Source: Pseudidiomarina planktonica (GTDB taxonomy: Bacteria > Pseudomonadota > Gammaproteobacteria > Enterobacterales > Alteromonadaceae). Taken from it: 64,000 nt of DNA. The position numbers and the translations under genes are program-made. The stretch spans positions 1-64,000 of the forward strand of contig NZ_FXWH01000004.1 of the NCBI RefSeq assembly GCF_900177775.1, written 5' to 3'. Below, piece by piece: positions 1-64,000 of the stretch (positions are counted from its first letter, which is position 1; the number at the start of each line of letters is the position of its first letter). Under the pieces are notes generated by a model. That model did not search any database and was not told the DNA's origin. It saw only the letters and a list, made by a program, of their open reading frames with translations.

Positions 1-56
1 CCTTGCTGCCTTGAGGCATCAACCTAAGTTGTGTTTCTCCGTGACAGCGGCGGCGA

Positions 57-84
57 ATTATAAGGATCGTAACGGCCAACGCAA
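57..84 (-). promoter_or_regulatory. Promoter reading left out of the window
   Basis: On the minus strand there is a -35 TTGCGT (79-84), a 16-base spacer and a perfect -10 TATAAT (57-62). A G+C-rich stretch (TCGCCGCCGC) follows immediately, as in growth-rate-controlled promoters. Its transcript would leave the window at base 1, so the target gene is not visible. A short palindrome TGCCTTGAGGCA lies in the transcribed leader at about 7-18. The layout matches the S10 and tRNA-Leu promoters in this window. Confidence 0.6.
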
Positions 85-271
85 GATCTTTTTAGAAGAA
101 AAATTCTGACTGCTCATTTATTGCACTCCCATTGAACTTTGCGGGCATTTTCTGGTCTGATTCAGTACACTTTCTACGCAACAGCTGCTATGTTGCTATG
201 CAGAGTTAATAAATATAACAATAACCGCGACTAATAGCGGAAGACTTCAAACTGCAGCGACAAGGATTATT

Positions 272-1117
272 ATGGTTCGAGTACCCCATAGCTTACTTAC
301 GTGCGCGATTTTAACCGCTCTCTCGTTCACTACCTGCAAAGCTATCGCTTTACCCCAGACTACCGAATCGCAATCTTCACCTCAGCAGGAACGAGGCTCC
401 GTAGTTGTAGATGATAAACAACAACGTTTGACTAAAGCCTATGAGCGTTTACTTGATCAACAGCTAAAACAGAACTTAAGTATTGTTCGCTCCGTTAGAG
501 TTTTAGTAAACAACTACCCAGAACATATTAATCCCATTTTAAATGCCGCTTTTAATAAAGAACCTCGCCATTACTCACATATTATTCGGGCTGCCATACT
601 GACCGAACCAGCATTAACGCAAGACATTGTTATTACTTCAATAGCTCGCGATATGGATAGTCCGGCAAATATTGTGCGTATTGCCATAAAGGCAGAGCCT
701 GGCTACATAGACGATATAGTGCGAGCGGCCAGCCTAATAGCTCCATATGAGTTAGATAGCATTGTGCAGGCAGCGGTTGAGAGCGATCCTGAGATGACGC
801 AACAGGTGTTAATGTCCGCCAACGATACCTCACCAGGCAAACTAGCCCAGTTTATGGATAGCGCATTAAACGCGTTGCCGGCTTTAGGTGATTACTTGCT
901 AAGCACTATGCAATCAATTATTCCTTATCTTGATAAAGATGTTTCACCAGAAGAACAGGAATTGATGCAACGTGAGAAAACCAAAGATATATTGCGCGGA
1001 GCATTACAGGCAGGCATGACTAAGGAAGAGATTGAATCGGCTGCAACAGCTGCAGGGTTAAATACTCAAGATTTAGATAGCGTTGCGCTGGAACTCCACA
1101 ACGCGCCGCCGAATTGA
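272..1117 (+). CDS. Exported protein with ~15-residue proline-led helical repeats, function unknown
   Basis: I do not recognise this 281-residue protein. The N-terminus looks like a signal peptide (hydrophobic stretch about 8-26, then polar Gln/Ser-rich sequence), so it is probably periplasmic or outer-membrane associated. From about residue 77 to 205 the sequence falls into units of about 15 residues. Each starts with Pro and carries a pattern like I-x-x-A-A in the middle, for example PRHYSHIIRAAILTE, PGYIDDIVRAASLIA and PYELDSIVQAAVESD. This suggests stacked short helices. The C-terminus is a separate charged helical stretch. An AAGGAT ribosome site precedes the ATG. A weak promoter (TTGCTA 193-198, TATAAC 214-219) is possible. 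The gene ends at the terminator shared with rplQ. Confidence 0.75.
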   Translation: MVRVPHSLLTCAILTALSFTTCKAIALPQTTESQSSPQQERGSVVVDDKQQRLTKAYERLLDQQLKQNLSIVRSVRVLVNNYPEHINPILNAAFNKEPRHYSHIIRAAILTEPALTQDIVITSIARDMDSPANIVRIAIKAEPGYIDDIVRAASLIAPYELDSIVQAAVESDPEMTQQVLMSANDTSPGKLAQFMDSALNALPALGDYLLSTMQSIIPYLDKDVSPEEQELMQREKTKDILRGALQAGMTKEEIESAATAAGLNTQDLDSVALELHNAPPN

Positions 1118-1150
1118 TTTGTTTCAGCTAATTTTTCTTAAATAATACAT

Positions 1151-1183
1151 AAAAAAAAGCCGACCCTAAGGTCGGCTTTTTTT
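1151..1183. terminator. Bidirectional intrinsic terminator
   Basis: An 8-bp stem (AGCCGACC / GGTCGGCT) with loop CTAA is flanked by eight A on the left and seven T on the right. It can therefore stop transcription both ways: the repeat-protein gene from the left, and the alpha operon (after rplQ) from the right. Confidence 0.93.
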
Positions 1184-1199
1184 ATGTTCATTAACTAAC

Positions 1200-1598
1200 T
1201 TACTCTTCAGTTGCTTCTACAACTTCAGCATTGTCAGCTTCTGGACGGCCTACTAACTCAACATAAGCCATAGGTGCGTTATCACCAGCACGGAACCCAC
1301 ATTTAAGAATGCGAGTGTAACCGCCTGGACGTTCTTGATAACGTGGACCCAGTTCGTTGAACAGCTTACCTACAACTTCGCTATCACGGGTGCGAGAGAA
1401 AGCCAGACGGCGATTAGCCACACTGTCTTGCTTCGCTAATGTGATTAGCGGCTCAACCACACGACGCAGTTCTTTAGCCTTTGGCACAGTGGTTTTGATC
1501 ACTTCGTGACGAACCAAAGAACTTGCCATATTGCTGAACATCGCTTTGCGATGGCTGCTGTTACGGTTGAGTTGACGACCACTCTTACGATGGCGCAT
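1200..1598 (-). CDS. rplQ: 50S ribosomal protein L17
   Basis: L17 of the large subunit, 132 residues (about 127 in E. coli). The very basic N-terminus ([19 protein letters not shown]) and the following FSNMASSL are family hallmarks, and the C-terminus ends in an acidic tail (AEVVEATEE). It is the last gene of the alpha operon, about 40 bases after rpoA, and is followed by the bidirectional terminator. Confidence 0.98.
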
Positions 1599-1637
1599 AC
1601 CTATACCCTTCTCAGTAAATCTTTATTTACAGTGACC

Positions 1638-2627
1638 TTAGTCTTTATCGACTAAGCTTGACGGAGGCCAGTTCTCTAAGCGCATACCCAGAGACAGACC
1701 GCGTGAAGCCAATACGTCTTTGATTTCTGTAAGCGATTTCTTACCCAAGTTAGGCGTTTTTAACAGCTCAACTTCGGTACGCTGTACCAGGTCACCAATG
1801 TACTGAATAGCTTCAGCCTTCAAACAATTCGCTGATCGAACAGTTAACTCTAAATCGTCAACTGGACGTAAAAGAATCGGATCAAATTCCGGCTTCTCTT
1901 CTTTTTCTTCTGGCTCGCTCATGTCGCGTAGCTCAACAAAGGCTTCTAACTGCTCAGCCAAAATTGTTGCTGCACGGCGAATAGCTTCTTCAGGATCTAA
2001 AGTGCCATTCGTTTCCATGTCGATAACCAGTTTATCCAAGTCAGTGCGTTGCTCAACACGTGCAGAATCTACACTGTAAGCAATGCGCTCAACCGGACTA
2101 AAAGAAGCGTCAACAAGAAGACGACCAATTGGACGTTCTTCATCATCTGCTGACTTGCGAGCACTCGCAGGCACATATCCGCGACCACGTTCAACCTTAA
2201 TACGCATAGATAACTCTGCGTCGCCGGTTAACGTACAAATCACGTGCTCAGGATTAACGATTTCAACGTCGCCATCATGAGTAATATCGCCTGCCTTGAC
2301 AGGGCCCGCTCCGGATTTGGTCAAGGTCAGTGTCGCTTCATCTTTGCCTTCCATGCGCACTGCCAAACCTTTCAGGTTCAACAGAATTTCGATGATGTCT
2401 TCTTGAACACCCTCTTTACTGCTGTACTCGTGCAATACACCATCGATTTCTACTTCAGTCACTGCCACTCCAGGCATGGACGAAAGTAAAATACGGCGAA
2501 TGGCATTACCCAGCGTATGACCAAAGCCACGCTCTAGAGGCTCCAAAGTCACCTTTGCGTGGGTCGGGTTGATTTGCTCAATATCGACTAGCCTTGGCTT
2601 AAGGAATTCGGTAACAGAACCCTGCAT
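1638..2627 (-). CDS. rpoA: DNA-directed RNA polymerase subunit alpha
   Basis: Alpha subunit, 329 residues, the same length as in E. coli. The N-terminal half (to about 235) carries the dimerisation and beta/beta' contact domain ([17 protein letters not shown]). An acidic linker ([11 protein letters not shown]) leads to the C-terminal domain, which binds UP elements and activators. There RSANCLKAE preserves the DNA-contacting Arg265, Asn268, Cys269 and Lys271. It sits between rpsD and rplQ in the usual alpha-operon order. Confidence 0.99.
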
Positions 2628-2652
2628 TGTGTCCTCTCTTTATGCTTGAGCT

Positions 2653-3273
2653 TTACTTAGAGTAAAGCTCTACGATCAACTGTTCGTTAATTTCAGCAGA
2701 CAAATCTGCGCGATCTGGAAGACGCTTGAACTGACCTTCCAACTTGCTATTGTCTACTTCCACCCATACTGGCTTCTCGCGTTGTTCTGCAAGTTCCAGC
2801 GCAGCAGCGATGCGCGCCTGCTTTTTCGCTTTTTCGCGAACAGACACAACATCTTCCGGACGAACTTTGAACGACGGAATGTTGACTACCTGGCCATTCA
2901 CTACGACACCTTTGTGACTGACCAGCTGACGAGCTTCTGCACGGGTAGACGCGAATCCCATACGGTAAACGACGTTATCCAGGCGTTGCTCAAGCAATTG
3001 CAGCAAGTTCTCACCAGTGTTGCCTTTAATACGGGCAGCTTCTTTATAATAATTACGGAATTGCTTTTCCAGAATGCCGTACATACGGCGAACTTTTTGC
3101 TTTTCACGTAACTGTAAACCGTAATCAGACAAACGGCCGCGACGTGCGCCGTGCTGACCCGGTGCGCTTTCGAGTTTACATTTCGTTTCGATTGCGCGGA
3201 CGCCGCTTTTCAGGAACAAATCTGTTCCTTCGCGACGACTCAGTTTGAGTTTTGGACCCAAATATCTAGCCAT
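2653..3273 (-). CDS. rpsD: 30S ribosomal protein S4
   Basis: S4, 206 residues as in E. coli. It is a primary 16S rRNA-binding protein that nucleates small-subunit assembly. The N-terminus ([16 protein letters not shown]) and the S4 RNA-binding fold at about 95-160 ([20 protein letters not shown]) are intact. In enterobacteria S4 also represses its own operon by binding the rpsM leader. The matching leader sequence is present here near 4045-4135, so the same feedback is likely. Confidence 0.98.
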
Positions 3274-3303
3274 GATCTTTCTCCAACTATCGTATGACGC
3301 CTG

Positions 3304-3693
3304 TTAAACGCGACGTTTCTTAGGCGGACGACAACCGTTGTGAGGAATAGGTGTAACATCAGTGATGTTGGTGATGCGATAACCTACCGCATTTAGTGCA
3401 CGAATCGATGATTCGCGACCAGGTCCAGGACCTTTCACAAACACTTCCAAGTTCTTTAAACCATATTCCTTCGCCATTTCTCCAGCGCGTTCTGCAGCTA
3501 CCTGAGCAGCAAACGGAGTAGATTTACGTGAACCACGGAAACCTGAACCACCTGCAGTTGCCCATGAGAGCGCATTACCTTGCCGATCAGTAATGGTCAC
3601 AATGGTGTTATTGAAAGACGCATGTACGTGTGCCATGCCATCTGCGACTTGTTTCTTAACGCGTTTACGAGAACGAGTTGGTGTTTTAGCCAT
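3304..3693 (-). CDS. rpsK: 30S ribosomal protein S11
   Basis: S11, 129 residues, a platform protein of the small subunit that contacts mRNA near the Shine-Dalgarno helix. The conserved block [17 protein letters not shown] and the basic C-terminus ([12 protein letters not shown]) are intact. It lies between rpsM and rpsD with short gaps, in standard alpha-operon order. Confidence 0.98.
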
Positions 3694-3707
3694 GTCTCAC
3701 TCCCCCC

Positions 3708-4064
3708 TTATTTACGAATAGGTTTACGCGGGCCTTTACGGGTGCGCGCATTTGTTTTAGTGCGCTGTCCACGTAGAGGTAAGCCACGACGATGACGTAG
3801 ACCACGGTAACATCCCAGGTCCATCAGTCGTTTGATGTTCATTGATACTTCGCGACGAAGGTCACCTTCAACAGCGAATTTACCCACTGCTTCACGAAGT
3901 AAATCTAATTTCTCTTCTGACAAAGAGCCAATCTTAGTATCTTCCGCAATACCTGTTGCAGCTAAAATGTGCTGCGAACGAGTACGGCCAATACCGTAGA
4001 TAGCAGTCAAGGCAATGACTGCATGCTTATTGTCAGGAACGTTAATGCCAGCGATACGGGCCAC
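3708..4064 (-). CDS. rpsM: 30S ribosomal protein S13 (GTG start)
   Basis: S13, 118 residues, in the small-subunit head at the inter-subunit bridge. Two in-frame GTG codons lie at 4070 and 4064. I choose 4064 because GGAG lies 8 bases before it and the product then begins [16 protein letters not shown], as in the family. The 4070 codon would leave only 2 bases after GGAG. The C-terminus (GPRKPIRK) is the usual basic tail. It is the first gene of the alpha operon, with a GTG start as in the E. coli gene, where the start sits inside the S4-binding pseudoknot. Confidence 0.95.
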
Positions 4065-4135
4065 TAACACGTCTCCTTTAGTTTATGAGGTACACCAGTA
4101 CGAAAAGCCCGTTAGGATACTCAACCGGTGACCTG
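4045..4135 (-). promoter_or_regulatory. Alpha-operon leader: S4-binding pseudoknot around the rpsM start
   Basis: The 133 bases between rpmJ and rpsM keep sequence I recall from the enterobacterial alpha leader (Rfam Alpha_RBS type): TTGAGTATCCT, then ACGGGCTTTTCG, then GTAC, then AGGAG and the GTG start. In E. coli this RNA folds into a pseudoknot spanning the start codon, and S4 traps it in an inactive state. Sequence and position support the same role. The fold has not been computed, and the exact ends are approximate. Confidence 0.75.
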
Positions 4136-4197
4136 ATTGCAAACAAATCAAAGCCGCAGCCAAGAATCAAATTCCGGCCGCGGACTTCTTCATCGAA

Positions 4198-4311
4198 TTA
4201 ACCTTGCCGTTGCTTGTGTTTCGGGTCAGTACAAATGACTCGAACAACACCGTTACGCTTAATAACTTTACAGTTACGGCAGATTTTCTTCACGGAAGCA
4301 CGAACTTTCAT
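4198..4311 (-). CDS. rpmJ: 50S ribosomal protein L36 (zinc-binding type)
   Basis: A 37-residue protein beginning [19 protein letters not shown]. Cys11, Cys14, Cys27 and His32 form the zinc ribbon of the C+ type of L36, so this cell needs zinc for this copy. A zur gene lies elsewhere in the window, and any zinc-free paralogue would be outside. The gene lies between secY and rpsM, as in other gammaproteobacteria. Confidence 0.95.
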
Positions 4312-4336
4312 TGCTACACTCCGTATTTATCTAACC

Positions 4337-5665
4337 CTACCGGCCGTAGCCCTTCAGGTTAGCTTTCTTCAGGACCGAGTCATATTGATGAGACATCATA
4401 TGAGTTTGGACCTGTGCCATAAAATCCATGATAACCACAACGATAATCAATAGAGACGTACCACCAAAATAGAATTGTACGTTCCACGCAATCATCATGA
4501 ACTCAGGAACCAGACAGACAAAGGTAATGTATAAGGCACCAGCCAACGTCAATCGCGTCATCACTTTATCAATATACCGCGAGGTTTGTTCACCTGGGCG
4601 GATGCCCGGAATAAACGCGCCTGACTTTTTCAAGTTATCTGCTGTCTCGCGAGGGTTGAACACCAACGCGGTATAGAAGAAACAGAAAAAGATAATCGTG
4701 GCAGCATAAAGCATCACGTACAGTGGTTGCCCTGGCGATAACGTCAGAGACACTTCCTGTAAGAAATTTGCAACCATGCCTTCGCCTTGGCCGAACCAAG
4801 TTGCGATAGTACCTGGGAACAAAATGATACTTGATGCAAAGATTGGTGGAATAACACCAGCCATATTTACCTTAAGCGGTAAATGTGTGCTTTGTGCAGC
4901 AAAAACCTTACGGCCTTGCTGACGTTTTGCGTAGTTTACCACAATTCGACGTTGTCCGCGTTCAACGAATACGACGAAGTAGGTTACTGCAAAAACGATG
5001 ACACCAATCAATAACAATAACAACAAGTGAAGATCACCCTGACGTGCCTGTTCTATCGTTTGCCCTACGGCAGACGGTAGTCCTGCAACAATACCGGTGA
5101 AAATTATAATAGAGATACCATTACCAATCCCACGCTCGGTAATTTGTTCACCTAACCACATTAAAAACATGGTACCGGTAACCAAACTCACCACAGCAGT
5201 GAAGTAAAACGCAAAGCCAGGGTCAATGACCAGGCCCGGCATTAAACTCGGTAAGCCAGTAGCTATACCGATAGATTGGAAAATCGCTAGGACCAGTGTT
5301 CCCCAACGGGTGTACTGACTGATTTTACGCCGACCCGCCTCACCTTCTTTCTTAAGCTCTGCCAACCGCGGATGAACCACGGATGCCAGCTGCATAATAA
5401 TTGAAGCTGAGATGTACGGCATAATACCAAGCGCAAGTACCGATGCACGCTCTAAGGCACCACCACTGAACATGTTAAACATGGCCACAATGGTGTCTCG
5501 TTGCTGATCGAATAATTGCGCCAGTACATTGGCATCAATACCAGGAATAGGCACAAAGGAGCCCGCACGGAACACAATAATCGCGCCGAGTACGAACAGC
5601 AGGCGACGTTTCAGTTCCGACAAGCCACCTTGAGCTCTGTTTGATTCCAATCCTGGTTTAGCCAT
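4337..5665 (-). CDS. secY: Protein translocase subunit SecY
   Basis: Core channel of the Sec translocon in the inner membrane, 442 residues (443 in E. coli), with about ten membrane segments. Recognisable blocks are the N-terminal [14 protein letters not shown], the plug region with [19 protein letters not shown], and the cytosolic loops that bind SecA and the ribosome ([25 protein letters not shown]). It is the penultimate gene of the spc operon, 5 bases after rplO. Confidence 0.99.
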
Positions 5666-5670
5666 TAGAC

Positions 5671-6105
5671 CTATCCTTCGATTTTGCCGCCAGCAGCTTC
5701 AATAGCTTCGCGGGCGCCTTTGGTAACCTTGATGCCGTTGACAGTGACAGCACGATTGATTTCGCCAGACTTAATCACTTTGACGTTCAATACGTTTTTG
5801 CGAATTAGGCCAGCATCTTTCAATACCGCCAAATCAACAACATCACCTGCAACTTTAGCAATCTCTGCCAAGTTCACTTCTGCAGTCGTAATTGACTTGC
5901 GTGAAGTAAAACCGAACTTAGGCAAGCGACGCTGAATTGGCATCTGACCGCCTTCAAAACCTGGCTTCACGGTACCGCCAGAACGTGATGTCTGACCTTT
6001 GTGACCGCGACCCGCAGTTTTGCCGAGACCCGAACCAATACCGCGTCCAAGACGCTTCTTGCTTGTCTTAGCGCCAGGTGCAGGCGCGATAGTATTTAAA
6101 TACAT
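5671..6105 (-). CDS. rplO: 50S ribosomal protein L15
   Basis: L15, 144 residues as in E. coli. It is a late-assembly large-subunit protein contacting 23S rRNA. The extended Gly/Lys/Arg-rich N-terminus ([19 protein letters not shown]) and [18 protein letters not shown] are typical. The gene is packed between rpmD and secY with gaps of 4-5 bases, implying translational coupling. Confidence 0.98.
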
Positions 6106-6109
6106 CGTA

Positions 6110-6292
6110 TTAACCCTCCACCTTTACCATATAAATAACTTTATTAACCATGCCACGAACGGCTGGGGTATCTTCCAGCTCGACCGTGTGGTTAATACGG
6201 CGCAGACCCAAACCACGTAGTGTAGCGCGGTGTTTTGGTAAACGACCGATTGAGCTACGCGTCTGTGTTACTTTGATTGTCTTTTTCGCCAT
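6110..6292 (-). CDS. rpmD: 50S ribosomal protein L30
   Basis: L30, 60 residues, the short bacterial form. [20 protein letters not shown] matches the family signature. It lies 6 bases after rpsE and 4 bases before rplO in conserved spc-operon order. Confidence 0.97.
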
Positions 6293-6298
6293 TGTTCA

Positions 6299-6805
6299 TC
6301 ACCCCAAAATGTCTTCAACGCGCAATCCACGCTTCGCCGCTACTTGCTCCGGCGATTTCATGTTGTACAGCGCTTTAATAGTCGCGCGTACTACGTTGAT
6401 TGGGTTGGTTGAACCATATGCTTTAGACAGCACGTTGTGCACACCGGCTACTTCTAGTACTGCACGCATCGCGCCACCGGCGATGATACCTGTACCTTCA
6501 GAAGCTGGCTGCATGAAAACCTGTGAACCTGAGTGACGGCCTTTAACAGGATGCTGCAAGGTATCACCTTTCAGCTGTACGTTCACCATGTTACGACGCG
6601 CTTTTTCCATTGCTTTTTGAATAGCAGCTGGAACTTCGCGAGCTTTACCGTAACCAAAGCCAACTTTACCCTGACCATCGCCAACTACAGTTAGTGCTGT
6701 GAAGCTAAAGATACGACCACCTTTAACTACTTTTGCAACACGATTAACTGTAATCAACTTCTCTACCAGTTCACCGTTTTGAGCTTCTACATTTGCATTT
6801 GCCAT
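6299..6805 (-). CDS. rpsE: 30S ribosomal protein S5
   Basis: S5, 168 residues, which helps form the mRNA entry site and decoding fidelity region. The N-terminal double-stranded-RNA-binding-like fold (about 13-76) contains [20 protein letters not shown] and the Gly-rich loop [16 protein letters not shown]. The second domain ends with GLRVEDILG. The start has an AGGAG site and lies 9 bases after rplR. Confidence 0.98.
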
Positions 6806-6814
6806 GTTCGTCTC

Positions 6815-7168
6815 CTAGAACTGAAGTCCAGCTTCACGAGCAGCGTCTGCTAAAGCAGCAACGCGACCGTGGTATTTAAAACCACTGCGATCAAAAGCAA
6901 CCTCTTTAAGGCCTTTCTCAATCGCTCGTTCAGCAATCAACTTACCAACTACTTTGGCAGCATCAACGTTACCAGTTTTACCAACCTGGTCGCGAATCGC
7001 TTTCTCAGCAGTAGAAGCTGAAGCTAGTACTTCAGAACCGTTCGGTGCAATCAGCTGTGCGTAAATATGCCGTGGAGTACGGTGAACGACCAGTCGGTTT
7101 GCACCCAACTCTTGCATTTTCTTACGGGTGCGAGTTGCACGACGTAAGCGAGCTGTTTTTTTGTCCAT
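6815..7168 (-). CDS. rplR: 50S ribosomal protein L18
   Basis: L18, 117 residues as in E. coli. It binds 5S rRNA together with L5 and L25. The basic N-terminus ([18 protein letters not shown]) and the C-terminal [20 protein letters not shown] are family signatures. The gene is tightly spaced between rplF and rpsE. Confidence 0.98.
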
Positions 7169-7177
7169 CGTTTTACC

Positions 7178-7711
7178 TTACTTTTTCTTGGCTTCTTTAC
7201 GGCGCACTTGCTCATCAGCGTAACGCACACCTTTGCCTTTATAAGGCTCAGGCTTACGGTAAGCGCGGATGTTAGCGGCCACTTGGCCTACTAAATGCTT
7301 GTCTACACCTTTAACCACAACCTCAGTTTGTGCCGGAGTTTCAATTGTAATTCCTTCCGGAATTGCAAACTCCACAGGATGTGAGAAACCTAATGTTAAG
7401 TTCAGTTTGTTACCTTGTGCTTGCGCACGGTAACCAACACCAACCAACAGAAGTTTACGCTCATAACCCTGCGTGACACCAACCACCATGTTTTGTAGTA
7501 TCGCGCGAGCGGTACCAGCCTGTGCGTTAGAGTTTGCAACTCCTTCGCGGGCTACAGTACGCAGCTCACTGTCTTCTCTTACGAGTTCAACAGCATCGTT
7601 AACTACTAGGCTCAATGAGCCTTTGGCACCTTTAATTGTTACTTCCTGACCGTTTAGCGCAACTTCAACGCCGGCAGGAATGGCAATGGGTGCTTTAGCA
7701 ACACGTGACAT
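7178..7711 (-). CDS. rplF: 50S ribosomal protein L6
   Basis: L6, 177 residues as in E. coli. It lies near the sarcin-ricin loop of 23S rRNA. Two tandem L6 folds are visible, the second with [20 protein letters not shown] and the signature [11 protein letters not shown] near the C-terminus. It is in spc-operon order, rpsH-rplF-rplR. Confidence 0.98.
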
Positions 7712-7724
7712 TTCCTACCTCCTA

Positions 7725-8117
7725 TTACGCTACGTAGCCGAGGATCTCACCACCGAGACCTGCGGTACGCGCAGCACGGTCAGTCATCAGACCTTTCGAT
7801 GTTGAAACAACTGCGACCCCTAAACCACCCATAACTTTAGGTAATTCGTTGCGTTTCTTATAGATACGCAGACCAGGGCGACTTACGCGCTCAATCGTTT
7901 CAATAACAGGGCTGCCTTCAAAGTATTTCAGCGTAATTTCAAGTTCAGCTTTAACTTCACCTGAAACGCTAAAATCCGTGACATAACCTTCTTCTTTCAA
8001 AACCTGAGCAATTGCCAGTTTTTGCTTAGATGAAGGCATCTTCACGGTAACTTTGTTAGCACCCTGAGCGTTGCGGATTCGTGTGAACATATCCGCAATC
8101 GGATCTTGCATGCTCAT
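7725..8117 (-). CDS. rpsH: 30S ribosomal protein S8
   Basis: S8, 130 residues, a primary 16S rRNA-binding protein that represses the spc operon post-transcriptionally in E. coli by binding near the rplE start. The N-terminal [18 protein letters not shown] and the C-terminal signature [19 protein letters not shown] are intact. It is followed 13 bases later by rplF. Confidence 0.98.
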
Positions 8118-8141
8118 ATTTGTTCTCCCGTGACTCGTGGC

Positions 8142-8447
8142 TTACCAGCTAGCTTTTTTCAAGCCAGGAATTTCACCGCGCATCGCTTTCTCACGAACCT
8201 TGATACGGCTCATTCCGAATTTACGCAGGAAACCATGTGGACGACCCGTTACACGACAGCGGTTACGCTGACGGACAGGGCTAGAATCACGCGGAAGGCT
8301 TTGCAATTTCAGCACGGCTTCCCAACGCTCTTCATCCGAAGTTTTCGGATCACTAATCACAGCTTTCAGTGCGATGCGTTTTTCAGCGAATTTTGCAACA
8401 AGCTTAGTACGCTTGTGCTCACGCATTTTCATTGACTCTTTTGCCAT
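8142..8447 (-). CDS. rpsN: 30S ribosomal protein S14 (long, zinc-free type)
   Basis: S14, 101 residues, in the small-subunit head. It is the long C-minus form: only one cysteine ([10 protein letters not shown]) and no CxxC pairs, so no zinc is expected, unlike L36 here. The C-terminus [23 protein letters not shown] region is typical. It lies 11 bases after rplE and 24 before rpsH. Confidence 0.98.
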
Positions 8448-8458
8448 AACTCTACACC

Positions 8459-8998
8459 TTACTTCTTGAACGGGAAGCTAAAGGCAGCGAGCAAAGCGCG
8501 AGCTTCGTCATCAGTGCCAGCAGTAGTGGTGATAGTGATATCCAGACCACGAACCCGGTCGACTTTGTCATAGTCGATTTCAGGAAAGATAATCTGTTCA
8601 CGTACGCCCATACTGTAGTTTCCGCGACCATCAAAAGATTTCGGGTTAAGACCACGAAAATCGCGAATACGTGGAATAGCAATCGAAACTAATCGTTGCA
8701 AGAAATCCCACATACGTTCGCCACGCAGAGTCACTTTACAGCCAATCGGGAAGCCTTCACGGACTTTGAAGCCGGCGACAGATTTACGAGCTAATGTGCG
8801 AATTGGACGTTGACCAGCAATTGCTTCAAGGTCCGCCGCAGCATTGTCTAAAATCTTTTTGTCTGCCAGAGCTTCACCAACACCCATATTCAGGGTGATT
8901 TTTTCAATCCGAGGGACTTGCATGACGCTGTTGTAGCTGAACTCTTTAACCAGTTCAGGAACTACTGATTCTCTGTAAAAATCATGCAGTTTCGCCAT
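8459..8998 (-). CDS. rplE: 50S ribosomal protein L5
   Basis: L5, 179 residues as in E. coli, part of the 5S rRNA complex at the central protuberance. The signature [20 protein letters not shown] is near residue 25, and [20 protein letters not shown] is close to the C-terminus. In E. coli the S8 repressor site overlaps the rplE start. The 19-base gap after rplX may hold an equivalent, but I could not show a fold. Confidence 0.98.
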
Positions 8999-9017
8999 CG
9001 TAAAACTCCAAATTTAA

Positions 9018-9335
9018 TTAAATGATTGTGTTGTCGTTTGATTTGAAGACACGAACTTTCTTGCCTTCTTCAAAACGAAAACCAACACGATCTGCTTTAC
9101 CAGTCTCTGGGTTGTAGATCGCTACGTTAGACACGTGGATTGAAGCTTCCTGCTCCATAATGCCGCCAGGAACATTCAAAGCCGGATTTGGCTTCTGGTG
9201 TTTCTTGACTACATTCACGCCTTCAACGATAACGCGATCTGCACCGGCAACAACTTTAAGCACTTTCCCGCGCTTACCTTTGTCTTTACCGGCCAGGACT
9301 ACTACTTCGTCATCACGTTTAATTTTTGCCGCCAT
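9018..9335 (-). CDS. rplX: 50S ribosomal protein L24
   Basis: L24, 105 residues, an assembly-initiating 23S rRNA-binding protein with a KOW motif ([18 protein letters not shown]) at the N-terminus. An upstream in-frame start at 9374 would overlap rplN. I choose 9335 because AAGGAGT precedes it with good spacing and the product starts [11 protein letters not shown] as in the family. It is 10 bases after rplN. Confidence 0.96.
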
Positions 9336-9345
9336 AACTGACTCC

Positions 9346-9714
9346 TTACAGTACTTCTGGTGCCAGAGAAACAATTTTCATGAACTGCTCAGAGCGTAGT
9401 TCACGAGTCACTGGTCCAAAGATACGAGTGCCAATCGGCTGTTGATTGTTATTTAACAAAACAGCCGCGTTGCGGTCAAAACGGATGACTGACCCGTCTT
9501 GACGACGGACGCCTTTCTTGGTGCGAACGACCACCGCGTTAACAACATCACCTTTCTTCACTTTTCCGCGAGGAATCGCTTCTTTAACAGAAACTTTAAT
9601 GATGTCGCCGATATTCGCGTAACGGCGGTGCGAACCACCCAGAACCTTAATACATTGTACGCTGCGAGCGCCGGAATTATCGGCCACTTCCAGAGTAGTT
9701 TGCATTTGGATCAT
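9346..9714 (-). CDS. rplN: 50S ribosomal protein L14
   Basis: L14, 122 residues, at the subunit interface. [32 protein letters not shown] and the C-terminal [12 protein letters not shown] are diagnostic. It is normally reached from rpsQ within about 200 bases. Here rpsQ lies 9.3 kb away, so rplN is the first gene of an independent spc-alpha transcription unit with its own promoter and a leader hairpin. Confidence 0.98.
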
Positions 9715-9734
9715 TAGTAGTGCTCCGCTTGATT

Positions 9735-9757
9735 AAAAAAACAGACCCTCTCGGGTC
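9735..9757 (-). terminator. Terminator-like hairpin in the rplN leader (possible attenuator)
   Basis: Read on the minus strand: stem GACCC / GGGTC closed by a GAGA (GNRA-type) loop, then TG and seven T, ending about 20 bases before the rplN ATG. It lies downstream of the proposed spc promoter. It could stop part of the transcripts after about 75 bases, or only shape the leader. The 5-bp stem is short for a strong terminator. Confidence 0.5.
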
Positions 9758-9814
9758 GCTGCTAGTCCATACACAATTATTTGTGTAAGACTTCCCCATA
9801 TAAAAGGGCGGCGA

Positions 9815-9823
9815 ATTGTAACA
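9815..9823 (-). promoter_or_regulatory. Proposed spc-operon promoter (extended -10)
   Basis: The minus strand carries TGTTACAAT, an extended -10 (TG-n-TACAAT), followed directly by the G+C-rich discriminator TCGCCGCC. The S10 and leftmost promoters of the window have a similar -10/discriminator junction. No good -35 is visible at 16-18 bases. Transcription would start near 9808, giving a leader of about 95 bases. A promoter is expected here because the S10 operon ends at its own terminator. Confidence 0.5.
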
Positions 9824-10113
9824 GATAAAATATTGTGGGGGTAGAGCGAAACGTAAATAATTATGAGATATTCAGAAAGGGCCGGTTTTTCTGCAAACCA
9901 GACCCACATCATACCCTCCCTGAAGCAAAAAAACCATCATCAAATGAATAAGATGAACGGATGCTAAGAAGCGACTGTCCGTGTTGGCAAAGCACGCTTG
10001 GAAGTGGTAAATTCTAGCCCATAGTTAAACATGTGGTTGCGTAGCAGTAGTGCTGCGTCACTTCAGTTCCGGTTACAAGTAAACAGTAACAGAAAGACTG
10101 CCTAAGGACTGCT
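9824..10113. promoter_or_regulatory. Divergent intergenic region between rplN and mrpA
   Basis: About 290 bases with no convincing gene. They must hold the mrp promoter (plus strand). The best candidate is TTGGCA at about 9984 followed 17-18 bases later by TAAATT. The mrpA ATG has AAGGA 7 bases before it. An imperfect hairpin (AGCA-GTAG-TGCT, near 10039-10050) lies in the proposed leader. I found no known ion-responsive riboswitch. Confidence 0.35.
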
Positions 10114-12903
10114 ATGAATCTACTGCTGATTGTTTTCTTACCACTGTTGGGCGCGCTTATACCTTTATGTCTATACGGCAAATCCCGCCGCATAGTCTCG
10201 TTAGCCACGGCGCTACCAGCTCTGGTTGCTTTCACCCTGCTAGTAGTTATGGCTACACAAACATTAGCGGGTGCAGTGCCTCAGGTGTTGTTGCCCTGGC
10301 TACCGGAGTTAGGACTCAATCTGGCATTTCGACTAGATGGCCTTTCTTTATTATTTAGCGGTCTTATTTTAGGTATTGGCCTACTCATCATTTTGTATGC
10401 GCACTATTACTTAAGCAGCAAAGATGATGCGAACCGCTTCTTCGCCTGCTTATTGTTGTTTATGGCATCCATGCTGGGTATTGCCCTAGCCGACAACCTT
10501 ATTTTGTTGTGGGTATTCTGGGAACTAACCAGCGTCTCGTCCTTCTTATTGATTGGTTACTGGTTTCATCAAAGTGATGCTCGCCGGGGGGCGCGCATGG
10601 CGCTGGCAACTACCGGTGCCGGTGGCTTAGCGTTACTGGCTGGTATTCTGCTAATTGGCCACATTGTTGGCAGCTACGAGCTTGATGCTGTATTTGCCGC
10701 AGCTGAACAGATTAAAAATCATAACCTATATTTAGCCGCGCTGATTTTAGTGTTACTTGGCGCCTTTACCAAGTCGGCTCAATTCCCGTTCCAGTTCTGG
10801 CTACCACACGCTATGGCCGCGCCAACACCGGTAAGTGCTTACTTACACTCGGCCACCATGGTAAAAGCCGGTATCTTTTTAATGGCCCGCTTACACCCAG
10901 CTTTGGGTGGCACCGAGCCATGGTTTTACATAGTTACCCTTACCGGCTTGGCGACCATGCTGTTTGGCGCCTACTTTGCCATTATAAAAACCGATTTAAA
11001 GGGCTTGCTGGCGTTTTCCACCATCAGTCATCTTGGTTTGATTACCATGCTGCTGGGTTTGGGAACTTCAGGTGCGGTAATTGCCGCAATGTTCCATATT
11101 TTAAACCACGCCACCTTTAAAGCTGGCCTATTTATGATTGCCGGCATTATTGACCATGAAACCGGTACCCGTGACATTCGCCGGCTGGGTGGCTTGCGCA
11201 AGCTCATGCCGTTTACCTACATACTATCGTTAATTACCGCGGCTTCCATGGCCGGGGTACCACTGTTTAACGGCTTCTTGTCAAAAGAGATGTGGTTCAC
11301 TGAAACCGTTAATCAACATCTGTTCGGCGGCTTGTCCTGGTTGGTACCAGTATTAGCAACGCTGGGCGCTATGCTGTCGGTAGCATACTCGGTGCGGTTC
11401 GTGCACGGTGTGTTCATCGACCGCCCTACCCGTGAGTTACCTAAGGTACCGCATGAACCGCCGTTCCTGATGCGCGCTCCGGTACTTATTTTCAGCATTC
11501 TATGTATCGCTGTTGGTTTAATGCCGATGTTGCTGGTAAGCGACCTGCTGACTCCTGCAGTAGCTGCCGTGTTGGGTAGTGAAGTACCGATCAAAATTGC
11601 GCTTTGGCACGGCTTTAACTTGCCACTACTCATGAGTCTGCTGGCATTAGTGGGTGGCGCCGTCATTTATCTGGGCCGTCAGGAAATATTTAACTTTAAT
11701 CGCCAGTTTGACCAAACTGATGCCAAAGAAATTTTTGAAACAACAGTGCAAAAGCTTTCAGACGGCTGCAGCTATGTCATAGCTAAGCTTGAAACTGGTT
11801 CATTACAACGCTACATGGCGCTGCTGTTTGCAATAGTACTCATTTTCTTACTGCCTGAACTTATCGCTATTCAGTCGTTAACAGGTAGCAGACCACAGCT
11901 GCCTATCGACACCGTTAGTATGGTTGGCGCTATTATTCTGATTCTGGCGTCATTGGGAACCGCAGTGCTGCACCGCCAACGCCTAACCGCATTAATGATG
12001 CTGTCGGTAGTAGGCTTAGTGGTATCGCTATCGTTCGCGCATTTCTCGGCGCCGGATTTGGCAATGACTCAGCTGGTCGTGGAAGTGGTCAGTATTATTC
12101 TGATGATTCTGGCATTGTTCTTTATGCCGCAGCGTATTCCAAGAGCATCCAGCGGTCGCCGGGTTGCGCGCGATATCTTGCTGGCTGGTTTCATCGGCGG
12201 TGTAGTAGGCACGCTGAACTATGCAATTATTACCCGCCCACTGGAGAGTATCTCGGTATTTTTCCTCAACAACTCTGTATCCGGTGGCGGCGGTACTAAC
12301 GTGGTAAACGTTATTCTGGTTGATTTCCGGGGTTTTGATACCTTAGGTGAAATTACCGTGCTGGCTATTGCGGCAGCTGGTATCCATAAACTGCTTAATA
12401 ATCTGCGCCCTTCCATGCCATCGAGTGATGTAGACGGTCGCCCCTGGCATAGCATTAAACATCCGATGATGCTCACTACCGTTGCACAGATGATGCTACC
12501 GCTAGCGCTCATGGTTTCTGCCTATATATTTTTGCGGGGGCATAACTTACCGGGTGGCGGATTTATTGCTGGTTTGGTAACTGCCGCAGCAATGATATTG
12601 CAGTATGTTTCAAATGGCGTGGACTGGATGAAGCATCGCTTTGACCATAACTATCAGTCTATTGCCGCATTAGGTGTAATGATTGCGGTGTTTACCGGCA
12701 TTGGTAGCTGGTTCTTTGATAAGAACTTTCTTACGTCCTGGTTTACCTATGTGGACTGGCCGATAGTAGGCAAATTTGAGGTTGCCACTGCCATCCTGTT
12801 CGATCTTGGCGTGTACCTAACGGTAATTGGTGCAACTCTCATGATTTTGGCCAACTTTGGTCAAATGACAACACGCCACCGACCGACTCAAAAAGGACAT
12901 TAA
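10114..12903 (+). CDS. mrpA: Mrp Na+/H+ antiporter subunit A (fused A+B)
   Basis: Largest subunit of the multi-subunit Mrp (Mnh/Pha) monovalent cation/proton antiporter in the inner membrane, 929 residues. The first ~500 residues resemble NuoL of complex I. The proton-path glutamate in [12 protein letters not shown] is near residue 136, and there is a conserved Lys-containing block [22 protein letters not shown]. The C-terminal ~130 residues match MrpB, with hydrophobic segments around [22 protein letters not shown] and B are therefore fused, and no separate mrpB exists in the operon, as in many proteobacteria. It is the first gene of a six-gene operon and likely serves sodium and alkaline-pH tolerance. 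Confidence 0.96.
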
Positions 12904-12905
12904 TA

Positions 12906-13250
12906 ATGGAAGCCTTATTTGCAATTACCGTTGGCATGCTCACGGCCTGTAGTGTTTTCCTAATCCTACGAGGCCGGTCATTTCCCATCGTTGTGGGCAT
13001 TACAATGCTTTCGTACGCGGTTAACTTATTTCTGTTTTCCACTGGGCGACTAGTCATTGAAGGAGCACCTATTATTGGCAATACCAAACCTATTGCCGAT
13101 CCGCTCCCGCAAGCCTTGGTGCTAACGGCCATTGTTATCGGTTTCGCCATGACTGCATACGCTGTTATTTTAGCGGTGCGCGCACGCGGTGAAATTGGTT
13201 CTGACGAAGTTAATGATTTAGACCACAGTGACGCAGAGGGACAACGCTAA
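12906..13250 (+). CDS. mrpC: Mrp Na+/H+ antiporter subunit C
   Basis: 114 residues, homologous to NuoK of complex I, with three membrane segments. The motif GITMLSYAVNLFLFSTG and the stretch PLPQALVLTAIVIGFAMTAY are typical of MrpC. It starts 2 bases after mrpA, and its stop overlaps the mrpD start by one base (TAATG), so translation is coupled. The short C-terminal tail is acidic. Confidence 0.95.
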   Translation: MEALFAITVGMLTACSVFLILRGRSFPIVVGITMLSYAVNLFLFSTGRLVIEGAPIIGNTKPIADPLPQALVLTAIVIGFAMTAYAVILAVRARGEIGSDEVNDLDHSDAEGQR

Positions 13251-14764
13251 TGTGGCAACAGCATCTAGTTATAGCTCCGATATTAATTCCATTATTAGCA
13301 GCTTTGCTGCAACTTCTTCCCTGGGGTGAAAATCCCCAGCGGTATCGTCGCTTAATCGGCATCGTAGCCTGCATACTGACGATCTCAGCAGCTGTTACTT
13401 TGCTATTACAGGTGCATCAATATGGCATGCAAGTGTATGCAGTTGGTAGCTGGCAAGCACCGTTTGGCATTGTGTTGGCGGTGGACCGGCTAGCCACTGT
13501 TATGGTGCTGTTGTCGGCCCTGCTGTCACTCCCTATTCTTGCTTACGCCTGTTATGGTGAAGATAATCTTGGTTCGCACTTCCACGCCTTATTCCAGTTT
13601 CTGTTACTTGGGATAAACGGTGCTTTCTTTACCGGTGATTTATTTAACCTGTTCGTCTTTTTCGAAGTTCTGTTGATTGCCTCCTATGCGCTGCTCATGC
13701 ATGGCGGCGGTAAGCTCAAGCTGCGGGCATGTTTACACTATGTATTACTGAATCTGGCCGGTTCCGCATTGTTCCTTATAGCACTCGGTGTTCTTTATGG
13801 TACTACTGGCACACTGAACATGGCTGACATGTCCGGTAAAATTGCTGCTCTGACAGGAGACGAAGCGGCTCTGGCTCGCGCTGGCGGAATGCTATTGTTG
13901 GTAGTTTTTGGTTTAAAAGCTGCGCTATTGCCTTTGTATTTCTGGCTTCCTCAGGCTTACACAATGACCACAGGAACAGTTGCTGCAATGTTTGCAATAA
14001 TGACCAAGGTCGGTGTTTATTCCATTCTCCGGGTATTCACGTTAGTGTTTGGTGAAACAGCCGGTGCGGCAAGTCTGCTGGGTTATGAGTGGTTGTGGTG
14101 GCTCGGTTTGGCAACACTCCTAATCGGTGCTGTTGGCGTGCTGGGCAGTCGCGATATGCGCATGGTGATTTCCTATCTGGTAGTAATATCTGTTGGCACT
14201 ATGCTAACTACCCTAAGTATTGCCAATGAACGTGCGGTAAGCGCGGTCATGTACTATTTGATTCACTCTACTTTTGTTACTGCCGCATTATTCTTAGTGG
14301 TCGATGTTATGGCAATGCAACGCGGGAAAACGGCATCTCGCATTGTATCTGGCCGCAAACTAGCACAACACAGCGTAGTTGCCATCATGTTCTTCGCAGC
14401 AGCAATTACCATCATTGGTATGCCGCCATTGTCAGGCTTTGTTGGTAAGCTTCATATCTTAGAGGCCGCGCGAGTTGGCGATCAGGCCAACTGGCTATGG
14501 CCAGTGGTACTAGGTAGTACCCTGGTGATTATGGTGGCACTGGCTCGCGCCGGCAGCAAAATGTTCTGGCATACGCTGGAAGGTAAGGCTGGCGAAACCC
14601 GCTCGGCCAATGGTCAGCTAGTGGCTGTCACGGTGCTACTGAGCGCAGCCGTATTATTAACGGTATTTGCGCAACCGGTATCGGCATTTACCGATGCCAT
14701 TGCCAACGATTTATACCAACCGCAACGCTATATCTATCAAGTATTGGGAGGTAGCACTTTATGA
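13250..14764 (+). CDS. mrpD: Mrp Na+/H+ antiporter subunit D
   Basis: 504 residues, homologous to NuoM/NuoN, with about 14 membrane segments. The conserved glutamate in FFEVLLIASYALLMHG (about residue 139) and the Lys in FGLKAALLPLYFWLPQAY correspond to residues needed for proton movement in Mrp and complex I. The gene overlaps mrpC by one base and mrpE by four (ATGA), which suggests a fixed subunit ratio. Confidence 0.95.
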   Translation: MWQQHLVIAPILIPLLAALLQLLPWGENPQRYRRLIGIVACILTISAAVTLLLQVHQYGMQVYAVGSWQAPFGIVLAVDRLATVMVLLSALLSLPILAYACYGEDNLGSHFHALFQFLLLGINGAFFTGDLFNLFVFFEVLLIASYALLMHGGGKLKLRACLHYVLLNLAGSALFLIALGVLYGTTGTLNMADMSGKIAALTGDEAALARAGGMLLLVVFGLKAALLPLYFWLPQAYTMTTGTVAAMFAIMTKVGVYSILRVFTLVFGETAGAASLLGYEWLWWLGLATLLIGAVGVLGSRDMRMVISYLVVISVGTMLTTLSIANERAVSAVMYYLIHSTFVTAALFLVVDVMAMQRGKTASRIVSGRKLAQHSVVAIMFFAAAITIIGMPPLSGFVGKLHILEAARVGDQANWLWPVVLGSTLVIMVALARAGSKMFWHTLEGKAGETRSANGQLVAVTVLLSAAVLLTVFAQPVSAFTDAIANDLYQPQRYIYQVLGGSTL

Positions 14765-15252
14765 TTAAGAAACTACTCCCGGCGCCGTGGCTAGCTCTGG
14801 CGCTACTAATTGTTTGGTTACTCCTACAGAACTCGATAACAATGGGGTTAGTGGTACTAGGCTCGATATTGTCACTGGCTATTGCCTGGTACACCTCACG
14901 AGCGCGGGAGGAAGAAGTACATTTGCATAAGCCCTTCCGGGCAATTCAGTATTTCTTTTTATTACTGGTAGATATTGTGGTGGCGAACTTTAAGATTGCC
15001 GGCCTTATCATTGGCTATAAACGCCGCTTGAGCCCAGCTTTGGTTGAGTTTCCGCTGGAATTAACAGGTCAGGTGCCTATTACTATTTTAGCGGGTACCA
15101 TCAGCCTGACCCCAGGGACTATTTCATCTGAAATCAGTCGTGACCGTAAGTACCTACTTATTCACGCCTTAAACGTAGATGACACCGATGCCATGATTCA
15201 TGACATTAAGCATCGCTACGAGCGTCGCCTGAAGGAGATTTTTGGATGTTAA
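14761..15252 (+). CDS. mrpE: Mrp Na+/H+ antiporter subunit E
   Basis: 163 residues. MrpE has no complex I relative and is needed for stability of the assembled antiporter. Two N-terminal membrane segments are followed by a soluble part containing VEFPLELTGQVPITILAGTI and LTPGTISSEI, both typical of the family. It overlaps mrpD by four bases and mrpF by seven. Confidence 0.94.
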   Translation: MIKKLLPAPWLALALLIVWLLLQNSITMGLVVLGSILSLAIAWYTSRAREEEVHLHKPFRAIQYFFLLLVDIVVANFKIAGLIIGYKRRLSPALVEFPLELTGQVPITILAGTISLTPGTISSEISRDRKYLLIHALNVDDTDAMIHDIKHRYERRLKEIFGC

Positions 15253-15515
15253 CTTTTGCCATGCAAGCAGCATTCTTGCTGTTCAGTATAGCCCTGCTAT
15301 TAAACGTCTGGCGGTTAGTTAAAGGCCCAAGCACGCCAGATCGGATTTTAGCGTTGGACACCATTTACATAAATTCATTGGCGCTGCTACTGCTACTGGG
15401 TATTTGGCACAGCAGCACCTTTTATTTTGAAGCCGCACTGCTAATTGCCATGCTGGGCTTTATTGGCACTGTGGTTGCGGCGAAGTTCTTGTTGCGCGGT
15501 GACATCATAGAATAA
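15246..15515 (+). CDS. mrpF: Mrp Na+/H+ antiporter subunit F
   Basis: 89 residues and three membrane segments. VKGPSTPDRILALDTIYIN is the family signature (P-D-R-x-x-A-L-D). The ATG lies inside the end of mrpE, with GGA just before it. A 31-base gap separates it from mrpG. Confidence 0.94.
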   Translation: MLTFAMQAAFLLFSIALLLNVWRLVKGPSTPDRILALDTIYINSLALLLLLGIWHSSTFYFEAALLIAMLGFIGTVVAAKFLLRGDIIE

Positions 15516-15546
15516 CTAGCGCGAATTATAGGTAAGGATAAAAATT

Positions 15547-15978
15547 ATGGCTGAATTACCGTTTTGGGCAGAGTGCCTTATCACGTTCTTTTTGATACTA
15601 GGTGGCAGCTTTGCGTTAATAGGTTCATTGGGCTTAGCTCGTTTACCGGATTTCATGACCCGTTTACACGCCCCCACCAAAAACACCACCTTAGGTGTAG
15701 GTGGTGTGGTATTGGCTTCGATTACGTATTTCTCGGCAAGCTCAGGAGTATTGAGCATGCATGAATTGTTGATTGCCTGCTTTCTATTTCTAACGGCGCC
15801 CATCAGTGCTCATTTGCTTGCCAAAGCGGCTCTGCATTTAGAGCTTAGAACTGTTAGCGCAACTCAGGACTTACGCTCGCATCCCGGCCCGTTCAGCTCA
15901 GCCGAAAACCCTGATGTTTCGACTGAGTCTGCGGATAATGAAAGTGCTCCGGAAGTTAAAAGTAATAACCAAAGTTGA
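15547..15978 (+). CDS. mrpG: Mrp Na+/H+ antiporter subunit G
   Basis: 143 residues. Three membrane segments and the signature LPDFMTRLHAPTKNTTLGVG identify MrpG. The C-terminal ~40 residues are polar, Ser/Glu-rich and longer than I expect for the family. The 3' end overlaps the convergent porin gene by 23 bases, so these two operons abut with no room for a terminator between them. Confidence 0.93.
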   Translation: MAELPFWAECLITFFLILGGSFALIGSLGLARLPDFMTRLHAPTKNTTLGVGGVVLASITYFSASSGVLSMHELLIACFLFLTAPISAHLLAKAALHLELRTVSATQDLRSHPGPFSSAENPDVSTESADNESAPEVKSNNQS

Positions 15979-17308
15979 TATTAAAGCGAGTGTTGGTGTC
16001 CTCGCTTTCACCAGCCATAGAACCACCAGCGAAAGGCTGATTCCGCGCTGTGACAATATCAAAGTAGGTATAAACACCGCCGGCAGCTAAAGCCATGCCT
16101 AGCACATTCATAGTGGTGTCTTCCCGATACCCTTGTTTATTGGTCATCAAGCTAAAGTCATTGTAAAAAGTCAGGCTAGTTACCGGACCAAAGTCTACCG
16201 GCAAGTTATAAGCCACGTTAGCCGTGTAGAAAGTTGCTGAAGCAGGAATGGTGTCGTAATAAGCATACGCACCTACCACTATGCCTTCGTTGGCCACATC
16301 CACGTCATACTTATAGTCAGCTACCTGCGCCATAAACTCCCAGCGGTCGTAGTTGTATTTTGCATGAGCCGCAAACGCCTGACGATCACCTATGCTGTCG
16401 CTACCATCGTGCAAGTCGCCCCATTGGGCCGACAAGCCAAGTTCCAGCGTACCGTCATTAGCAAACTGAATTTTTCTGGCTCCACGTAGCGCCCAACTAT
16501 TACTTTCTGCAATAGGCAGCTCAGGATCCGCATAAATATCAGTGCCAGGTAAACGAACACCAACGGTTTCATACGAATACCGGTCGGCACGCGATGACGC
16601 AGCAGTGTCTACCCCGCCCTGTTCATCGGCTTTATAAAAACCAATGTCAAAATCCCATTCGTCAGTTCTATAGAGGAATCGAACCCCACCATCGTATTCA
16701 TCTTCAAGTCCTGCATAAAAAGTGGAGTTAAAGAAGTAGCTGTGAGAGTTGTACGGCATGATTCCGAATGGTACTGAGACCACGCCAACTTGGCCCTGCC
16801 AGTCGTCGGTGAAGTTATAGCCGAAGTACGCGTGCTGAACCACGTCCATATACTGGAACCAGCGATACTGTGCTGACAATATGACATCACCCATCTCACC
16901 TCTGAAATCCAGTCGGAAAATGTCAAAGTCCAAATCACCAACGCGGTCTTTATTGCCTTCGTTGTAGTCCGAATATTCGTACTGGAACCGCACCGCACCA
17001 CCGACTTCAATAGGGGTATTTTTGGTGTCTTCCAAACGTTCTTCTAGCTCGTCAACGTCAGCAATTTGAATTTTCTGATTATTGTTAACACGATCAGGGC
17101 GCTCAACAGCTTCGTCCGTACTTTCGGACTCTTGCTCGGCAACCCGTTGTTCTTGTTGCTCGAGCTTCTGCTCAAGCTCAGCAATACGCGCTTTCAATAA
17201 CTCTAATTGCGACCGTATTTCTGAGTTGTCTGTGTCCTGTGCCTGCACTGAGGCAGGCACAGACAGTGCAACCAGCACTGATAGGGAGAGTATGCTTTGC
17301 TTAAACAT
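15956..17308 (-). CDS. Outer-membrane porin with N-terminal coiled coil
   Basis: 450 residues with a clear signal peptide (MFKQSILSLSVLVALSVPASVQAQ region). A Gln/Glu heptad stretch at about 34-65 predicts a trimeric periplasmic coiled coil. It is followed by alternating beta-barrel-like sequence and a terminal Phe (NFGYYF), the usual outer-membrane assembly signal. This resembles OprP/DcaP-like trimeric porins, and the substrate is unknown. A TTG at 17326 could start earlier. I choose the ATG at 17308 because AAGGAGT lies 7 bases before it. The ATG overlaps the BCCT stop by 8 bases, so it is probably co-translated with that carrier and may admit its substrate. Confidence 0.85.
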   Translation of the reverse strand: MFKQSILSLSVLVALSVPASVQAQDTDNSEIRSQLELLKARIAELEQKLEQQEQRVAEQESESTDEAVERPDRVNNNQKIQIADVDELEERLEDTKNTPIEVGGAVRFQYEYSDYNEGNKDRVGDLDFDIFRLDFRGEMGDVILSAQYRWFQYMDVVQHAYFGYNFTDDWQGQVGVVSVPFGIMPYNSHSYFFNSTFYAGLEDEYDGGVRFLYRTDEWDFDIGFYKADEQGGVDTAASSRADRYSYETVGVRLPGTDIYADPELPIAESNSWALRGARKIQFANDGTLELGLSAQWGDLHDGSDSIGDRQAFAAHAKYNYDRWEFMAQVADYKYDVDVANEGIVVGAYAYYDTIPASATFYTANVAYNLPVDFGPVTSLTFYNDFSLMTNKQGYREDTTMNVLGMALAAGGVYTYFDIVTARNQPFAGGSMAGESEDTNTRFNINFGYYF

Positions 17309-18854
17309 GCGGTGACTCCTTTTCAACCCGGGGATAGATGTGCTGGGTGGTATAGTCCTCCCGCAATGCTTTATACAAACACACCGCCATCAGCATCAAC
17401 ACCACCGTAAACGGCAGACCGGTTGAAATAGCTGCCGCCTGCAGTGCTGATAAACCACCGGCTAATAGCAACACCGCCGCTACCACACCTTCTAGCAGGG
17501 CCCAGAATACGCGCTGAATTTTCGGTGGATCCATATTACCGCCAGAACTTAGCATATCGATAACCAGCGAGCCGGAATCCGATGAGGTAACAAAGAACAC
17601 CACCACCAATAACATCGCCAGCAGGCTGGTTATAAAGCTCCAGGGTAGCGCCTCTAACATAGCAAACAGGCTCATAGCATAGTCAGCGTTAACCGCATCA
17701 ACAATGCCACCTCCCTGGTTCATCGCTTGCCAGATTGCAGTGCCACCAAAGCCGCTCATCCATAAGAAAGTCATGGCGGAAGGCACTAACAACACACCTA
17801 AAATAAATTCCTTAATAGTACGACCTTTTGAAATACGTGCGATAAACACACCAACAAAAGGAGACCAACCTATCCACCAAGCCCAGTAGAACACGGTCCA
17901 GCTGGATTGCCAGTCAGTGTCTTGCTGATACGCTTGTGCCCAGCTCGATAACTCCAGCAGGTTTTGCAGGTAATGCCCGGTGCTCTGCACGAACATTTTC
18001 AAGATAAATAAGGTAGGCCCTAATGCAATAACGAACAGCAATAACAGCGCTGCAGCGCTCAGGTTCAACTGGCTGAGTCGCTTAATACCACCATCCAAAC
18101 CACTGAGTACGGAAATAGTGGCTAAACCAGTAATCGCCGCAATAAGTCCAACCTGAACACCCACTGACTGAGTGACACCAAAGACCTCGTTTAAGCCTGC
18201 GTTCACCTGACTAACGCCAAGTCCGAGCGATGTGGCCACACCAAACAGGGTCGCAACTACCGCCAGAATGTCTACTACGTTACCCCAGAAGCCGTAAATT
18301 TTATCGCCTAACAGCGGATAAAAAGCCGAACGTATGGATAACGGCATACCACGATTAAAGGTGAAGTAAGCCAGCGTCAGTCCAATAACTGCGTAAATTG
18401 CCCAGGCATGTAAACCCCAATGCAGGAAGGTAATATCCATGGCACGGGTGGCTGCAGCAAGGCTCACACCTTCCATATCAGGTGGTGCTGTGTAGTGGAA
18501 AATGGGTTCAGCCACGGCCCAAAACATTAAACCTATACCCATACCGGCGCTAAATAACATCGACAGCCAGGTTAAAAATGAGTAATCCGACTTAGCCTCA
18601 TTGCCACCAATACGCACAAATCGAAAGCGACTCACGGCCAGATAAATGGCGAAAACCAGAAATAATTGGACAGCTAGAATTAGAAACCAACCAAAATTGG
18701 CTGTAATGCCGTCTTTGGTGGCATTAAAAAGTGTCTGAGCTGTCTCTAGATTGAAAACAGTACCAAGAACGAAGATTAGAATGATTGCAACGGAGGTGAA
18801 GAATACCTGAGGATGTATAACTATTGTTTTTCTTAAATTTTGCAGCAGGCCCAC
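17301..18854 (-). CDS. BCCT-family betaine/carnitine/choline-type transporter
   Basis: 517 residues with about 12 membrane segments. Inner-membrane carrier for quaternary-ammonium compatible solutes or related substrates. Family marks: AGMGIGLMFWAVAEP (including the GMGIG stretch seen in sodium-coupled betaine carriers) and the tryptophan box FYWAWWIGWSPFVGVFIARI at about 320-340. The N- and C-terminal tails are short, so the long osmosensing tail of BetP is absent. The start is GTG with AAGGGG before it. It leads a two-gene operon with the porin. Substrate cannot be fixed from sequence. Confidence 0.9.
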   Translation of the reverse strand: MGLLQNLRKTIVIHPQVFFTSVAIILIFVLGTVFNLETAQTLFNATKDGITANFGWFLILAVQLFLVFAIYLAVSRFRFVRIGGNEAKSDYSFLTWLSMLFSAGMGIGLMFWAVAEPIFHYTAPPDMEGVSLAAATRAMDITFLHWGLHAWAIYAVIGLTLAYFTFNRGMPLSIRSAFYPLLGDKIYGFWGNVVDILAVVATLFGVATSLGLGVSQVNAGLNEVFGVTQSVGVQVGLIAAITGLATISVLSGLDGGIKRLSQLNLSAAALLLLFVIALGPTLFILKMFVQSTGHYLQNLLELSSWAQAYQQDTDWQSSWTVFYWAWWIGWSPFVGVFIARISKGRTIKEFILGVLLVPSAMTFLWMSGFGGTAIWQAMNQGGGIVDAVNADYAMSLFAMLEALPWSFITSLLAMLLVVVFFVTSSDSGSLVIDMLSSGGNMDPPKIQRVFWALLEGVVAAVLLLAGGLSALQAAAISTGLPFTVVLMLMAVCLYKALREDYTTQHIYPRVEKESPHV

Positions 18855-18983
18855 AAATGTTCCCCTTAGATTATGAAATACAAAGGAGACAAGTGACTAA
18901 GATGCGCGGTACTTCGTTTTGACCGCATCCCTTTGCTTGTCAAAAACTTACTTACCTTTGCGTAAAGACAGCTTAACTATAGT

Positions 18984-19013
18984 AAAAAAAACGGCTCCTA
19001 CAAGAGGAGCCGT
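18984..19013 (-). terminator. Terminator ending the S10 operon after rpsQ
   Basis: On the minus strand: an 8-bp perfect stem ACGGCTCC / GGAGCCGT with a 7-base loop, then seven T, starting 26 bases after the rpsQ stop. It separates ribosomal transcription from the BCCT-porin genes that follow on the same strand. Confidence 0.93.
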
Positions 19014-19038
19014 TTATTAATACCGTCTAAAGTATCAG

Positions 19039-19302
19039 TTAGATCACTTCAGCGCGCTCTACAATTTCAACCAATGCCCAAGACTTAGTCTTAGACACAG
19101 GGCGAGTTTCGCGAATAATCACGGTATCGCCTTGCTTACACTGGTTGTCTTGGTCGTGCGCATGCAGTTTAGTAGTACGAGTAATGTACTTGCTATACAC
19201 AGGGTGTTTAACCCGGCGTGATACTGCAACAACAATGGATTTATCCATTTTGTCGCTAATCACACGACCTTGCAGAGTACGGACACGTTTTTCTTCAGCC
19301 AT
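19039..19302 (-). CDS. rpsQ: 30S ribosomal protein S17
   Basis: S17, 87 residues, a primary 16S rRNA-binding protein with an OB fold. [20 protein letters not shown] and [18 protein letters not shown] are diagnostic. It overlaps rpmC by one base (TAATG). It is the last gene of the S10 operon. In most relatives rplN comes next, but here a terminator and the transport genes intervene. Confidence 0.98.
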
Positions 19303-19493
19303 TACGCACCTGCCTTATCGTTTAAGATGGTTTTGACACGCGCGATATCGCGACGTACCTGCTTCATCATATGAGTCTGATTCAACTGACCAGTTGCAGC
19401 TTGCATGCGCAGATTGAACTGCTCACGACGCAAACCTAACAACTCTTCTTGCAGTTGCTCGACAGTTTTTTCTTTCAGATCGCTCGCTTTCAT
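19302..19493 (-). CDS. rpmC: 50S ribosomal protein L29
   Basis: L29, 63 residues as in E. coli, a two-helix protein near the exit tunnel. [17 protein letters not shown]-type sequence (here [20 protein letters not shown]) is the family signature. It overlaps both rplP and rpsQ by one base, indicating coupled translation. Confidence 0.97.
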
Positions 19494-19906
19494 TACATCA
19501 CCGTCCGAGTAACAAAGGTGGTTTTGAATGGCAGCTTACGTGCCGCAAGGTTGAACGCTTCACGCGCCAATTCTTCCGAAACACCGTCCATTTCATACAG
19601 GACGCGGCCTGGCTGAATTTGAGCTACCCAATACTCCACGTTACCCTTACCTTTACCCATACGCACCTCAAGAGGCTTCTTGGTAATTGGCTTATCAGGG
19701 AATACGCGAATCCAAATCTTTCCTTGACGTTTCACATGACGCGTCATGGCACGACGAGCCGCTTCGATTTGACGCGCAGTCATACGACCACGGTCAACAG
19801 CTTTCAAACCGAAAGTGCCGAAGCTGACTTTACTACCAGATTGCGCCAGGCCACGGTTACGACCTTTGTGAACCTTACGGAATTTAGTACGCTTTGGTTG
19901 TAACAT
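19493..19906 (-). CDS. rplP: 50S ribosomal protein L16
   Basis: L16, 137 residues (136 in E. coli), which helps shape the A site of the peptidyl transferase centre. [19 protein letters not shown] and the region around [20 protein letters not shown] are conserved. It lies 11 bases after rpsC. Confidence 0.98.
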
Positions 19907-19917
19907 TTAGTCTCTCC

Positions 19918-20601
19918 TTACTTACGGCCTTTAGGGCGTTTCGCTGGAGCTGGCTTTTCTTCAGTAGGCATGCCACCAAGGACTTCGCCACGGAAAACCC
20001 AAACTTTAACGCCGATGATACCGTAAGTGGTATTTGCTTCAGCAGTCGAGTAGTCAATATCAGCACGCAATGTGTGCAATGGTACACGACCTTCACGGTA
20101 CCACTCAGTACGTGCGATTTCAGCACCACCAAGACGTCCGCTCACTTCCACTTTGATACCCTTCGCGCCTAAACGCATCGCATTCTGTACCGCACGCTTC
20201 ATAGCACGACGGAACATTACACGGCGTTCTAGCTGACCAGCAATGTTATCAGCAACAAGTTGTGCATCTAGCTCTGGCTTACGCACTTCTGAGATGTTGA
20301 TTTGAGCTGGAACACCAGTCAGTTTTGACACTGCTTGACGTAACTTCTCGACATCTTCACCTTTCTTACCAATCACAACGCCCGGACGAGCAGTGTGAAT
20401 AGTAACGCGTACGCTCTTTGCAGGACGCTCAATCACGATACGTGAAACTGAGGCATTGCTCAGCTGCTTTTTCAGCAGTTCACGAACTTGATGATCACTG
20501 TGCAGATTGTTTGCAAAGTCTTTTGTATTCGCATACCAGGTTGCATTCCATGGTTTGGTGATACCTAGGCGAATACCATTAGGATGTACTTTCTGACCCA
20601 T
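19918..20601 (-). CDS. rpsC: 30S ribosomal protein S3
   Basis: S3, 227 residues, at the mRNA entry tunnel, with a KH domain at about 40-110 ([18 protein letters not shown] includes the GxxG loop). The N-terminus [14 protein letters not shown] and the basic C-terminal tail are typical. It is tightly spaced between rplV and rplP. Confidence 0.98.
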
Positions 20602-20611
20602 AACTTATCTC

Positions 20612-20944
20612 CTAGCTATCTGACACAACCACAGTAATGTGGCTGGTACGCTTCAAGATACGATCGGCACGACCCTTCGCACGAGGCTTAATACGCTTCA
20701 TGGTAGGACCAACGTCAATCATGATTTTTGCGACTTTAAGCTCATCGATGTCGGCGCCTTCATTATGCTCCGCATTTGCGATGGCAGACTCCAGCACCTT
20801 TTTCAGCAGACCAGCTGCATCTTTAGGGCTGTATGCCAATAACTCTAATGCTTTCGCGACTGGTAAACCACGGATTTGATCCGCAACCAGACGGCCCTTT
20901 TGCGCAGAAAGGCGGGCAAACTTATGTATAGCAATAGCTTCCAT
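20612..20944 (-). CDS. rplV: 50S ribosomal protein L22
   Basis: L22, 110 residues as in E. coli. It lines the nascent-peptide tunnel with its long beta hairpin ([20 protein letters not shown]), the site where macrolide-resistance changes arise in other species. It looks wild type. It lies in standard S10-operon order. Confidence 0.98.
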
Positions 20945-20955
20945 TATGGCTCCCC

Positions 20956-21234
20956 TTACCGTTTCTTCGCTTTCTTATCAGCGGCGTGGCCACGATAAGT
21001 GCGGGTTGGTGCAAATTCACCTAGCTTGTGACCAATCATTTCGTCAGAAACGAAAACTGGTACGTGCTGGCGGCCATTATGAACAGCGATAGTTAAGCCG
21101 ATCATATCTGGGATAATCATTGAACGACGGGACCAAGTCTTAATTGGCTTCTTTTCCCCGGCTTCCAACGCTTTCTCCACCTTATTCAATAGGTGAAGGT
21201 CGATAAACGGACCTTTTTTAAGAGAACGTGGCAT
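20956..21234 (-). CDS. rpsS: 30S ribosomal protein S19
   Basis: S19, 92 residues, forms a complex with S13 in the small-subunit head. [20 protein letters not shown] and [20 protein letters not shown] are diagnostic. It lies 16 bases after rplB. Confidence 0.98.
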
Positions 21235-21250
21235 GTTAAATCCTCAACTC

Positions 21251-22075
21251 TTATTTGTTGCGACGACGTACGATGAACTTATCAGTACGCTTGTTTTTAC
21301 GGGTTTTGTAACCCTTAGTTGGTGTACCCCAAGGAGTAACCGGATGACGACCACCAGAGGTACGGCCTTCACCACCACCGTGTGGGTGATCTACAGGGTT
21401 CATCGCCACACCGCGAACGGTAGGACGAACACCACGCCAACGCGTAGCACCTGCTTTACCCAATTGACGCAGCATGTGTTCTGCATTGCCAACTTCACCG
21501 ATGGTTGCACGACCTTCTGACTGGACTTTACGTACTTCACCTGAGCGTAAACGCAGGGTTACATACGCGCCGTCGCGGGCAAGAATTTGTACATAAGCAC
21601 CGGCTGAACGAGCCATTTGCGCACCTTTACCTGGCTTCAACTCTACCGCGTGAACAACAGAACCCACTGGGATGTTGCGTAACGGTAAGGTGTTACCTGG
21701 TTTAATTGGCGCATCAGCACCCGACTGCACTTTGTCACCAGCTTTTAAGCCTTTAGGTGCCAAGATGTAGCGGCGTTCACCATCTGCATACAGTACCAAA
21801 GCAATGTTTGCTGAACGGTTTGGATCATATTCCAGACGCTCAACTTTTGCAGGGATACCATCTTTGTCGCGTTTAAAGTCAACCAAACGGTAGTGATGCT
21901 TGTGACCACCGCCGATATGACGAACTGTAATACGACCGTTATTGTTACGACCACCGTTCTTGCTGTTTTTCTCCAGCAACGGCGCGTAAGGTTTACCTTT
22001 GTACAGGTCCTGACCAACCACTTTAACAACGTGGCGGCGACCCGGAGACGTAGGCTTACACTTAACAATAGCCAT
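21251..22075 (-). CDS. rplB: 50S ribosomal protein L2
   Basis: L2, 274 residues, needed for subunit association and peptidyl transferase activity. The conserved C-terminal block [18 protein letters not shown] includes the functionally important histidine (His229 in E. coli). The N-terminal half has the RNA-binding OB and SH3-like folds. It lies 14 bases after rplW. Confidence 0.99.
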
Positions 22076-22089
22076 TCTAATTCCTCCTG

Positions 22090-22392
22090 TTATTCAGCGC
22101 CGCCGACGAAGTCGATGTCCGCACCTTCTTTCAGGCTGACATACGCTTTCTTCCAGTCACTACGCTTACCGAAGCGAGAGCCTGTCCGTTTGGTTTTGCC
22201 TTTGACATTGACGGTGCGAACACCTTCAACTTCAACTTCAAACAGTTTTTCAACTGCAGCTTTGATTTCTGATTTCTTCGCATCAACTGCTACTTTGAAT
22301 ACCAAGGTATTGTAAGATTCAGCAGTCATGGTTGATTTTTCAGAAACGTGAGGTGCTAAAATCACTTGTAGCAAACGTTCTTCGCGCATCAT
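22090..22392 (-). CDS. rplW: 50S ribosomal protein L23
   Basis: L23, 100 residues as in E. coli, at the tunnel exit where trigger factor and SRP dock. [16 protein letters not shown] and [20 protein letters not shown] are diagnostic. Its start overlaps the rplD stop by four bases (ATGA-type). Confidence 0.97.
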
Positions 22393-22994
22393 GATAATAC
22401 CTCCTCAAGCTGCTTAACCGCATCAGCAGTCATCAACACTTTCTCAAAAGCGATCAGGCTAACTGGGTCAACGCCTTGAACGTCACGTACATCAACTTTG
22501 TACAAATTGCGCGAAGCTAAGAACAAGTTCTCGTCTACTTCTTTCGTGATGATCAATACATCGCTTAAGTCATATTCTTTCAGTTTCGCAGCCAGTTGCT
22601 TAGTCTTAGGTGAATCAACACCAAAGCTTTCTACAACAATCAAACGCTCCTGACGAATCAATTCAGACAGGATGCTTTTGATAGCACCACGATACATTTT
22701 TTTGTTTACTTTCTGGCTGTGATCCTGCGGCTTAGCTGCAAAAGTCACACCACCAGAACGCCAGATTGGGCTACGAATCGTACCAGCACGGGCACGACCA
22801 GTTCCCTTTTGACGCCAAGGCTTCTTACCACCGCCTTGTACTTCAGAACGCGTCTTTTGCGCACGGCTGCCCTGACGGGAACCAGCTGCAAAGGCAACAA
22901 CAACCTGATGTACCAGAGCTTCGTTGAACTCACGTCCAAAGGTAGCTTCGGAAACCTCAAGAGCGCCTTTTGCGTCTTTAAATGTTAATTCCAT
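22389..22994 (-). CDS. rplD: 50S ribosomal protein L4
   Basis: L4, 201 residues as in E. coli. In E. coli L4 also controls its own operon by promoting termination in the S10 leader and blocking translation. An earlier ATG at 23000 is only 1-2 bases after GAGGAG. I choose 22994, with 7-8 bases spacing and the family start MELTFKDA. The tunnel loop ([20 protein letters not shown]) is intact. Confidence 0.96.
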
Positions 22995-23012
22995 CACCAT
23001 TCTCCTCAGACG

Positions 23013-23651
23013 TTACGCCTTGACAGCCGGCTTGATGATTACATCACCGCCAGTTGCACCAGGGACAGCGCCACGGACCAATAACAGGCCACGTTCCGCA
23101 TCGACACGTACAACTTCTAGAGTTTGCACGGTAATACGTTTGTTACCCATTTGACCCGCCATTTTCTTGCCTTTGAATACGCGACCAGGTGACTGGTTCT
23201 GACCGATAGAACCCGGCGCACGATGCGACAACGAGTTACCATGGGTTGCGTCTTGCATGGCGAAATTCCAGCGCTTAACTGTACCTGCGAAACCTTTACC
23301 TTTCGAAGTACCCGTAACATCTACTTTCTTGGTGTCCGCAAACACCTCAACAGTCAGCTCAGAGCCTACTGTATAATCTTCACCTTCACCGTTCTCCAGG
23401 CGGAATTCCCAGAGACCGCGACCTGCTTCTACACCAGCTTTCGCATAGTGACCAGCAAGTGGCTTGGTGACGCGATGCGCTTTCTTTTCACCAGTTGTTA
23501 CTTGTAATGCGCGGTAACCGTCCGTTTCTTCAGATTTAATCTGAGTAATACGGTTTGCAGTCACTTCAATCACAGTAACAGGTACAGAAGCGCCGTCTTC
23601 CTGGAAGACACGCGTCATTCCTACTTTACGACCGACTAGACCAATAGCCAT
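23013..23651 (-). CDS. rplC: 50S ribosomal protein L3
   Basis: L3, 212 residues, near the peptidyl transferase centre. The loop [19 protein letters not shown] contains the glutamine that PrmB methylates in E. coli. The N-terminus [20 protein letters not shown] is typical. It is second in the S10 operon. Confidence 0.98.
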
Positions 23652-23689
23652 TGTTAAAACCTCTCGTGTGTAATCCTATTACTGCCCGC

Positions 23690-24007
<318 letters not shown>

Positions 24008-24047
24008 TCAAAGCCTCAAAATAAAGAGCATTTAAAAAAGAGCACAG

Positions 24048-24083
24048 AAAAAAACCTGCACCCTGGCACATACCGGGCGAGGT
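24048..24083 (-). promoter_or_regulatory. Attenuator-like hairpin in the S10 leader
   Basis: On the minus strand ACCTCGCCC pairs with GGGTGCAGGT (one bulged C, one G-U pair) around an 11-base loop and is followed by seven T, about 45 bases before rpsJ. In E. coli a similarly placed hairpin with a U run is where L4 stimulates termination. L4 is encoded in this operon, so autogenous control is plausible. This is inferred from position and shape. Confidence 0.65.
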
Positions 24084-24192
24084 ATTTTCAACGAAAATCC
24101 ATTCAACCCCCTATCGGGGCTGCTGTGGTAAACCGATCCACTTCTTTAGGAGCTTTTAAAAAGAGCCACTTTAGAACGAATCGTGGCCGCGA

Positions 24193-24220
24193 ATTATACT
24201 CCTTCGCGGCCACATGTCAA
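24193..24220 (-). promoter_or_regulatory. S10-operon promoter with dyad around the -10
   Basis: Consensus -35 TTGACA (24215-24220), 16-base spacer and consensus -10 TATAAT (24193-24198) on the minus strand, followed by the G+C-rich discriminator TCGCGGCC. Transcription should start near 24186. A perfect 11-bp inverted repeat (24183-24193 with 24203-24213) brackets the -10. The upstream dipeptidase gene ends only about 33 bases before the -35. Confidence 0.9.
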
Positions 24221-24252
24221 CGCCGAATAAGCTATAGATTCATGCGACTGAA

Positions 24253-25452
24253 TTAATGTTTTGCCGCATAAGCTTCGTTCGCACGCCACACCCGGATCAG
24301 GTTCTGACCGAGGATTTTTTCGATATCAGTGTCAGAGTAACCACGGTCCAATAAACCTTGCACCAGATTCGGATAGCTAGACACGTCTTTCAAACCAATT
24401 GGTAAGGAGTCACCCACACCGTCGTAGTCTGAGCCAATACCAACGTAATCAATACCAACCAGCTCAACCACATGATCAATATGATCAAGTACGGTATTCA
24501 AATCAGCAAAAGGATAAGGGTTGGAAGCACGAATTTCCGCAATCTTAGCTTCGGCTGCGTCAGTGCCCTCGCCCAACTCTTCATTAACGGCTGCAATACG
24601 CTTACGCAGCATGTCACCAAACTGATTGGCACGCTCGGTTACAAACGAAGAACCGAAGTTAATCATGATAACGCCTTCGTTTTCGGCCAGCGCTTTGATC
24701 ATTTCATCGCTCATGTTGCGCTCAAAACCCGGCGTGTAACGACGTAGTGACGAATGCGAGGCTAATGCCGGCGCTTCACTGATTTCCATAACCTGGAAAA
24801 ACGCGTCATCGGAGATGTGAGAAACATCAACCATCACGCCGACTTTGTTCATTTCTTTTACCAGAGTTTTACCAAAGTCACTGAGGCCGTTCCACTGCCG
24901 ACGAATGTCGTATGAAGAATCAGAGATATGATTAGATTCAGAATGCGCTAACGTAATGTAGCGAATACCGCGGTTGTAGAATTCGTAGAGATTTTCCAGC
25001 TTACCTTCAATAGGCGAGCCATTTTCCATACCCAGGGCCAGCGAAATAACGCCACGCTCTTGCTGTTGCAATGCTTGGTCAACTGAGTATGCCATGGCGA
25101 ATTTGTGTGGCGCACGAGTCGCCAGTGCTTCCATGCTATCAATAAGCTGATGAGCCAGTTGATAACTGCCGCCGGTACGTTCCAGCGCCGCTGGAATATA
25201 AATAGACATAAAAGGAACGTTCAACCCGCCTTCTTTGGCGCGCGGATAATCGAAATCACCATTCGCGGTAGCCCGGGTAACGTCTTCCCATTTATTGTTT
25301 AATCGGTAGGGAACGTCAATGTGGGTATCAACAACTAAATACTTTTGTGCCAGTTCTTGTGCTTTAGCAGAGGCTTCTATTGGTTCCGCTGCGGTTGCTG
25401 CCGTGGTTGCAAAGAATGCACCCATCAGGCCAACTAAAATACTTTTCTTCAC
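24253..25452 (-). CDS. Exported membrane dipeptidase (M19 family)
   Basis: Zinc-dependent dipeptidase, 399 residues. I choose the GTG at 25452 because AAGGA lies 7 bases before it and the product then starts with a clean signal peptide (MKKSILVGLMGAFFATTAATA region). ATG codons further upstream lack a ribosome site. VVDTHIDVP carries the HxD zinc ligands, and GVMVDVSHISD, SHSSLRRY and GIGSDYDGV are M19 motifs. The product is probably periplasmic and cleaves dipeptides. No terminator is seen between its stop and the S10 promoter. Confidence 0.9.
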   Translation of the reverse strand: MKKSILVGLMGAFFATTAATAAEPIEASAKAQELAQKYLVVDTHIDVPYRLNNKWEDVTRATANGDFDYPRAKEGGLNVPFMSIYIPAALERTGGSYQLAHQLIDSMEALATRAPHKFAMAYSVDQALQQQERGVISLALGMENGSPIEGKLENLYEFYNRGIRYITLAHSESNHISDSSYDIRRQWNGLSDFGKTLVKEMNKVGVMVDVSHISDDAFFQVMEISEAPALASHSSLRRYTPGFERNMSDEMIKALAENEGVIMINFGSSFVTERANQFGDMLRKRIAAVNEELGEGTDAAEAKIAEIRASNPYPFADLNTVLDHIDHVVELVGIDYVGIGSDYDGVGDSLPIGLKDVSSYPNLVQGLLDRGYSDTDIEKILGQNLIRVWRANEAYAAKH

Positions 25453-25532
25453 TGTTACTTCCTTCATTAGCATGCTGAGGAAGCAGCAGATTAGCACAGT
25501 AGTCTAGCGCAGGTCACGCCCTTACCAGTGCG

Positions 25533-25640
25533 CTAAAAATGACTCTTAAGTGAAGTAAAGGTTACTACAGCACCGGCGACTACGGTTCCTACCACCGGTG
25601 CTAATATAGCTAACACTGTCAGTATGATAAATGAAGTCAT
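25533..25640 (-). CDS. Predicted 35-residue membrane peptide
   Basis: A short reading frame starting MTSFIILTVLAILAPVVGTV and ending SLKSHF: one hydrophobic helix with a short basic tail. AGGGTGGA precedes the ATG. It begins 19 bases after the stop of the 88-residue exported protein on the same strand, suggesting a two-gene unit. The DNA also holds a 7-bp inverted repeat (GCACCGG / CCGGTGC) inside the frame, so a structured RNA rather than a peptide is an alternative. Not recognised. Confidence 0.5.
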   Translation of the reverse strand: MTSFIILTVLAILAPVVGTVVAGAVVTFTSLKSHF

Positions 25641-25659
25641 GCTTCCACCCTGATGTTAA

Positions 25660-25926
25660 TTACTCGCTTACACCAGGGGTGCGCTTGGTTACTACAGTAG
25701 TAGCTAACTGAGCTTCTTCAGTAGGCTGATACCATTGCACAATAGTTTCTTGTAATGCGTTTTTTGCGCTGGTTACGCTGTCAGCAGTTACAGCTGCTAC
25801 TTGTACGGTAATGGCAGTAGCAATGTCACTCAGAATAGATTGCTTAGTAACAACTTCGTTGGCGTTGCTGGTTGCAGTAAAGCTCATCAATATCAGGGCT
25901 GCTGCAGTAGTGGTAATGGCTTTCAT
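25660..25926 (-). CDS. Small exported protein, function unknown
   Basis: 88 residues. The start at 25926 has GAAGGAG 7-8 bases before it. An earlier ATG at 25983 would add 19 residues with no ribosome site. A signal peptide (MKAITTTAAALILMSFTATSNA) leaves about 66 mature residues: Val/Ala/Thr-rich, helical looking, no cysteines. I recognise no domain. It probably shares a transcript with the 35-residue peptide. The upstream DNA contains a short palindrome ATGACAGTCAT. Confidence 0.75.
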   Translation of the reverse strand: MKAITTTAAALILMSFTATSNANEVVTKQSILSDIATAITVQVAAVTADSVTSAKNALQETIVQWYQPTEEAQLATTVVTKRTPGVSE

Positions 25927-26117
25927 GGTAAATCTCCTTCGCTTGGGTTGAGGTTCATGCAGTATCGAATTGATGACTGTCATGCCGTTTTAGTCGAAGG
26001 AGTTAATACAAAGGTTGTGCCAATGCCGCAAAGTGAATTTAAGTTATTGTTTTAAAATAACTTTTATACTCACCAACAATGGCAGGCTAAGTTTAGCGAG
26101 ATGTTGCGATAGTGTTT

Positions 26118-27182
26118 TTAACCACTGTTTTTAGCAAATTCCGCTATTTTTTCGTCAGCTTTTAACATGGCTTCCTGCACCGCCTCAAACGCCCCCCAAA
26201 GCAAAGCTTCAGGGCTGCTAGCCTGAGGTCCGTTCTGACTTAAATACTGGCGCCAACGCTTGGCACCGGGCAAGCCCTGAAACAAACCAAGCATGTGCCG
26301 CGCTACGTGCCAACAACGGCCGCCGGCAGCAACATGAGCAGTGGTGTATGCCACCATAGTTTCAATCACCTGAGCACGCTCAATGCTGCGATTTGGCTGC
26401 TGCATAAAATTATCAAACTCGGTCAATAGCCAGGGATTTTGGTAGGCTTCCCGGCCAATCATCACGCCATCAACAAAAGGCTGATGTTGCGCCACTTCGG
26501 CCATAGTTTTTACGCCGCCATTAAGCGTAATATGTAATTCGGGGCGGCGTTGCTTGGCGCGGTAAACACGCTCGTATTGCAATGGTGGAATTTCACGATT
26601 TTGTTTGGGGCTTAAGCCCTTTAACCAGGCTTTTCTGGCATGCAGGGTAAAGTGTTCACAACCAGCATCTGCAACCGTATCAATAAAGGTATCTAAAAAC
26701 TCATCGCTATCGTGATCGTCAATACCAAGCCGCGTCTTTACACTCACGCGCAGGCCCGTTGCCGCCCTAATTGCTTTCACGCCAGCCGCCACCAGCTCCG
26801 GCTCTGCCATTAAGCAGGCACCAAAACTACCGTTTTGAACCCGGTCCGACGGGCAACCAACATTAATATTCACTTCCTGATAACCGCGCTGCTGGGCCAA
26901 TACGGCACTTTTAGCCAAAGCTTCGGCATCACTACCACCTAGCTGTAACACCAGCGGCTGCTCATGTGGATGGAATGCCAAAAAGTCGCCTTTACCGTAA
27001 ATCAACGCGCCGGTAGTCACCATTTCGGTGTATAGCACAGTATGCTGACTTAACTGCCGATGAAAGTAGCGGCAATGCCTATCGGTCCAGTCCAGCATTG
27101 GTGCCACTGATAATACAAAATTATCAGATGCGGGTTTTGTCGGTGCTGTGGTAGACGATGGTTCGGAACTTAATTGGGACAT
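26118..27182 (-). CDS. dusA: tRNA-dihydrouridine(20/20a) synthase DusA
   Basis: FMN-dependent enzyme that reduces U20/U20a in the tRNA D loop. The N-terminal block SVAPMLDWTDRHCRYFHR and the catalytic cysteine in NVGCPSDRV are visible, and the TIM-barrel phosphate site GVMIGREAYQNPW is intact. The reading frame is open to 27248. I take the ATG at 27182 (354 residues) because the residues before it look non-conserved, but no strong ribosome site marks either choice. It is divergent from zur with a 115-base gap. Confidence 0.92.
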   Translation of the reverse strand: MSQLSSEPSSTTAPTKPASDNFVLSVAPMLDWTDRHCRYFHRQLSQHTVLYTEMVTTGALIYGKGDFLAFHPHEQPLVLQLGGSDAEALAKSAVLAQQRGYQEVNINVGCPSDRVQNGSFGACLMAEPELVAAGVKAIRAATGLRVSVKTRLGIDDHDSDEFLDTFIDTVADAGCEHFTLHARKAWLKGLSPKQNREIPPLQYERVYRAKQRRPELHITLNGGVKTMAEVAQHQPFVDGVMIGREAYQNPWLLTEFDNFMQQPNRSIERAQVIETMVAYTTAHVAAGGRCWHVARHMLGLFQGLPGAKRWRQYLSQNGPQASSPEALLWGAFEAVQEAMLKADEKIAEFAKNSG

Positions 27183-27297
27183 GATAACAACCAGTTTGCG
27201 GGATCTTAAAAAGCCGAAGCTCTGTACAACTGCATAGTCTACGATCACTGGCAGCTTCAGTCTATGCGATTATGATTTGCCGTGGTAAACTTCAATA

Positions 27298-27741
27298 ATG
27301 CTTAAAAATGAATCGAAGCGGCTTGTTACCAAAGCCGAAAAGCTCTGTGAACAACGCGGTGTCCGTCTGACACCCGCGCGCCGTGAGGTGTTCGAAATTC
27401 TGGCGGCAGAAGCAAATGCTATTGGCGCATACGACTTACTCGATAAGTTGAAAACGGCAGTACCAAATGCCAAACCCCCGACTATTTACCGGGCATTGGA
27501 TTTTTTGCAAGAACAAGGGTTCGTGCACAAAATCACTTCGTCCAACAGTTATGTGTTGTGTAGTCACTTCGGCCACCAGCATCCAGTGCAAATGTTAATT
27601 TGCGAGAACTGTGGGTCGGTTCAGGAAATCCAATCTGACGGGGTTTATGAAGAACTTTATAAACAAGCCGAGGAACAAGGTTTTCTGGTCTCCACACAGA
27701 CCATAGAAGCACATGGACGATGTCGTGATTGTCACATCTAA
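27298..27741 (+). CDS. zur: Fur-family zinc uptake regulator Zur
   Basis: 147 residues. The winged helix at about 20-75 includes LTPARREVFEIL and PPTIYRALDFLQEQGFVHK, which match Zur more closely than Fur. Zinc ligands are visible: CENC (about 100-103) and the C-terminal CRDC form the structural site, with SHFGHQHP for regulatory metal. With zinc bound it should repress zinc uptake and zinc-free ribosomal paralogues. The L36 in this window is a zinc type, so such paralogues may exist elsewhere. The ribosome site is weak. Confidence 0.92.
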   Translation: MLKNESKRLVTKAEKLCEQRGVRLTPARREVFEILAAEANAIGAYDLLDKLKTAVPNAKPPTIYRALDFLQEQGFVHKITSSNSYVLCSHFGHQHPVQMLICENCGSVQEIQSDGVYEELYKQAEEQGFLVSTQTIEAHGRCRDCHI

Positions 27742-27839
27742 GTGGCTGGTTAAAAGTTAAACCATAGGGTTCGCCGTCATACCGAAAGGCGAGTAATTAG
27801 AATGCATGTTAAACTGTCTACAGCAACGATAGGCTAACC

Positions 27840-28331
27840 ATGGAAGCAAGGTTTCTTGATATGAATGCAGAGTTCGTAAATCCATTTTTAAATGCTCTCA
27901 AAAATGTTCTCGGCACTATGGCTAATCTCGAGCTTAAAGCTGGTAAAGCGGCTATGAAAAAAGACGAGATGGCTCGCGGTGACGTTTCTGGCGTAATCGG
28001 CATGGTTGGCCCACAACTGAAAGGCTCCTTCTCAATTTCCTTTGAAGAAAATCTGGCCTGCGAAATTATGCACAAGATGCTGGGCGAGAAACCTGACAAG
28101 TTAGATGCTGAAGTTTGCGATATGGTTGGTGAAATAACGAATATGGTTACCGGCGGCGCAAAACGCGAACTTGGTGAGAAAGGCTACGATTTTGAAATGG
28201 CCACACCAATTGTAGTGTCCGGTAAAAACCATACCATTTCACATCGTTCTGAAGGGCCTAAGCTTATTATGCCGTTCACTCATATTGCCGGCAAAGCTTA
28301 CATTGAAATTTGTTTCGATCGCGCTGTTTAA
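27840..28331 (+). CDS. CheX-like phosphatase family protein
   Basis: 163 residues matching the CheC/CheX fold. The helix MVGEITNMVTGGAK carries the E-x-x-N pair that dephosphorylates response regulators. The strand motif around GSFSISFEENLACEIMHKML is typical of single-domain CheX homologues in gammaproteobacteria. An ATG at 27861 (product starting MNAEFVNPFL) is a real alternative start, because that is where conservation with relatives seems to begin and AAGG lies 9 bases upstream. No chemotaxis gene is next to it, so its partner is unknown. Confidence 0.82.
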   Translation: MEARFLDMNAEFVNPFLNALKNVLGTMANLELKAGKAAMKKDEMARGDVSGVIGMVGPQLKGSFSISFEENLACEIMHKMLGEKPDKLDAEVCDMVGEITNMVTGGAKRELGEKGYDFEMATPIVVSGKNHTISHRSEGPKLIMPFTHIAGKAYIEICFDRAV

Positions 28332-28339
28332 GCGCGATC
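28317..28339. terminator. Hairpin between convergent cheX-like gene and dnaB
   Basis: Perfect 8-bp stem GATCGCGC / GCGCGATC with a 7-base loop that contains the cheX-like stop codon. No T run follows on either strand, so it may protect mRNA ends or act with a factor rather than as a classical terminator. Confidence 0.45.
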
Positions 28340-28350
28340 TTCCCTCTTAC

Positions 28351-29769
28351 TTAGTAATCATCATCACTGGCACGAACGAAGTTGTCAAAACGCGACAACT
28401 GACCATGGAACTTTAATTCCAGCGAGCCAATAGGCCCGTTCCGCTGCTTACCAATAATAACTTCTGCCAAACCTTTCTGACTAGAATCCGGGTGATACAC
28501 TTCATCACGGTAAATAAACATGATGACGTCGGCATCCTGCTCAATTGAACCTGACTCACGTAAATCCGAGTTGATTGGTTTTTTGTCAGCACGCTGTTCC
28601 AGTGAACGGTTTAGCTGCGACAAAGCAACTACCGGCACTTTTAGTTCTTTCGCCAGAGATTTCAATGACCGTGAAATTTCAGCAATTTCCAGCGTTCGGT
28701 TTTCACTCATACCCGGCACTGTCATAAGCTGCAAATAATCCACCATGATCATGGACAAACCACCAAACTCACGCGCTACCCGCCGCGCCCGTGAACGCAC
28801 TTCGGTAGGTGTAAGGCCGGAAGAGTCATCAATAAACATATTGCCTTTCTCGTCCAGCATATTCATAACCGAGGCTATGCGAGCCCAGTCGTCATCGGCA
28901 AGTCGCCCGGTACGTATTTTGGTTTGATCCACCCGGCTTAGTGAGGCCAGCATACGCATCATCAGCTGTTCAGCAGGCATCTCCAAACTAAATACTAATA
29001 CTGGCTTATCTTCATTCAGTGCCACATGCTCAGCCAGGTTCATGGCAAAGGTGGTTTTACCCATAGACGGCCGTGCCGCTACAATAATCAAGTCGGACGG
29101 CTGTAAACCCGCCGTCATGCGATCCAAGTCGTGGAAGCCGCTGGACACACCGGTAACGCCGTTGTGGTTCTTGATTTTGCTCATTTCTTCAATACGAGCA
29201 ATGGTCTTTTCCAACACCGACCCAATACGCTGTGGCCCTTCACTACCGGTAATACGCTTTTCGGCAATTTTAAAAACTTTGCTCTCGGCAATATCGAGCA
29301 ACTCGGCGCTACTACGATTTTGGGTGTCGAACCCTGACTCGGAGATTTCGTTTGCTACCGAGATCATTTCGCGAACCACCGCGCGTTCCCGCACAATTTG
29401 CGCATAAGCATTGATATTGGCGGCACTAGGCGTGTTCTTCGCAATTTCGCCAATGTAGGCAAAGCCACCCACATCATTAAGCTCGCCAGTAGCCTCTAAG
29501 GCTTCAGATACGGTGACTAAATCGATAGGTTGTGATCGCTCCGCAAGATATTGCATAGCAGCAAATATCTTTCGATGCGCGCGATGATAGAAGTCATCCT
29601 CAATAACCTTGCCGGCAACGTTATCCCAGGCATCGTTATCCAGCATTAAGCCGCCCAGCACGGACTGCTCTGCTTCTATCGAGTGCGGAGGGGTTTTAAT
29701 TGCATCCAGTTTTGCGTCGGAGCTGAACGAATTGTCTTTACGGTTACCTTTGGTTCCGTATGCGGCCAT
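28351..29769 (-). CDS. dnaB: Replicative DNA helicase DnaB
   Basis: Hexameric helicase at the replication fork, 472 residues (471 in E. coli). The N-terminal primase-interaction domain begins at about 25 (PPHSIEAEQSVLGGLMLDND). Walker A is ARPSMGKTTFAMNLAE near 235, and Walker B is SMIMVDYLQLM. The C-terminal motif includes RESGSIEQDADVIMFIYRDE. There is no intein. In many relatives dnaB follows rplI directly. Here an ECF sigma operon lies between them. Confidence 0.99.
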   Translation of the reverse strand: MAAYGTKGNRKDNSFSSDAKLDAIKTPPHSIEAEQSVLGGLMLDNDAWDNVAGKVIEDDFYHRAHRKIFAAMQYLAERSQPIDLVTVSEALEATGELNDVGGFAYIGEIAKNTPSAANINAYAQIVRERAVVREMISVANEISESGFDTQNRSSAELLDIAESKVFKIAEKRITGSEGPQRIGSVLEKTIARIEEMSKIKNHNGVTGVSSGFHDLDRMTAGLQPSDLIIVAARPSMGKTTFAMNLAEHVALNEDKPVLVFSLEMPAEQLMMRMLASLSRVDQTKIRTGRLADDDWARIASVMNMLDEKGNMFIDDSSGLTPTEVRSRARRVAREFGGLSMIMVDYLQLMTVPGMSENRTLEIAEISRSLKSLAKELKVPVVALSQLNRSLEQRADKKPINSDLRESGSIEQDADVIMFIYRDEVYHPDSSQKGLAEVIIGKQRNGPIGSLELKFHGQLSRFDNFVRASDDDY

Positions 29770-29836
29770 GCCTGTCTCAATTTTTCTGCGTAATATACCA
29801 ATCAGGAACTATACAAAATGCGGGAGAAAGAGGGAA

Positions 29837-29862
29837 GCGGATCTAGAGCAGATCCGCTTTTT
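29837..29862. terminator. Hairpin between the VSGD-repeat gene and dnaB
   Basis: Perfect 8-bp stem GCGGATCT / AGATCCGC with a 5-base loop. Five T follow on the plus strand, but on the minus strand, where both flanking genes lie, only a broken pyrimidine run follows. Termination of the sigma-factor operon before dnaB is possible but weakly supported. Confidence 0.4.
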
Positions 29863-29898
29863 AAATAGCTTTACAATGACTTTTGTTTAGGTGTTGGC

Positions 29899-30858
29899 TT
29901 AGTTTTTACGCACTTCAATGTCGCCACTCACAGTGTTCATCTTCACTGTGCTGCTGCCTTCACCAACCCGAAAATCTAACGAGCGTGCAGGTCCATATTT
30001 AGCCTTTTCAGCTCGGCGGTCGGTAATGCGGTTAATAATATCACCGCCGGCATTAGCGGCCAGCTCAAACTGAGCATCCAGGTCACCCGCAAAAGTTAAC
30101 CGTAAGTCGCCACTTACACTGGTAGCCTCCAAACGGGAGTTTGGTTGCAACTGCAAGCCGACATTCGCATCACCACTGACATTCTTTAACGTCAGCGATT
30201 CGATGGTTTTTAAATCAAGCTCTATGTCACCAGATACAGTCTGTGCATTTACCGTCTTGATACTGGTAATGGCAAGTACATCACCACTTACCGACTGATA
30301 ACTTATTGCCGTACCACTGGCATCACGGTCATCAATATCACCACTGACAGTTTCTACCGCAATATCACCGGCTAACTGACGTGATGTCACATCACCACTT
30401 ACGGTATTTAAACGAATATTTCCCTGTAGGTTACGTGCCGTTAAATCGCCGCTAACTGAGGTTACCTGAGTACCACCATGTATATTAGTGATTTCAACAT
30501 CGGTTGAGACTCCGGAAACACTAACGCCTACTGACTGGGGCAAGCGTACCACCAGGTTGGAACCTTCATCGCGCTCACCGCGCCAATCTACGTTCCGTGG
30601 CATTTCAACTTTAATAAATAAGGTATTGCCACGCATTTCCATGGTAAAGCCTTCGGCTTTTTCATCCAGGGTACCGGTAACTTCGGCGGTGCTTCTATCA
30701 CTTCCGATAACCTTCAGGTCACCGCGCATATTCTCGATATTAACGCTTGCGGTAGCTGGAATGTCACGTTGCTCATTCACTGCTCGCCCTTGGGCAAACA
30801 CGGTTGAGGTTACTGATGCCAGTAACAAAACCGATAAAACGCCTGTTAATAATTTCAT
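29899..30858 (-). CDS. Exported DUF4097-type beta-repeat protein with VSGD repeats
   Basis: 319 residues. The start at 30858 is chosen for AGGTG 5-6 bases upstream and a clean signal peptide (MKLLTGVLSVLLLASVTSTV region). The mature part repeats V-S-G-D eight times at about 20-residue steps, the pattern of a right-handed beta solenoid as in DUF4097/putative adhesin families. No catalytic motif is visible. It is last in an operon with an ECF sigma factor and a membrane protein, so it may be a regulon target or an envelope sensor part. Confidence 0.85.
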   Translation of the reverse strand: MKLLTGVLSVLLLASVTSTVFAQGRAVNEQRDIPATASVNIENMRGDLKVIGSDRSTAEVTGTLDEKAEGFTMEMRGNTLFIKVEMPRNVDWRGERDEGSNLVVRLPQSVGVSVSGVSTDVEITNIHGGTQVTSVSGDLTARNLQGNIRLNTVSGDVTSRQLAGDIAVETVSGDIDDRDASGTAISYQSVSGDVLAITSIKTVNAQTVSGDIELDLKTIESLTLKNVSGDANVGLQLQPNSRLEATSVSGDLRLTFAGDLDAQFELAANAGGDIINRITDRRAEKAKYGPARSLDFRVGEGSSTVKMNTVSGDIEVRKN

Positions 30859-30873
30859 TTTACACCTCATAAC

Positions 30874-31386
30874 TTACAGTTGTTGCCAACGAGTTTCAGA
30901 TTTCAATTCGGACTGGAGTAACATGAGTTCTTGTTCATGCACCCAGCGTAACATTTCTAGTAAGGCCTGGTTTTGCGGGTCTTCCTGCAGCGCTTTGCTT
31001 AGCGCATCACCCGCATCACGTAATTTCGTAAGCTCAGCTTCAGCCGTAGCAGAGGGCTCATAGCTGCTTTGTTGATAACTCACCAACAATTGCTCACGCT
31101 GCTGCTGTTGATGCGTATTCAGTACGTCTACCAATTGTGCCGTGGCGGGTACCTCGGTATTCACCGGCGACCAGATATTCGTAGTAATCATAGTTACGGC
31201 TAACACCACACCCGCCGCAATTGCCCAGGCCCCGGGTTGTCGGTGCACTGGTACTTGCTTGCTATCCGCTTTGCGTTGCTCGGCATGCGCTATGGCCGCT
31301 TCCACTCCACGCCATAAGTCGCGTCGTGGGGTTAGCTCGCTATTATGCTCGGCAATTAAATCATCAAGCTGTTGTTGGTTACTCAT
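30874..31386 (-). CDS. Predicted membrane-anchored anti-sigma factor
   Basis: 170 residues. A charged cytoplasmic N-terminus with PRRDLWRGVEAAI, one membrane segment (about 52-70, AWAIAAGVVLAVTMITTNIW) and a periplasmic helical, Gln-rich C-terminus. There is no HxxxCxxC zinc motif, so it is not a ZAS-type anti-sigma. The role is inferred from its 8-base overlap with the sigma gene and its topology. Confidence 0.75.
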   Translation of the reverse strand: MSNQQQLDDLIAEHNSELTPRRDLWRGVEAAIAHAEQRKADSKQVPVHRQPGAWAIAAGVVLAVTMITTNIWSPVNTEVPATAQLVDVLNTHQQQQREQLLVSYQQSSYEPSATAEAELTKLRDAGDALSKALQEDPQNQALLEMLRWVHEQELMLLQSELKSETRWQQL

Positions 31387-31939
31387 TGCTTAACCACTCC
31401 TCTAACAAACCTCTGGCGCGATGAAACTGTGCTTTACTGGTGCCTACCGCAATATTTAGCTGTTCGGCAATTTCATCGTGACGCAATCCTTCCAGTGCAT
31501 GCAGCACAAACACCCAGCGCGTTTTTTCCGGTAACCTTTGAATATGTTTATCCAACTCACCAAGATCAGCCGGCGCGTCAACGCTTTGCTCAGGTACAGT
31601 TTCGTCAGCGAACTGCAGTCGAACCCGCCGAAACCAGCGCTGCTGCTTACGCAATTCACCAATCGCAACCCGCGTGGCTACCGTGTGCAGCCAGGTACTA
31701 AACTTACTCTCCCCGCGAAAGCTCTGCAGTTTATGCCACACCTGCACAAACACCTCCTGCGCTAAATCTTCGGCATAGCTGGTGTCGTTACAAAGCCGGT
31801 AAACCAAGCCAAAGACACGTTTTTGGTGGCGTTGAAACAGTTGCTGAAAAGCCTGCATGTCGCCTGCTTTCGCCCGCTCAACCAACGGACTATCGTCGTC
31901 TAGAAAGCGCTCGTGAGCAGCTATAACCTGTGCAACCAC
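31379..31939 (-). CDS. ECF-family RNA polymerase sigma factor
   Basis: 186 residues with only regions 2 and 4. Region 2 at about 22-85 includes FQQLFQRHQKRVFGLVYRLC and AEDLAQEVFVQVW. Region 4 at about 140-182 includes LEGLRHDEIAEQLNIAVGTS. The start is GTG with AAGGGG before it. It heads a three-gene operon with the membrane protein and the VSGD-repeat protein. Possible autoregulation from GGTAAACC/CATACT upstream is only a guess. Confidence 0.92.
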   Translation of the reverse strand: MVAQVIAAHERFLDDDSPLVERAKAGDMQAFQQLFQRHQKRVFGLVYRLCNDTSYAEDLAQEVFVQVWHKLQSFRGESKFSTWLHTVATRVAIGELRKQQRWFRRVRLQFADETVPEQSVDAPADLGELDKHIQRLPEKTRWVFVLHALEGLRHDEIAEQLNIAVGTSKAQFHRARGLLEEWLSNE

Positions 31940-32027
31940 AGAAGCCCCTTGTAATCTTAACTAGTGATGTTGTGCTTAGTATGAAGGAAGATGATCAGGA
32001 AAGGTTTACCGGGAGTGAAAATTAAAC

Positions 32028-32060
32028 AAAAAAAACCACGCCAATAAGCGTGGTTTTTTT
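32028..32060 (-). terminator. Terminator after rplI
   Basis: Stem CCACGC / GCGTGG with a 6-base loop, flanked by eight A and seven T, so it is an intrinsic terminator in both directions. Both neighbours are on the minus strand, so it ends the rpsF-priB-rpsR-rplI operon before the sigma-factor genes. Confidence 0.92.
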
Positions 32061-32089
32061 ATTTCTAACCAAGTTTAGTTACGAATAAC

Positions 32090-32542
32090 TTACTCAGCAG
32101 GTACAACTTTCAAAGTAACAGTTGCGAATACATCGGCATGCAAATGCAATTCGATTTCGTATTCACCAACGTCACGCAAAGTACCGTTAGGTAACAATAC
32201 TTCACTCTTTTGCACTTTAACGCCAGCTGCAGTCACTGCATCAGCGATATCGCGAGTACCGATAGAACCGAAGAGTTTACCTTCGTCACCAGCTTTAGAA
32301 GAAATCACAACTGGTTCCAGTGCATTCACTGTTTCAGCGCGTTTTTCTGCAGCAGCTAAATCTTCAGCAATTTTTGCTTCTAATTCAGCACGACGCTCTT
32401 CAAATACTTTTACGTTCGCTTCGGTTGCAGGAACTGCTTTACCTTGCGGGAACAAAAAGTTACGTGCATAACCAGACTTTACTGCAACCTTGTCACCAAG
32501 GCCGCCTAAGTTGGCGATTTTATCTAGTAAAATAATTTCCAT
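32090..32542 (-). CDS. rplI: 50S ribosomal protein L9
   Basis: L9, 150 residues, with two domains joined by a long helix (about 41-75, [20 protein letters not shown]). The N-terminal [21 protein letters not shown] binds 23S rRNA. It is last in the S6 operon and is followed by a terminator. Confidence 0.98.
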
Positions 32543-32585
32543 TGTTCGCTACCTCTAATCTCTGAGATCGTTCGCAAAGCTGGGC

Positions 32586-33135
<550 letters not shown>

Positions 33136-33174
33136 GGGTTGTTGTGCATACAATCAGTTGTGTTACCAACCGAC

Positions 33175-33546
33175 TTATGCAGCTTCACTATCGTCTTGTT
33201 GATCACGGCTATCGCCACGACGCTCTTCTTTCGGCTTTGTCAGCGGAGAAGGTTCAGACACAGCTTCTTTCTTACGCATGATCATGTTGCGCAGAACCGC
33301 GTCGTTGTAACGGAAAGCTGTTTCCAGTTCTTCTACAACTTCAGCTGAAGCTTCAATGTTCAACAGAACATAGTGTGCTTTATGCAACTTATTGATTGGG
33401 TAAGCCAGTTGACGACGACCCCAGTCTTCCAGACGGTGAATCGTGCCACCACCTTGCGTGATCGTTTCGCTATAACGCTCGATCATGCCAGGTACTTGCT
33501 CGCTTTGGTCCGGATGGACCATAAATACGATTTCATAATGACGCAT
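33175..33546 (-). CDS. rpsF: 30S ribosomal protein S6
   Basis: S6, 123 residues, a platform protein that binds S18. [20 protein letters not shown] is diagnostic. The C-terminal ~25 residues are charged ([17 protein letters not shown]), where RimK adds glutamates in E. coli, although this tail does not end in Glu-Glu. AAGGAG precedes the start. Confidence 0.98.
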
Positions 33547-33658
33547 TACTGCTCCTTATGGTTCATAGCCTTTGTACGGATCAGTCGCACCGCCGAAAAG
33601 CAAGGAACGCTCTTTTTTAAAAAAATGAAAATACTATAAGACTGATTTAAGCCGCGGG

Positions 33659-33687
33659 ATTTTAGCGTATACCAGGGCAAACTACAA
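33659..33687 (-). promoter_or_regulatory. Proposed rpsF-operon promoter
   Basis: On the minus strand: -35 TTGTAG (33682-33687), 17-base spacer and -10 TAAAAT (33659-33664), followed by the G+C-rich CCCGCGGC. The discriminator matches the other ribosomal promoters here. It leaves a leader of about 105 bases before rpsF. Confidence 0.5.
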
Positions 33688-33697
33688 GCAAGGCCTG

Positions 33698-34135
33698 CTA
33701 TTCGTTTACAGAGGTTATTTCTGACAGGGTCATATCTACCACTTGCGCCGACAAATTAGGCGCGGCATTTTCAGCTCCATCGACAACAAAGCGGGCTACC
33801 CTGGGTTGGTCGTCACGCGTTTGAATCGGAGCTGTTAGTTCGGCTTGAATAACAATCCGTTGCTGTTGGTTAATACTAAGAAACAAACGCCAGCTCGACG
33901 GACTTGCCTGAGGTACTAATACCAGTTCGTGACGAGCCGCCAGCCTGGAGCTAATGTCTTCGGCCAAGGTCGTTAAACTGGCATTATTCTCAGTACCAGT
34001 GACACTCAAATACAGCTGCGGTTTTTGTTGTCGCTGGCTGTCATCAAGCATACCACTGGGCAACCAACCAAACAGAAACACTAGCCCAACCAGAGCTACC
34101 AGCCCCAGCGGTTGCCAACGATTTAGCTTAGGCAC
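33698..34135 (-). CDS. Small membrane-anchored protein, function unknown
   Basis: About 145 residues. An N-terminal hydrophobic anchor ([18 protein letters not shown], about 10-28) precedes a soluble, probably periplasmic part with no recognisable motif (alternating hydrophobic residues, [20 protein letters not shown]). The frame opens with non-ATG codons (TTG 34141, GTG 34135) inside the end of rlmB, so it is probably translated by coupling to rlmB. It follows rnr and rlmB in one operon. Confidence 0.7.
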
Positions 34136-34880
34136 GGGCAAACTGCCGTTGGCGCACTACTTCGTACAAGCACACACCAGTGGCAACCGAAACATTTAAA
34201 CTACTGACGCTGCCGGCTAACGGAATAGAAACTAGTTGGTCACAGGTTTCGCGGGTTAATCGGCGCATACCGTCGCCTTCCGCACCCATCACAATAGCCA
34301 GCGGACCTTTGAAATCTACTTCGTACAGGTTGTGCGTTGCTTCACCAGCGGTGCCAACTAACCACACTTGCTCGTCCTGTAACTGTCGTAACGCCCGGGC
34401 AAGATTAGTTACCTGTACCAGTGGCACGGTTTCAGCAGCACCAGATGCTACTTTGCGCACAGTTGGATTCATGGTGGCGGATTTGTCTTTCGGCACAATA
34501 ACCGCAGTAACACCAGCAGCATCAGCGCTACGCAGGCAAGCGCCCAGGTTATGCGGGTCGGTAACGCCGTCCAGCACTAAAAACAGCGCGCGATCGCCCT
34601 GCTTTTGGCATAACTCGGTTAAATCGTTTTCCGTTAGCGCCGGAGCCGCCAAAGCCGTAACGACCACGCCTTGGTGATTGCCGCTTTCAGCACGTTTATC
34701 CAAACTCGCCTTCGGCACGAACTGCGGGCGTACCCCCATTTTCTGGGCGGAACTAATCAGCTTTTGCAACGCCGGGTCTTGTCGCTCTTTGGTTGCAAAG
34801 AGTTCCACCAAACGTTCCGGGTGCTGTTCAATCAGGGCTCGCACCGAGTGCAAGCCAAACACTGTTATTTTTTTACTCAT
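34128..34880 (-). CDS. rlmB: 23S rRNA (guanosine-2'-O-)-methyltransferase RlmB
   Basis: SPOUT (SpoU) methyltransferase that modifies G2251 in the peptidyl transferase loop, 250 residues. The N-terminal substrate-binding domain begins [17 protein letters not shown]. The knot motifs are [30 protein letters not shown] and [17 protein letters not shown]. It overlaps rnr by four bases (ATGA), the common gammaproteobacterial rnr-rlmB pair. Confidence 0.97.
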
Positions 34881-37255
34881 TCTTTGGTCTTTTTCGCTGG
34901 TTTTTTACTTGGTTTCTTGCCTGATTTAGGGCCGGAACCTTTATTCCCACCACCCTTATTATTGCGACTGCGGCTGCGACCACGGCCGCCTTTCTTACCT
35001 TTTTTCTCGCGTTCTGCACGAGCTTCGGCTTGTTCTTCTGGTGACTGCAATCGCGTTTCACCAGTTGGGCTTACCGATGAAATCAATTCCAAATCAATTT
35101 TCCGGTCGTCCAGATTTACTGAGCGTACTTTTACCTGCACTTTATCGCCAAGGCGATACACCTGACGTGAGTTTTCGCCAATCAACAGGTGACGCTTATC
35201 GTCAAAATGGTAGTAATCGTTATCCAGATTGGTGATATGCACCAGACCATCAATTTGCATGTCGTCCAGGCGAATAAACAAACCAAAGCTGGTTACTGAG
35301 GCAATAACACCGCCAAACTCTGCACCAACATGATCCTGCATATATTCGCACTTCAACCACTCATCGACCTGACGCGTAGCGTCATCAGCACGGCGTTCGG
35401 TCATGGAACAGTGCACACCCAGACTCTCAAGTTGGTCATCCGGGTACATCCAGCTACCATTTAAGCCAGCCGAAGGACCGTTTTGCTTTTTCAGTAGTGC
35501 TTTAATAGCACGATGCAAAATCAAATCAGGGTAACGTCGAATTGGCGACGTAAAGTGGGAGTAAGAATCCAATGCCAGACCAAAATGCCCCACGTTATCC
35601 GGACTATAAACCGCTTGCTGCATGGAACGCAGCAGCATAGTTTGAATCAGCTCGTGATCCGGACGCTCAGCAACGTCTGCCAATACTTTGGCATAGTCTT
35701 TCGGCGTTGGCTCATCGCCACCGCTCATAGTTAAACCAAGTTCGCCTAAGAAGGCGCGGAAATTAGTGAGCTTTTCTTCTTTCGGAGTTTCGTGAATACG
35801 GAACAGCGCGCCAGCTTCTTCATTCTTTTCAATGAACAGAGCCGTGGCCACGTTGGCCATGATCATGCACTCTTCAATAATGGTGTGAGCCACATTGCGA
35901 TGCACCGGCTCAATACGTTCAATTTTACGCTGCGCATTGAAGATAAAACGAGTTTCCAGCGTTTCAAATTCAATGGCCGAGCGGCGTTGACGGGCAGCTT
36001 TCAGCACCTTAAACAACTCATGCAGGCGCTCTACCGAACCCACTACATGGTCATACTCGCGGCGCAGCTCAGCATTGCCCTCTAGCATAGAGGCCACTTT
36101 CGAGTAGGTTAAGCGTGCATGCGATTTCATCACAGCGGGATAAAAGGTTGATGCCTTCAACTTACCACGGCTATCAATGCGCATTTCCGCAACCATACAC
36201 AAGCGGTCAACGTCAGGATTCAACGAACACAAACCGTTGGATAGTTTCTCCGGCAGCATCGGTACCACAAAATTCGGGAAATAAACCGAGTTACCGCGTT
36301 TCAGTGCTTCTTTATCCAGTGCCGTGTTGGTGCGTACGTAATAACTAACATCGGCAATGGCAACCCATAAGCGCCAGCCGTCGCCATCAGGCTCAACACA
36401 AACTGCATCATCAAAGTCTCGCGAATCTTCGCCATCAATGGTGATGAGCGGAAGCTCGCGTAAATCTTGTCGGTCTTCATAAGCTTCAGCAGGCACGGTA
36501 TCGCTAATCTGCTCAAGCTCTTTTAATACATCTGACGGCCATTCGGTAGGAATATCGTGTTCGCGAATCGCAACTTCTATTTCCATACCCGGTGCCATGT
36601 GGTCACCAAGAACGTCAGCAACTTCACCGATTGGGCTGGTACGGCGGCTTGGCCGACGAGTAATTTTCACCACCACGATTTGGCCGTGGCGAGCGCCATT
36701 TTTTGCGCCTTCAGGTATTAGAATATCCTGACAAATACGGCCGTCGTCAGGTACTACAATACCTAAATCATGTTCGACGAAATAACGTCCAACAATTTCA
36801 GCATCACGCGGTTCAATTACCCGCACAATTCGCCCTTCACGACGACCACGGCTGTCGGTGCCGTGCTCTTTTACCAGCACGCGGTCGCCATGCAGTACCG
36901 AGTACATTTGGTGATGCGGAATGAATACGTCGCTGCCACCTTCATCTAGCGTACAAAAACCGAAACCGTCTTTATGACCAATGATGCGCCCTTTCAGCAG
37001 TTCCATTCTATCTGGCAAGCCATAGGCATTTGCTTTGGTGTAAATAAGTTGGCCGTCGCGCTCCATCGCGCGCAGGCGCCGCTTCATGCCAATATGTTGG
37101 CGTTCATCGGTTAAATTGAATTTGTTCACCAGGTCGTCAAAGGACATTGGCTTTAATTGCTCAGTTACGGCTTCGAGCATAGCTTCGCGAGACGGAATTT
37201 CGACTTCGTACTCGGGCTGATTGTTGTCACTTTGTTTGTCTGTGGTATTTACCAT
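34877..37255 (-). CDS. rnr: Ribonuclease R
   Basis: 3'-to-5' exoribonuclease that degrades structured RNA, 792 residues. In order: an N-terminal helix-turn-helix part, two cold-shock folds, the RNB catalytic domain with [18 protein letters not shown] (acidic metal site), an S1 domain near 640-725 ([20 protein letters not shown]), and a Lys/Gly-rich tail of about 50 residues. GAGGAACT lies before the ATG. The 230 bases upstream are A+T-rich with no clear promoter. Confidence 0.97.
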
Positions 37256-37487
37256 AGTTCCTCGAACAGCTCTGTTGTGGCGCTGTATATTTTTGGTATG
37301 AATTTTTTGAGTTTGTCATGCTGACGGTTTCTTCACGTTTTTTGGAAACCTTTGAAAACAGCAACTTGCTTCTGGGTCAGTATATACGACTCAGGTCAGA
37401 ACTCTAAATATGATTAATGAATATTAGATTAATTACCGGCAGGGAAACCAATTTAAGAAGGTTTTTATAGCTGGGGATACAAATAAA

Positions 37488-37574
37488 TGGTGCCGAAGGG
37501 GGGACTTGAACCCCCACGCTGTTACCAGCGGCGGATTTTGAATCCGCTGCGTCTACCAATTCCGCCACTTCGGC
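37488..37574 (-). tRNA. tRNA-Leu (anticodon CAA)
   Basis: An 87-base tRNA with encoded CCA. The acceptor stem GCCGAAG pairs with CTTCGGC. The anticodon stem GCGGA / TCCGC encloses TTCAAAA, giving anticodon CAA (reads UUG). It has a long class II variable arm, and the T arm contains GGTTCAAGTCC. It closely matches the E. coli leuX type. It stands alone, not in an array. Confidence 0.96.
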
Positions 37575-37600
37575 AAGTTGGGAATAGCTTAGTGCGACGC

Positions 37601-37628
37601 ATTATACGCATGGCTTAACTTCGATCAA
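37601..37628 (-). promoter_or_regulatory. Promoter of tRNA-Leu(CAA)
   Basis: On the minus strand: -35 TTGATC (37623-37628), 16-base spacer and perfect -10 TATAAT (37601-37606), followed by GCGTCGC, a G+C-rich discriminator typical of stable-RNA promoters. The start should fall about 20 bases before the tRNA. Confidence 0.82.
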
Positions 37629-37767
37629 GTAAATTATGAGTGCCGCCGGCTCAACTGCTTAAAAGCTGTTCAGCCAAGAGCTCTTTGCTGGTAAACGACC
37701 GCAGATTTTGAATCCGGGCAGGTCATGCTACACTCTTCGGCGCAGATTTTGACTTACGGAACCCCTT

Positions 37768-38274
37768 ATGAACACCACTCATGCCTTGCACGCTGGCTTT
37801 CCCAGCGCCAGCTTTCTTCGCCGCTTTGCCGCCTGGATTTACGACGTACTGGTTGCGGCCGCTATTATTATGCTGTCGTCGGCATTGGCCTTGGCTTTTG
37901 CGGCGCTGCTCACGGCCACTGGCATGCTTACCTTAGCCGAAGGTCAGGATCACGCAGGCTGGCTCAATAATTCGCCGTTCTATTCGCTCTACATACTAGT
38001 TGTACTGGGGCTGTTTTTTGGTTGGTTCTGGTGGCGCAGTGGGCAAACCATAGGCATGCGCGCCTGGCGCTTGAAAGTACAAAATCGCGACGGCTCTCGC
38101 ATGAGCGCAAAACAAGCGGCTATTCGCGTACTTACTTGTCTGTTCGGACTGGGCAATTTGTGGGTGTTAGTAGATTTTAAAAATCGACGAGCCTGGCATG
38201 ACTACGCAGCCAAAACCGAGTTGGTTACACTTTCCAAAGAAGCAAACCAACTTTATTACTGGAAAGATTTATAA
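37768..38274 (+). CDS. RDD-family membrane protein
   Basis: 168 residues. The RDD fold shows as FLRRFAAWIYDVLVAAAIIM (Arg and Asp at family positions), a second long membrane segment near 70-90, and GQTIGMRAWRLKVQNRDG. The C-terminus FKNRRAWHDYAAKTELV is also typical. The function of this family is poorly defined; some members are linked to ion transport. Upstream TGCTACACT is an extended -10. It converges on lptG with one base between the stops. Confidence 0.87.
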   Translation: MNTTHALHAGFPSASFLRRFAAWIYDVLVAAAIIMLSSALALAFAALLTATGMLTLAEGQDHAGWLNNSPFYSLYILVVLGLFFGWFWWRSGQTIGMRAWRLKVQNRDGSRMSAKQAAIRVLTCLFGLGNLWVLVDFKNRRAWHDYAAKTELVTLSKEANQLYYWKDL

Positions 38275-38275
38275 C

Positions 38276-39346
38276 CTAACCGCCGCGCCGTCGCATCATC
38301 CATACTGCTAAGCTTGCAAACAGCACGCTTGGCAGCAAGGCGCCCATTACCGGTGGTAGCGCATAAACCTGCGCCAGCGGCCCAAAGATTTCATTACTCA
38401 CATGAAATCCAAACCCGGTGATAACCCCAAGCAGAATGCGCGCACCCATGGTGGTAGAGCGCAGTGGCCCGAAGATAAACGACAACGCCACTAACAACAT
38501 AACAGCCACAGTTACCGGAGCTAATAACTTACGCCATAAGGCCAGCTCGTAACGCTCGGCCGCTTGATTGTTCGCGCTTAAATAATCCAGATAGTCTAAT
38601 AGCCCACGAACCGACAACGACTCAGGTTTTACCGTAACCACCCCTAATTTATCGGGGGTTAGCGACGATTCCCAGGTCCAGCTGTTAATGTTCTCGGTTT
38701 CAATGCGCTCGGCTAGTAATTCCGTAATAGTGACATCTCGCAAGCGCCAACTATTGCCGGTAAACACTGCCCTCTGGCCCTGCACAATAGAGTTCAACTG
38801 GCGGTTCTCATCAAACCGATAGATCACCAAACCGCTAATATTGCCGGTGTCTTCAACTTCCGCAATGTTAACGAAGTGATAGCCATCTTTCGCCCATACT
38901 CCACGTTGGGATGAAATCAGGCTGCCACCGGAAATGGCCCGGGCACGCAATTCCCGCCCCTGACTTTCCATGGCCGGCGCTACCCATTCGCCAATCGCCA
39001 TAACAGCGACCATCATGATCACAGCTGATTTCATAACTGAGCTAACGATGTTCAGACGCGAACGTCCGGCCGCCATCATGACCACTAATTCAGAATTACT
39101 GGCCAACATGCCAACACCAATAAGACCGCCCAATAAGGCTGCCATGGGAAAGAAAACTTCCAGATCACGGGGTAAGCTGTACAACACAAACACGCCCGCA
39201 TTAACAATCGAATAGCTGCCCTCACCCACTGATTTTAACTGCTCGACAAAGCGAATCAGACAAGACAGTCCGGTTAGCACCGCCAAACTCAGTAGCGAGG
39301 TTTTTAATACGGTTTTGCCAATGTACTGGTCAAGAATAGAAAACAT
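38276..39346 (-). CDS. lptG: LPS export ABC transporter permease LptG
   Basis: 356 residues. Inner-membrane part of the LptB2FG complex that pulls lipopolysaccharide into the periplasmic bridge. Three membrane segments at each end flank a beta-jellyroll periplasmic domain. It starts FSILDQYIGKTVLKTSLLSL, and the C-terminal part holds GFHVSNEIFGPLAQVYALPP, typical of LptG. It overlaps lptF by one base (TAATG). Confidence 0.96.
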   Translation of the reverse strand: MFSILDQYIGKTVLKTSLLSLAVLTGLSCLIRFVEQLKSVGEGSYSIVNAGVFVLYSLPRDLEVFFPMAALLGGLIGVGMLASNSELVVMMAAGRSRLNIVSSVMKSAVIMMVAVMAIGEWVAPAMESQGRELRARAISGGSLISSQRGVWAKDGYHFVNIAEVEDTGNISGLVIYRFDENRQLNSIVQGQRAVFTGNSWRLRDVTITELLAERIETENINSWTWESSLTPDKLGVVTVKPESLSVRGLLDYLDYLSANNQAAERYELALWRKLLAPVTVAVMLLVALSFIFGPLRSTTMGARILLGVITGFGFHVSNEIFGPLAQVYALPPVMGALLPSVLFASLAVWMMRRRGG

Positions 39347-40452
39347 TAGCGCGCCCCCCGCATTCGGGCCAATAGACGCAAGCCTGCCGGGCGCCCCTTA
39401 CCAATGAGAATGACACCAAAAATCAGTAAACATACGTGTATCCACCACAAGCCAATGGAGGTTGGAATAACGCCGTCATTAATAGCGGAGCGTGCCGCCA
39501 TCAACAGTAAGAAATACCCCAGATAAATCAGCAAAGCCGGCGCCATGCGACCAAACTTACCCTGGCGCGGGTTAACCCGACTCAGTGGAACCGCAATTAG
39601 GGTGAGTAGCGGCATGGCTAGTGGTATAGCAATACGCCACTGCAATTCGGCTTGTGCTTCAATACTGTCGTCGGCCATTAATTCCAGGCTGGAGTAGGCT
39701 TCTAACTTACGTAGCTGTTCTGATGCCTCTTGCTCACGGATCTGCAATTGGTAACGATCAAAACTCATGACCTGATATTCTCCCGATGGAGCGCCGCCGG
39801 CATACCGGTTGCCACCCTCCAGCACCAGCATTTGTGAGCCTGAGGCTTCCACTAAGACGCGTCCGGTGTCAGCCATAACCACACTGCCACCCAAGTCTTC
39901 GCCATTTTCGCCGCGGAACGTTTGCGCCACAAAAACTTCATCAAGATCACCGTTCGCATCTAGCCCCTGCACAAAAATAACCGCCTTGCGGTTGCTAGCT
40001 TGCTGGAATCGCCCGGGCATAATCACACTCAGGCCAGTTTCAGAACGCGCGCGGTCTTCCACCTTCTGCTCTTGCTCTAACGACCAGGGTACCAACCACA
40101 AGGTAAACGACGCCGTAACTAAAGCTAATACGGTAGCCAGAATAAGCGTCACGCGAGTAACGTACCATTCGCTCACACCACAGGCATGCAGCACCGTCAT
40201 TTCGCTGTCTGCATAAATGCGGCCATGCGCCAGCAAAATACCTAAAAACAGACTTAGCGGGAGGATAAGTGCTGCTAGCGCAGGAAGATTCAGTGAGAGC
40301 AGTTGAATGACAACTTGACTGGGAATATCGCCATCTGAGGCGTCAGCCAGCACCCGAACAAACTTTTGGCTAACAAAGATAGTCATCAGCACCGCTAAAA
40401 CGGCGATTTGTGATTTGAATGTTTCTCGCGTTAAATAACGGAATATGAGCAC
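39346..40452 (-). CDS. lptF: LPS export ABC transporter permease LptF
   Basis: 368 residues, partner of LptG with the same six-segment layout. MLIFRYLTRETFKSQIAVLA and the coupling helix region ILLAHGRIYADSEMTVLHACG are family marks. It is first in the lptFG operon and divergent from pepA, as in E. coli. Confidence 0.96.
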   Translation of the reverse strand: MLIFRYLTRETFKSQIAVLAVLMTIFVSQKFVRVLADASDGDIPSQVVIQLLSLNLPALAALILPLSLFLGILLAHGRIYADSEMTVLHACGVSEWYVTRVTLILATVLALVTASFTLWLVPWSLEQEQKVEDRARSETGLSVIMPGRFQQASNRKAVIFVQGLDANGDLDEVFVAQTFRGENGEDLGGSVVMADTGRVLVEASGSQMLVLEGGNRYAGGAPSGEYQVMSFDRYQLQIREQEASEQLRKLEAYSSLELMADDSIEAQAELQWRIAIPLAMPLLTLIAVPLSRVNPRQGKFGRMAPALLIYLGYFLLLMAARSAINDGVIPTSIGLWWIHVCLLIFGVILIGKGRPAGLRLLARMRGAR

Positions 40453-40525
40453 TGATAACCACGCTTAACGTTGCTTTTTACTGGAAATACGGCAAGTTTT
40501 AAGTAAACTTGTCGTTTTAACAAGA

Positions 40526-40554
40526 ATTATTCTATGGGTATGGCAGTGTGTCAA
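40526..40554 (-). promoter_or_regulatory. Proposed lptFG promoter
   Basis: On the minus strand: consensus -35 TTGACA (40549-40554), 17-base spacer and -10 AATAAT (40526-40531), about 75 bases before lptF. No envelope-stress sigma site was recognised with confidence. Confidence 0.55.
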
Positions 40555-40725
40555 CTTTGCCAAGCCCTACTAACGACAGATAAACCGCTAAAATCAACAT
40601 TAGTTGGTAGCGGTGTCCAAGGTCGTTATTTGTTACGATAGTCGCTCAGCTTGGTGATTAGCAAGGTATCTTTACCTATTAGCTACCACAATCATCAGCA
40701 ACAAGCATAGTAAACAGGAGCCATC

Positions 40726-42231
40726 ATGGAATTCAGTGTAAAAAGCGGTAGCCCGGAAAAACAACGCTCAGCCTGCATTGTGGTTGGTGTGTTTGAACCG
40801 CGACGCCTGTCCGGTGTAGCCGAACAACTGGATAAAGTAAGTGACGGTTATTTAAGCAACCTGTTACGGCGTGGTGATTTGGAAGGCAAGGCCGGTCAGG
40901 TATTGCTATTACATCACGTACCAAACATTCTTAGTGAGCGCGTGCTATTGGTCGGTTGCGGCAAAGAGCGTGAGCTGGATGAACGCCAGTATAAGCAAAT
41001 TATAGAAAAAACAATTAACACGCTAAACGAAACCGGCTCAATGGAAGCCGTTTGTTTTCTGAGTGAATTGCACGTTAAAAGCCGTGATACTTACTGGAAA
41101 GTTCGTCAGGCGGTAGAAGCCGCCCAAGCTGGCTTGTATACCTTTAATCACTTAAAAACCCGCAAAGAAGAGCCACGCCGACCACTACGTAAGTTGGTAT
41201 TCAACGTACCAACCCGCCGTGAGCTACCTGTGGGCGAACGCGCCATTCAACATGCGTTAGCTATCTCTAAAGGTATGACAGTGTGTCGCGATGTGGCCAA
41301 TATGCCGCCAAACATCTGCACGCCACGCTATCTGGCTGAGCAAAGTCAGCTACTAGCCGACAACTACGGCAACGTGACGCTGCGTACGGTTGAACCAGCC
41401 GAAATGGCCGAGCTTGGTATGAACGCTTATCTTGCGGTAGGCCGTGGTTCAGAAAATGAACCCGTGCTTAGCTTGCTTGAATATCAAGGTGGCAAACCTG
41501 ATCAGGCACCACTGGTGCTGGTGGGTAAAGGCCTAACCTTCGACAGCGGTGGTATATCTATTAAGCCAGCGGCAGCCATGGACGAAATGAAATACGACAT
41601 GGGTGGCGCCGCCTCAGTACTTGGCGTTATGCAGGCACTAGCCGAGTTGCAGTTGCCGATTAACGTAGTGGGTGCTATTGCCGGTTGCGAAAACATGCCA
41701 GACGGCAAAGCCTATCGCCCTGGCGACGTGTTAACCACCATGAGTGGGCAAACCGTTGAAGTGCTGAACACCGACGCTGAAGGCCGCTTAGTGTTATGTG
41801 ACACCCTCACTTACGTCGAGCGCTATAACCCGGAGCTGGTGGTTGATATCGCCACCCTTACCGGCGCCTGCGTTATCGCTTTGGGTGCGCATGCCAGTGG
41901 CCTGTTAAGTTCGCATAATCCACTAGCCCATGAACTACTTAATGCTTCCGAGCAAAGCGGTGACAGAGCCTGGCGTTTGCCACTTTGGGACGAATATCAG
42001 GATCAGCTCGATAGCCCGTTTGCGGATATGAGTAACTTAGGCGGACGCGAAGCCGGAACTATTACTGCCGCTTGTTTCCTGTCGCGCTTTACCCGCAAAT
42101 ATAACTGGGCGCATCTGGATATTGCCGGTACCGCCTGGCGTGGTGGCAAGAAGAAAGGGTCAACCGGACGACCGGTACCTATGCTGACGCAGTTTTTGAT
42201 TAATCGCGCTGATAACGCACCAAGCGAATAA
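40726..42231 (+). CDS. pepA: Cytosol leucyl aminopeptidase PepA
   Basis: M17 dinuclear-zinc aminopeptidase, 501 residues (503 in E. coli). Active-site blocks are [20 protein letters not shown] (Lys and Asp metal ligands), DMGGAASV, and the signature [10 protein letters not shown]. PepA also binds DNA in E. coli as a regulator and recombination accessory. AGGAG precedes the ATG. Confidence 0.98.
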
Positions 42232-42235
42232 AAGA

Positions 42236-42706
42236 ATGGCTAACGGCACTTTCTATTTGCTTGACTCACTACCGCCCGAACAATGGCTGACGTTTTACTG
42301 TGAACGTGTGGCCGAGGCCTGGCGCCAGCATCGTTCGGTGCGGGTGTGGTGTGAAGACAAACAGCAAGCCTTAGCGCTGGATGAAAAACTATGGCAACAC
42401 CCGGCCGATGCTTTTGTTCCTCATAATCTATTGGGTGAAGGCCCACCAGGTGGAGCGCCAGTTGAGATTTGCTGGGCCAGTGCTGATGCTATAAAGCCGC
42501 GCCGGGTAGCCGCACATTTGGTGCTAAGCACCGAGGTTCCGAACCAGTTACAAGGCGCCCGGCATATTATTGACCGGGTACCTGTTACTGAAGCGGACAA
42601 ACAAACAGCCCGTGAGCGCTACAAGGCCTACCGGCAAATGGGATTCCAGCTAACAACAACGCCTGCAAGCTTACAGGCCAATGCGAACCAGCCCCAGGCT
42701 GACTAA
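42236..42706 (+). CDS. holC: DNA polymerase III chi subunit HolC
   Basis: 156 residues. It links the clamp loader to [43 protein letters not shown] and the Rossmann-like arrangement match HolC. It starts 4 bases after pepA and ends upstream of valS: the conserved pepA-holC-valS order. Confidence 0.94.
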
Positions 42707-42743
42707 CCCGACTTTAAACTTTTCACATACTTTGAAGGTTGCT

Positions 42744-45593
42744 ATGGACAAGACGTACTCGCCACAAGATCTTGAACAAACTATTTACGCTCGCTGGGAG
42801 CAGGCGGGATATTTTAAGCCGTCAGGTGAAGGTGAATCATACTGCATCATGATTCCACCACCGAATGTCACCGGTAGTTTGCACATGGGCCACGCGTTTC
42901 AGCACACCATTATGGATACCCTGACGCGCTACAAGCGCATGGACGGTTTCAATACACTTTGGCAGGTTGGTTCTGACCACGCTGGTATTGCTACCCAAAT
43001 GGTAGTGGAGCGTCAGTTAGCAGCACAAGGGCAAAGTCGTCAAGAGCTTGGTCGTGAAACCTTTATTGATAGAATCTGGAAGTGGAAAGAGCAATCCGGT
43101 GGCACCATTACGCAGCAAATGCGTCGTTTAGGCGATTCGGTAGACTGGGATCGTGAGCGTTTCACCATGGATGAAGGCCTGTCTAATGCGGTTCAGGAAG
43201 TATTCCTGCAGTTGCATCAGGAAGGTTTAATTTATCGCGGCAAACGCTTAGTGAACTGGGATCCGAAACTGCAAACCGCGATTTCCGATCTGGAAGTAGA
43301 AAATAAAGAACAGCAGGGCCACATTTGGCACCTGCGTTATCCGCTTGCCGACGGCGCTAAAACTCAGGCAGGCGATGACTATCTGGTAGTAGCAACTACC
43401 CGCCCTGAAACTATGCTGGGCGACGTGTGTGTAGCCGTGCATCCAACTGATGAGCGCTATCAACATCTGGTCGGCAAATTTATTGACCTGCCGCTGGTGA
43501 ATCGCCGCATTCCTATTGTGGCTGACGACTACGTTGATGCTGAATTTGGTACCGGCTGTGTGAAAATCACGCCGGCGCACGACTTTAACGATTACGAAGT
43601 CGGCAAGCGCCAGAAATTAGATATGATTGCCATTTTTGATGATCAGGCGTGTGTTATGCAGCACGCCGGGCTGTACACCCCTACCGGTGAAAAGCTGGAT
43701 AACATTAACGGCTTTGATGGCTTGTTACCAGCTCAGTACCACGGCTTAGAGCGCTTCGCTGCGCGTAAGCTGCTGATTAGTGAATTTGAAGACGCCGGCT
43801 TGCTGGATAAAGTTGAAACTCATACCAACAAGGTTCCTTACGGCGACCGCGGTGGTGTGCCAATTGAGCCGCACCTGACCGACCAATGGTATGTGCGCGT
43901 TGCACCACTGGCTGAAGTTGCCACTAAAGCAGTGGAAGACGGCGACATTCAATTTGTACCTAAGCAATATGAGAACATGTACTTCTCCTGGATGCGTGAT
44001 ATTCAGGACTGGTGTATCTCGCGTCAACTGTGGTGGGGACATCGTATTCCAGCCTGGTATGACGAACAAGGCAATGTCTATGTAGGCCGCAATGAAGCCG
44101 AAGTGCGCGCGCAGAATAATCTGGGTGATTGTGTGTTACGTCAGGACGAAGATGTGCTGGACACCTGGTTCTCGTCAGCGCTATGGACCTTCAGCACCCT
44201 TGGCTGGCCGGACAATACTGAAGACTTAAAAACCTTCCACCCTACTGATGTACTGGTAACAGGTTTTGATATTATTTTCTTCTGGGTAGCGCGCATGATC
44301 ATGATGACCATGCATTTCCTGAAAGACGAGCATGGCAAACCTCAGGTACCGTTCAAAACCGTGTATGTAACCGGACTTATTCGTGACGAAGAAGGCCAGA
44401 AAATGTCGAAGTCGAAAGGCAACGTGCTGGATCCGCTCGACATGATTGATGGTATCGACATTGATACGCTGGTAACTAAACGTACTGCCAACATGATGCA
44501 GCCGAAGCTGGAAGAAAAAATAGCCAAGCGTACCCGCAAAGAATTCCCGGAAGGTATTGTCGCTCACGGTACAGATGCCTTGCGCTTCACCCTAACCGCA
44601 CTAGCTTCTACCGGTCGCGATATCAACTGGGACATGAAGCGTCTTGAGGGCTATCGCAACTTCTGCAATAAGCTGTGGAATGCCAGCCGCTACGTGCTAA
44701 TGAACACCGAAGACCAGGATTGCGGCCAAAAGGGTGGCGAGCTGCAGTTGTCGTTGCCGGATCAATGGATTATTGAACGTTTCAATGAAACCTTAGGTCA
44801 GTTCCGCCACGCGCTCGATAACTATCGCTTCGATCAGGCAGCAAGTATTGCCTACGAATTTACCTGGAACCAGTTCTGTGACTGGTATCTGGAGCTGACC
44901 AAGCCAATTCTGCAACAAGGCTCCGAAGCTCAGTTACGTGGCACCCGCCATACTCTGGTAACAGTGCTGGAGCAGTTATTGCGTATGCTGCATCCGATTC
45001 TGCCATTCATTACCGAAGCCATTTGGGAACGAGTAGCAGAACTGGCTGGCGTGAAGGGCGACACCATTATGTTGCAGGCTTATCCGCAAGTTGCCAAGCC
45101 TGAGCATAAGCAAGCCATGGCCGACATGGAATGGCTAAAACAGGTTATTGAAGGTATTCGCAACATACGTGGTGAAATGGGCTTATCACCGGCCCAGCCG
45201 CTGGATTTGATTATTGTGGGTGCTGACACTGAAGCCGAGCGCCGTATTAATGATAACCAGGGCTTCCTGAGCGCCTTAGCGCGGCTGGACAGCCTGCGCT
45301 TTGCCAGCGACAACGAAGTGCTACCAGCAAGTGCCACAGCGCTTGCCGGTAAAGTAGAGCTGCACATTCCAATGGCTGGTCTGATTGACAAAGATGCCGA
45401 GTTGGCACGACTGGACAAAGCTATTGGCAAAGCACAGCAAGAGCAGCAAAGGGTGGCTGGCAAACTGGGCAATAGTAAGTTTGTTGATAACGCGCCAGCG
45501 GCCGTTATTGAGAAAGAAAAAGGCAAGCTGGCCAAGGCTGAGCAAAAACTTCAGCAGTTAACACAACAACGTAAACGCATAGCGGATATGTAA
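42744..45593 (+). CDS. valS: Valyl-tRNA synthetase
   Basis: Class I synthetase, 949 residues (951 in E. coli). HIGH-type motif in [12 protein letters not shown] near residue 47; KMSKS in QKMSKSKGN near 553; an editing domain between them ([17 protein letters not shown]); and a C-terminal coiled-coil arm. I choose 42744 over the open frame from 42681 because GAAGG lies 5 bases upstream and [18 protein letters not shown] is the family start. Confidence 0.98.
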
Positions 45594-45615
45594 GTTAGGT
45601 GTTGTTGGTGCATAC

Positions 45616-45654
45616 AAAAATCCCCGCTAGTGGCTAACACTGCGGGGATTTTTT
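45616..45654. terminator. Bidirectional terminator between valS and rraB
   Basis: Stem ATCCCCGC / GCGGGGAT around a 14-base loop with an inner AGTG/CACT pairing. It is flanked by A on the left and T on the right, so it serves the convergent valS and plsC-rraB units. Confidence 0.93.
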
Positions 45655-45684
45655 ATTTCAGAGCGAACTTAGGCTAACTGATGA

Positions 45685-46089
45685 TTAGTTATCGTCTTCC
45701 AGGTAGTCGTCTTCATCAAAGTCACCTTCGTCTTCATCGTCGTCACCAAGATAAGTGCCCCAACCGTCATACTCAACGCCAGTTGTTTTAGCAACCTCGG
45801 CTACTTCACAGGTTTGCTCGTCGAGTAATTTTTCGTCCAGTTGACACTCAGCCACGGCCACAAAGGCAAAACAGCGCGAACCGTCATCTAGCTCAAATTC
45901 GTCAGCATCATCAACGTGGTAATTAAGCTTTACCAGTTCCACTGCCGCTTTTTCCAGCTTGCTAAAGTCGGTACTGGCGATATGGTGCTCGATGACATAG
46001 TCTTCGTCGGCAGGAAGACCATCGGCCAGCATCGCGGCCACGGTTTCCCGGCTTTGTGCTCTTAATTCATCTAAATCCAGGCTCACCAT
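45685..46089 (-). CDS. rraB: Ribonuclease E inhibitor RraB
   Basis: 134 residues. RraB binds the C-terminal half of RNase E and changes mRNA decay. GLPADEDYVIEHHIASTDF, FELDDGSRCFAFVAVAEC and GVEYDGWGTYLG are typical. The last ~20 residues are almost all Asp/Glu. The ATG overlaps the plsC stop by one base (TAATG), so it is coupled to plsC. Confidence 0.93.
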   Translation of the reverse strand: MVSLDLDELRAQSRETVAAMLADGLPADEDYVIEHHIASTDFSKLEKAAVELVKLNYHVDDADEFELDDGSRCFAFVAVAECQLDEKLLDEQTCEVAEVAKTTGVEYDGWGTYLGDDDEDEGDFDEDDYLEDDN

Positions 46090-46838
46090 TATTTGTTCTC
46101 CGGTTCTGTAACTGTGCGCTCGCGTTGTTCAACTTCAGCGTCCAGCTCAGCTATTTTTGTTGCCATACGAGCGTGACACTCGTTCATAAGCTCACGTGCA
46201 TGGTCTGTTGAATACCCCAGTATGGAAACTGGCGGCATAATTTCTATGATCAACAAGCCGTTATTCCAGCGGTTTAGCTTAATTTTATTGTGCAAGTCCG
46301 ACACGCAAATCGGCACTATATTTACATTCGCCTGAATAGCGGTTCGAAACGCGCCAGTTTTAAACGGCAATAAACCACGTCCGTAACTGCGGGTGCCTTC
46401 CGGGAACAACAAAATCGATTGCTTGCCGCGCTTAATTGCATTTGCTGCCTGAGCTATGGTGCCTTTAGCTTTACCACTATTCTTGCGGTCAATTAAGATA
46501 TTTCCGGACAACCAATACAGTTGCCCAAAAAATGGTATCCATTTTAAGCTCTTTTTGCCAATAGTAACGGTATTTTTCGGCACCGCACTGCTGAGCGTAA
46601 AAATATCATAGGTATGCTGATGATTCGCAATATACACATAAGGCCCGCCTTGCTGCGCCTCAGGTGCTACCCGAATCTCAATACGCAAGCCCAGTAGGCG
46701 GTGCATACGCCCGAACAGGTGCGAAACAACGCGCGTATTGTCGGGATGAAAGGGTCGCAGTATACAAAACAGCGAACCACCAATACCGACCACTATAAAA
46801 AATATCGCCAGACAGATTAATCGCAAAACAGCTAACAT
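46089..46838 (-). CDS. plsC: 1-acyl-sn-glycerol-3-phosphate acyltransferase
   Basis: 249 residues. Transfers the second acyl chain to make phosphatidic acid. The catalytic NHQHTYD (HX4D) is near residue 70 and FPEGTRSYGRG near 145; an N-terminal membrane anchor is present. An in-frame TTG at 46850 exists, but GGGAG lies 5 bases before the ATG at 46838. A TATACT -10 lies just upstream. It forms an operon with rraB. Confidence 0.93.
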   Translation of the reverse strand: MLAVLRLICLAIFFIVVGIGGSLFCILRPFHPDNTRVVSHLFGRMHRLLGLRIEIRVAPEAQQGGPYVYIANHQHTYDIFTLSSAVPKNTVTIGKKSLKWIPFFGQLYWLSGNILIDRKNSGKAKGTIAQAANAIKRGKQSILLFPEGTRSYGRGLLPFKTGAFRTAIQANVNIVPICVSDLHNKIKLNRWNNGLLIIEIMPPVSILGYSTDHARELMNECHARMATKIAELDAEVEQRERTVTEPENK

Positions 46839-46964
46839 GTGTACTCCCAATTTGACGGCAGTAGTATAACGTGTTTTTCATGAAAAAAACTCCGATCAGT
46901 TATGCTTACTGGACGCTGATTAAGAAATAGGCTGTAATGTCTGCGCAACCAGGGGACCTACACT

Positions 46965-48056
46965 ATGGCTGAATTTATTTGCACCGATGTTGAAGAGCAT
47001 GTCATGCAGGAATTGCTTGACGAGATTCGAGAGCTCTATCAACAGTGTGAAGAAGATATTATTGCGCTGGAAAGCGATCCGCATTTAATTGATCGCCAAC
47101 AAAGCTTGTTCCGGGCTATCCACACCATTAAAGGTGATTTGGGCCTGGTTGGCTTTGCGCCGATGATAAGTTTGCTCGGTGCCGTGGAAGACTTATTGCA
47201 AGCGCTGCGAAACGGTCAGTTGAACTACACCAACTTACTCAGTGATGCTATTTTCATTGTGCTGGATCAAACGCTTGAGTTTGTCACTAACTGCCAGTTA
47301 CATGGTAAAAGCCACTACTCTCACGAACGTCAGCTACGTGCGCAGAAGCTTTCCCAACAAGTGGTTCAAGCCCAACCCGATGAACAACCGGCGCTGTTGA
47401 ATCAGCTTATAGCAGCGCTAGACCCTAAGCTGGTGCTAACCGAAGCTTTAGACTCTCCGCAGCAGTTTGACTGGCAGCACGATTTACGCTTTTTCCGTGA
47501 GCTGATGGCATCAGTTGAAAGCCGTTCGCGCTACTGGCACGACCGGGCTGACCGGCAGCTTAAAATGGCGCTACTGCTAAATAGATTCGCTGGTGACATT
47601 GTTGACCAACGCCAACTCACCGCCGCTTGCTACATACACGATTTCGGCATGGGCTTTATGCCGCTGGAACTGCTGCATCAAACCACTCCGCTAAGCAAGA
47701 ATCAACGCAAGTTGATTAAAAGTCACGTGTACTGCTCGGCCAAACTGTTAGAAAACATGGCCGACTGGCAGAGTGCCAAAATGATGATTCTGCAACACCA
47801 TGAGCAACCCGACGGCAACGGTTATCCGCTGGGGCTTACCGATAAAGAAATTTCCGATGGTGCCAAGATATTAGCTATTGTTGATACTTTTGATGCACTG
47901 ACCCATGAGCGTGCGAACGAGCAACATACCAAGCGTCCGATTCGGCGCGCGGTAGCGGAAATCAATCGACTGGCGGGTACTCAGCTAAGTAGCTTCTGGG
48001 TAACTGTATTTGAGCAGGCTATGGAAAGCCTGCTGCAGGAAAAACAAGAAAGTTAA
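46965..48056 (+). CDS. Hpt domain - HD-GYP domain fusion protein
   Basis: 363 residues. N-terminal histidine-phosphotransfer domain with RAIHTIKGDLGLVGF; the phospho-acceptor is His53. From about 165, an HD-GYP type phosphodiesterase with HD at 225-226 (YIHDFGMGFMP), SHVYCSAKLLENM, HHEQPDGNGYPLGL (GYP about 285-287) and VDTFDALTHER. The usual Lys of HDxGK is Met. No receiver domain is present. A likely reading is c-di-GMP hydrolysis gated by phosphotransfer. The sensor kinase is not in the window. Confidence 0.88.
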   Translation: MAEFICTDVEEHVMQELLDEIRELYQQCEEDIIALESDPHLIDRQQSLFRAIHTIKGDLGLVGFAPMISLLGAVEDLLQALRNGQLNYTNLLSDAIFIVLDQTLEFVTNCQLHGKSHYSHERQLRAQKLSQQVVQAQPDEQPALLNQLIAALDPKLVLTEALDSPQQFDWQHDLRFFRELMASVESRSRYWHDRADRQLKMALLLNRFAGDIVDQRQLTAACYIHDFGMGFMPLELLHQTTPLSKNQRKLIKSHVYCSAKLLENMADWQSAKMMILQHHEQPDGNGYPLGLTDKEISDGAKILAIVDTFDALTHERANEQHTKRPIRRAVAEINRLAGTQLSSFWVTVFEQAMESLLQEKQES

Positions 48057-48069
48057 GAATAGCGTAACA

Positions 48070-48091
48070 GGATCAGGCGTCAGCCTGATCC
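48070..48091. terminator. Hairpin at the parC / HD-GYP convergent junction
   Basis: Perfect 9-bp stem GGATCAGGC / GCCTGATCC with loop GTCA. It contains the parC stop codon and lies 14 bases after the convergent stop. No T run follows on either strand, so it may mark mRNA ends without being a classical terminator. Confidence 0.4.
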
Positions 48092-50316
48092 GCTACTAAT
48101 GCGTCTACGCGTTGCAAGCCACGCGGTAGTTTATTACCGCGACGACCCCGTTCACCCAGGTAGTGTTCTAAATCAGCTGGCTTCAACGTTAGCTTACGTT
48201 TGCCGGCTAGCAAGGTGAGCGCACTATCTTCGCCCAACACCGCCACCGCCACTACGTATTCCTCGCGACTTTGTGCCCGCAGTGTTGGAATACTAATCAT
48301 CTTATTGCCTTTACCCTTGGACAACTCAGGTAGGTCAGCCAGCGGGAATATCAGCAAGCGGCCTTCGTTAGACACCACGGCCACGCGGCTATTTTCAGCT
48401 TGTTGAATAGCTTGCGGTGGTAACACTTTCGCGCCAGTTGGTAAGCTCAGAATGGCTTTACCATTTTTGTTGCGGCTAACCAGGTCATTGAACTGACAAA
48501 CAAAGCCATAGCCTGCGTCAGAAGCCAGCAAATAACGTTGGTCGTCCTTCGCCATTAATACCTGTTCGACCGTTTCACCAGACACCAGACTGAAGCGTCC
48601 GGTTAATGGTTCGCCCTGAGTCCGGGCGGATGGTAACAGGTGAGCCTCACAGGCAAAACTGCGGCCTGAGCTATCCACAAACACGGCTTGCTGATTACTC
48701 TTGCCCTGCGCAGCCGATAAGAATTCATCACCAGCTTTGTAGGTAAGGCTACTACCATCAACATCATGGCCTTTAGCGCAGCGCACCCAACCTTTCTTCG
48801 ACAGCACCACAGTAACAGGCTCAGCCGGGGTAAGGTCGCGGTCAGACAGTGCTTTTGCTTCATCACGCTCAATTAATGGAGAGCGGCGCTCGTTACCATA
48901 TTTTTCAGCATCCGCCAGTAGCTCTTTCTTAATCATGGTTTTCAAACGACGATCAGAACCCAGTACCAATTCTAATTGATCACGCTCTTTGGCCAGCTCG
49001 TCTTGCTCACCTTTTAACTTAAACTCTTCAAGCTTGGCTAAGTGCCGCAATTTCAATTCTAAAATGGCTTCAGCCTGGGTATCTGTTAACCCAAACTTGG
49101 CCATTAACACTTGCTTTGGCTTATCTTCAGTACGAATAATCGCAATAACTTCGTCAATATTCAGATAGGCAATTAATAAGCCTTCAAGAATATGCAACCG
49201 CGCCAGCACTTTGTCTAAGCGATGTTGCAAACGGCGGGTAACCGTACGTTGACGGAAAACCAGCCATTCCTGCAGTACGCTTAGAATAGGTTTAACCTGC
49301 GGACGACCATCCAGACCCAGCATATTCAGGTTCACCCGATATTGCTTTTCCAGATCTGTGGTGGCAAACAAATGCTGCATCAACTGCTCAACGTCAACCC
49401 GGTTAGAGCGCGGTACTACCACCAGACGCGTTGGGTTTTCATGATCGGACTCATCACGTAAATCACTGACCATTGGCAGTTTTTTAGCCTGCATTTGCCC
49501 AGCAACTTGTTCCAGAATCTTCGCGCCTGAGGCTTGATGTGGTAATGCAGTAATTACCACTTCGCCGTCTTCCATCACATATTTAGCGCGCATGCGAATG
49601 CTGCCACGGCCACTTTCATATAATTTAACTATGTCTTCACGCGGCGTTATCACTTCAGCGTCGGTGGGATAATCAGGGCCTTTCAGGTGTTCCATTACAT
49701 CAGCCAGAGTAGCCGATGGCTTCTCCAGCAATAACGCACAAGCATGCGCAACTTCACCAGCGTTGTGTGGAGGAATGTCGGTTGCCATACCAACCGCAAT
49801 ACCGGTAACACCATTTAGCAAAATATGCGGTAAGCGGGCAGGCAACATGCGTGGTTCCTGCATGGTACCGTCAAAGTTTGGTACCCAGTCAACCGTGCCC
49901 TGCCCCAGCTCACTTAACAGTACTTCGCTGAACTTAGAAAGCCGAGCTTCGGTGTAACGCATGGCTGCAAAAGATTTAGGATCGTCTGGCGAGCCCCAGT
50001 TACCCTGCCCGTCAACCAGCGGATGACGATAAGAGAATGGCTGCGCCATTAACACCATAGCTTCGTAACAAGCGCTGTCGCCATGAGGATGGAATTTACC
50101 CAACACATCACCGACCGTACGCGCAGATTTCTTATGTTTGGATAGCGCTGACAAGCCAAGTTCTGACATGGCGTAAATAATACGTCGTTGCACCGGCTTT
50201 AAACCGTCGCCTATATGCGGTAACGCCCGGTCCATGATGACGTACATGGAATAGTTTAAATAGGCGTCTTCGGTGAAACGCTTTAACGGAATTTGTTCAA
50301 CAGCTTCCAGCGACAT
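48073..50316 (-). CDS. parC: DNA topoisomerase IV subunit A
   Basis: 747 residues. Cuts and rejoins DNA to unlink daughter chromosomes. The active tyrosine lies in [12 protein letters not shown]. The quinolone-determining region [13 protein letters not shown] has the sensitive Ser and Glu. The C-terminal beta-pinwheel follows from about 500. Its upstream partner parE lies 40 bases away. Confidence 0.98.
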
Positions 50317-50356
50317 ATTCTTCTATTCTCCATTGGCTCAGTTTCGTTCTAAGCAC

Positions 50357-52300
<1,944 letters not shown>

Positions 52301-52308
52301 CTATACTG

Positions 52309-52881
52309 TTACATGATTTTCAGAAACTCAAGCAGTGTCGGTACATAGCGTTCTAAACCAACAAACCTGTGATTACCGCCGTGCTCAACCACAAGTCTTT
52401 GGCTTTGATAAAATTCCGTTGCATCCCGGTAGTTTAAGGTTTCATCACCTTGTTGCAACAGTATCAACAACTCGCTCTGCTGAGTTAATTTCGAGCCAGC
52501 TTCCTGCAAACAGGCGACATCAGCATCGGTTAGTTGGTAGTTTTGTTTTAAATACGGGTGATAACGTTCGCGTTCATAATGATCAAAGCGCGGCCCGGGT
52601 GCAACAGCTGGATTAATTAATACACCGCGCAACTGCTGTTGCTTTAGTCGCACTATTTCACTGGCTACATAGTGAGCCCACAAGCCGCCGAGCGAACTTC
52701 CCATCACAGCACTAATTGCGTGGCTGTTGATATAGTCATCCAATAGTTGTTTTGTCGCCACCATGGAGGCAGGCAATTGCGGTAGCAAGCACTGCTTACC
52801 CGCAGCCTCAACCGCGCGTTTCATAAACTGTGCTTTGTCTGAGTCCGGACTGCTTTCAAAACCGTGCAAATATAACAGCAT
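52309..52881 (-). CDS. yqiA: YqiA-type alpha/beta-hydrolase esterase
   Basis: 190 residues. MLLYLHGFESSPDSDKAQ opens the family. The nucleophile elbow is GSSLGG, and the C-terminal HGGNHRF supplies the catalytic His; an Asp is likely in LQQGDET. The substrate is unknown; the E. coli protein has esterase activity. It is the fourth gene of the nudF-yqiB-cpdA-yqiA cluster, just upstream of parE as in E. coli. Confidence 0.93.
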   Translation of the reverse strand: MLLYLHGFESSPDSDKAQFMKRAVEAAGKQCLLPQLPASMVATKQLLDDYINSHAISAVMGSSLGGLWAHYVASEIVRLKQQQLRGVLINPAVAPGPRFDHYERERYHPYLKQNYQLTDADVACLQEAGSKLTQQSELLILLQQGDETLNYRDATEFYQSQRLVVEHGGNHRFVGLERYVPTLLEFLKIM

Positions 52882-52915
52882 TATTCAATCATCCCTGTGC
52901 TTATATCAAAGCCAA

Positions 52916-53704
52916 TCAGTACACACCCTGAGTTACATCAGCAACGCTACCATCTACCACTCGTACTACCCCACTGGTAAAAGTGCCGTTCTGCTGTAAC
53001 TGCAACCACCGATAACCTGGTTTAGTACCAGCAAGCTCAAATTCCGGCGCCTTGGGTTGAAACTGCACGCTAGTTGCCGGGCAACCCAGAATAGCAGCTT
53101 GCGCATATTGCAGTCGCGACTCCTGATGGGTGTGACCATGCGCCAGCAACTTAATTGTTGGATACTGGGTCAGTAATTGCAGCAAGGGGTCAGCCTCAGC
53201 CAGCATATGGCGGTCAATAAAACAGCCTAACTTTACTGGATGGTGATGCACAAACAAAGCCACTGGCAGCCCTTGTTGCGCCAGCGCCTCAATACGAGCC
53301 AGTTCGCTGTTTAATAAAACTCCTTCAGGGCGACCACTGTGGCTGTTCAGCAAACACACCTGCCAACCGTTTTGTTGCCAATCTCGCAGCGGATTGAGCT
53401 GGTCGAACTGCTGCGCCAGCGACGCCGGGTCATCATGGTTACCGGGTAACCAAAACCAGCTACTGCCCGGAAAGTGTTGCAGGCACTGGGCTTGCAGCCA
53501 CGCTAAAGTGTCAGGGTTGGCGTCATGACTAAGGTCGCCGGTTAAAATGATACTTTGCGGCAGAAAATAGCGTGCCATGTGCTCCAGCACACAAGTCAGA
53601 TTAGCCTTAGTGTCTACCCCAGCCAGGCGGGCATCAGGGTCACTAAATAAATGGCAATCCGTTATCTGAATGACACTAACCGGAGTTTGCACTGCTGCTG
53701 ACAT
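52916..53704 (-). CDS. cpdA: 3',5'-cyclic AMP phosphodiesterase CpdA
   Basis: 262 residues. The calcineurin-like dinuclear metal site is complete: QITDCHLF, TGDLSHD, PGNHDD, FVHHHPVK and HGHTHQ. It hydrolyses cAMP and so tunes CRP signalling. I choose the ATG at 53704 because it overlaps the yqiB stop (TAATG) and the family starts nearby; the frame is open to 53761. Confidence 0.94.
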   Translation of the reverse strand: MSAAVQTPVSVIQITDCHLFSDPDARLAGVDTKANLTCVLEHMARYFLPQSIILTGDLSHDANPDTLAWLQAQCLQHFPGSSWFWLPGNHDDPASLAQQFDQLNPLRDWQQNGWQVCLLNSHSGRPEGVLLNSELARIEALAQQGLPVALFVHHHPVKLGCFIDRHMLAEADPLLQLLTQYPTIKLLAHGHTHQESRLQYAQAAILGCPATSVQFQPKAPEFELAGTKPGYRWLQLQQNGTFTSGVVRVVDGSVADVTQGVY

Positions 53705-54156
53705 TAACTGTAAGCCCACTGCAAATCTGACCGCCCTTGCTGCAAGCAAAGTTGCAGCCATTCAGCCAGAAATTTATTTACCTGACGTTTCTCATCGGCC
53801 TCGTGCATGTTCGGATTCGGTGTTTCGTAGCGCGCCTGTAGCCGCGAAATGCCATTACTACTGGTTACTTCGGCCAAGCGAGCATCGTGGTACAACCGAA
53901 CTTCAATATCCGCTTCCAGCGCCGTGGGATAAGACCAGGAACTCCGTTCTTGTTTGATTTGCACTATGGTTGTAAAGGGCGCTGCTTCTTTAATTTCAAC
54001 TTCAAACAGCAAGTGCTCACTCACCCGTACCTGACGCTTTGCGCCAACAGCATTCGACTGCGGCAACAGCCGTTGCAGCGCCACATAGTTACGCGCTGCC
54101 AAACGCTGTAAGGCAGCTAAATCGAATTTGTAGGGTGGCTTAAAGTTACTTCTCAT
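53704..54156 (-). CDS. yqiB: YqiB-type DUF1249 protein
   Basis: 150 residues. FKPPYKFDLAALQRLAARNY and VRLYHDARLAEV are marks of the DUF1249 family, whose molecular function is not settled. It starts immediately after the nudF stop and overlaps cpdA by one base, so the three are translated together. Confidence 0.9.
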   Translation of the reverse strand: MRSNFKPPYKFDLAALQRLAARNYVALQRLLPQSNAVGAKRQVRVSEHLLFEVEIKEAAPFTTIVQIKQERSSWSYPTALEADIEVRLYHDARLAEVTSSNGISRLQARYETPNPNMHEADEKRQVNKFLAEWLQLCLQQGRSDLQWAYS

Positions 54157-54795
54157 TCAGTCCTTCTTATCTGCAAACAGCTGATGCCGGTGAAGTTGTA
54201 ACCATTGTAGCGCAATCACGCTCACCGCATTGTCTATTTTTCCGTCGGCAAGCATGGCTTCAACCTCGGTCCGGGCGCAAACATGAACCCGAATATCCTC
54301 ATTTTCGTCCTCAACACCGCCCAGCGCGCTTGCACTGCGGCTGTCGACTTCAGCAATATAAACATAAACGCGTTCTGACATCCCGCCAGGGCTTGATAAG
54401 TAGCTCATAGCGAAATGCAATTGCTGAGCTTTAAGACCAGCTTCCTCTTCCAGTTCACGCCGTGCAACATCAGCCCAGTCGTCGTCTTTGTCAGAAACCA
54501 TGCCGGCCACAAACTCGAACAACCAGGGGCTTTCACTGGTGGGCATAGCGCCAACCCGGAACTGCTCAATTAATACAATTTCATCGCGTTTTGGATCATA
54601 AGGCAGCACCGCAACGGCATGCCCGCGCTCCATTAATTCGCGATCAAGCCAGGCTGACCAGCCGCCAGCAAACAATCGATGCCGCAAGCGCAACCGGGAA
54701 GTGGATAAGAAACCTGAGTACAAGGATTCTTTGTGCTCAACTTCCACGTCGGTACGATCAAATTTTAACTTAGGTTCTGGTTCGGATTGTTGCAC
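54157..54795 (-). CDS. nudF: ADP-ribose diphosphatase NudF
   Basis: 212 residues. Nudix hydrolase splitting ADP-ribose into AMP and ribose 5-phosphate. The Nudix box runs from AGMVSD to ARRELEEEAGL. The catalytic REL..EE is intact, but the loop before it seems one residue longer than in E. coli and has Asp where Glu is usual. It is the first gene of the cluster and divergent from tolC, as in E. coli. Confidence 0.92.
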   Translation of the reverse strand: MQQSEPEPKLKFDRTDVEVEHKESLYSGFLSTSRLRLRHRLFAGGWSAWLDRELMERGHAVAVLPYDPKRDEIVLIEQFRVGAMPTSESPWLFEFVAGMVSDKDDDWADVARRELEEEAGLKAQQLHFAMSYLSSPGGMSERVYVYIAEVDSRSASALGGVEDENEDIRVHVCARTEVEAMLADGKIDNAVSVIALQWLQLHRHQLFADKKD

Positions 54796-54959
54796 TAAAC
54801 CCTCTCATTTGTCGTAGTAGCTATGAGTTCTGACGAAACAAGGTTGAATCCGTCAGTAAATTTCATAAACTACAAAAATTAGTGAATCAACCTACAAAAT
54901 GTAAAATAGGTCTGCTTAAAAAACATTCTGTTACACTTGCATATAAACCGTTGCACAAC

Positions 54960-54991
54960 TTTACCTGATTATTGAGCGACCAACAGGTAAA
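54960..54991. promoter_or_regulatory. Inverted repeat upstream of tolC
   Basis: TTTACCTG (54960-54967) and CAGGTAAA (54984-54991) form a perfect 8-bp inverted repeat with a 16-base spacer, about 85 bases before the tolC start in the 278-base nudF-tolC gap. It could be an operator. It could also be chance in an A+T-rich region. The promoter itself is unclear (TATAAA near 54944 or TAGTAT near 54993). Confidence 0.35.
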
Positions 54992-55073
54992 CTAGTATTC
55001 ATTCAAGACTGTATGTAAACTCGTGAATAACCAGAAACATACTATAAACCGCGTAAATAGGGACACCCTTACG

Positions 55074-56459
55074 ATGAAAAAGTGTTTTTTATCTGTCTTC
55101 GTTAGCCTCACATTAGGTGCGGGCAGTTTCACCGCGCAAGCTAGCGACCTGACTAGCGTTTATCAACTCGCTCTGAAAAATGATCCAACCTTACTGCGCA
55201 CCGATGCGGAACGCCGGGCAGCGCAACGTGGCGTAGACATCGCCAACGCTAGTTGGTGGCCACAAATTGGTTTTGAGGCTGGTTATGCGCGTCAAGAAAG
55301 CGAATCAGCACAACCAAGCGAAAGTGGTAACCTATTTATTGTTGACCGTGAAAGCACAGGCTGGAACGCCGGTGTAAGTTTATCGCAAAGCTTATTTGAT
55401 ATGAGTGTTTGGGACGAAACTGACATTGCCGAAAAGCAAGCGTTACGCGCCGAACTTGGTTATCAAGCGGTACGTCAAGGTCTGATGATTCGCGTAGTAA
55501 ACGCCTATTTCTCAGTGCTGGAACGCAAAGATGACTTAGCTTTTGCAACGGCAGAAAAACGCGCTATTGAGCGTCAATTAGAGCAAACCAAACAACGTTT
55601 CTCGGTTGGTTTAACCGCTATTACCGACGTGCATGAAGCTCAGGCACAATATGATAATGCGGTAGCTCTTGAAATTCAGGCTCAGAATGCTGTTGAAATT
55701 GCGCTGGAAAGTTTGCGCGAAATTACTGGTCAATATCACCAGCAATTAGCCGCACTGGACACTAATACGTTTTCACCAAGCAGTCCTGACCCAGATGAAG
55801 TACGCAAATGGGTAGCTATTAGTGAAGAGAAGAATCTGGATTTAATGGTTGAACGCGTTTCAGTTGAAATTGCCGATCAGCAAATTTCTCTGGCAACCAC
55901 CGGCCACTATCCGACACTTTCGCTCGATGCGAGCTATTCAACGAACGACAGCGAGTCAACCATCACCTCCAACGAGATGAGTCAAACCAACGACTTACCG
56001 CGGTTGGATTCACAGTCTATTGGCGTAACTTTGCGCGTACCTATTTTTTCTGGCTTCCGTACCTCAGCACAAGCACAGCAAGCGCGTGAGCAATTCGTAG
56101 CAGCTAGCGAGCAGTTGGAATTAGTACGCCGTACCGTTGAACGCGAAGTGCGCACAGCGTTTTACGATGTGGTCGCTTCATTGTCTACTATCCGCGCACT
56201 TGAACAAGCGGTGGTTTCTGCTGAAAGCGCGTTAAAAGCAACTCAAGCTGGTTTTGATGTGGGTACCCGGACTATTGTTGATGTGTTAGACAGTACTCGT
56301 AACTTGTTCAACGCACGCCGTAACCTATCTACCGCTCGCTACGGTTATATTCGTCAGTACCTGACCTTGCGCCAGGCGTCTGGTGAAATTTCTGAAGCAG
56401 ATTTGAATGCCATTAACCAGAGCCTCAGCGATGATGCTCCGGACACAGCTGCCGAGTAG
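55074..56459 (+). CDS. tolC: Outer-membrane channel protein TolC
   Basis: 461 residues. Trimeric outer-membrane duct for multidrug efflux and type I secretion. The signal peptide begins MKKCFLSVFVSLTLGAGSF. Two repeats typical of the outer-membrane efflux protein family include VGLTAITDVHEAQAQYDNA and VGTRTIVDVLDSTRNLFNAR. The frame is open from a GTG at 55023, but the ATG at 55074 gives the clean signal peptide. It is followed by a strong terminator. Confidence 0.95.
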   Translation: MKKCFLSVFVSLTLGAGSFTAQASDLTSVYQLALKNDPTLLRTDAERRAAQRGVDIANASWWPQIGFEAGYARQESESAQPSESGNLFIVDRESTGWNAGVSLSQSLFDMSVWDETDIAEKQALRAELGYQAVRQGLMIRVVNAYFSVLERKDDLAFATAEKRAIERQLEQTKQRFSVGLTAITDVHEAQAQYDNAVALEIQAQNAVEIALESLREITGQYHQQLAALDTNTFSPSSPDPDEVRKWVAISEEKNLDLMVERVSVEIADQQISLATTGHYPTLSLDASYSTNDSESTITSNEMSQTNDLPRLDSQSIGVTLRVPIFSGFRTSAQAQQAREQFVAASEQLELVRRTVEREVRTAFYDVVASLSTIRALEQAVVSAESALKATQAGFDVGTRTIVDVLDSTRNLFNARRNLSTARYGYIRQYLTLRQASGEISEADLNAINQSLSDDAPDTAAE

Positions 56460-56490
56460 CGCTTAAGCTACAAAGTAAAATGTTTCCGTT

Positions 56491-56529
56491 AAAACGGGCT
56501 GTTCAGTGTTGAGCTGAACAGCCCGTTTT
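56491..56529 (+). terminator. Terminator after tolC
   Basis: Perfect 16-bp stem (AAAACGGGCTGTTCAG with its complement) and a 7-base loop, ending in TTTT. The long stem compensates for the short T run. Confidence 0.85.
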
Positions 56530-56567
56530 CTGTTAGAATCACTGCAAACATCAGACAGGTAGTGCTT

Positions 56568-57497
56568 GTGATAGAAAAACCAAAGTTCCAGCTTCGTTTC
56601 CTAAGCCCAAAATACTGGCCAACCTGGTTAGGTATCGGCATTTTGTATCTGATTTCCTGGCTGCCGTATCGCTGGCAATTGGCGTTAGGTAAAGGCTTGG
56701 GTTTATTGTTTTACAAATGGGTACCCAAGCGCACCAATATAGCTCGTCGTAATCTTGAACTTTGTTTTCCCGACAAAAGTGCAGAAGAGATTGAACAGTT
56801 AACCAAGCGTAATATCATGAATACCGGTATAGCTTTTTTCGAAACCGGTATGGCGTGGTGGTGGCCAAACTGGCGAATTAAACGCAAACTCCATATTCAC
56901 GGCATTGAACATCTGCGCGCGGCACAACAAGACGGTCGCGGCGTATTATTGCTCTTGTTTCACTTTCTAAGTTTAGAAGTTCACGCACGACTCATGGGAT
57001 TTATTGAGCCATCGGTTGGTTTGTACCGCCCACACAACAATCCGTTAATGGAGTTTTTGCAGACGCGCGGTCGTGGTCGTTCGAATAAATATTTGATTCG
57101 CAAAAATGATGTTCGCAGTATGATAAGAGCACTGAACCGCGGAGATATTGCCGGTTATCTGCCGGATCAGGATTATGGGCGTAAACGTACTGTGTTTGTG
57201 CCATTTTTTGCTGTTCCTGAAACCAGCACCACCACCGGCACTTTGTTATTTGCTGAAAATGCAGATTGTGCGGTTATGCCAACTACGTGTTTTCGCCGCA
57301 AAGACGGCAGCGGATACGATATAACTTTCTATCCGGCTTTTGAAAATTTTCCAACGGCCGATGAAAAGGAATCAGTACGACGGGTCAACTCGATGGTGGA
57401 GTTCGCAGTCGAACAAATGCCAGACCAGTACTTATGGGTGCATCGCCGATTTAAGACACGCCCTAATGAAAATGATAAGGACCTGTATAAAAACTAA
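56568..57497 (+). CDS. LpxL/LpxM-type lipid A acyltransferase
   Basis: 309 residues. Adds a secondary acyl chain to Kdo2-lipid IVA at the inner membrane. HX4E motif in LLLFHFLSLEVHARL near residue 130; N-terminal membrane anchor WLGIGILYLISWLPYRW; further family blocks GLYRPHNNPLMEF and GYLPDQDYG. GTG codons at 56562 and 56568 are possible starts. AGG is 8 bases before the second, which I choose. It overlaps the next gene by one base (TAATG). Confidence 0.9.
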   Translation: MIEKPKFQLRFLSPKYWPTWLGIGILYLISWLPYRWQLALGKGLGLLFYKWVPKRTNIARRNLELCFPDKSAEEIEQLTKRNIMNTGIAFFETGMAWWWPNWRIKRKLHIHGIEHLRAAQQDGRGVLLLLFHFLSLEVHARLMGFIEPSVGLYRPHNNPLMEFLQTRGRGRSNKYLIRKNDVRSMIRALNRGDIAGYLPDQDYGRKRTVFVPFFAVPETSTTTGTLLFAENADCAVMPTTCFRRKDGSGYDITFYPAFENFPTADEKESVRRVNSMVEFAVEQMPDQYLWVHRRFKTRPNENDKDLYKN

Positions 57498-58249
57498 TGC
57501 GTAAACCAGCACGAACTCAAAAATATAAAGCCCCCCAGCGCGCTCTCGCAGCGCGCCACTGGGTAATTATTAGTATTGTGATCGCGCTTGGCGCAGCAGC
57601 TATTTTTTATCGGGACTGGATTCTAAACGTGCAGTTGAATGATTCAGACGGATTCAAAATCGCCATTAAAGAGCGCGAGGCGAAACAGCAGAATCCAGAT
57701 AACCTACAAAACAGTATTTCACGTTTCTTTGCCGGCATCCGGTCGGGTTCAGCCCCCCTGGAAGATGAGTTAAGCCCTTATGTTATAGAGCTTGAGCAAA
57801 CGCCAATCCCCCTGGCACAAGTACTTTCTCACTTAGAGCAGGAAGTAAATTCAAGTAACTTAGAAGCGTTGCCTGACAATTGGAAAGGCTCTCGCGACGA
57901 GCACTGGTTTATGACGGACGACACCATTAAACAACGTCTTGAACAGATTGCAGTGGCGGAAAATATGACTTTTATTTGGTGGTTGCAGCGTGATTACATA
58001 GTGAAATCACCCTTCTCCATTGACGCCCATTTTGTTGAGTTAGTGAACGAAGTCGCCATTACCGTAAATGACGACTATCAGGATCAGGTGATGGCGTATA
58101 TCTGTTTTCCACATCGTGCCGTTCTCATTATTGAGAAGCCACCAACCATTGAGTTACCTGCAGCTTGTATGAGCGTGGAATCCCTGCACCAGAAAAACGC
58201 ACCAATAAAACGCGAAGGGTTACCCAACCTACAAATCAAAAACCAGTGA
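57497..58249 (+). CDS. Membrane-anchored protein with TcpQ-like C-terminus
   Basis: 250 residues. One N-terminal membrane segment (about 21-40), a charged linker, then a C-terminal domain at about 135-215 (HWFMTDDTIKQRLEQIA, MTFIWWLQRDYIV) that resembles the TcpQ/toxin-coregulated-pilus Q C-terminal domain found in secretion and pilus assembly proteins. The match is by eye. No other pilus gene is nearby. Coupling to the acyltransferase suggests an envelope role. The 3' end overlaps convergent glnE by 21 bases. Confidence 0.65.
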   Translation: MRKPARTQKYKAPQRALAARHWVIISIVIALGAAAIFYRDWILNVQLNDSDGFKIAIKEREAKQQNPDNLQNSISRFFAGIRSGSAPLEDELSPYVIELEQTPIPLAQVLSHLEQEVNSSNLEALPDNWKGSRDEHWFMTDDTIKQRLEQIAVAENMTFIWWLQRDYIVKSPFSIDAHFVELVNEVAITVNDDYQDQVMAYICFPHRAVLIIEKPPTIELPAACMSVESLHQKNAPIKREGLPNLQIKNQ

Positions 58250-61066
58250 CCACGCCTGAATAACAACGTCCGTATGCTCACTTACGTCAACTTCTGTAAA
58301 TGAAGGTTGATTATCCAGCGCTAACTGATGTTGAAGTCCACGCAAGTGCTGGTAACTCGCGATTAAACTGGAGGCCATATTCTCGGGCAGCAAGCCCAGC
58401 TCACCAGCACACTCCAGAATGCGAATGTTGTCTGTGTAATGGCATAATTTCGGATTCTCAGCACTGTGTTGTAATACCAGATACTGCACCAAAAACTCAA
58501 TATCAGCTATGCCCCCCGGACCTTGCTTAAGATCAAAGCCCGACGCGTGTTTCGCTATGAGATGGTCGCGCATTTTCTGGCGCATCTTAACCACTTGCTC
58601 ACGTAACTGCTGTTCCTCGCGTGGCTGACATAGTTGGCTTTCGCGCAGTTCGCTAAGCCTTTGCCGAACACGCTTACAGCCATAAACCGGCCGGGCGCGA
58701 ACCAACGCCTGATGCTCCCACGTCCAGGCATCATCAGCCAGATAACGACGATAGCTGTCCAGCCGGGATACCAGCAGGCCCGACTTGCCCGACGGTCGTA
58801 ACCGCATGTCCACTTCATAAAGCACACCGGCCATGGTTCTGACCGTGAAAAAGTGCAAAATACGTTGCGCTAGGCGCAAATAAAACTGTTGTACCTCAAT
58901 GGGCTTCAAACCATCGGTTTGCCCGCTGTAGTCGGCATCAGAAATAAACACCAGATCTAAATCTGAGCCATAGCCAAGTTCAAGTCCGCCCAGCTTGCCG
59001 TAAGCCATAACCGCAAAACCGGTATCTTCTATTGATTGATTGGGTGGCGTGCCGTGCTTACTGGCGAGTTGTTGCCAGGCCAATTGCACCACATCGGCAA
59101 TCACAGCTTCAGCCAGATAGCTAAGATGATCACTCACTTTCATTAACGGTAAAGCCCCGGAAATATCGGCCGCTGCAACTTTCAGTTGCAATGCCTGCCG
59201 GGCTTGCCGCAAAACATCCATCTGACTTTCCAGATCTTGTTCCGGAATACGTAACAAGTACTCGTCTAACAATCGTGGATAGTCGACTAACTGTGGTAGC
59301 TCGTATAAATGCTGAGGATCTATTAACTCGTCTAGCAGTAGCGGATAGGAAGCTATTTGATCCGCAATCCAGGCACTTGCCCGACACAGTTTTAGCAGTT
59401 GCTCCCGGGCGCCGGGGTTTTCAATCAGCAGTTCCAGGTAAGCTGTGCGGCTAACTACGCGCTTTAATACAATCAGCACCCGGTCTAACAAGTCTAGCGG
59501 TTGTGGAGCCTTTAATATGCTCTCCAGCATGACGGGTAATAAACGCGCTATGGCTTTGCGCCCACGCGGCCCGGAACCGCGCTTGCGAATATCCTGACGA
59601 AAGGACTTTAATTGTTGCCACACCTTGTCTGCCGGTGCATCGGTATAGTCCGCAATAAGTTCAAGCGACGCTTCATCATCAGCAAGATCCTGCCACAACA
59701 TTTGTAGCGGCGAAGTCGGCTCATCGTCATGATCTTCATTGCCAATAACTTCTTTAAAAATATCGTGAACCCGTTGCATCGCTTCATGAATGCGGGTTTG
59801 TGTTGCTGACCAACTCGATTCGCCCAGCATCACCTGTAAACGCAATTGGTTAAGTTCATCTTGCGGTAGTTGCTGAGTTTGCTCGTCATCAATTTGCTGC
59901 AGGCTATGTTCAACTTTACGCAGCAGTTCATAGCTCTCAAGTAAGGTGACAATGGTAGCTGGTTCCAGTAACCCAAGGTCTTCAATGACTTCGAAAGCGG
60001 TATATATAGAACGCGTTTGTAAACGTCTTTCCTGCCCGCCACGAATCAACTGAAACGCTTGCGCTATAAATTCAATTTCCCGAATACCGCCCGGCCCCAG
60101 CTTGATGTTGTGCTGCAACTGACGCCGGCGTCCTTCCTGCCGAATCAGAGCTTTCATTTTGCGTAGCGCATCAATCACACTGAAGTCAATGTAGCGACGG
60201 TATACAAAGGGTCGTAGCATGGCCTCCAGCTCTTGCGCATTCTCCGGCGGAGCAGCAACTAAGCGGGCTTTAACCATGGCATAACGTTCCCAGTCACGGC
60301 CATGTTCCTGATAATAATGTTCAATCGCAGCAAAACTGGTAACCACCGGCCCCGATTGACCAAAAGGTCGCAACCGTAAATCTACCCGATAAACGAATCC
60401 ATCCGCGGTATGAACATCCAGACAAGCTACCAGCGCCTGCGCCAAGCGGGTGAAGAACACACTGTTGGCAATCGGCTTGCGGGTTGCAGAGGTTTCACCT
60501 TGCTCCGGGTAACAGAAGATCAAATCGATATCGGACGAGAAATTCAGCTCTCCACCACCGAGTTTACCCATAGCAATAATCAGTAGCGGTTGTAACTCGC
60601 CGTTACTATCGAGTGGATTACCCAGACGTTCGCAAAAACGCGGATACAGCCACTTAATAGTCACTTCAATGAAGGCATCGGCAAGCTTACTCAAGTGCTC
60701 GAGTACGGTTCGAAGTGGCAACTGCCCGAGTATATCTGCAGCGGCAAGCGCCGCCATCAGCCGTTGCCGCTGTTGCCGCAGTATTTTCTTTAGTTGATCT
60801 TCACTGTCGCACTCACCAATAGCTTGCTCGAGTATCTGCACATAGTGCTCAGGCTGAGGCACTACTACCGCATTATTGGTATCAAACTCCAACACTTGCG
60901 GTTGCTGCTCAACAGCCCTACCAATAAAGCTGCTGACTGCAAACAGGTGCTTTAATTGCTGTTGCTGAACATCGTTATAAGCAGCTAACCGCCCTTCCGG
61001 CAGGCGGCGTAATTGCTGCTCAACAACGGCTTCCAGTTCATCAGGTAGCGCACGGTAATCCTGCAT
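58229..61066 (-). CDS. glnE: Glutamine synthetase adenylyltransferase/deadenylylase
   Basis: 945 residues (946 in E. coli). Two nucleotidyltransferase domains: the N-terminal one with GGGELNFSSDIDLIF removes AMP from glutamine synthetase, and the C-terminal one with GGLELGYGSDLDLVF adds it. A helical linker lies between. Activity is set by PII in relatives. It starts one base after the CYTH/CHAD gene ends, so they form an operon. Confidence 0.97.
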   Translation of the reverse strand: MQDYRALPDELEAVVEQQLRRLPEGRLAAYNDVQQQQLKHLFAVSSFIGRAVEQQPQVLEFDTNNAVVVPQPEHYVQILEQAIGECDSEDQLKKILRQQRQRLMAALAAADILGQLPLRTVLEHLSKLADAFIEVTIKWLYPRFCERLGNPLDSNGELQPLLIIAMGKLGGGELNFSSDIDLIFCYPEQGETSATRKPIANSVFFTRLAQALVACLDVHTADGFVYRVDLRLRPFGQSGPVVTSFAAIEHYYQEHGRDWERYAMVKARLVAAPPENAQELEAMLRPFVYRRYIDFSVIDALRKMKALIRQEGRRRQLQHNIKLGPGGIREIEFIAQAFQLIRGGQERRLQTRSIYTAFEVIEDLGLLEPATIVTLLESYELLRKVEHSLQQIDDEQTQQLPQDELNQLRLQVMLGESSWSATQTRIHEAMQRVHDIFKEVIGNEDHDDEPTSPLQMLWQDLADDEASLELIADYTDAPADKVWQQLKSFRQDIRKRGSGPRGRKAIARLLPVMLESILKAPQPLDLLDRVLIVLKRVVSRTAYLELLIENPGAREQLLKLCRASAWIADQIASYPLLLDELIDPQHLYELPQLVDYPRLLDEYLLRIPEQDLESQMDVLRQARQALQLKVAAADISGALPLMKVSDHLSYLAEAVIADVVQLAWQQLASKHGTPPNQSIEDTGFAVMAYGKLGGLELGYGSDLDLVFISDADYSGQTDGLKPIEVQQFYLRLAQRILHFFTVRTMAGVLYEVDMRLRPSGKSGLLVSRLDSYRRYLADDAWTWEHQALVRARPVYGCKRVRQRLSELRESQLCQPREEQQLREQVVKMRQKMRDHLIAKHASGFDLKQGPGGIADIEFLVQYLVLQHSAENPKLCHYTDNIRILECAGELGLLPENMASSLIASYQHLRGLQHQLALDNQPSFTEVDVSEHTDVVIQAWSLVFDL

Positions 61067-62563
61067 TTAAGCTATCCAGTACGGTTCTTGTTTTAACGCC
61101 GCCCGGCGCGACGACTCCAGCGCGAATAACAAAGACTCAAGTTGCATTTCCTGCCAACCGAGCAATTTATCCACACTGCTTTCATCGCTATCTTTAATGG
61201 TTTCGCGCAGCATTTTCAGTGCTGTAATTTCTCGAATCCCACGCGCCAAATCAAGCCAGGGCGCGCGGAATTTTTCCCGCGCCACCGCATCGAACAGATA
61301 GCCCACGCAGTAACCTAGCTGCAGAGAACCGTTCAGTGCCGGTAATAGTTTTAAATAATGCTCGGCCCGTAAACCTGCATCACGGTCAAACGGCGTCATC
61401 ACTTCTTGCCAGTCTTCGCGTAACCGTTCGGTCGCCCATGGCTTTAACTTCTGGTTCATACCGTCGTCGTCGGCTGGTTGCGGCTGGCGCTGACACAATT
61501 CACCCAGCTCTAACAAAGTCAGTTGATAATCATCGCGTTTACTCAGTAGCATCATGAGTTCCAACTGAGCCGCATGCTCTTGTTGCTCCTGCACTTGTTC
61601 GTAAAGTTTCGGATGCTCTTCTAAGGCGCGATGATAAGCGCCGTCTTCCGCGGTAAGCTCAGCAAAACCTTCATAACGATGCAACCAGCTCAGTTGACCT
61701 AATAACTGCTCTAGCCTGGTGATGTCGTCATTCACGTCAACATTCAGCTTGCTCAACTGCTGTAGCACTACTCGACACAAGCGCATGCCATCAGCAATAC
61801 CAGCAATGGCGCGTACGCTGGGTTTTTCCCGCAAACAGGCATCGTTGTGCTGCCAGTGCTGAACTGAGTATTGCAGCGCCCGGTATAAACCAGAACCAAC
61901 GCTGTCGTCCTCATTTAACCGCACAAAGTGAGTTTGCGTGAACGGCTCCAGAATGCTTTTTTCCGCCAACAAATAGCCGCGCGCTGCTTTACTTAAAGTG
62001 CCAATACGCGCTTTAGCGCGTGTTATAAATCGGCGCGCTAACTTATAGGCGTCGGCAACTAAGCCACCCTGAACTTCTAGCTCAATTTCTAAAATAGGCT
62101 GAGTTTTCTCACCAACCAGCACTTCACCTTCGTCCAGCACTAGCTCTATAACACCGTCACCGCTGGGTATACGCCAACGGTGCCGGGTAAAATTAGTGGT
62201 GAATAATTCGGTCAGTTCTCGTTGAATATCAAACGCCGGAAAATCGTCTGGCCAGATGGATTCATCAAACTGGGTAATATCAGGCCCCTGCTCTGTCACC
62301 GGCAGCGAATACTCGGGCCGACTGTGCATACCACCAAACACTTCACCGGCGAGTTTTACCGTTTGCTCAGCTTCATTGCCATTGCGCCGCACACGTAAGC
62401 CAATGTCGTACTGGCGTAATCGCAAATCTGCCGTATCATAATAGGTGTTTTGCAGGCTGAGACAGTCTTCATCCTGCCCTTTGCTGAATTGTCGGCACAG
62501 GCCCAGCGCGGTCTCTTTATGAGCCGCATCCAGAACTAATTTTAATTCGGTTTCCTGAGTCAT
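61067..62563 (-). CDS. ygiF: CYTH and CHAD domain protein (YgiF-type triphosphatase)
   Basis: 498 residues. The N-terminal CYTH tunnel domain carries ExExK (ETELKL) at residues 4-9 and basic and acidic residues along LGLRVRRNG and ILEIELEV. It probably hydrolyses inorganic triphosphate, as the E. coli homologue does. The C-terminal CHAD domain (about 215-490) is helical and binds polyphosphate in other species. It is upstream of and adjacent to glnE, as in E. coli. Confidence 0.93.
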   Translation of the reverse strand: MTQETELKLVLDAAHKETALGLCRQFSKGQDEDCLSLQNTYYDTADLRLRQYDIGLRVRRNGNEAEQTVKLAGEVFGGMHSRPEYSLPVTEQGPDITQFDESIWPDDFPAFDIQRELTELFTTNFTRHRWRIPSGDGVIELVLDEGEVLVGEKTQPILEIELEVQGGLVADAYKLARRFITRAKARIGTLSKAARGYLLAEKSILEPFTQTHFVRLNEDDSVGSGLYRALQYSVQHWQHNDACLREKPSVRAIAGIADGMRLCRVVLQQLSKLNVDVNDDITRLEQLLGQLSWLHRYEGFAELTAEDGAYHRALEEHPKLYEQVQEQQEHAAQLELMMLLSKRDDYQLTLLELGELCQRQPQPADDDGMNQKLKPWATERLREDWQEVMTPFDRDAGLRAEHYLKLLPALNGSLQLGYCVGYLFDAVAREKFRAPWLDLARGIREITALKMLRETIKDSDESSVDKLLGWQEMQLESLLFALESSRRAALKQEPYWIA

Positions 62564-62868
62564 AAATTTGCTCTAATCGGCACCTTGGGGTGCATAACTT
62601 GGTTAGTGTCTAAGGTACTGGCTTGTGACCTTGTAAGCAACCGGACTGAACTTGACAGTTGAGGTTAAAAAATGCACCGTGGGCGGCTGATAGAGTTACA
62701 AGCGAAGCTATTATACTTGTAACCTCGCGCCAACCATAAGCAGTAAAAAACTATATTGGACAGCTTTACGTAGGTTAAAATAGTCTTATACTTGCGCGAA
62801 ATTTGCAGCCTCGTGGCTAACGCTACGACTGTTAACGCCGATATTCGGTTGAGCCTAAAGGAGATGCT
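62564..62868. promoter_or_regulatory. Divergent ygiF-putA intergenic region with an inverted repeat
   Basis: 305 bases without a gene. GTTACAAG (62695-62702) and CTTGTAAC (62716-62723) form a perfect 8-bp inverted repeat with a 13-base centre containing TATTATA; it may be an operator. A candidate putA promoter is TTTACG with TATACT 16 bases later, near 62770. The remaining bases show no further structure I can name. Confidence 0.4.
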
Positions 62869-64000
62869 ATGTTCAAAGCAAGTGAAGTGCTTGCGGCTCG
62901 TTATGATGGTGCTGATTTAAAAAAATTACAGCAAGCTATCACTGACAATTACATTGTGGATGAAGACAGCTACCTGAAGGAGCTAACTCAACTCATCCCA
63001 AACGATGATCAAAGTATTCAAGAAGTTACCGACGCTTCCACCAAACTAGTTGAGCAAGTAAGAGCTCGAGCTGGCGGTGGCGGCGTAGACGCGTTTCTGC
63101 AAGAGTACAGTTTAGACACGCAAGAAGGCATTATGCTGATGTGTCTGGCCGAAGCGTTATTGCGGATCCCCGATGCGGCTACCGCAGATGCCCTAATCCA
63201 GGATCGGCTATCAGCCGGTGACTGGCAAAAGCATATGGGTAAAAGTGCGTCCTGGCTGGTGAACTCCGGTTCCTGGGCATTAGCACTCACAAACACAGTG
63301 ATTAACCCAACCGGTCAGCCTATGGCTACCCCGCGTGGAACCTTCCGCCGACTGATTCGGCGTTTAGGTATGCCAATAGTCCGTAAAGCTACCTATACAG
63401 CTATGCAGGTTATGGGTAAGCAATTCGTACTTGGCCGTACTATTCAGGAAGCGTTGAAAGAGAGCCGCGCCAATCGCGACAAGGGCTACACGCACGCTTA
63501 TGACATGCTGGGCGAAGCCGCTCTTACCATGAGCGACGCCAAGCGCTACCACGCCGACTACGTTAATTCTATTAAGGTAGTAACAGCCGAGAAATTTAAT
63601 AACCCGAAGGCACCACGCCCAACTATTTCCATTAAGTTGTCGGCGCTGCATCCACGCTATGAGTCCTCGCACCATGAGCGTGTGCTAACTGAGTTGGCCA
63701 CTAGCCTTACCGAGCTGGTGAAACTAGCCAAAGAAGCTGACGTGGGCGTTACTATTGATGCCGAAGAAGCCGATCGCCATGAGCTGTCGCTGGAACTGTT
63801 TGAAAAAGTATACCGCAGCGGCGTATGTAAAGGCTGGCCACGTTTTGGTCTGGTGGTACAAGCTTACTCCAAGCGCGCGTTACCAACTTTATGTTGGGTC
63901 ACTGCACTGGCGAAAGAGTGTGGTGATGAAATTCCGGTGCGGCTGGTAAAAGGCGCGTATTGGGATACCGAAATTAAACTATGCCAAATGAACGGTCTTA
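62869..64000 (+). CDS. putA: Bifunctional proline dehydrogenase/P5C dehydrogenase PutA (5' part)
   Basis: The first 377 residues are in the window; the gene runs off the right edge in frame. AGGAG lies 5 bases before the ATG. The N-terminus (MFKASEVLAARYDGADLKK) has no ribbon-helix-helix DNA-binding domain, so this is not the self-regulating trifunctional form of enterobacteria. The helical arm is followed by the FAD-binding proline dehydrogenase barrel (YDMLGEAALTMSDAKRY, SIKLSALHPRYE). The aldehyde dehydrogenase half is expected beyond the edge. Proline use links to osmolyte balance. Confidence 0.95.
   Translation, partial: MFKASEVLAARYDGADLKKLQQAITDNYIVDEDSYLKELTQLIPNDDQSIQEVTDASTKLVEQVRARAGGGGVDAFLQEYSLDTQEGIMLMCLAEALLRIPDAATADALIQDRLSAGDWQKHMGKSASWLVNSGSWALALTNTVINPTGQPMATPRGTFRRLIRRLGMPIVRKATYTAMQVMGKQFVLGRTIQEALKESRANRDKGYTHAYDMLGEAALTMSDAKRYHADYVNSIKVVTAEKFNNPKAPRPTISIKLSALHPRYESSHHERVLTELATSLTELVKLAKEADVGVTIDAEEADRHELSLELFEKVYRSGVCKGWPRFGLVVQAYSKRALPTLCWVTALAKECGDEIPVRLVKGAYWDTEIKLCQMNGL

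What the first reader, a model, noticed from the sequence alone, without database searches (positions are those of the whole stretch)
25533..25926. Paired small proteins: an 88-residue exported protein and a 35-residue membrane peptide
Two tiny genes follow one another with separate ribosome sites: a secreted Val/Thr/Ala-rich protein and a one-helix peptide. The arrangement resembles small envelope-stress or toxin-like pairs, but no family is recognised. The peptide is too short for routine gene callers.
Basis: partly seen in the sequence, partly recalled or inferred. Interest (0 to 1): 0.5.

Follow-up and report, generated by a model that had tools for sequence, protein, structure and literature searches.

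The report
Phage-shock gene pair replacing pspG
Two tiny unannotated genes, one for a small exported protein and one for a 35-residue membrane peptide, recur across a group of marine bacteria, carry the switch of the phage-shock envelope-stress response, and sit where E. coli keeps its stress gene pspG.

Summary
Both genes occur in 25 of 25 examined genomes of the genus (Pseudidiomarina), always between dusA and a dipeptidase gene, under purifying selection. Of the 25, 24 carry a sigma-54 promoter matching at least 10 of 11 positions (chance 0.24%), and a PspF-type enhancer is enriched in the 3' end of dusA (z 2.09; control windows about 0). Related genes follow dusA widely in Alteromonadales, often near pspA or mini-pspC. 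Vibrio, Erwinia and E. coli have pspG there; automatic rules found no locus of 127 with both. The enhancer profile also picks a site beside E. coli dusA. The peptide is not PspG: no profile match, half the size, one helix, a mid-helix proline in 88 of 88. In this genus a hairpin masks the first ribosome site.

Verdict: unannotated PspF-regulon effectors in the pspG slot, a periplasmic helix plus an inner-membrane micropeptide. Regulation is strongly supported by sequence; biochemical action is inferred. Nothing here points to a toxin. New variant of a known kind.

The parts
26118..27248 (-). dusA (context; its 3' end holds the enhancer)
   Evidence: TIGR00742 421.8 bits and NF008774 481.1 bits, both over cut-off; ORF
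26132..26156 (-). PspF-type enhancer inside the dusA reading frame, GACGAAAAAATAGCGGAATTTGCTA
   Evidence: profile from 25 relatives' pspA promoters; p=0.020 against 200 synonymous recodings; not significant with a longer profile and another null (p=0.33)
26007..26022 (-). sigma-54 promoter TGGCACAACCTTTGTA (10 of 11 consensus positions)
25995..26002 (-). 5' arm of leader hairpin, CTCCTTCG
   Evidence: fold z -4.5, 0 of 200 shuffles as stable; genus set
25934..25941 (-). 3' arm of leader hairpin, CGAAGGAG, covering the ribosome site of the exported gene
25660..25926 (-). exported 88-aa protein (signal peptide, then one predicted long helix)
25533..25640 (-). 35-aa single-helix membrane peptide with central proline P15

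Best explanation
The two genes are effectors of the phage-shock (Psp) inner-membrane stress response. Shown by sequence: a sigma-54 promoter downstream of dusA, a PspF-type enhancer further up (here inside the dusA reading frame), and a pspF gene in the same genome. Inferred mechanism: when the inner membrane is stressed, PspA lets go of PspF, PspF activates sigma-54 polymerase, and the pair is made. The first product is exported and acts as an amphipathic helix in the periplasm. The second inserts in the inner membrane as a proline-kinked helix, probably N-out/C-in. Together they would support the stressed membrane from its outer face and core while PspA works on the cytoplasmic face, filling the role of PspG without being homologous to it. 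In Pseudidiomarina a leader hairpin that masks the first ribosome site adds translational gating or mRNA stability (which of the two is not known). My odds: real genes 0.99, PspF/sigma-54 control 0.9, the membrane-support mechanism as worded about 0.45.
For: Conserved pair in 25 of 25 genus loci and in 9 of 10 Idiomarina loci found by profile. Sigma-54 score at least 10 of 11 in 24 of 25 gaps, null 0.24%. Enhancer in the last 75 nt of dusA: mean z 2.09, 17 of 25 loci p<=0.05, five control windows z -0.25 to 0.15. Enhancer 190-40 nt upstream of the sigma-54 site in 82 loci of other genera: mean z 1.63, 32 above 2, control 0.01 and 4. Same profile finds a site just after E. coli dusA, before pspG. 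pspF present and over the TIGR02974 cut-off, pspA in 26 of 26 genus genomes. PspA or PspC genes within 2.9 kb of dusA in 35 of 41 and 23 of 31 loci that carry either gene. No pspG over the cut-off in 26 of 26 genus genomes, with E. coli ringing as control. Each gene is one family across clades.
Against: No expression data. The window's -12 element reads TTTGTA (GT for GC), and the window genome's own pspA promoter is degenerate (best 8 of 11). Enrichment of the enhancer in the dusA end is confined to Pseudidiomarina/Idiomarina, and an earlier scan with a longer profile was mixed, the window copy not significant. The window is the only genus member without PspA-linked evidence of its own near the pair: inside Pseudidiomarina the pair is followed by a dipeptidase, not by psp genes. 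Exported proteins are poorly conserved (33% mean column identity). One Idiomarina locus (L088) has the peptide but no exported ORF. Membrane-support action rests on analogy.
Confidence: 0.75

Rival explanations
1. The promoter is sigma-54 dependent but driven by another enhancer-binding protein, so the pair belongs to a different response.
For: Sigma-54 has several activators; in the window genome the pspA promoter itself is degenerate, and the only one-mismatch copy of the promoter's 14-mer elsewhere in the genome lies before a fliE-like gene behind an FlrC-like regulator.
Against: Enhancer profile taken from pspA promoters is enriched at the pair in this genus and in other genera, and it finds a site at E. 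coli dusA-pspG; psp genes lie beside the relatives.
Confidence: 0.1
2. Toxin-like pair: the hydrophobic peptide damages the membrane and the partner restrains it.
For: Small hydrophobic peptides can be toxic (general knowledge); the two genes duplicate together in L113 and L122.
Against: Fixed chromosomal place in 25 of 25; peptide occurs without the exported gene after the promoter in several loci, such as L088, L117, L163; exported gene without peptide before pspA, as in L142 and L143; stress-type promoter.
Confidence: 0.05
3. The pair is part of a dipeptidase operon and serves peptide metabolism.
For: Same strand, about 80 bp apart; kept in Pseudidiomarina and in Idiomarina; no terminator-like site found in the stretch scanned. 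The dipeptidase also follows dusA in L110 (exported gene only) and L185 (no pair).
Against: In the other genera examined the genes that follow are pspA, mini-pspC, rhodanese and others, and the pair keeps its promoter there. L185 keeps the dipeptidase without the pair.
Confidence: 0.04
4. The 35-codon stretch is a structured RNA and not a gene.
For: None found beyond the leader hairpin, which lies elsewhere.
Against: Frame open in 25 of 25, dN/dS 0.03-0.26, protein-level profile similarity across clades.
Confidence: 0.01

Closest known systems
PspG (PF09583 / TIGR02975), E. coli pspG
   Same: Directly downstream of dusA; sigma-54-like promoter; enhancer-profile site next to dusA in E. coli; small inner-membrane product
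   Different: PspG is 69-92 aa in the loci examined, predicted with two membrane helices (PMC2763126, passages); here 35 aa, one helix, central proline, no profile similarity, plus an exported partner that pspG loci lack
PspA-PspB-PspC core of the Psp response
   Same: Same regulatory logic; PspA or PspC genes lie near the relatives
   Different: Neither product resembles PspA, PspB or PspC by family search
Stress-induced membrane micropeptides such as YohP of E. coli (search listing only, PMC12719787)
   Same: Under 50 residues, membrane protein, stress link
   Different: No similarity was tested; regulator and locus not compared

Membership tests
PspF regulon (Psp response) | sigma-54 -24/-12 promoter | tested here: met
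   10 of 11 in the window, at least 10 in 24 of 25 genus gaps, null 0.24%
PspF regulon (Psp response) | PspF enhancer upstream | tested here: met
   genus z 2.09 with flat controls; window copy p=0.020 with one profile, p=0.33 with another; family level
PspF regulon (Psp response) | pspF in the same genome | tested here: met
   TIGR02974 557.7 bits, cut-off 443.55
PspF regulon (Psp response) | PspF-dependent induction by membrane stress | not testable with these tools
   needs expression data
PspG | slot after dusA under a sigma-54-like promoter | tested here: met
PspG | match to PF09583 / TIGR02975 | tested here: not met
   none for the window peptide or two relatives; 0 of 26 genus genomes over the cut-off; profile comparison at the level of reversed controls
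PspG | about 70-90 residues, two membrane helices | tested here: not met
   35 residues, one hydrophobic stretch
toxin-antitoxin pair | one product toxic, the other neutralising | not testable with these tools
   needs expression; no family match; the defence library padloc was not searched

The most novel reading that the evidence does not exclude
Alteromonadales run a branch of the phage-shock response not described for enterobacteria: a two-gene effector module after dusA that puts a stress-induced helix into the periplasm and a proline-kinked micropeptide into the inner membrane. It replaces PspG by unrelated proteins under the same ancestral promoter and enhancer slot, and so gives the Psp system an outer-face arm. 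In Pseudidiomarina it is further gated by a leader hairpin that begins near the predicted transcription start.
Probability: 0.6. Interest if true: 0.75.

Novelty: new variant of a known kind. Interest (0 to 1): 0.62.

Why it matters
The role of PspG is described as not fully understood (PMC9239133, passages read). If a large group of marine bacteria keeps the promoter and enhancer but fills the slot with two unrelated small proteins, one can ask directly which property matters: a small membrane-inserted helix, a periplasmic partner, or both. It also points to two protein families, one of about 32-60 residues, without a Pfam or NCBIfam match for the members tested, and to a clean case of non-homologous replacement inside a conserved regulatory slot, with the enhancer inside the reading frame of a tRNA-modification gene.

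Tried and rejected
Single-sequence searches with the 88-aa protein suggested an orphan: 3 of 59 genomes (itself, the true orthologue in G025, and one chance hit in G005 with an in-frame stop) and no relative in genome contigs. Synteny then showed the gene in 25 of 25 genus loci, too diverged for such searches.

PspG homology of the peptide: tested and rejected. Structured RNA in place of the 35-codon frame: rejected. Leader hairpin outside the genus: mean z -0.6 in 9 Idiomarina loci and -0.3 elsewhere, so genus-specific apart from single cases such as L094 and L125 (there the script took a wrong promoter for L028, and the window's own z was only -1.9 with that 50-sample null, against -4.5). 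Profile comparison of exported clades pair by pair was weak (E 0.0007 to 0.26; one of 15 reversed controls reached 0.003); I replaced it by a leave-one-clade-out test, whose signal-peptide cut leaves some signal residues in place. Fold search of the exported model: nothing (best E 6.5). In one search, five of the 31 genomes matched by the peptide profile look like chance hits; four were inspected (L097-L100). The genome-wide count of the promoter 14-mer is no evidence by itself: 2 places with up to one mismatch, but 3 for the reversed control pattern. The sigma-54 rate among loci counted is no evidence either, because the automatic rule asked for a site of at least 9 of 11.

Rows dropped or altered before counts: three automatic peptide picks (L120: no peptide there; L122 second copy and L145: wrong ORF picked; the right ones, seen, also hold a central proline). 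L177 was too short. L149 repeats L096 and was left out. In one search the group labelled Pseudidiomarina/Idiomarina holds one Colwellia locus (L157), and the remainder group holds some loci that are not Alteromonadales, one of them (L208) with pspG. Two Shewanella sequences were cut at 100 residues. I aligned the leaders but did not run fold_alignment or a tree-aware test.

Full report
Anatomy. On the minus strand the order is dusA (26118-27248), a gap of 191 nt, an 88-aa gene (25926-25660), a 35-aa gene (25640-25533), then a dipeptidase gene (24253-25497). I call the last one an M19 dipeptidase from memory; an NCBIfam scan of it found nothing at E 0.01. The 88-aa product has an N-terminal signal peptide with an AxA-like end (SNA). 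The 35-aa product, MTSFIILTVLAILAPVVGTVVAGAVVTFTSLKSHF, is one hydrophobic stretch. No Pfam or NCBIfam family reaches its cut-off for either; Rfam has two matches in the window, both elsewhere.

Genus. The dipeptidase was found in 25 of 26 genus genomes, and all 25 loci hold both ORFs at the same place: exported 83-101 aa, peptide 35-41 aa with the starts I chose. The 26th genome is 88% complete in 280 contigs and was not examined. The peptide is the better conserved: two invariant columns (P15, V16), mean column identity 53%, against 33% for the exported protein. Single-sequence searches had found the peptide in 18 of 26 genomes at E 1 and the exported protein in 3 of 59 at E 0.01. dN/dS in seven close groups (15 genus and 7 Idiomarina loci) is 0.03-0.26 for the peptide, and 0.04-0.39 for the exported protein with one group undefined.

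Promoter. A sigma-54 element TGGCAC-N5-TTGC begins 51-99 nt before the exported gene in all 25 loci; in L028 it ties with a second site. Over the whole dusA-to-gene gap the best score is 11 of 11 in 9 loci, 10 in 15 and 9 in 1, whereas Markov-resampled gaps reach 10 in 0.24% and 9 in 3.4%. In the window it is TGGCACAACCTTTGTA. Its first 14 letters occur once exactly in the genome; the one place with a single mismatch lies before a fliE-like gene behind an FlrC-like regulator (names by my reading), though the reversed control pattern finds three places. The sigma-70-type scan found one site against 1.2 expected.

Enhancer. The genome has pspF divergent from pspA, pspB and pspC (pspF by TIGR02974, pspB and pspC by my reading), and the pspA protein finds a match in 26 of 26 genus genomes. 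From 25 pspA promoters of relatives I built a profile of the conserved element around TGACTAATTATTAGTGTATTTGATAA. In the last 75 nt of dusA, against synonymous recodings that keep the protein, mean z is 2.09 and 17 of 25 loci reach p<=0.05; five other 75-nt windows of dusA give z -0.25 to 0.15 and 0 to 3 loci. The window's copy is GACGAAAAAATAGCGGAATTTGCTA, p=0.020. An earlier scan with a longer profile and another null was mixed, and not significant for the window (p=0.33). Among 80 named loci the dusA end is enriched in a group of nine (eight Pseudidiomarina or Idiomarina, one Colwellia; mean z 1.61), not in 23 pspG-bearing loci (z -0.18) nor in the other 48 (z 0.35). Elsewhere the site is usually further down: in 82 loci (L101-L229) with a sigma-54 site of at least 10 of 11, the stretch 190 to 40 nt upstream of it has mean z 1.63 with 32 loci above 2, against 0.01 and 4 in a control stretch, and 36 of the 40 highest-scoring hits begin 99-135 nt upstream. 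In E. coli K-12, where pspG follows dusA, the best hit of the same profile is CACCAAAAAGTAGTCAAATTCACCA, starting five bases after the dusA stop codon, score 7.5, next best -5.7. It closely resembles the dusA-end site of relative G009, ATTTCACCAAAAAGTAGCGGAATACGCC. A genomic SELEX study lists the dusA/pspG spacer of E. coli among RpoN holoenzyme targets (PMC8743547, passages read).

Breadth. A profile of the peptide matched 31 of 295 family genomes: 15 of the genus, 10 of a sister genus, G113 of a third genus, and five that look like chance. The sister genus is Idiomarina, since exported sequences in L091 and L092 equal those of the named Idiomarina loci L155 and L156. Of its 10 loci, 9 have both genes; L088 has the peptide only. 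In G113 a PspC-like ORF and a DUF2333 protein follow the pair. I then fetched the region after dusA for 48 genomes of 42 other genera and 80 named loci. Of the 48, 40 have a sigma-54 score of at least 10 within 1.2 kb, 5 have 9, and 3 have none. By automatic rules, which asked for a sigma-54 site, 41 of 48 and 31 of 79 carry the exported gene, the peptide or both (30 and 22 both). In the second set 24 carry pspG and 24 neither, and no locus of the 127 carries pspG with either (pspG by a profile of 11 sequences from these loci; Pfam confirmed the two I scanned). The rules undercount: L105, L111 and L128 hold an exported-type ORF by eye. PspA or PspC genes lie within 2.9 kb of dusA in 35 of the 41 and 23 of the 31, and in none of the 24 pspG loci. 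In L103, L142 and L143 the exported gene stands next before pspA; in L117, L159 and L163 the peptide is the first recognised gene after the promoter. The pair is duplicated in L113 and L122, each copy with a sigma-54 site; in L122 a third exported-type gene follows. The window's genome also has a second PspA-like gene with a 10-of-11 sigma-54 site. No pspG passes the Pfam cut-off in 26 of 26 genus genomes.

One family each. Leave-one-clade-out profiles of the mature exported parts (six clades, 87 sequences) score held-out clades at medians of 6.5-13.3 bits; shuffled versions have medians of -0.3 to 1.0, reversed ones 0.6 to 5.8. Peptide profiles match between clades at E 1.4e-6 to 4.9e-6 for three of six pairs; the other three are weak (0.0011, 0.019, 0.07), and reversed controls are 0.0028 or weaker. 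Against PspG they give 0.067-0.22, no better than reversed PspG. A proline lies in residues 9-24 of 88 of 88 peptides. None of 84 distinct peptides has K or R in residues 2-12; after residue 26 the mean is 2.0, with none in 7. By the positive-inside rule (recalled) this suggests N-out/C-in. The mature exported proteins have no cysteine in 88 of 88 and a helical amphipathic signal at 90-98 degrees (mean z 1.0-1.2 in the genus, 1.5-1.7 elsewhere). The model of the window's protein is one helix, 22-66, of moderate confidence (pLDDT 77-91 over residues 31-70; mean 66.7; pTM 0.37), without a PDB match.

Leader hairpin. In Pseudidiomarina the leader folds so that a CTCCT-type arm near the predicted start of transcription pairs with the ribosome site. 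For the window z is -4.5, with 0 of 200 shuffles as stable. The genus mean z is -2.0, Idiomarina -0.6, others -0.3. With fixed anchors, the variable positions 6-9 pair in 66 of 100 cells, against a mean of 51.4 and a maximum of 63 in 5000 permutations of the arms. The window's row is shifted by one base in that count, which works against the result; relatedness was not controlled.

Interpretation. Whether they support the membrane, signal to PspB/PspC or assist PspA is not shown. Of two Psp surveys I read only passages found by search terms: PMC9239133 mentions PspG but has no hit for Shewanella, Alteromonad, Vibrio or 'small protein', and PMC11237479 has none for PspG, dusA, Shewanella, Alteromonad or 'small protein'. 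PMC2763126 calls PspG an effector with two predicted membrane helices (passages). PMC2262068 lists pspF among genes induced in an arcA deletion of Shewanella oneidensis (passages). Six literature searches (listings seen, three of them capped) showed no title or abstract start describing this pair. The library holds only open-licence papers, so an earlier description elsewhere, for instance in a regulon database, cannot be excluded.

Noticed in passing
L043:256-2855 (window genome, contig 3): A second PspA-like gene (TIGR02977 234 bits, just under its cut-off) with its own sigma-54 site TGGCACGTGACTTGAA, followed by a 101-aa hydrophobic protein without Pfam match, a copper-chaperone-like gene and a DUF2333-like gene (names by reading): perhaps a second sigma-54 psp operon.
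   Followed up: partly
L042:5675-5930 (window genome, upstream of pspA): The pspA promoter of the window genome is degenerate (best sigma-54 score 8 of 11) while 25 relatives score 9-10; the enhancer-like element is still present. The window's lineage may have rewired pspA.
   Followed up: partly
L122:349-1932 (reverse strand coordinates): Three tandem copies of the exported-type gene, the first two each followed by a peptide gene and each with a sigma-54 site.
   Followed up: partly
L184, L193, L214, L216 (Pseudoalteromonas loci, after dusA): A divergent PspA-like gene (MALIDRIED...) follows a sigma-54-like site directly after dusA, with no pair recognised: another filling of the pspG slot.
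   Followed up: no
L102, L116, L145, L209, L213, L225: PspC-domain proteins of about 63-68 residues, far shorter than the 121-position TIGR02978 model, lie near dusA; two were confirmed by Pfam PF04024 (L102, L209).
   Followed up: partly
L031:1254-1375: A perfect 7-nt tandem repeat (GTTGCTT, 17 copies) downstream of the dipeptidase gene in one relative; looks like a fast-evolving repeat.
   Followed up: no
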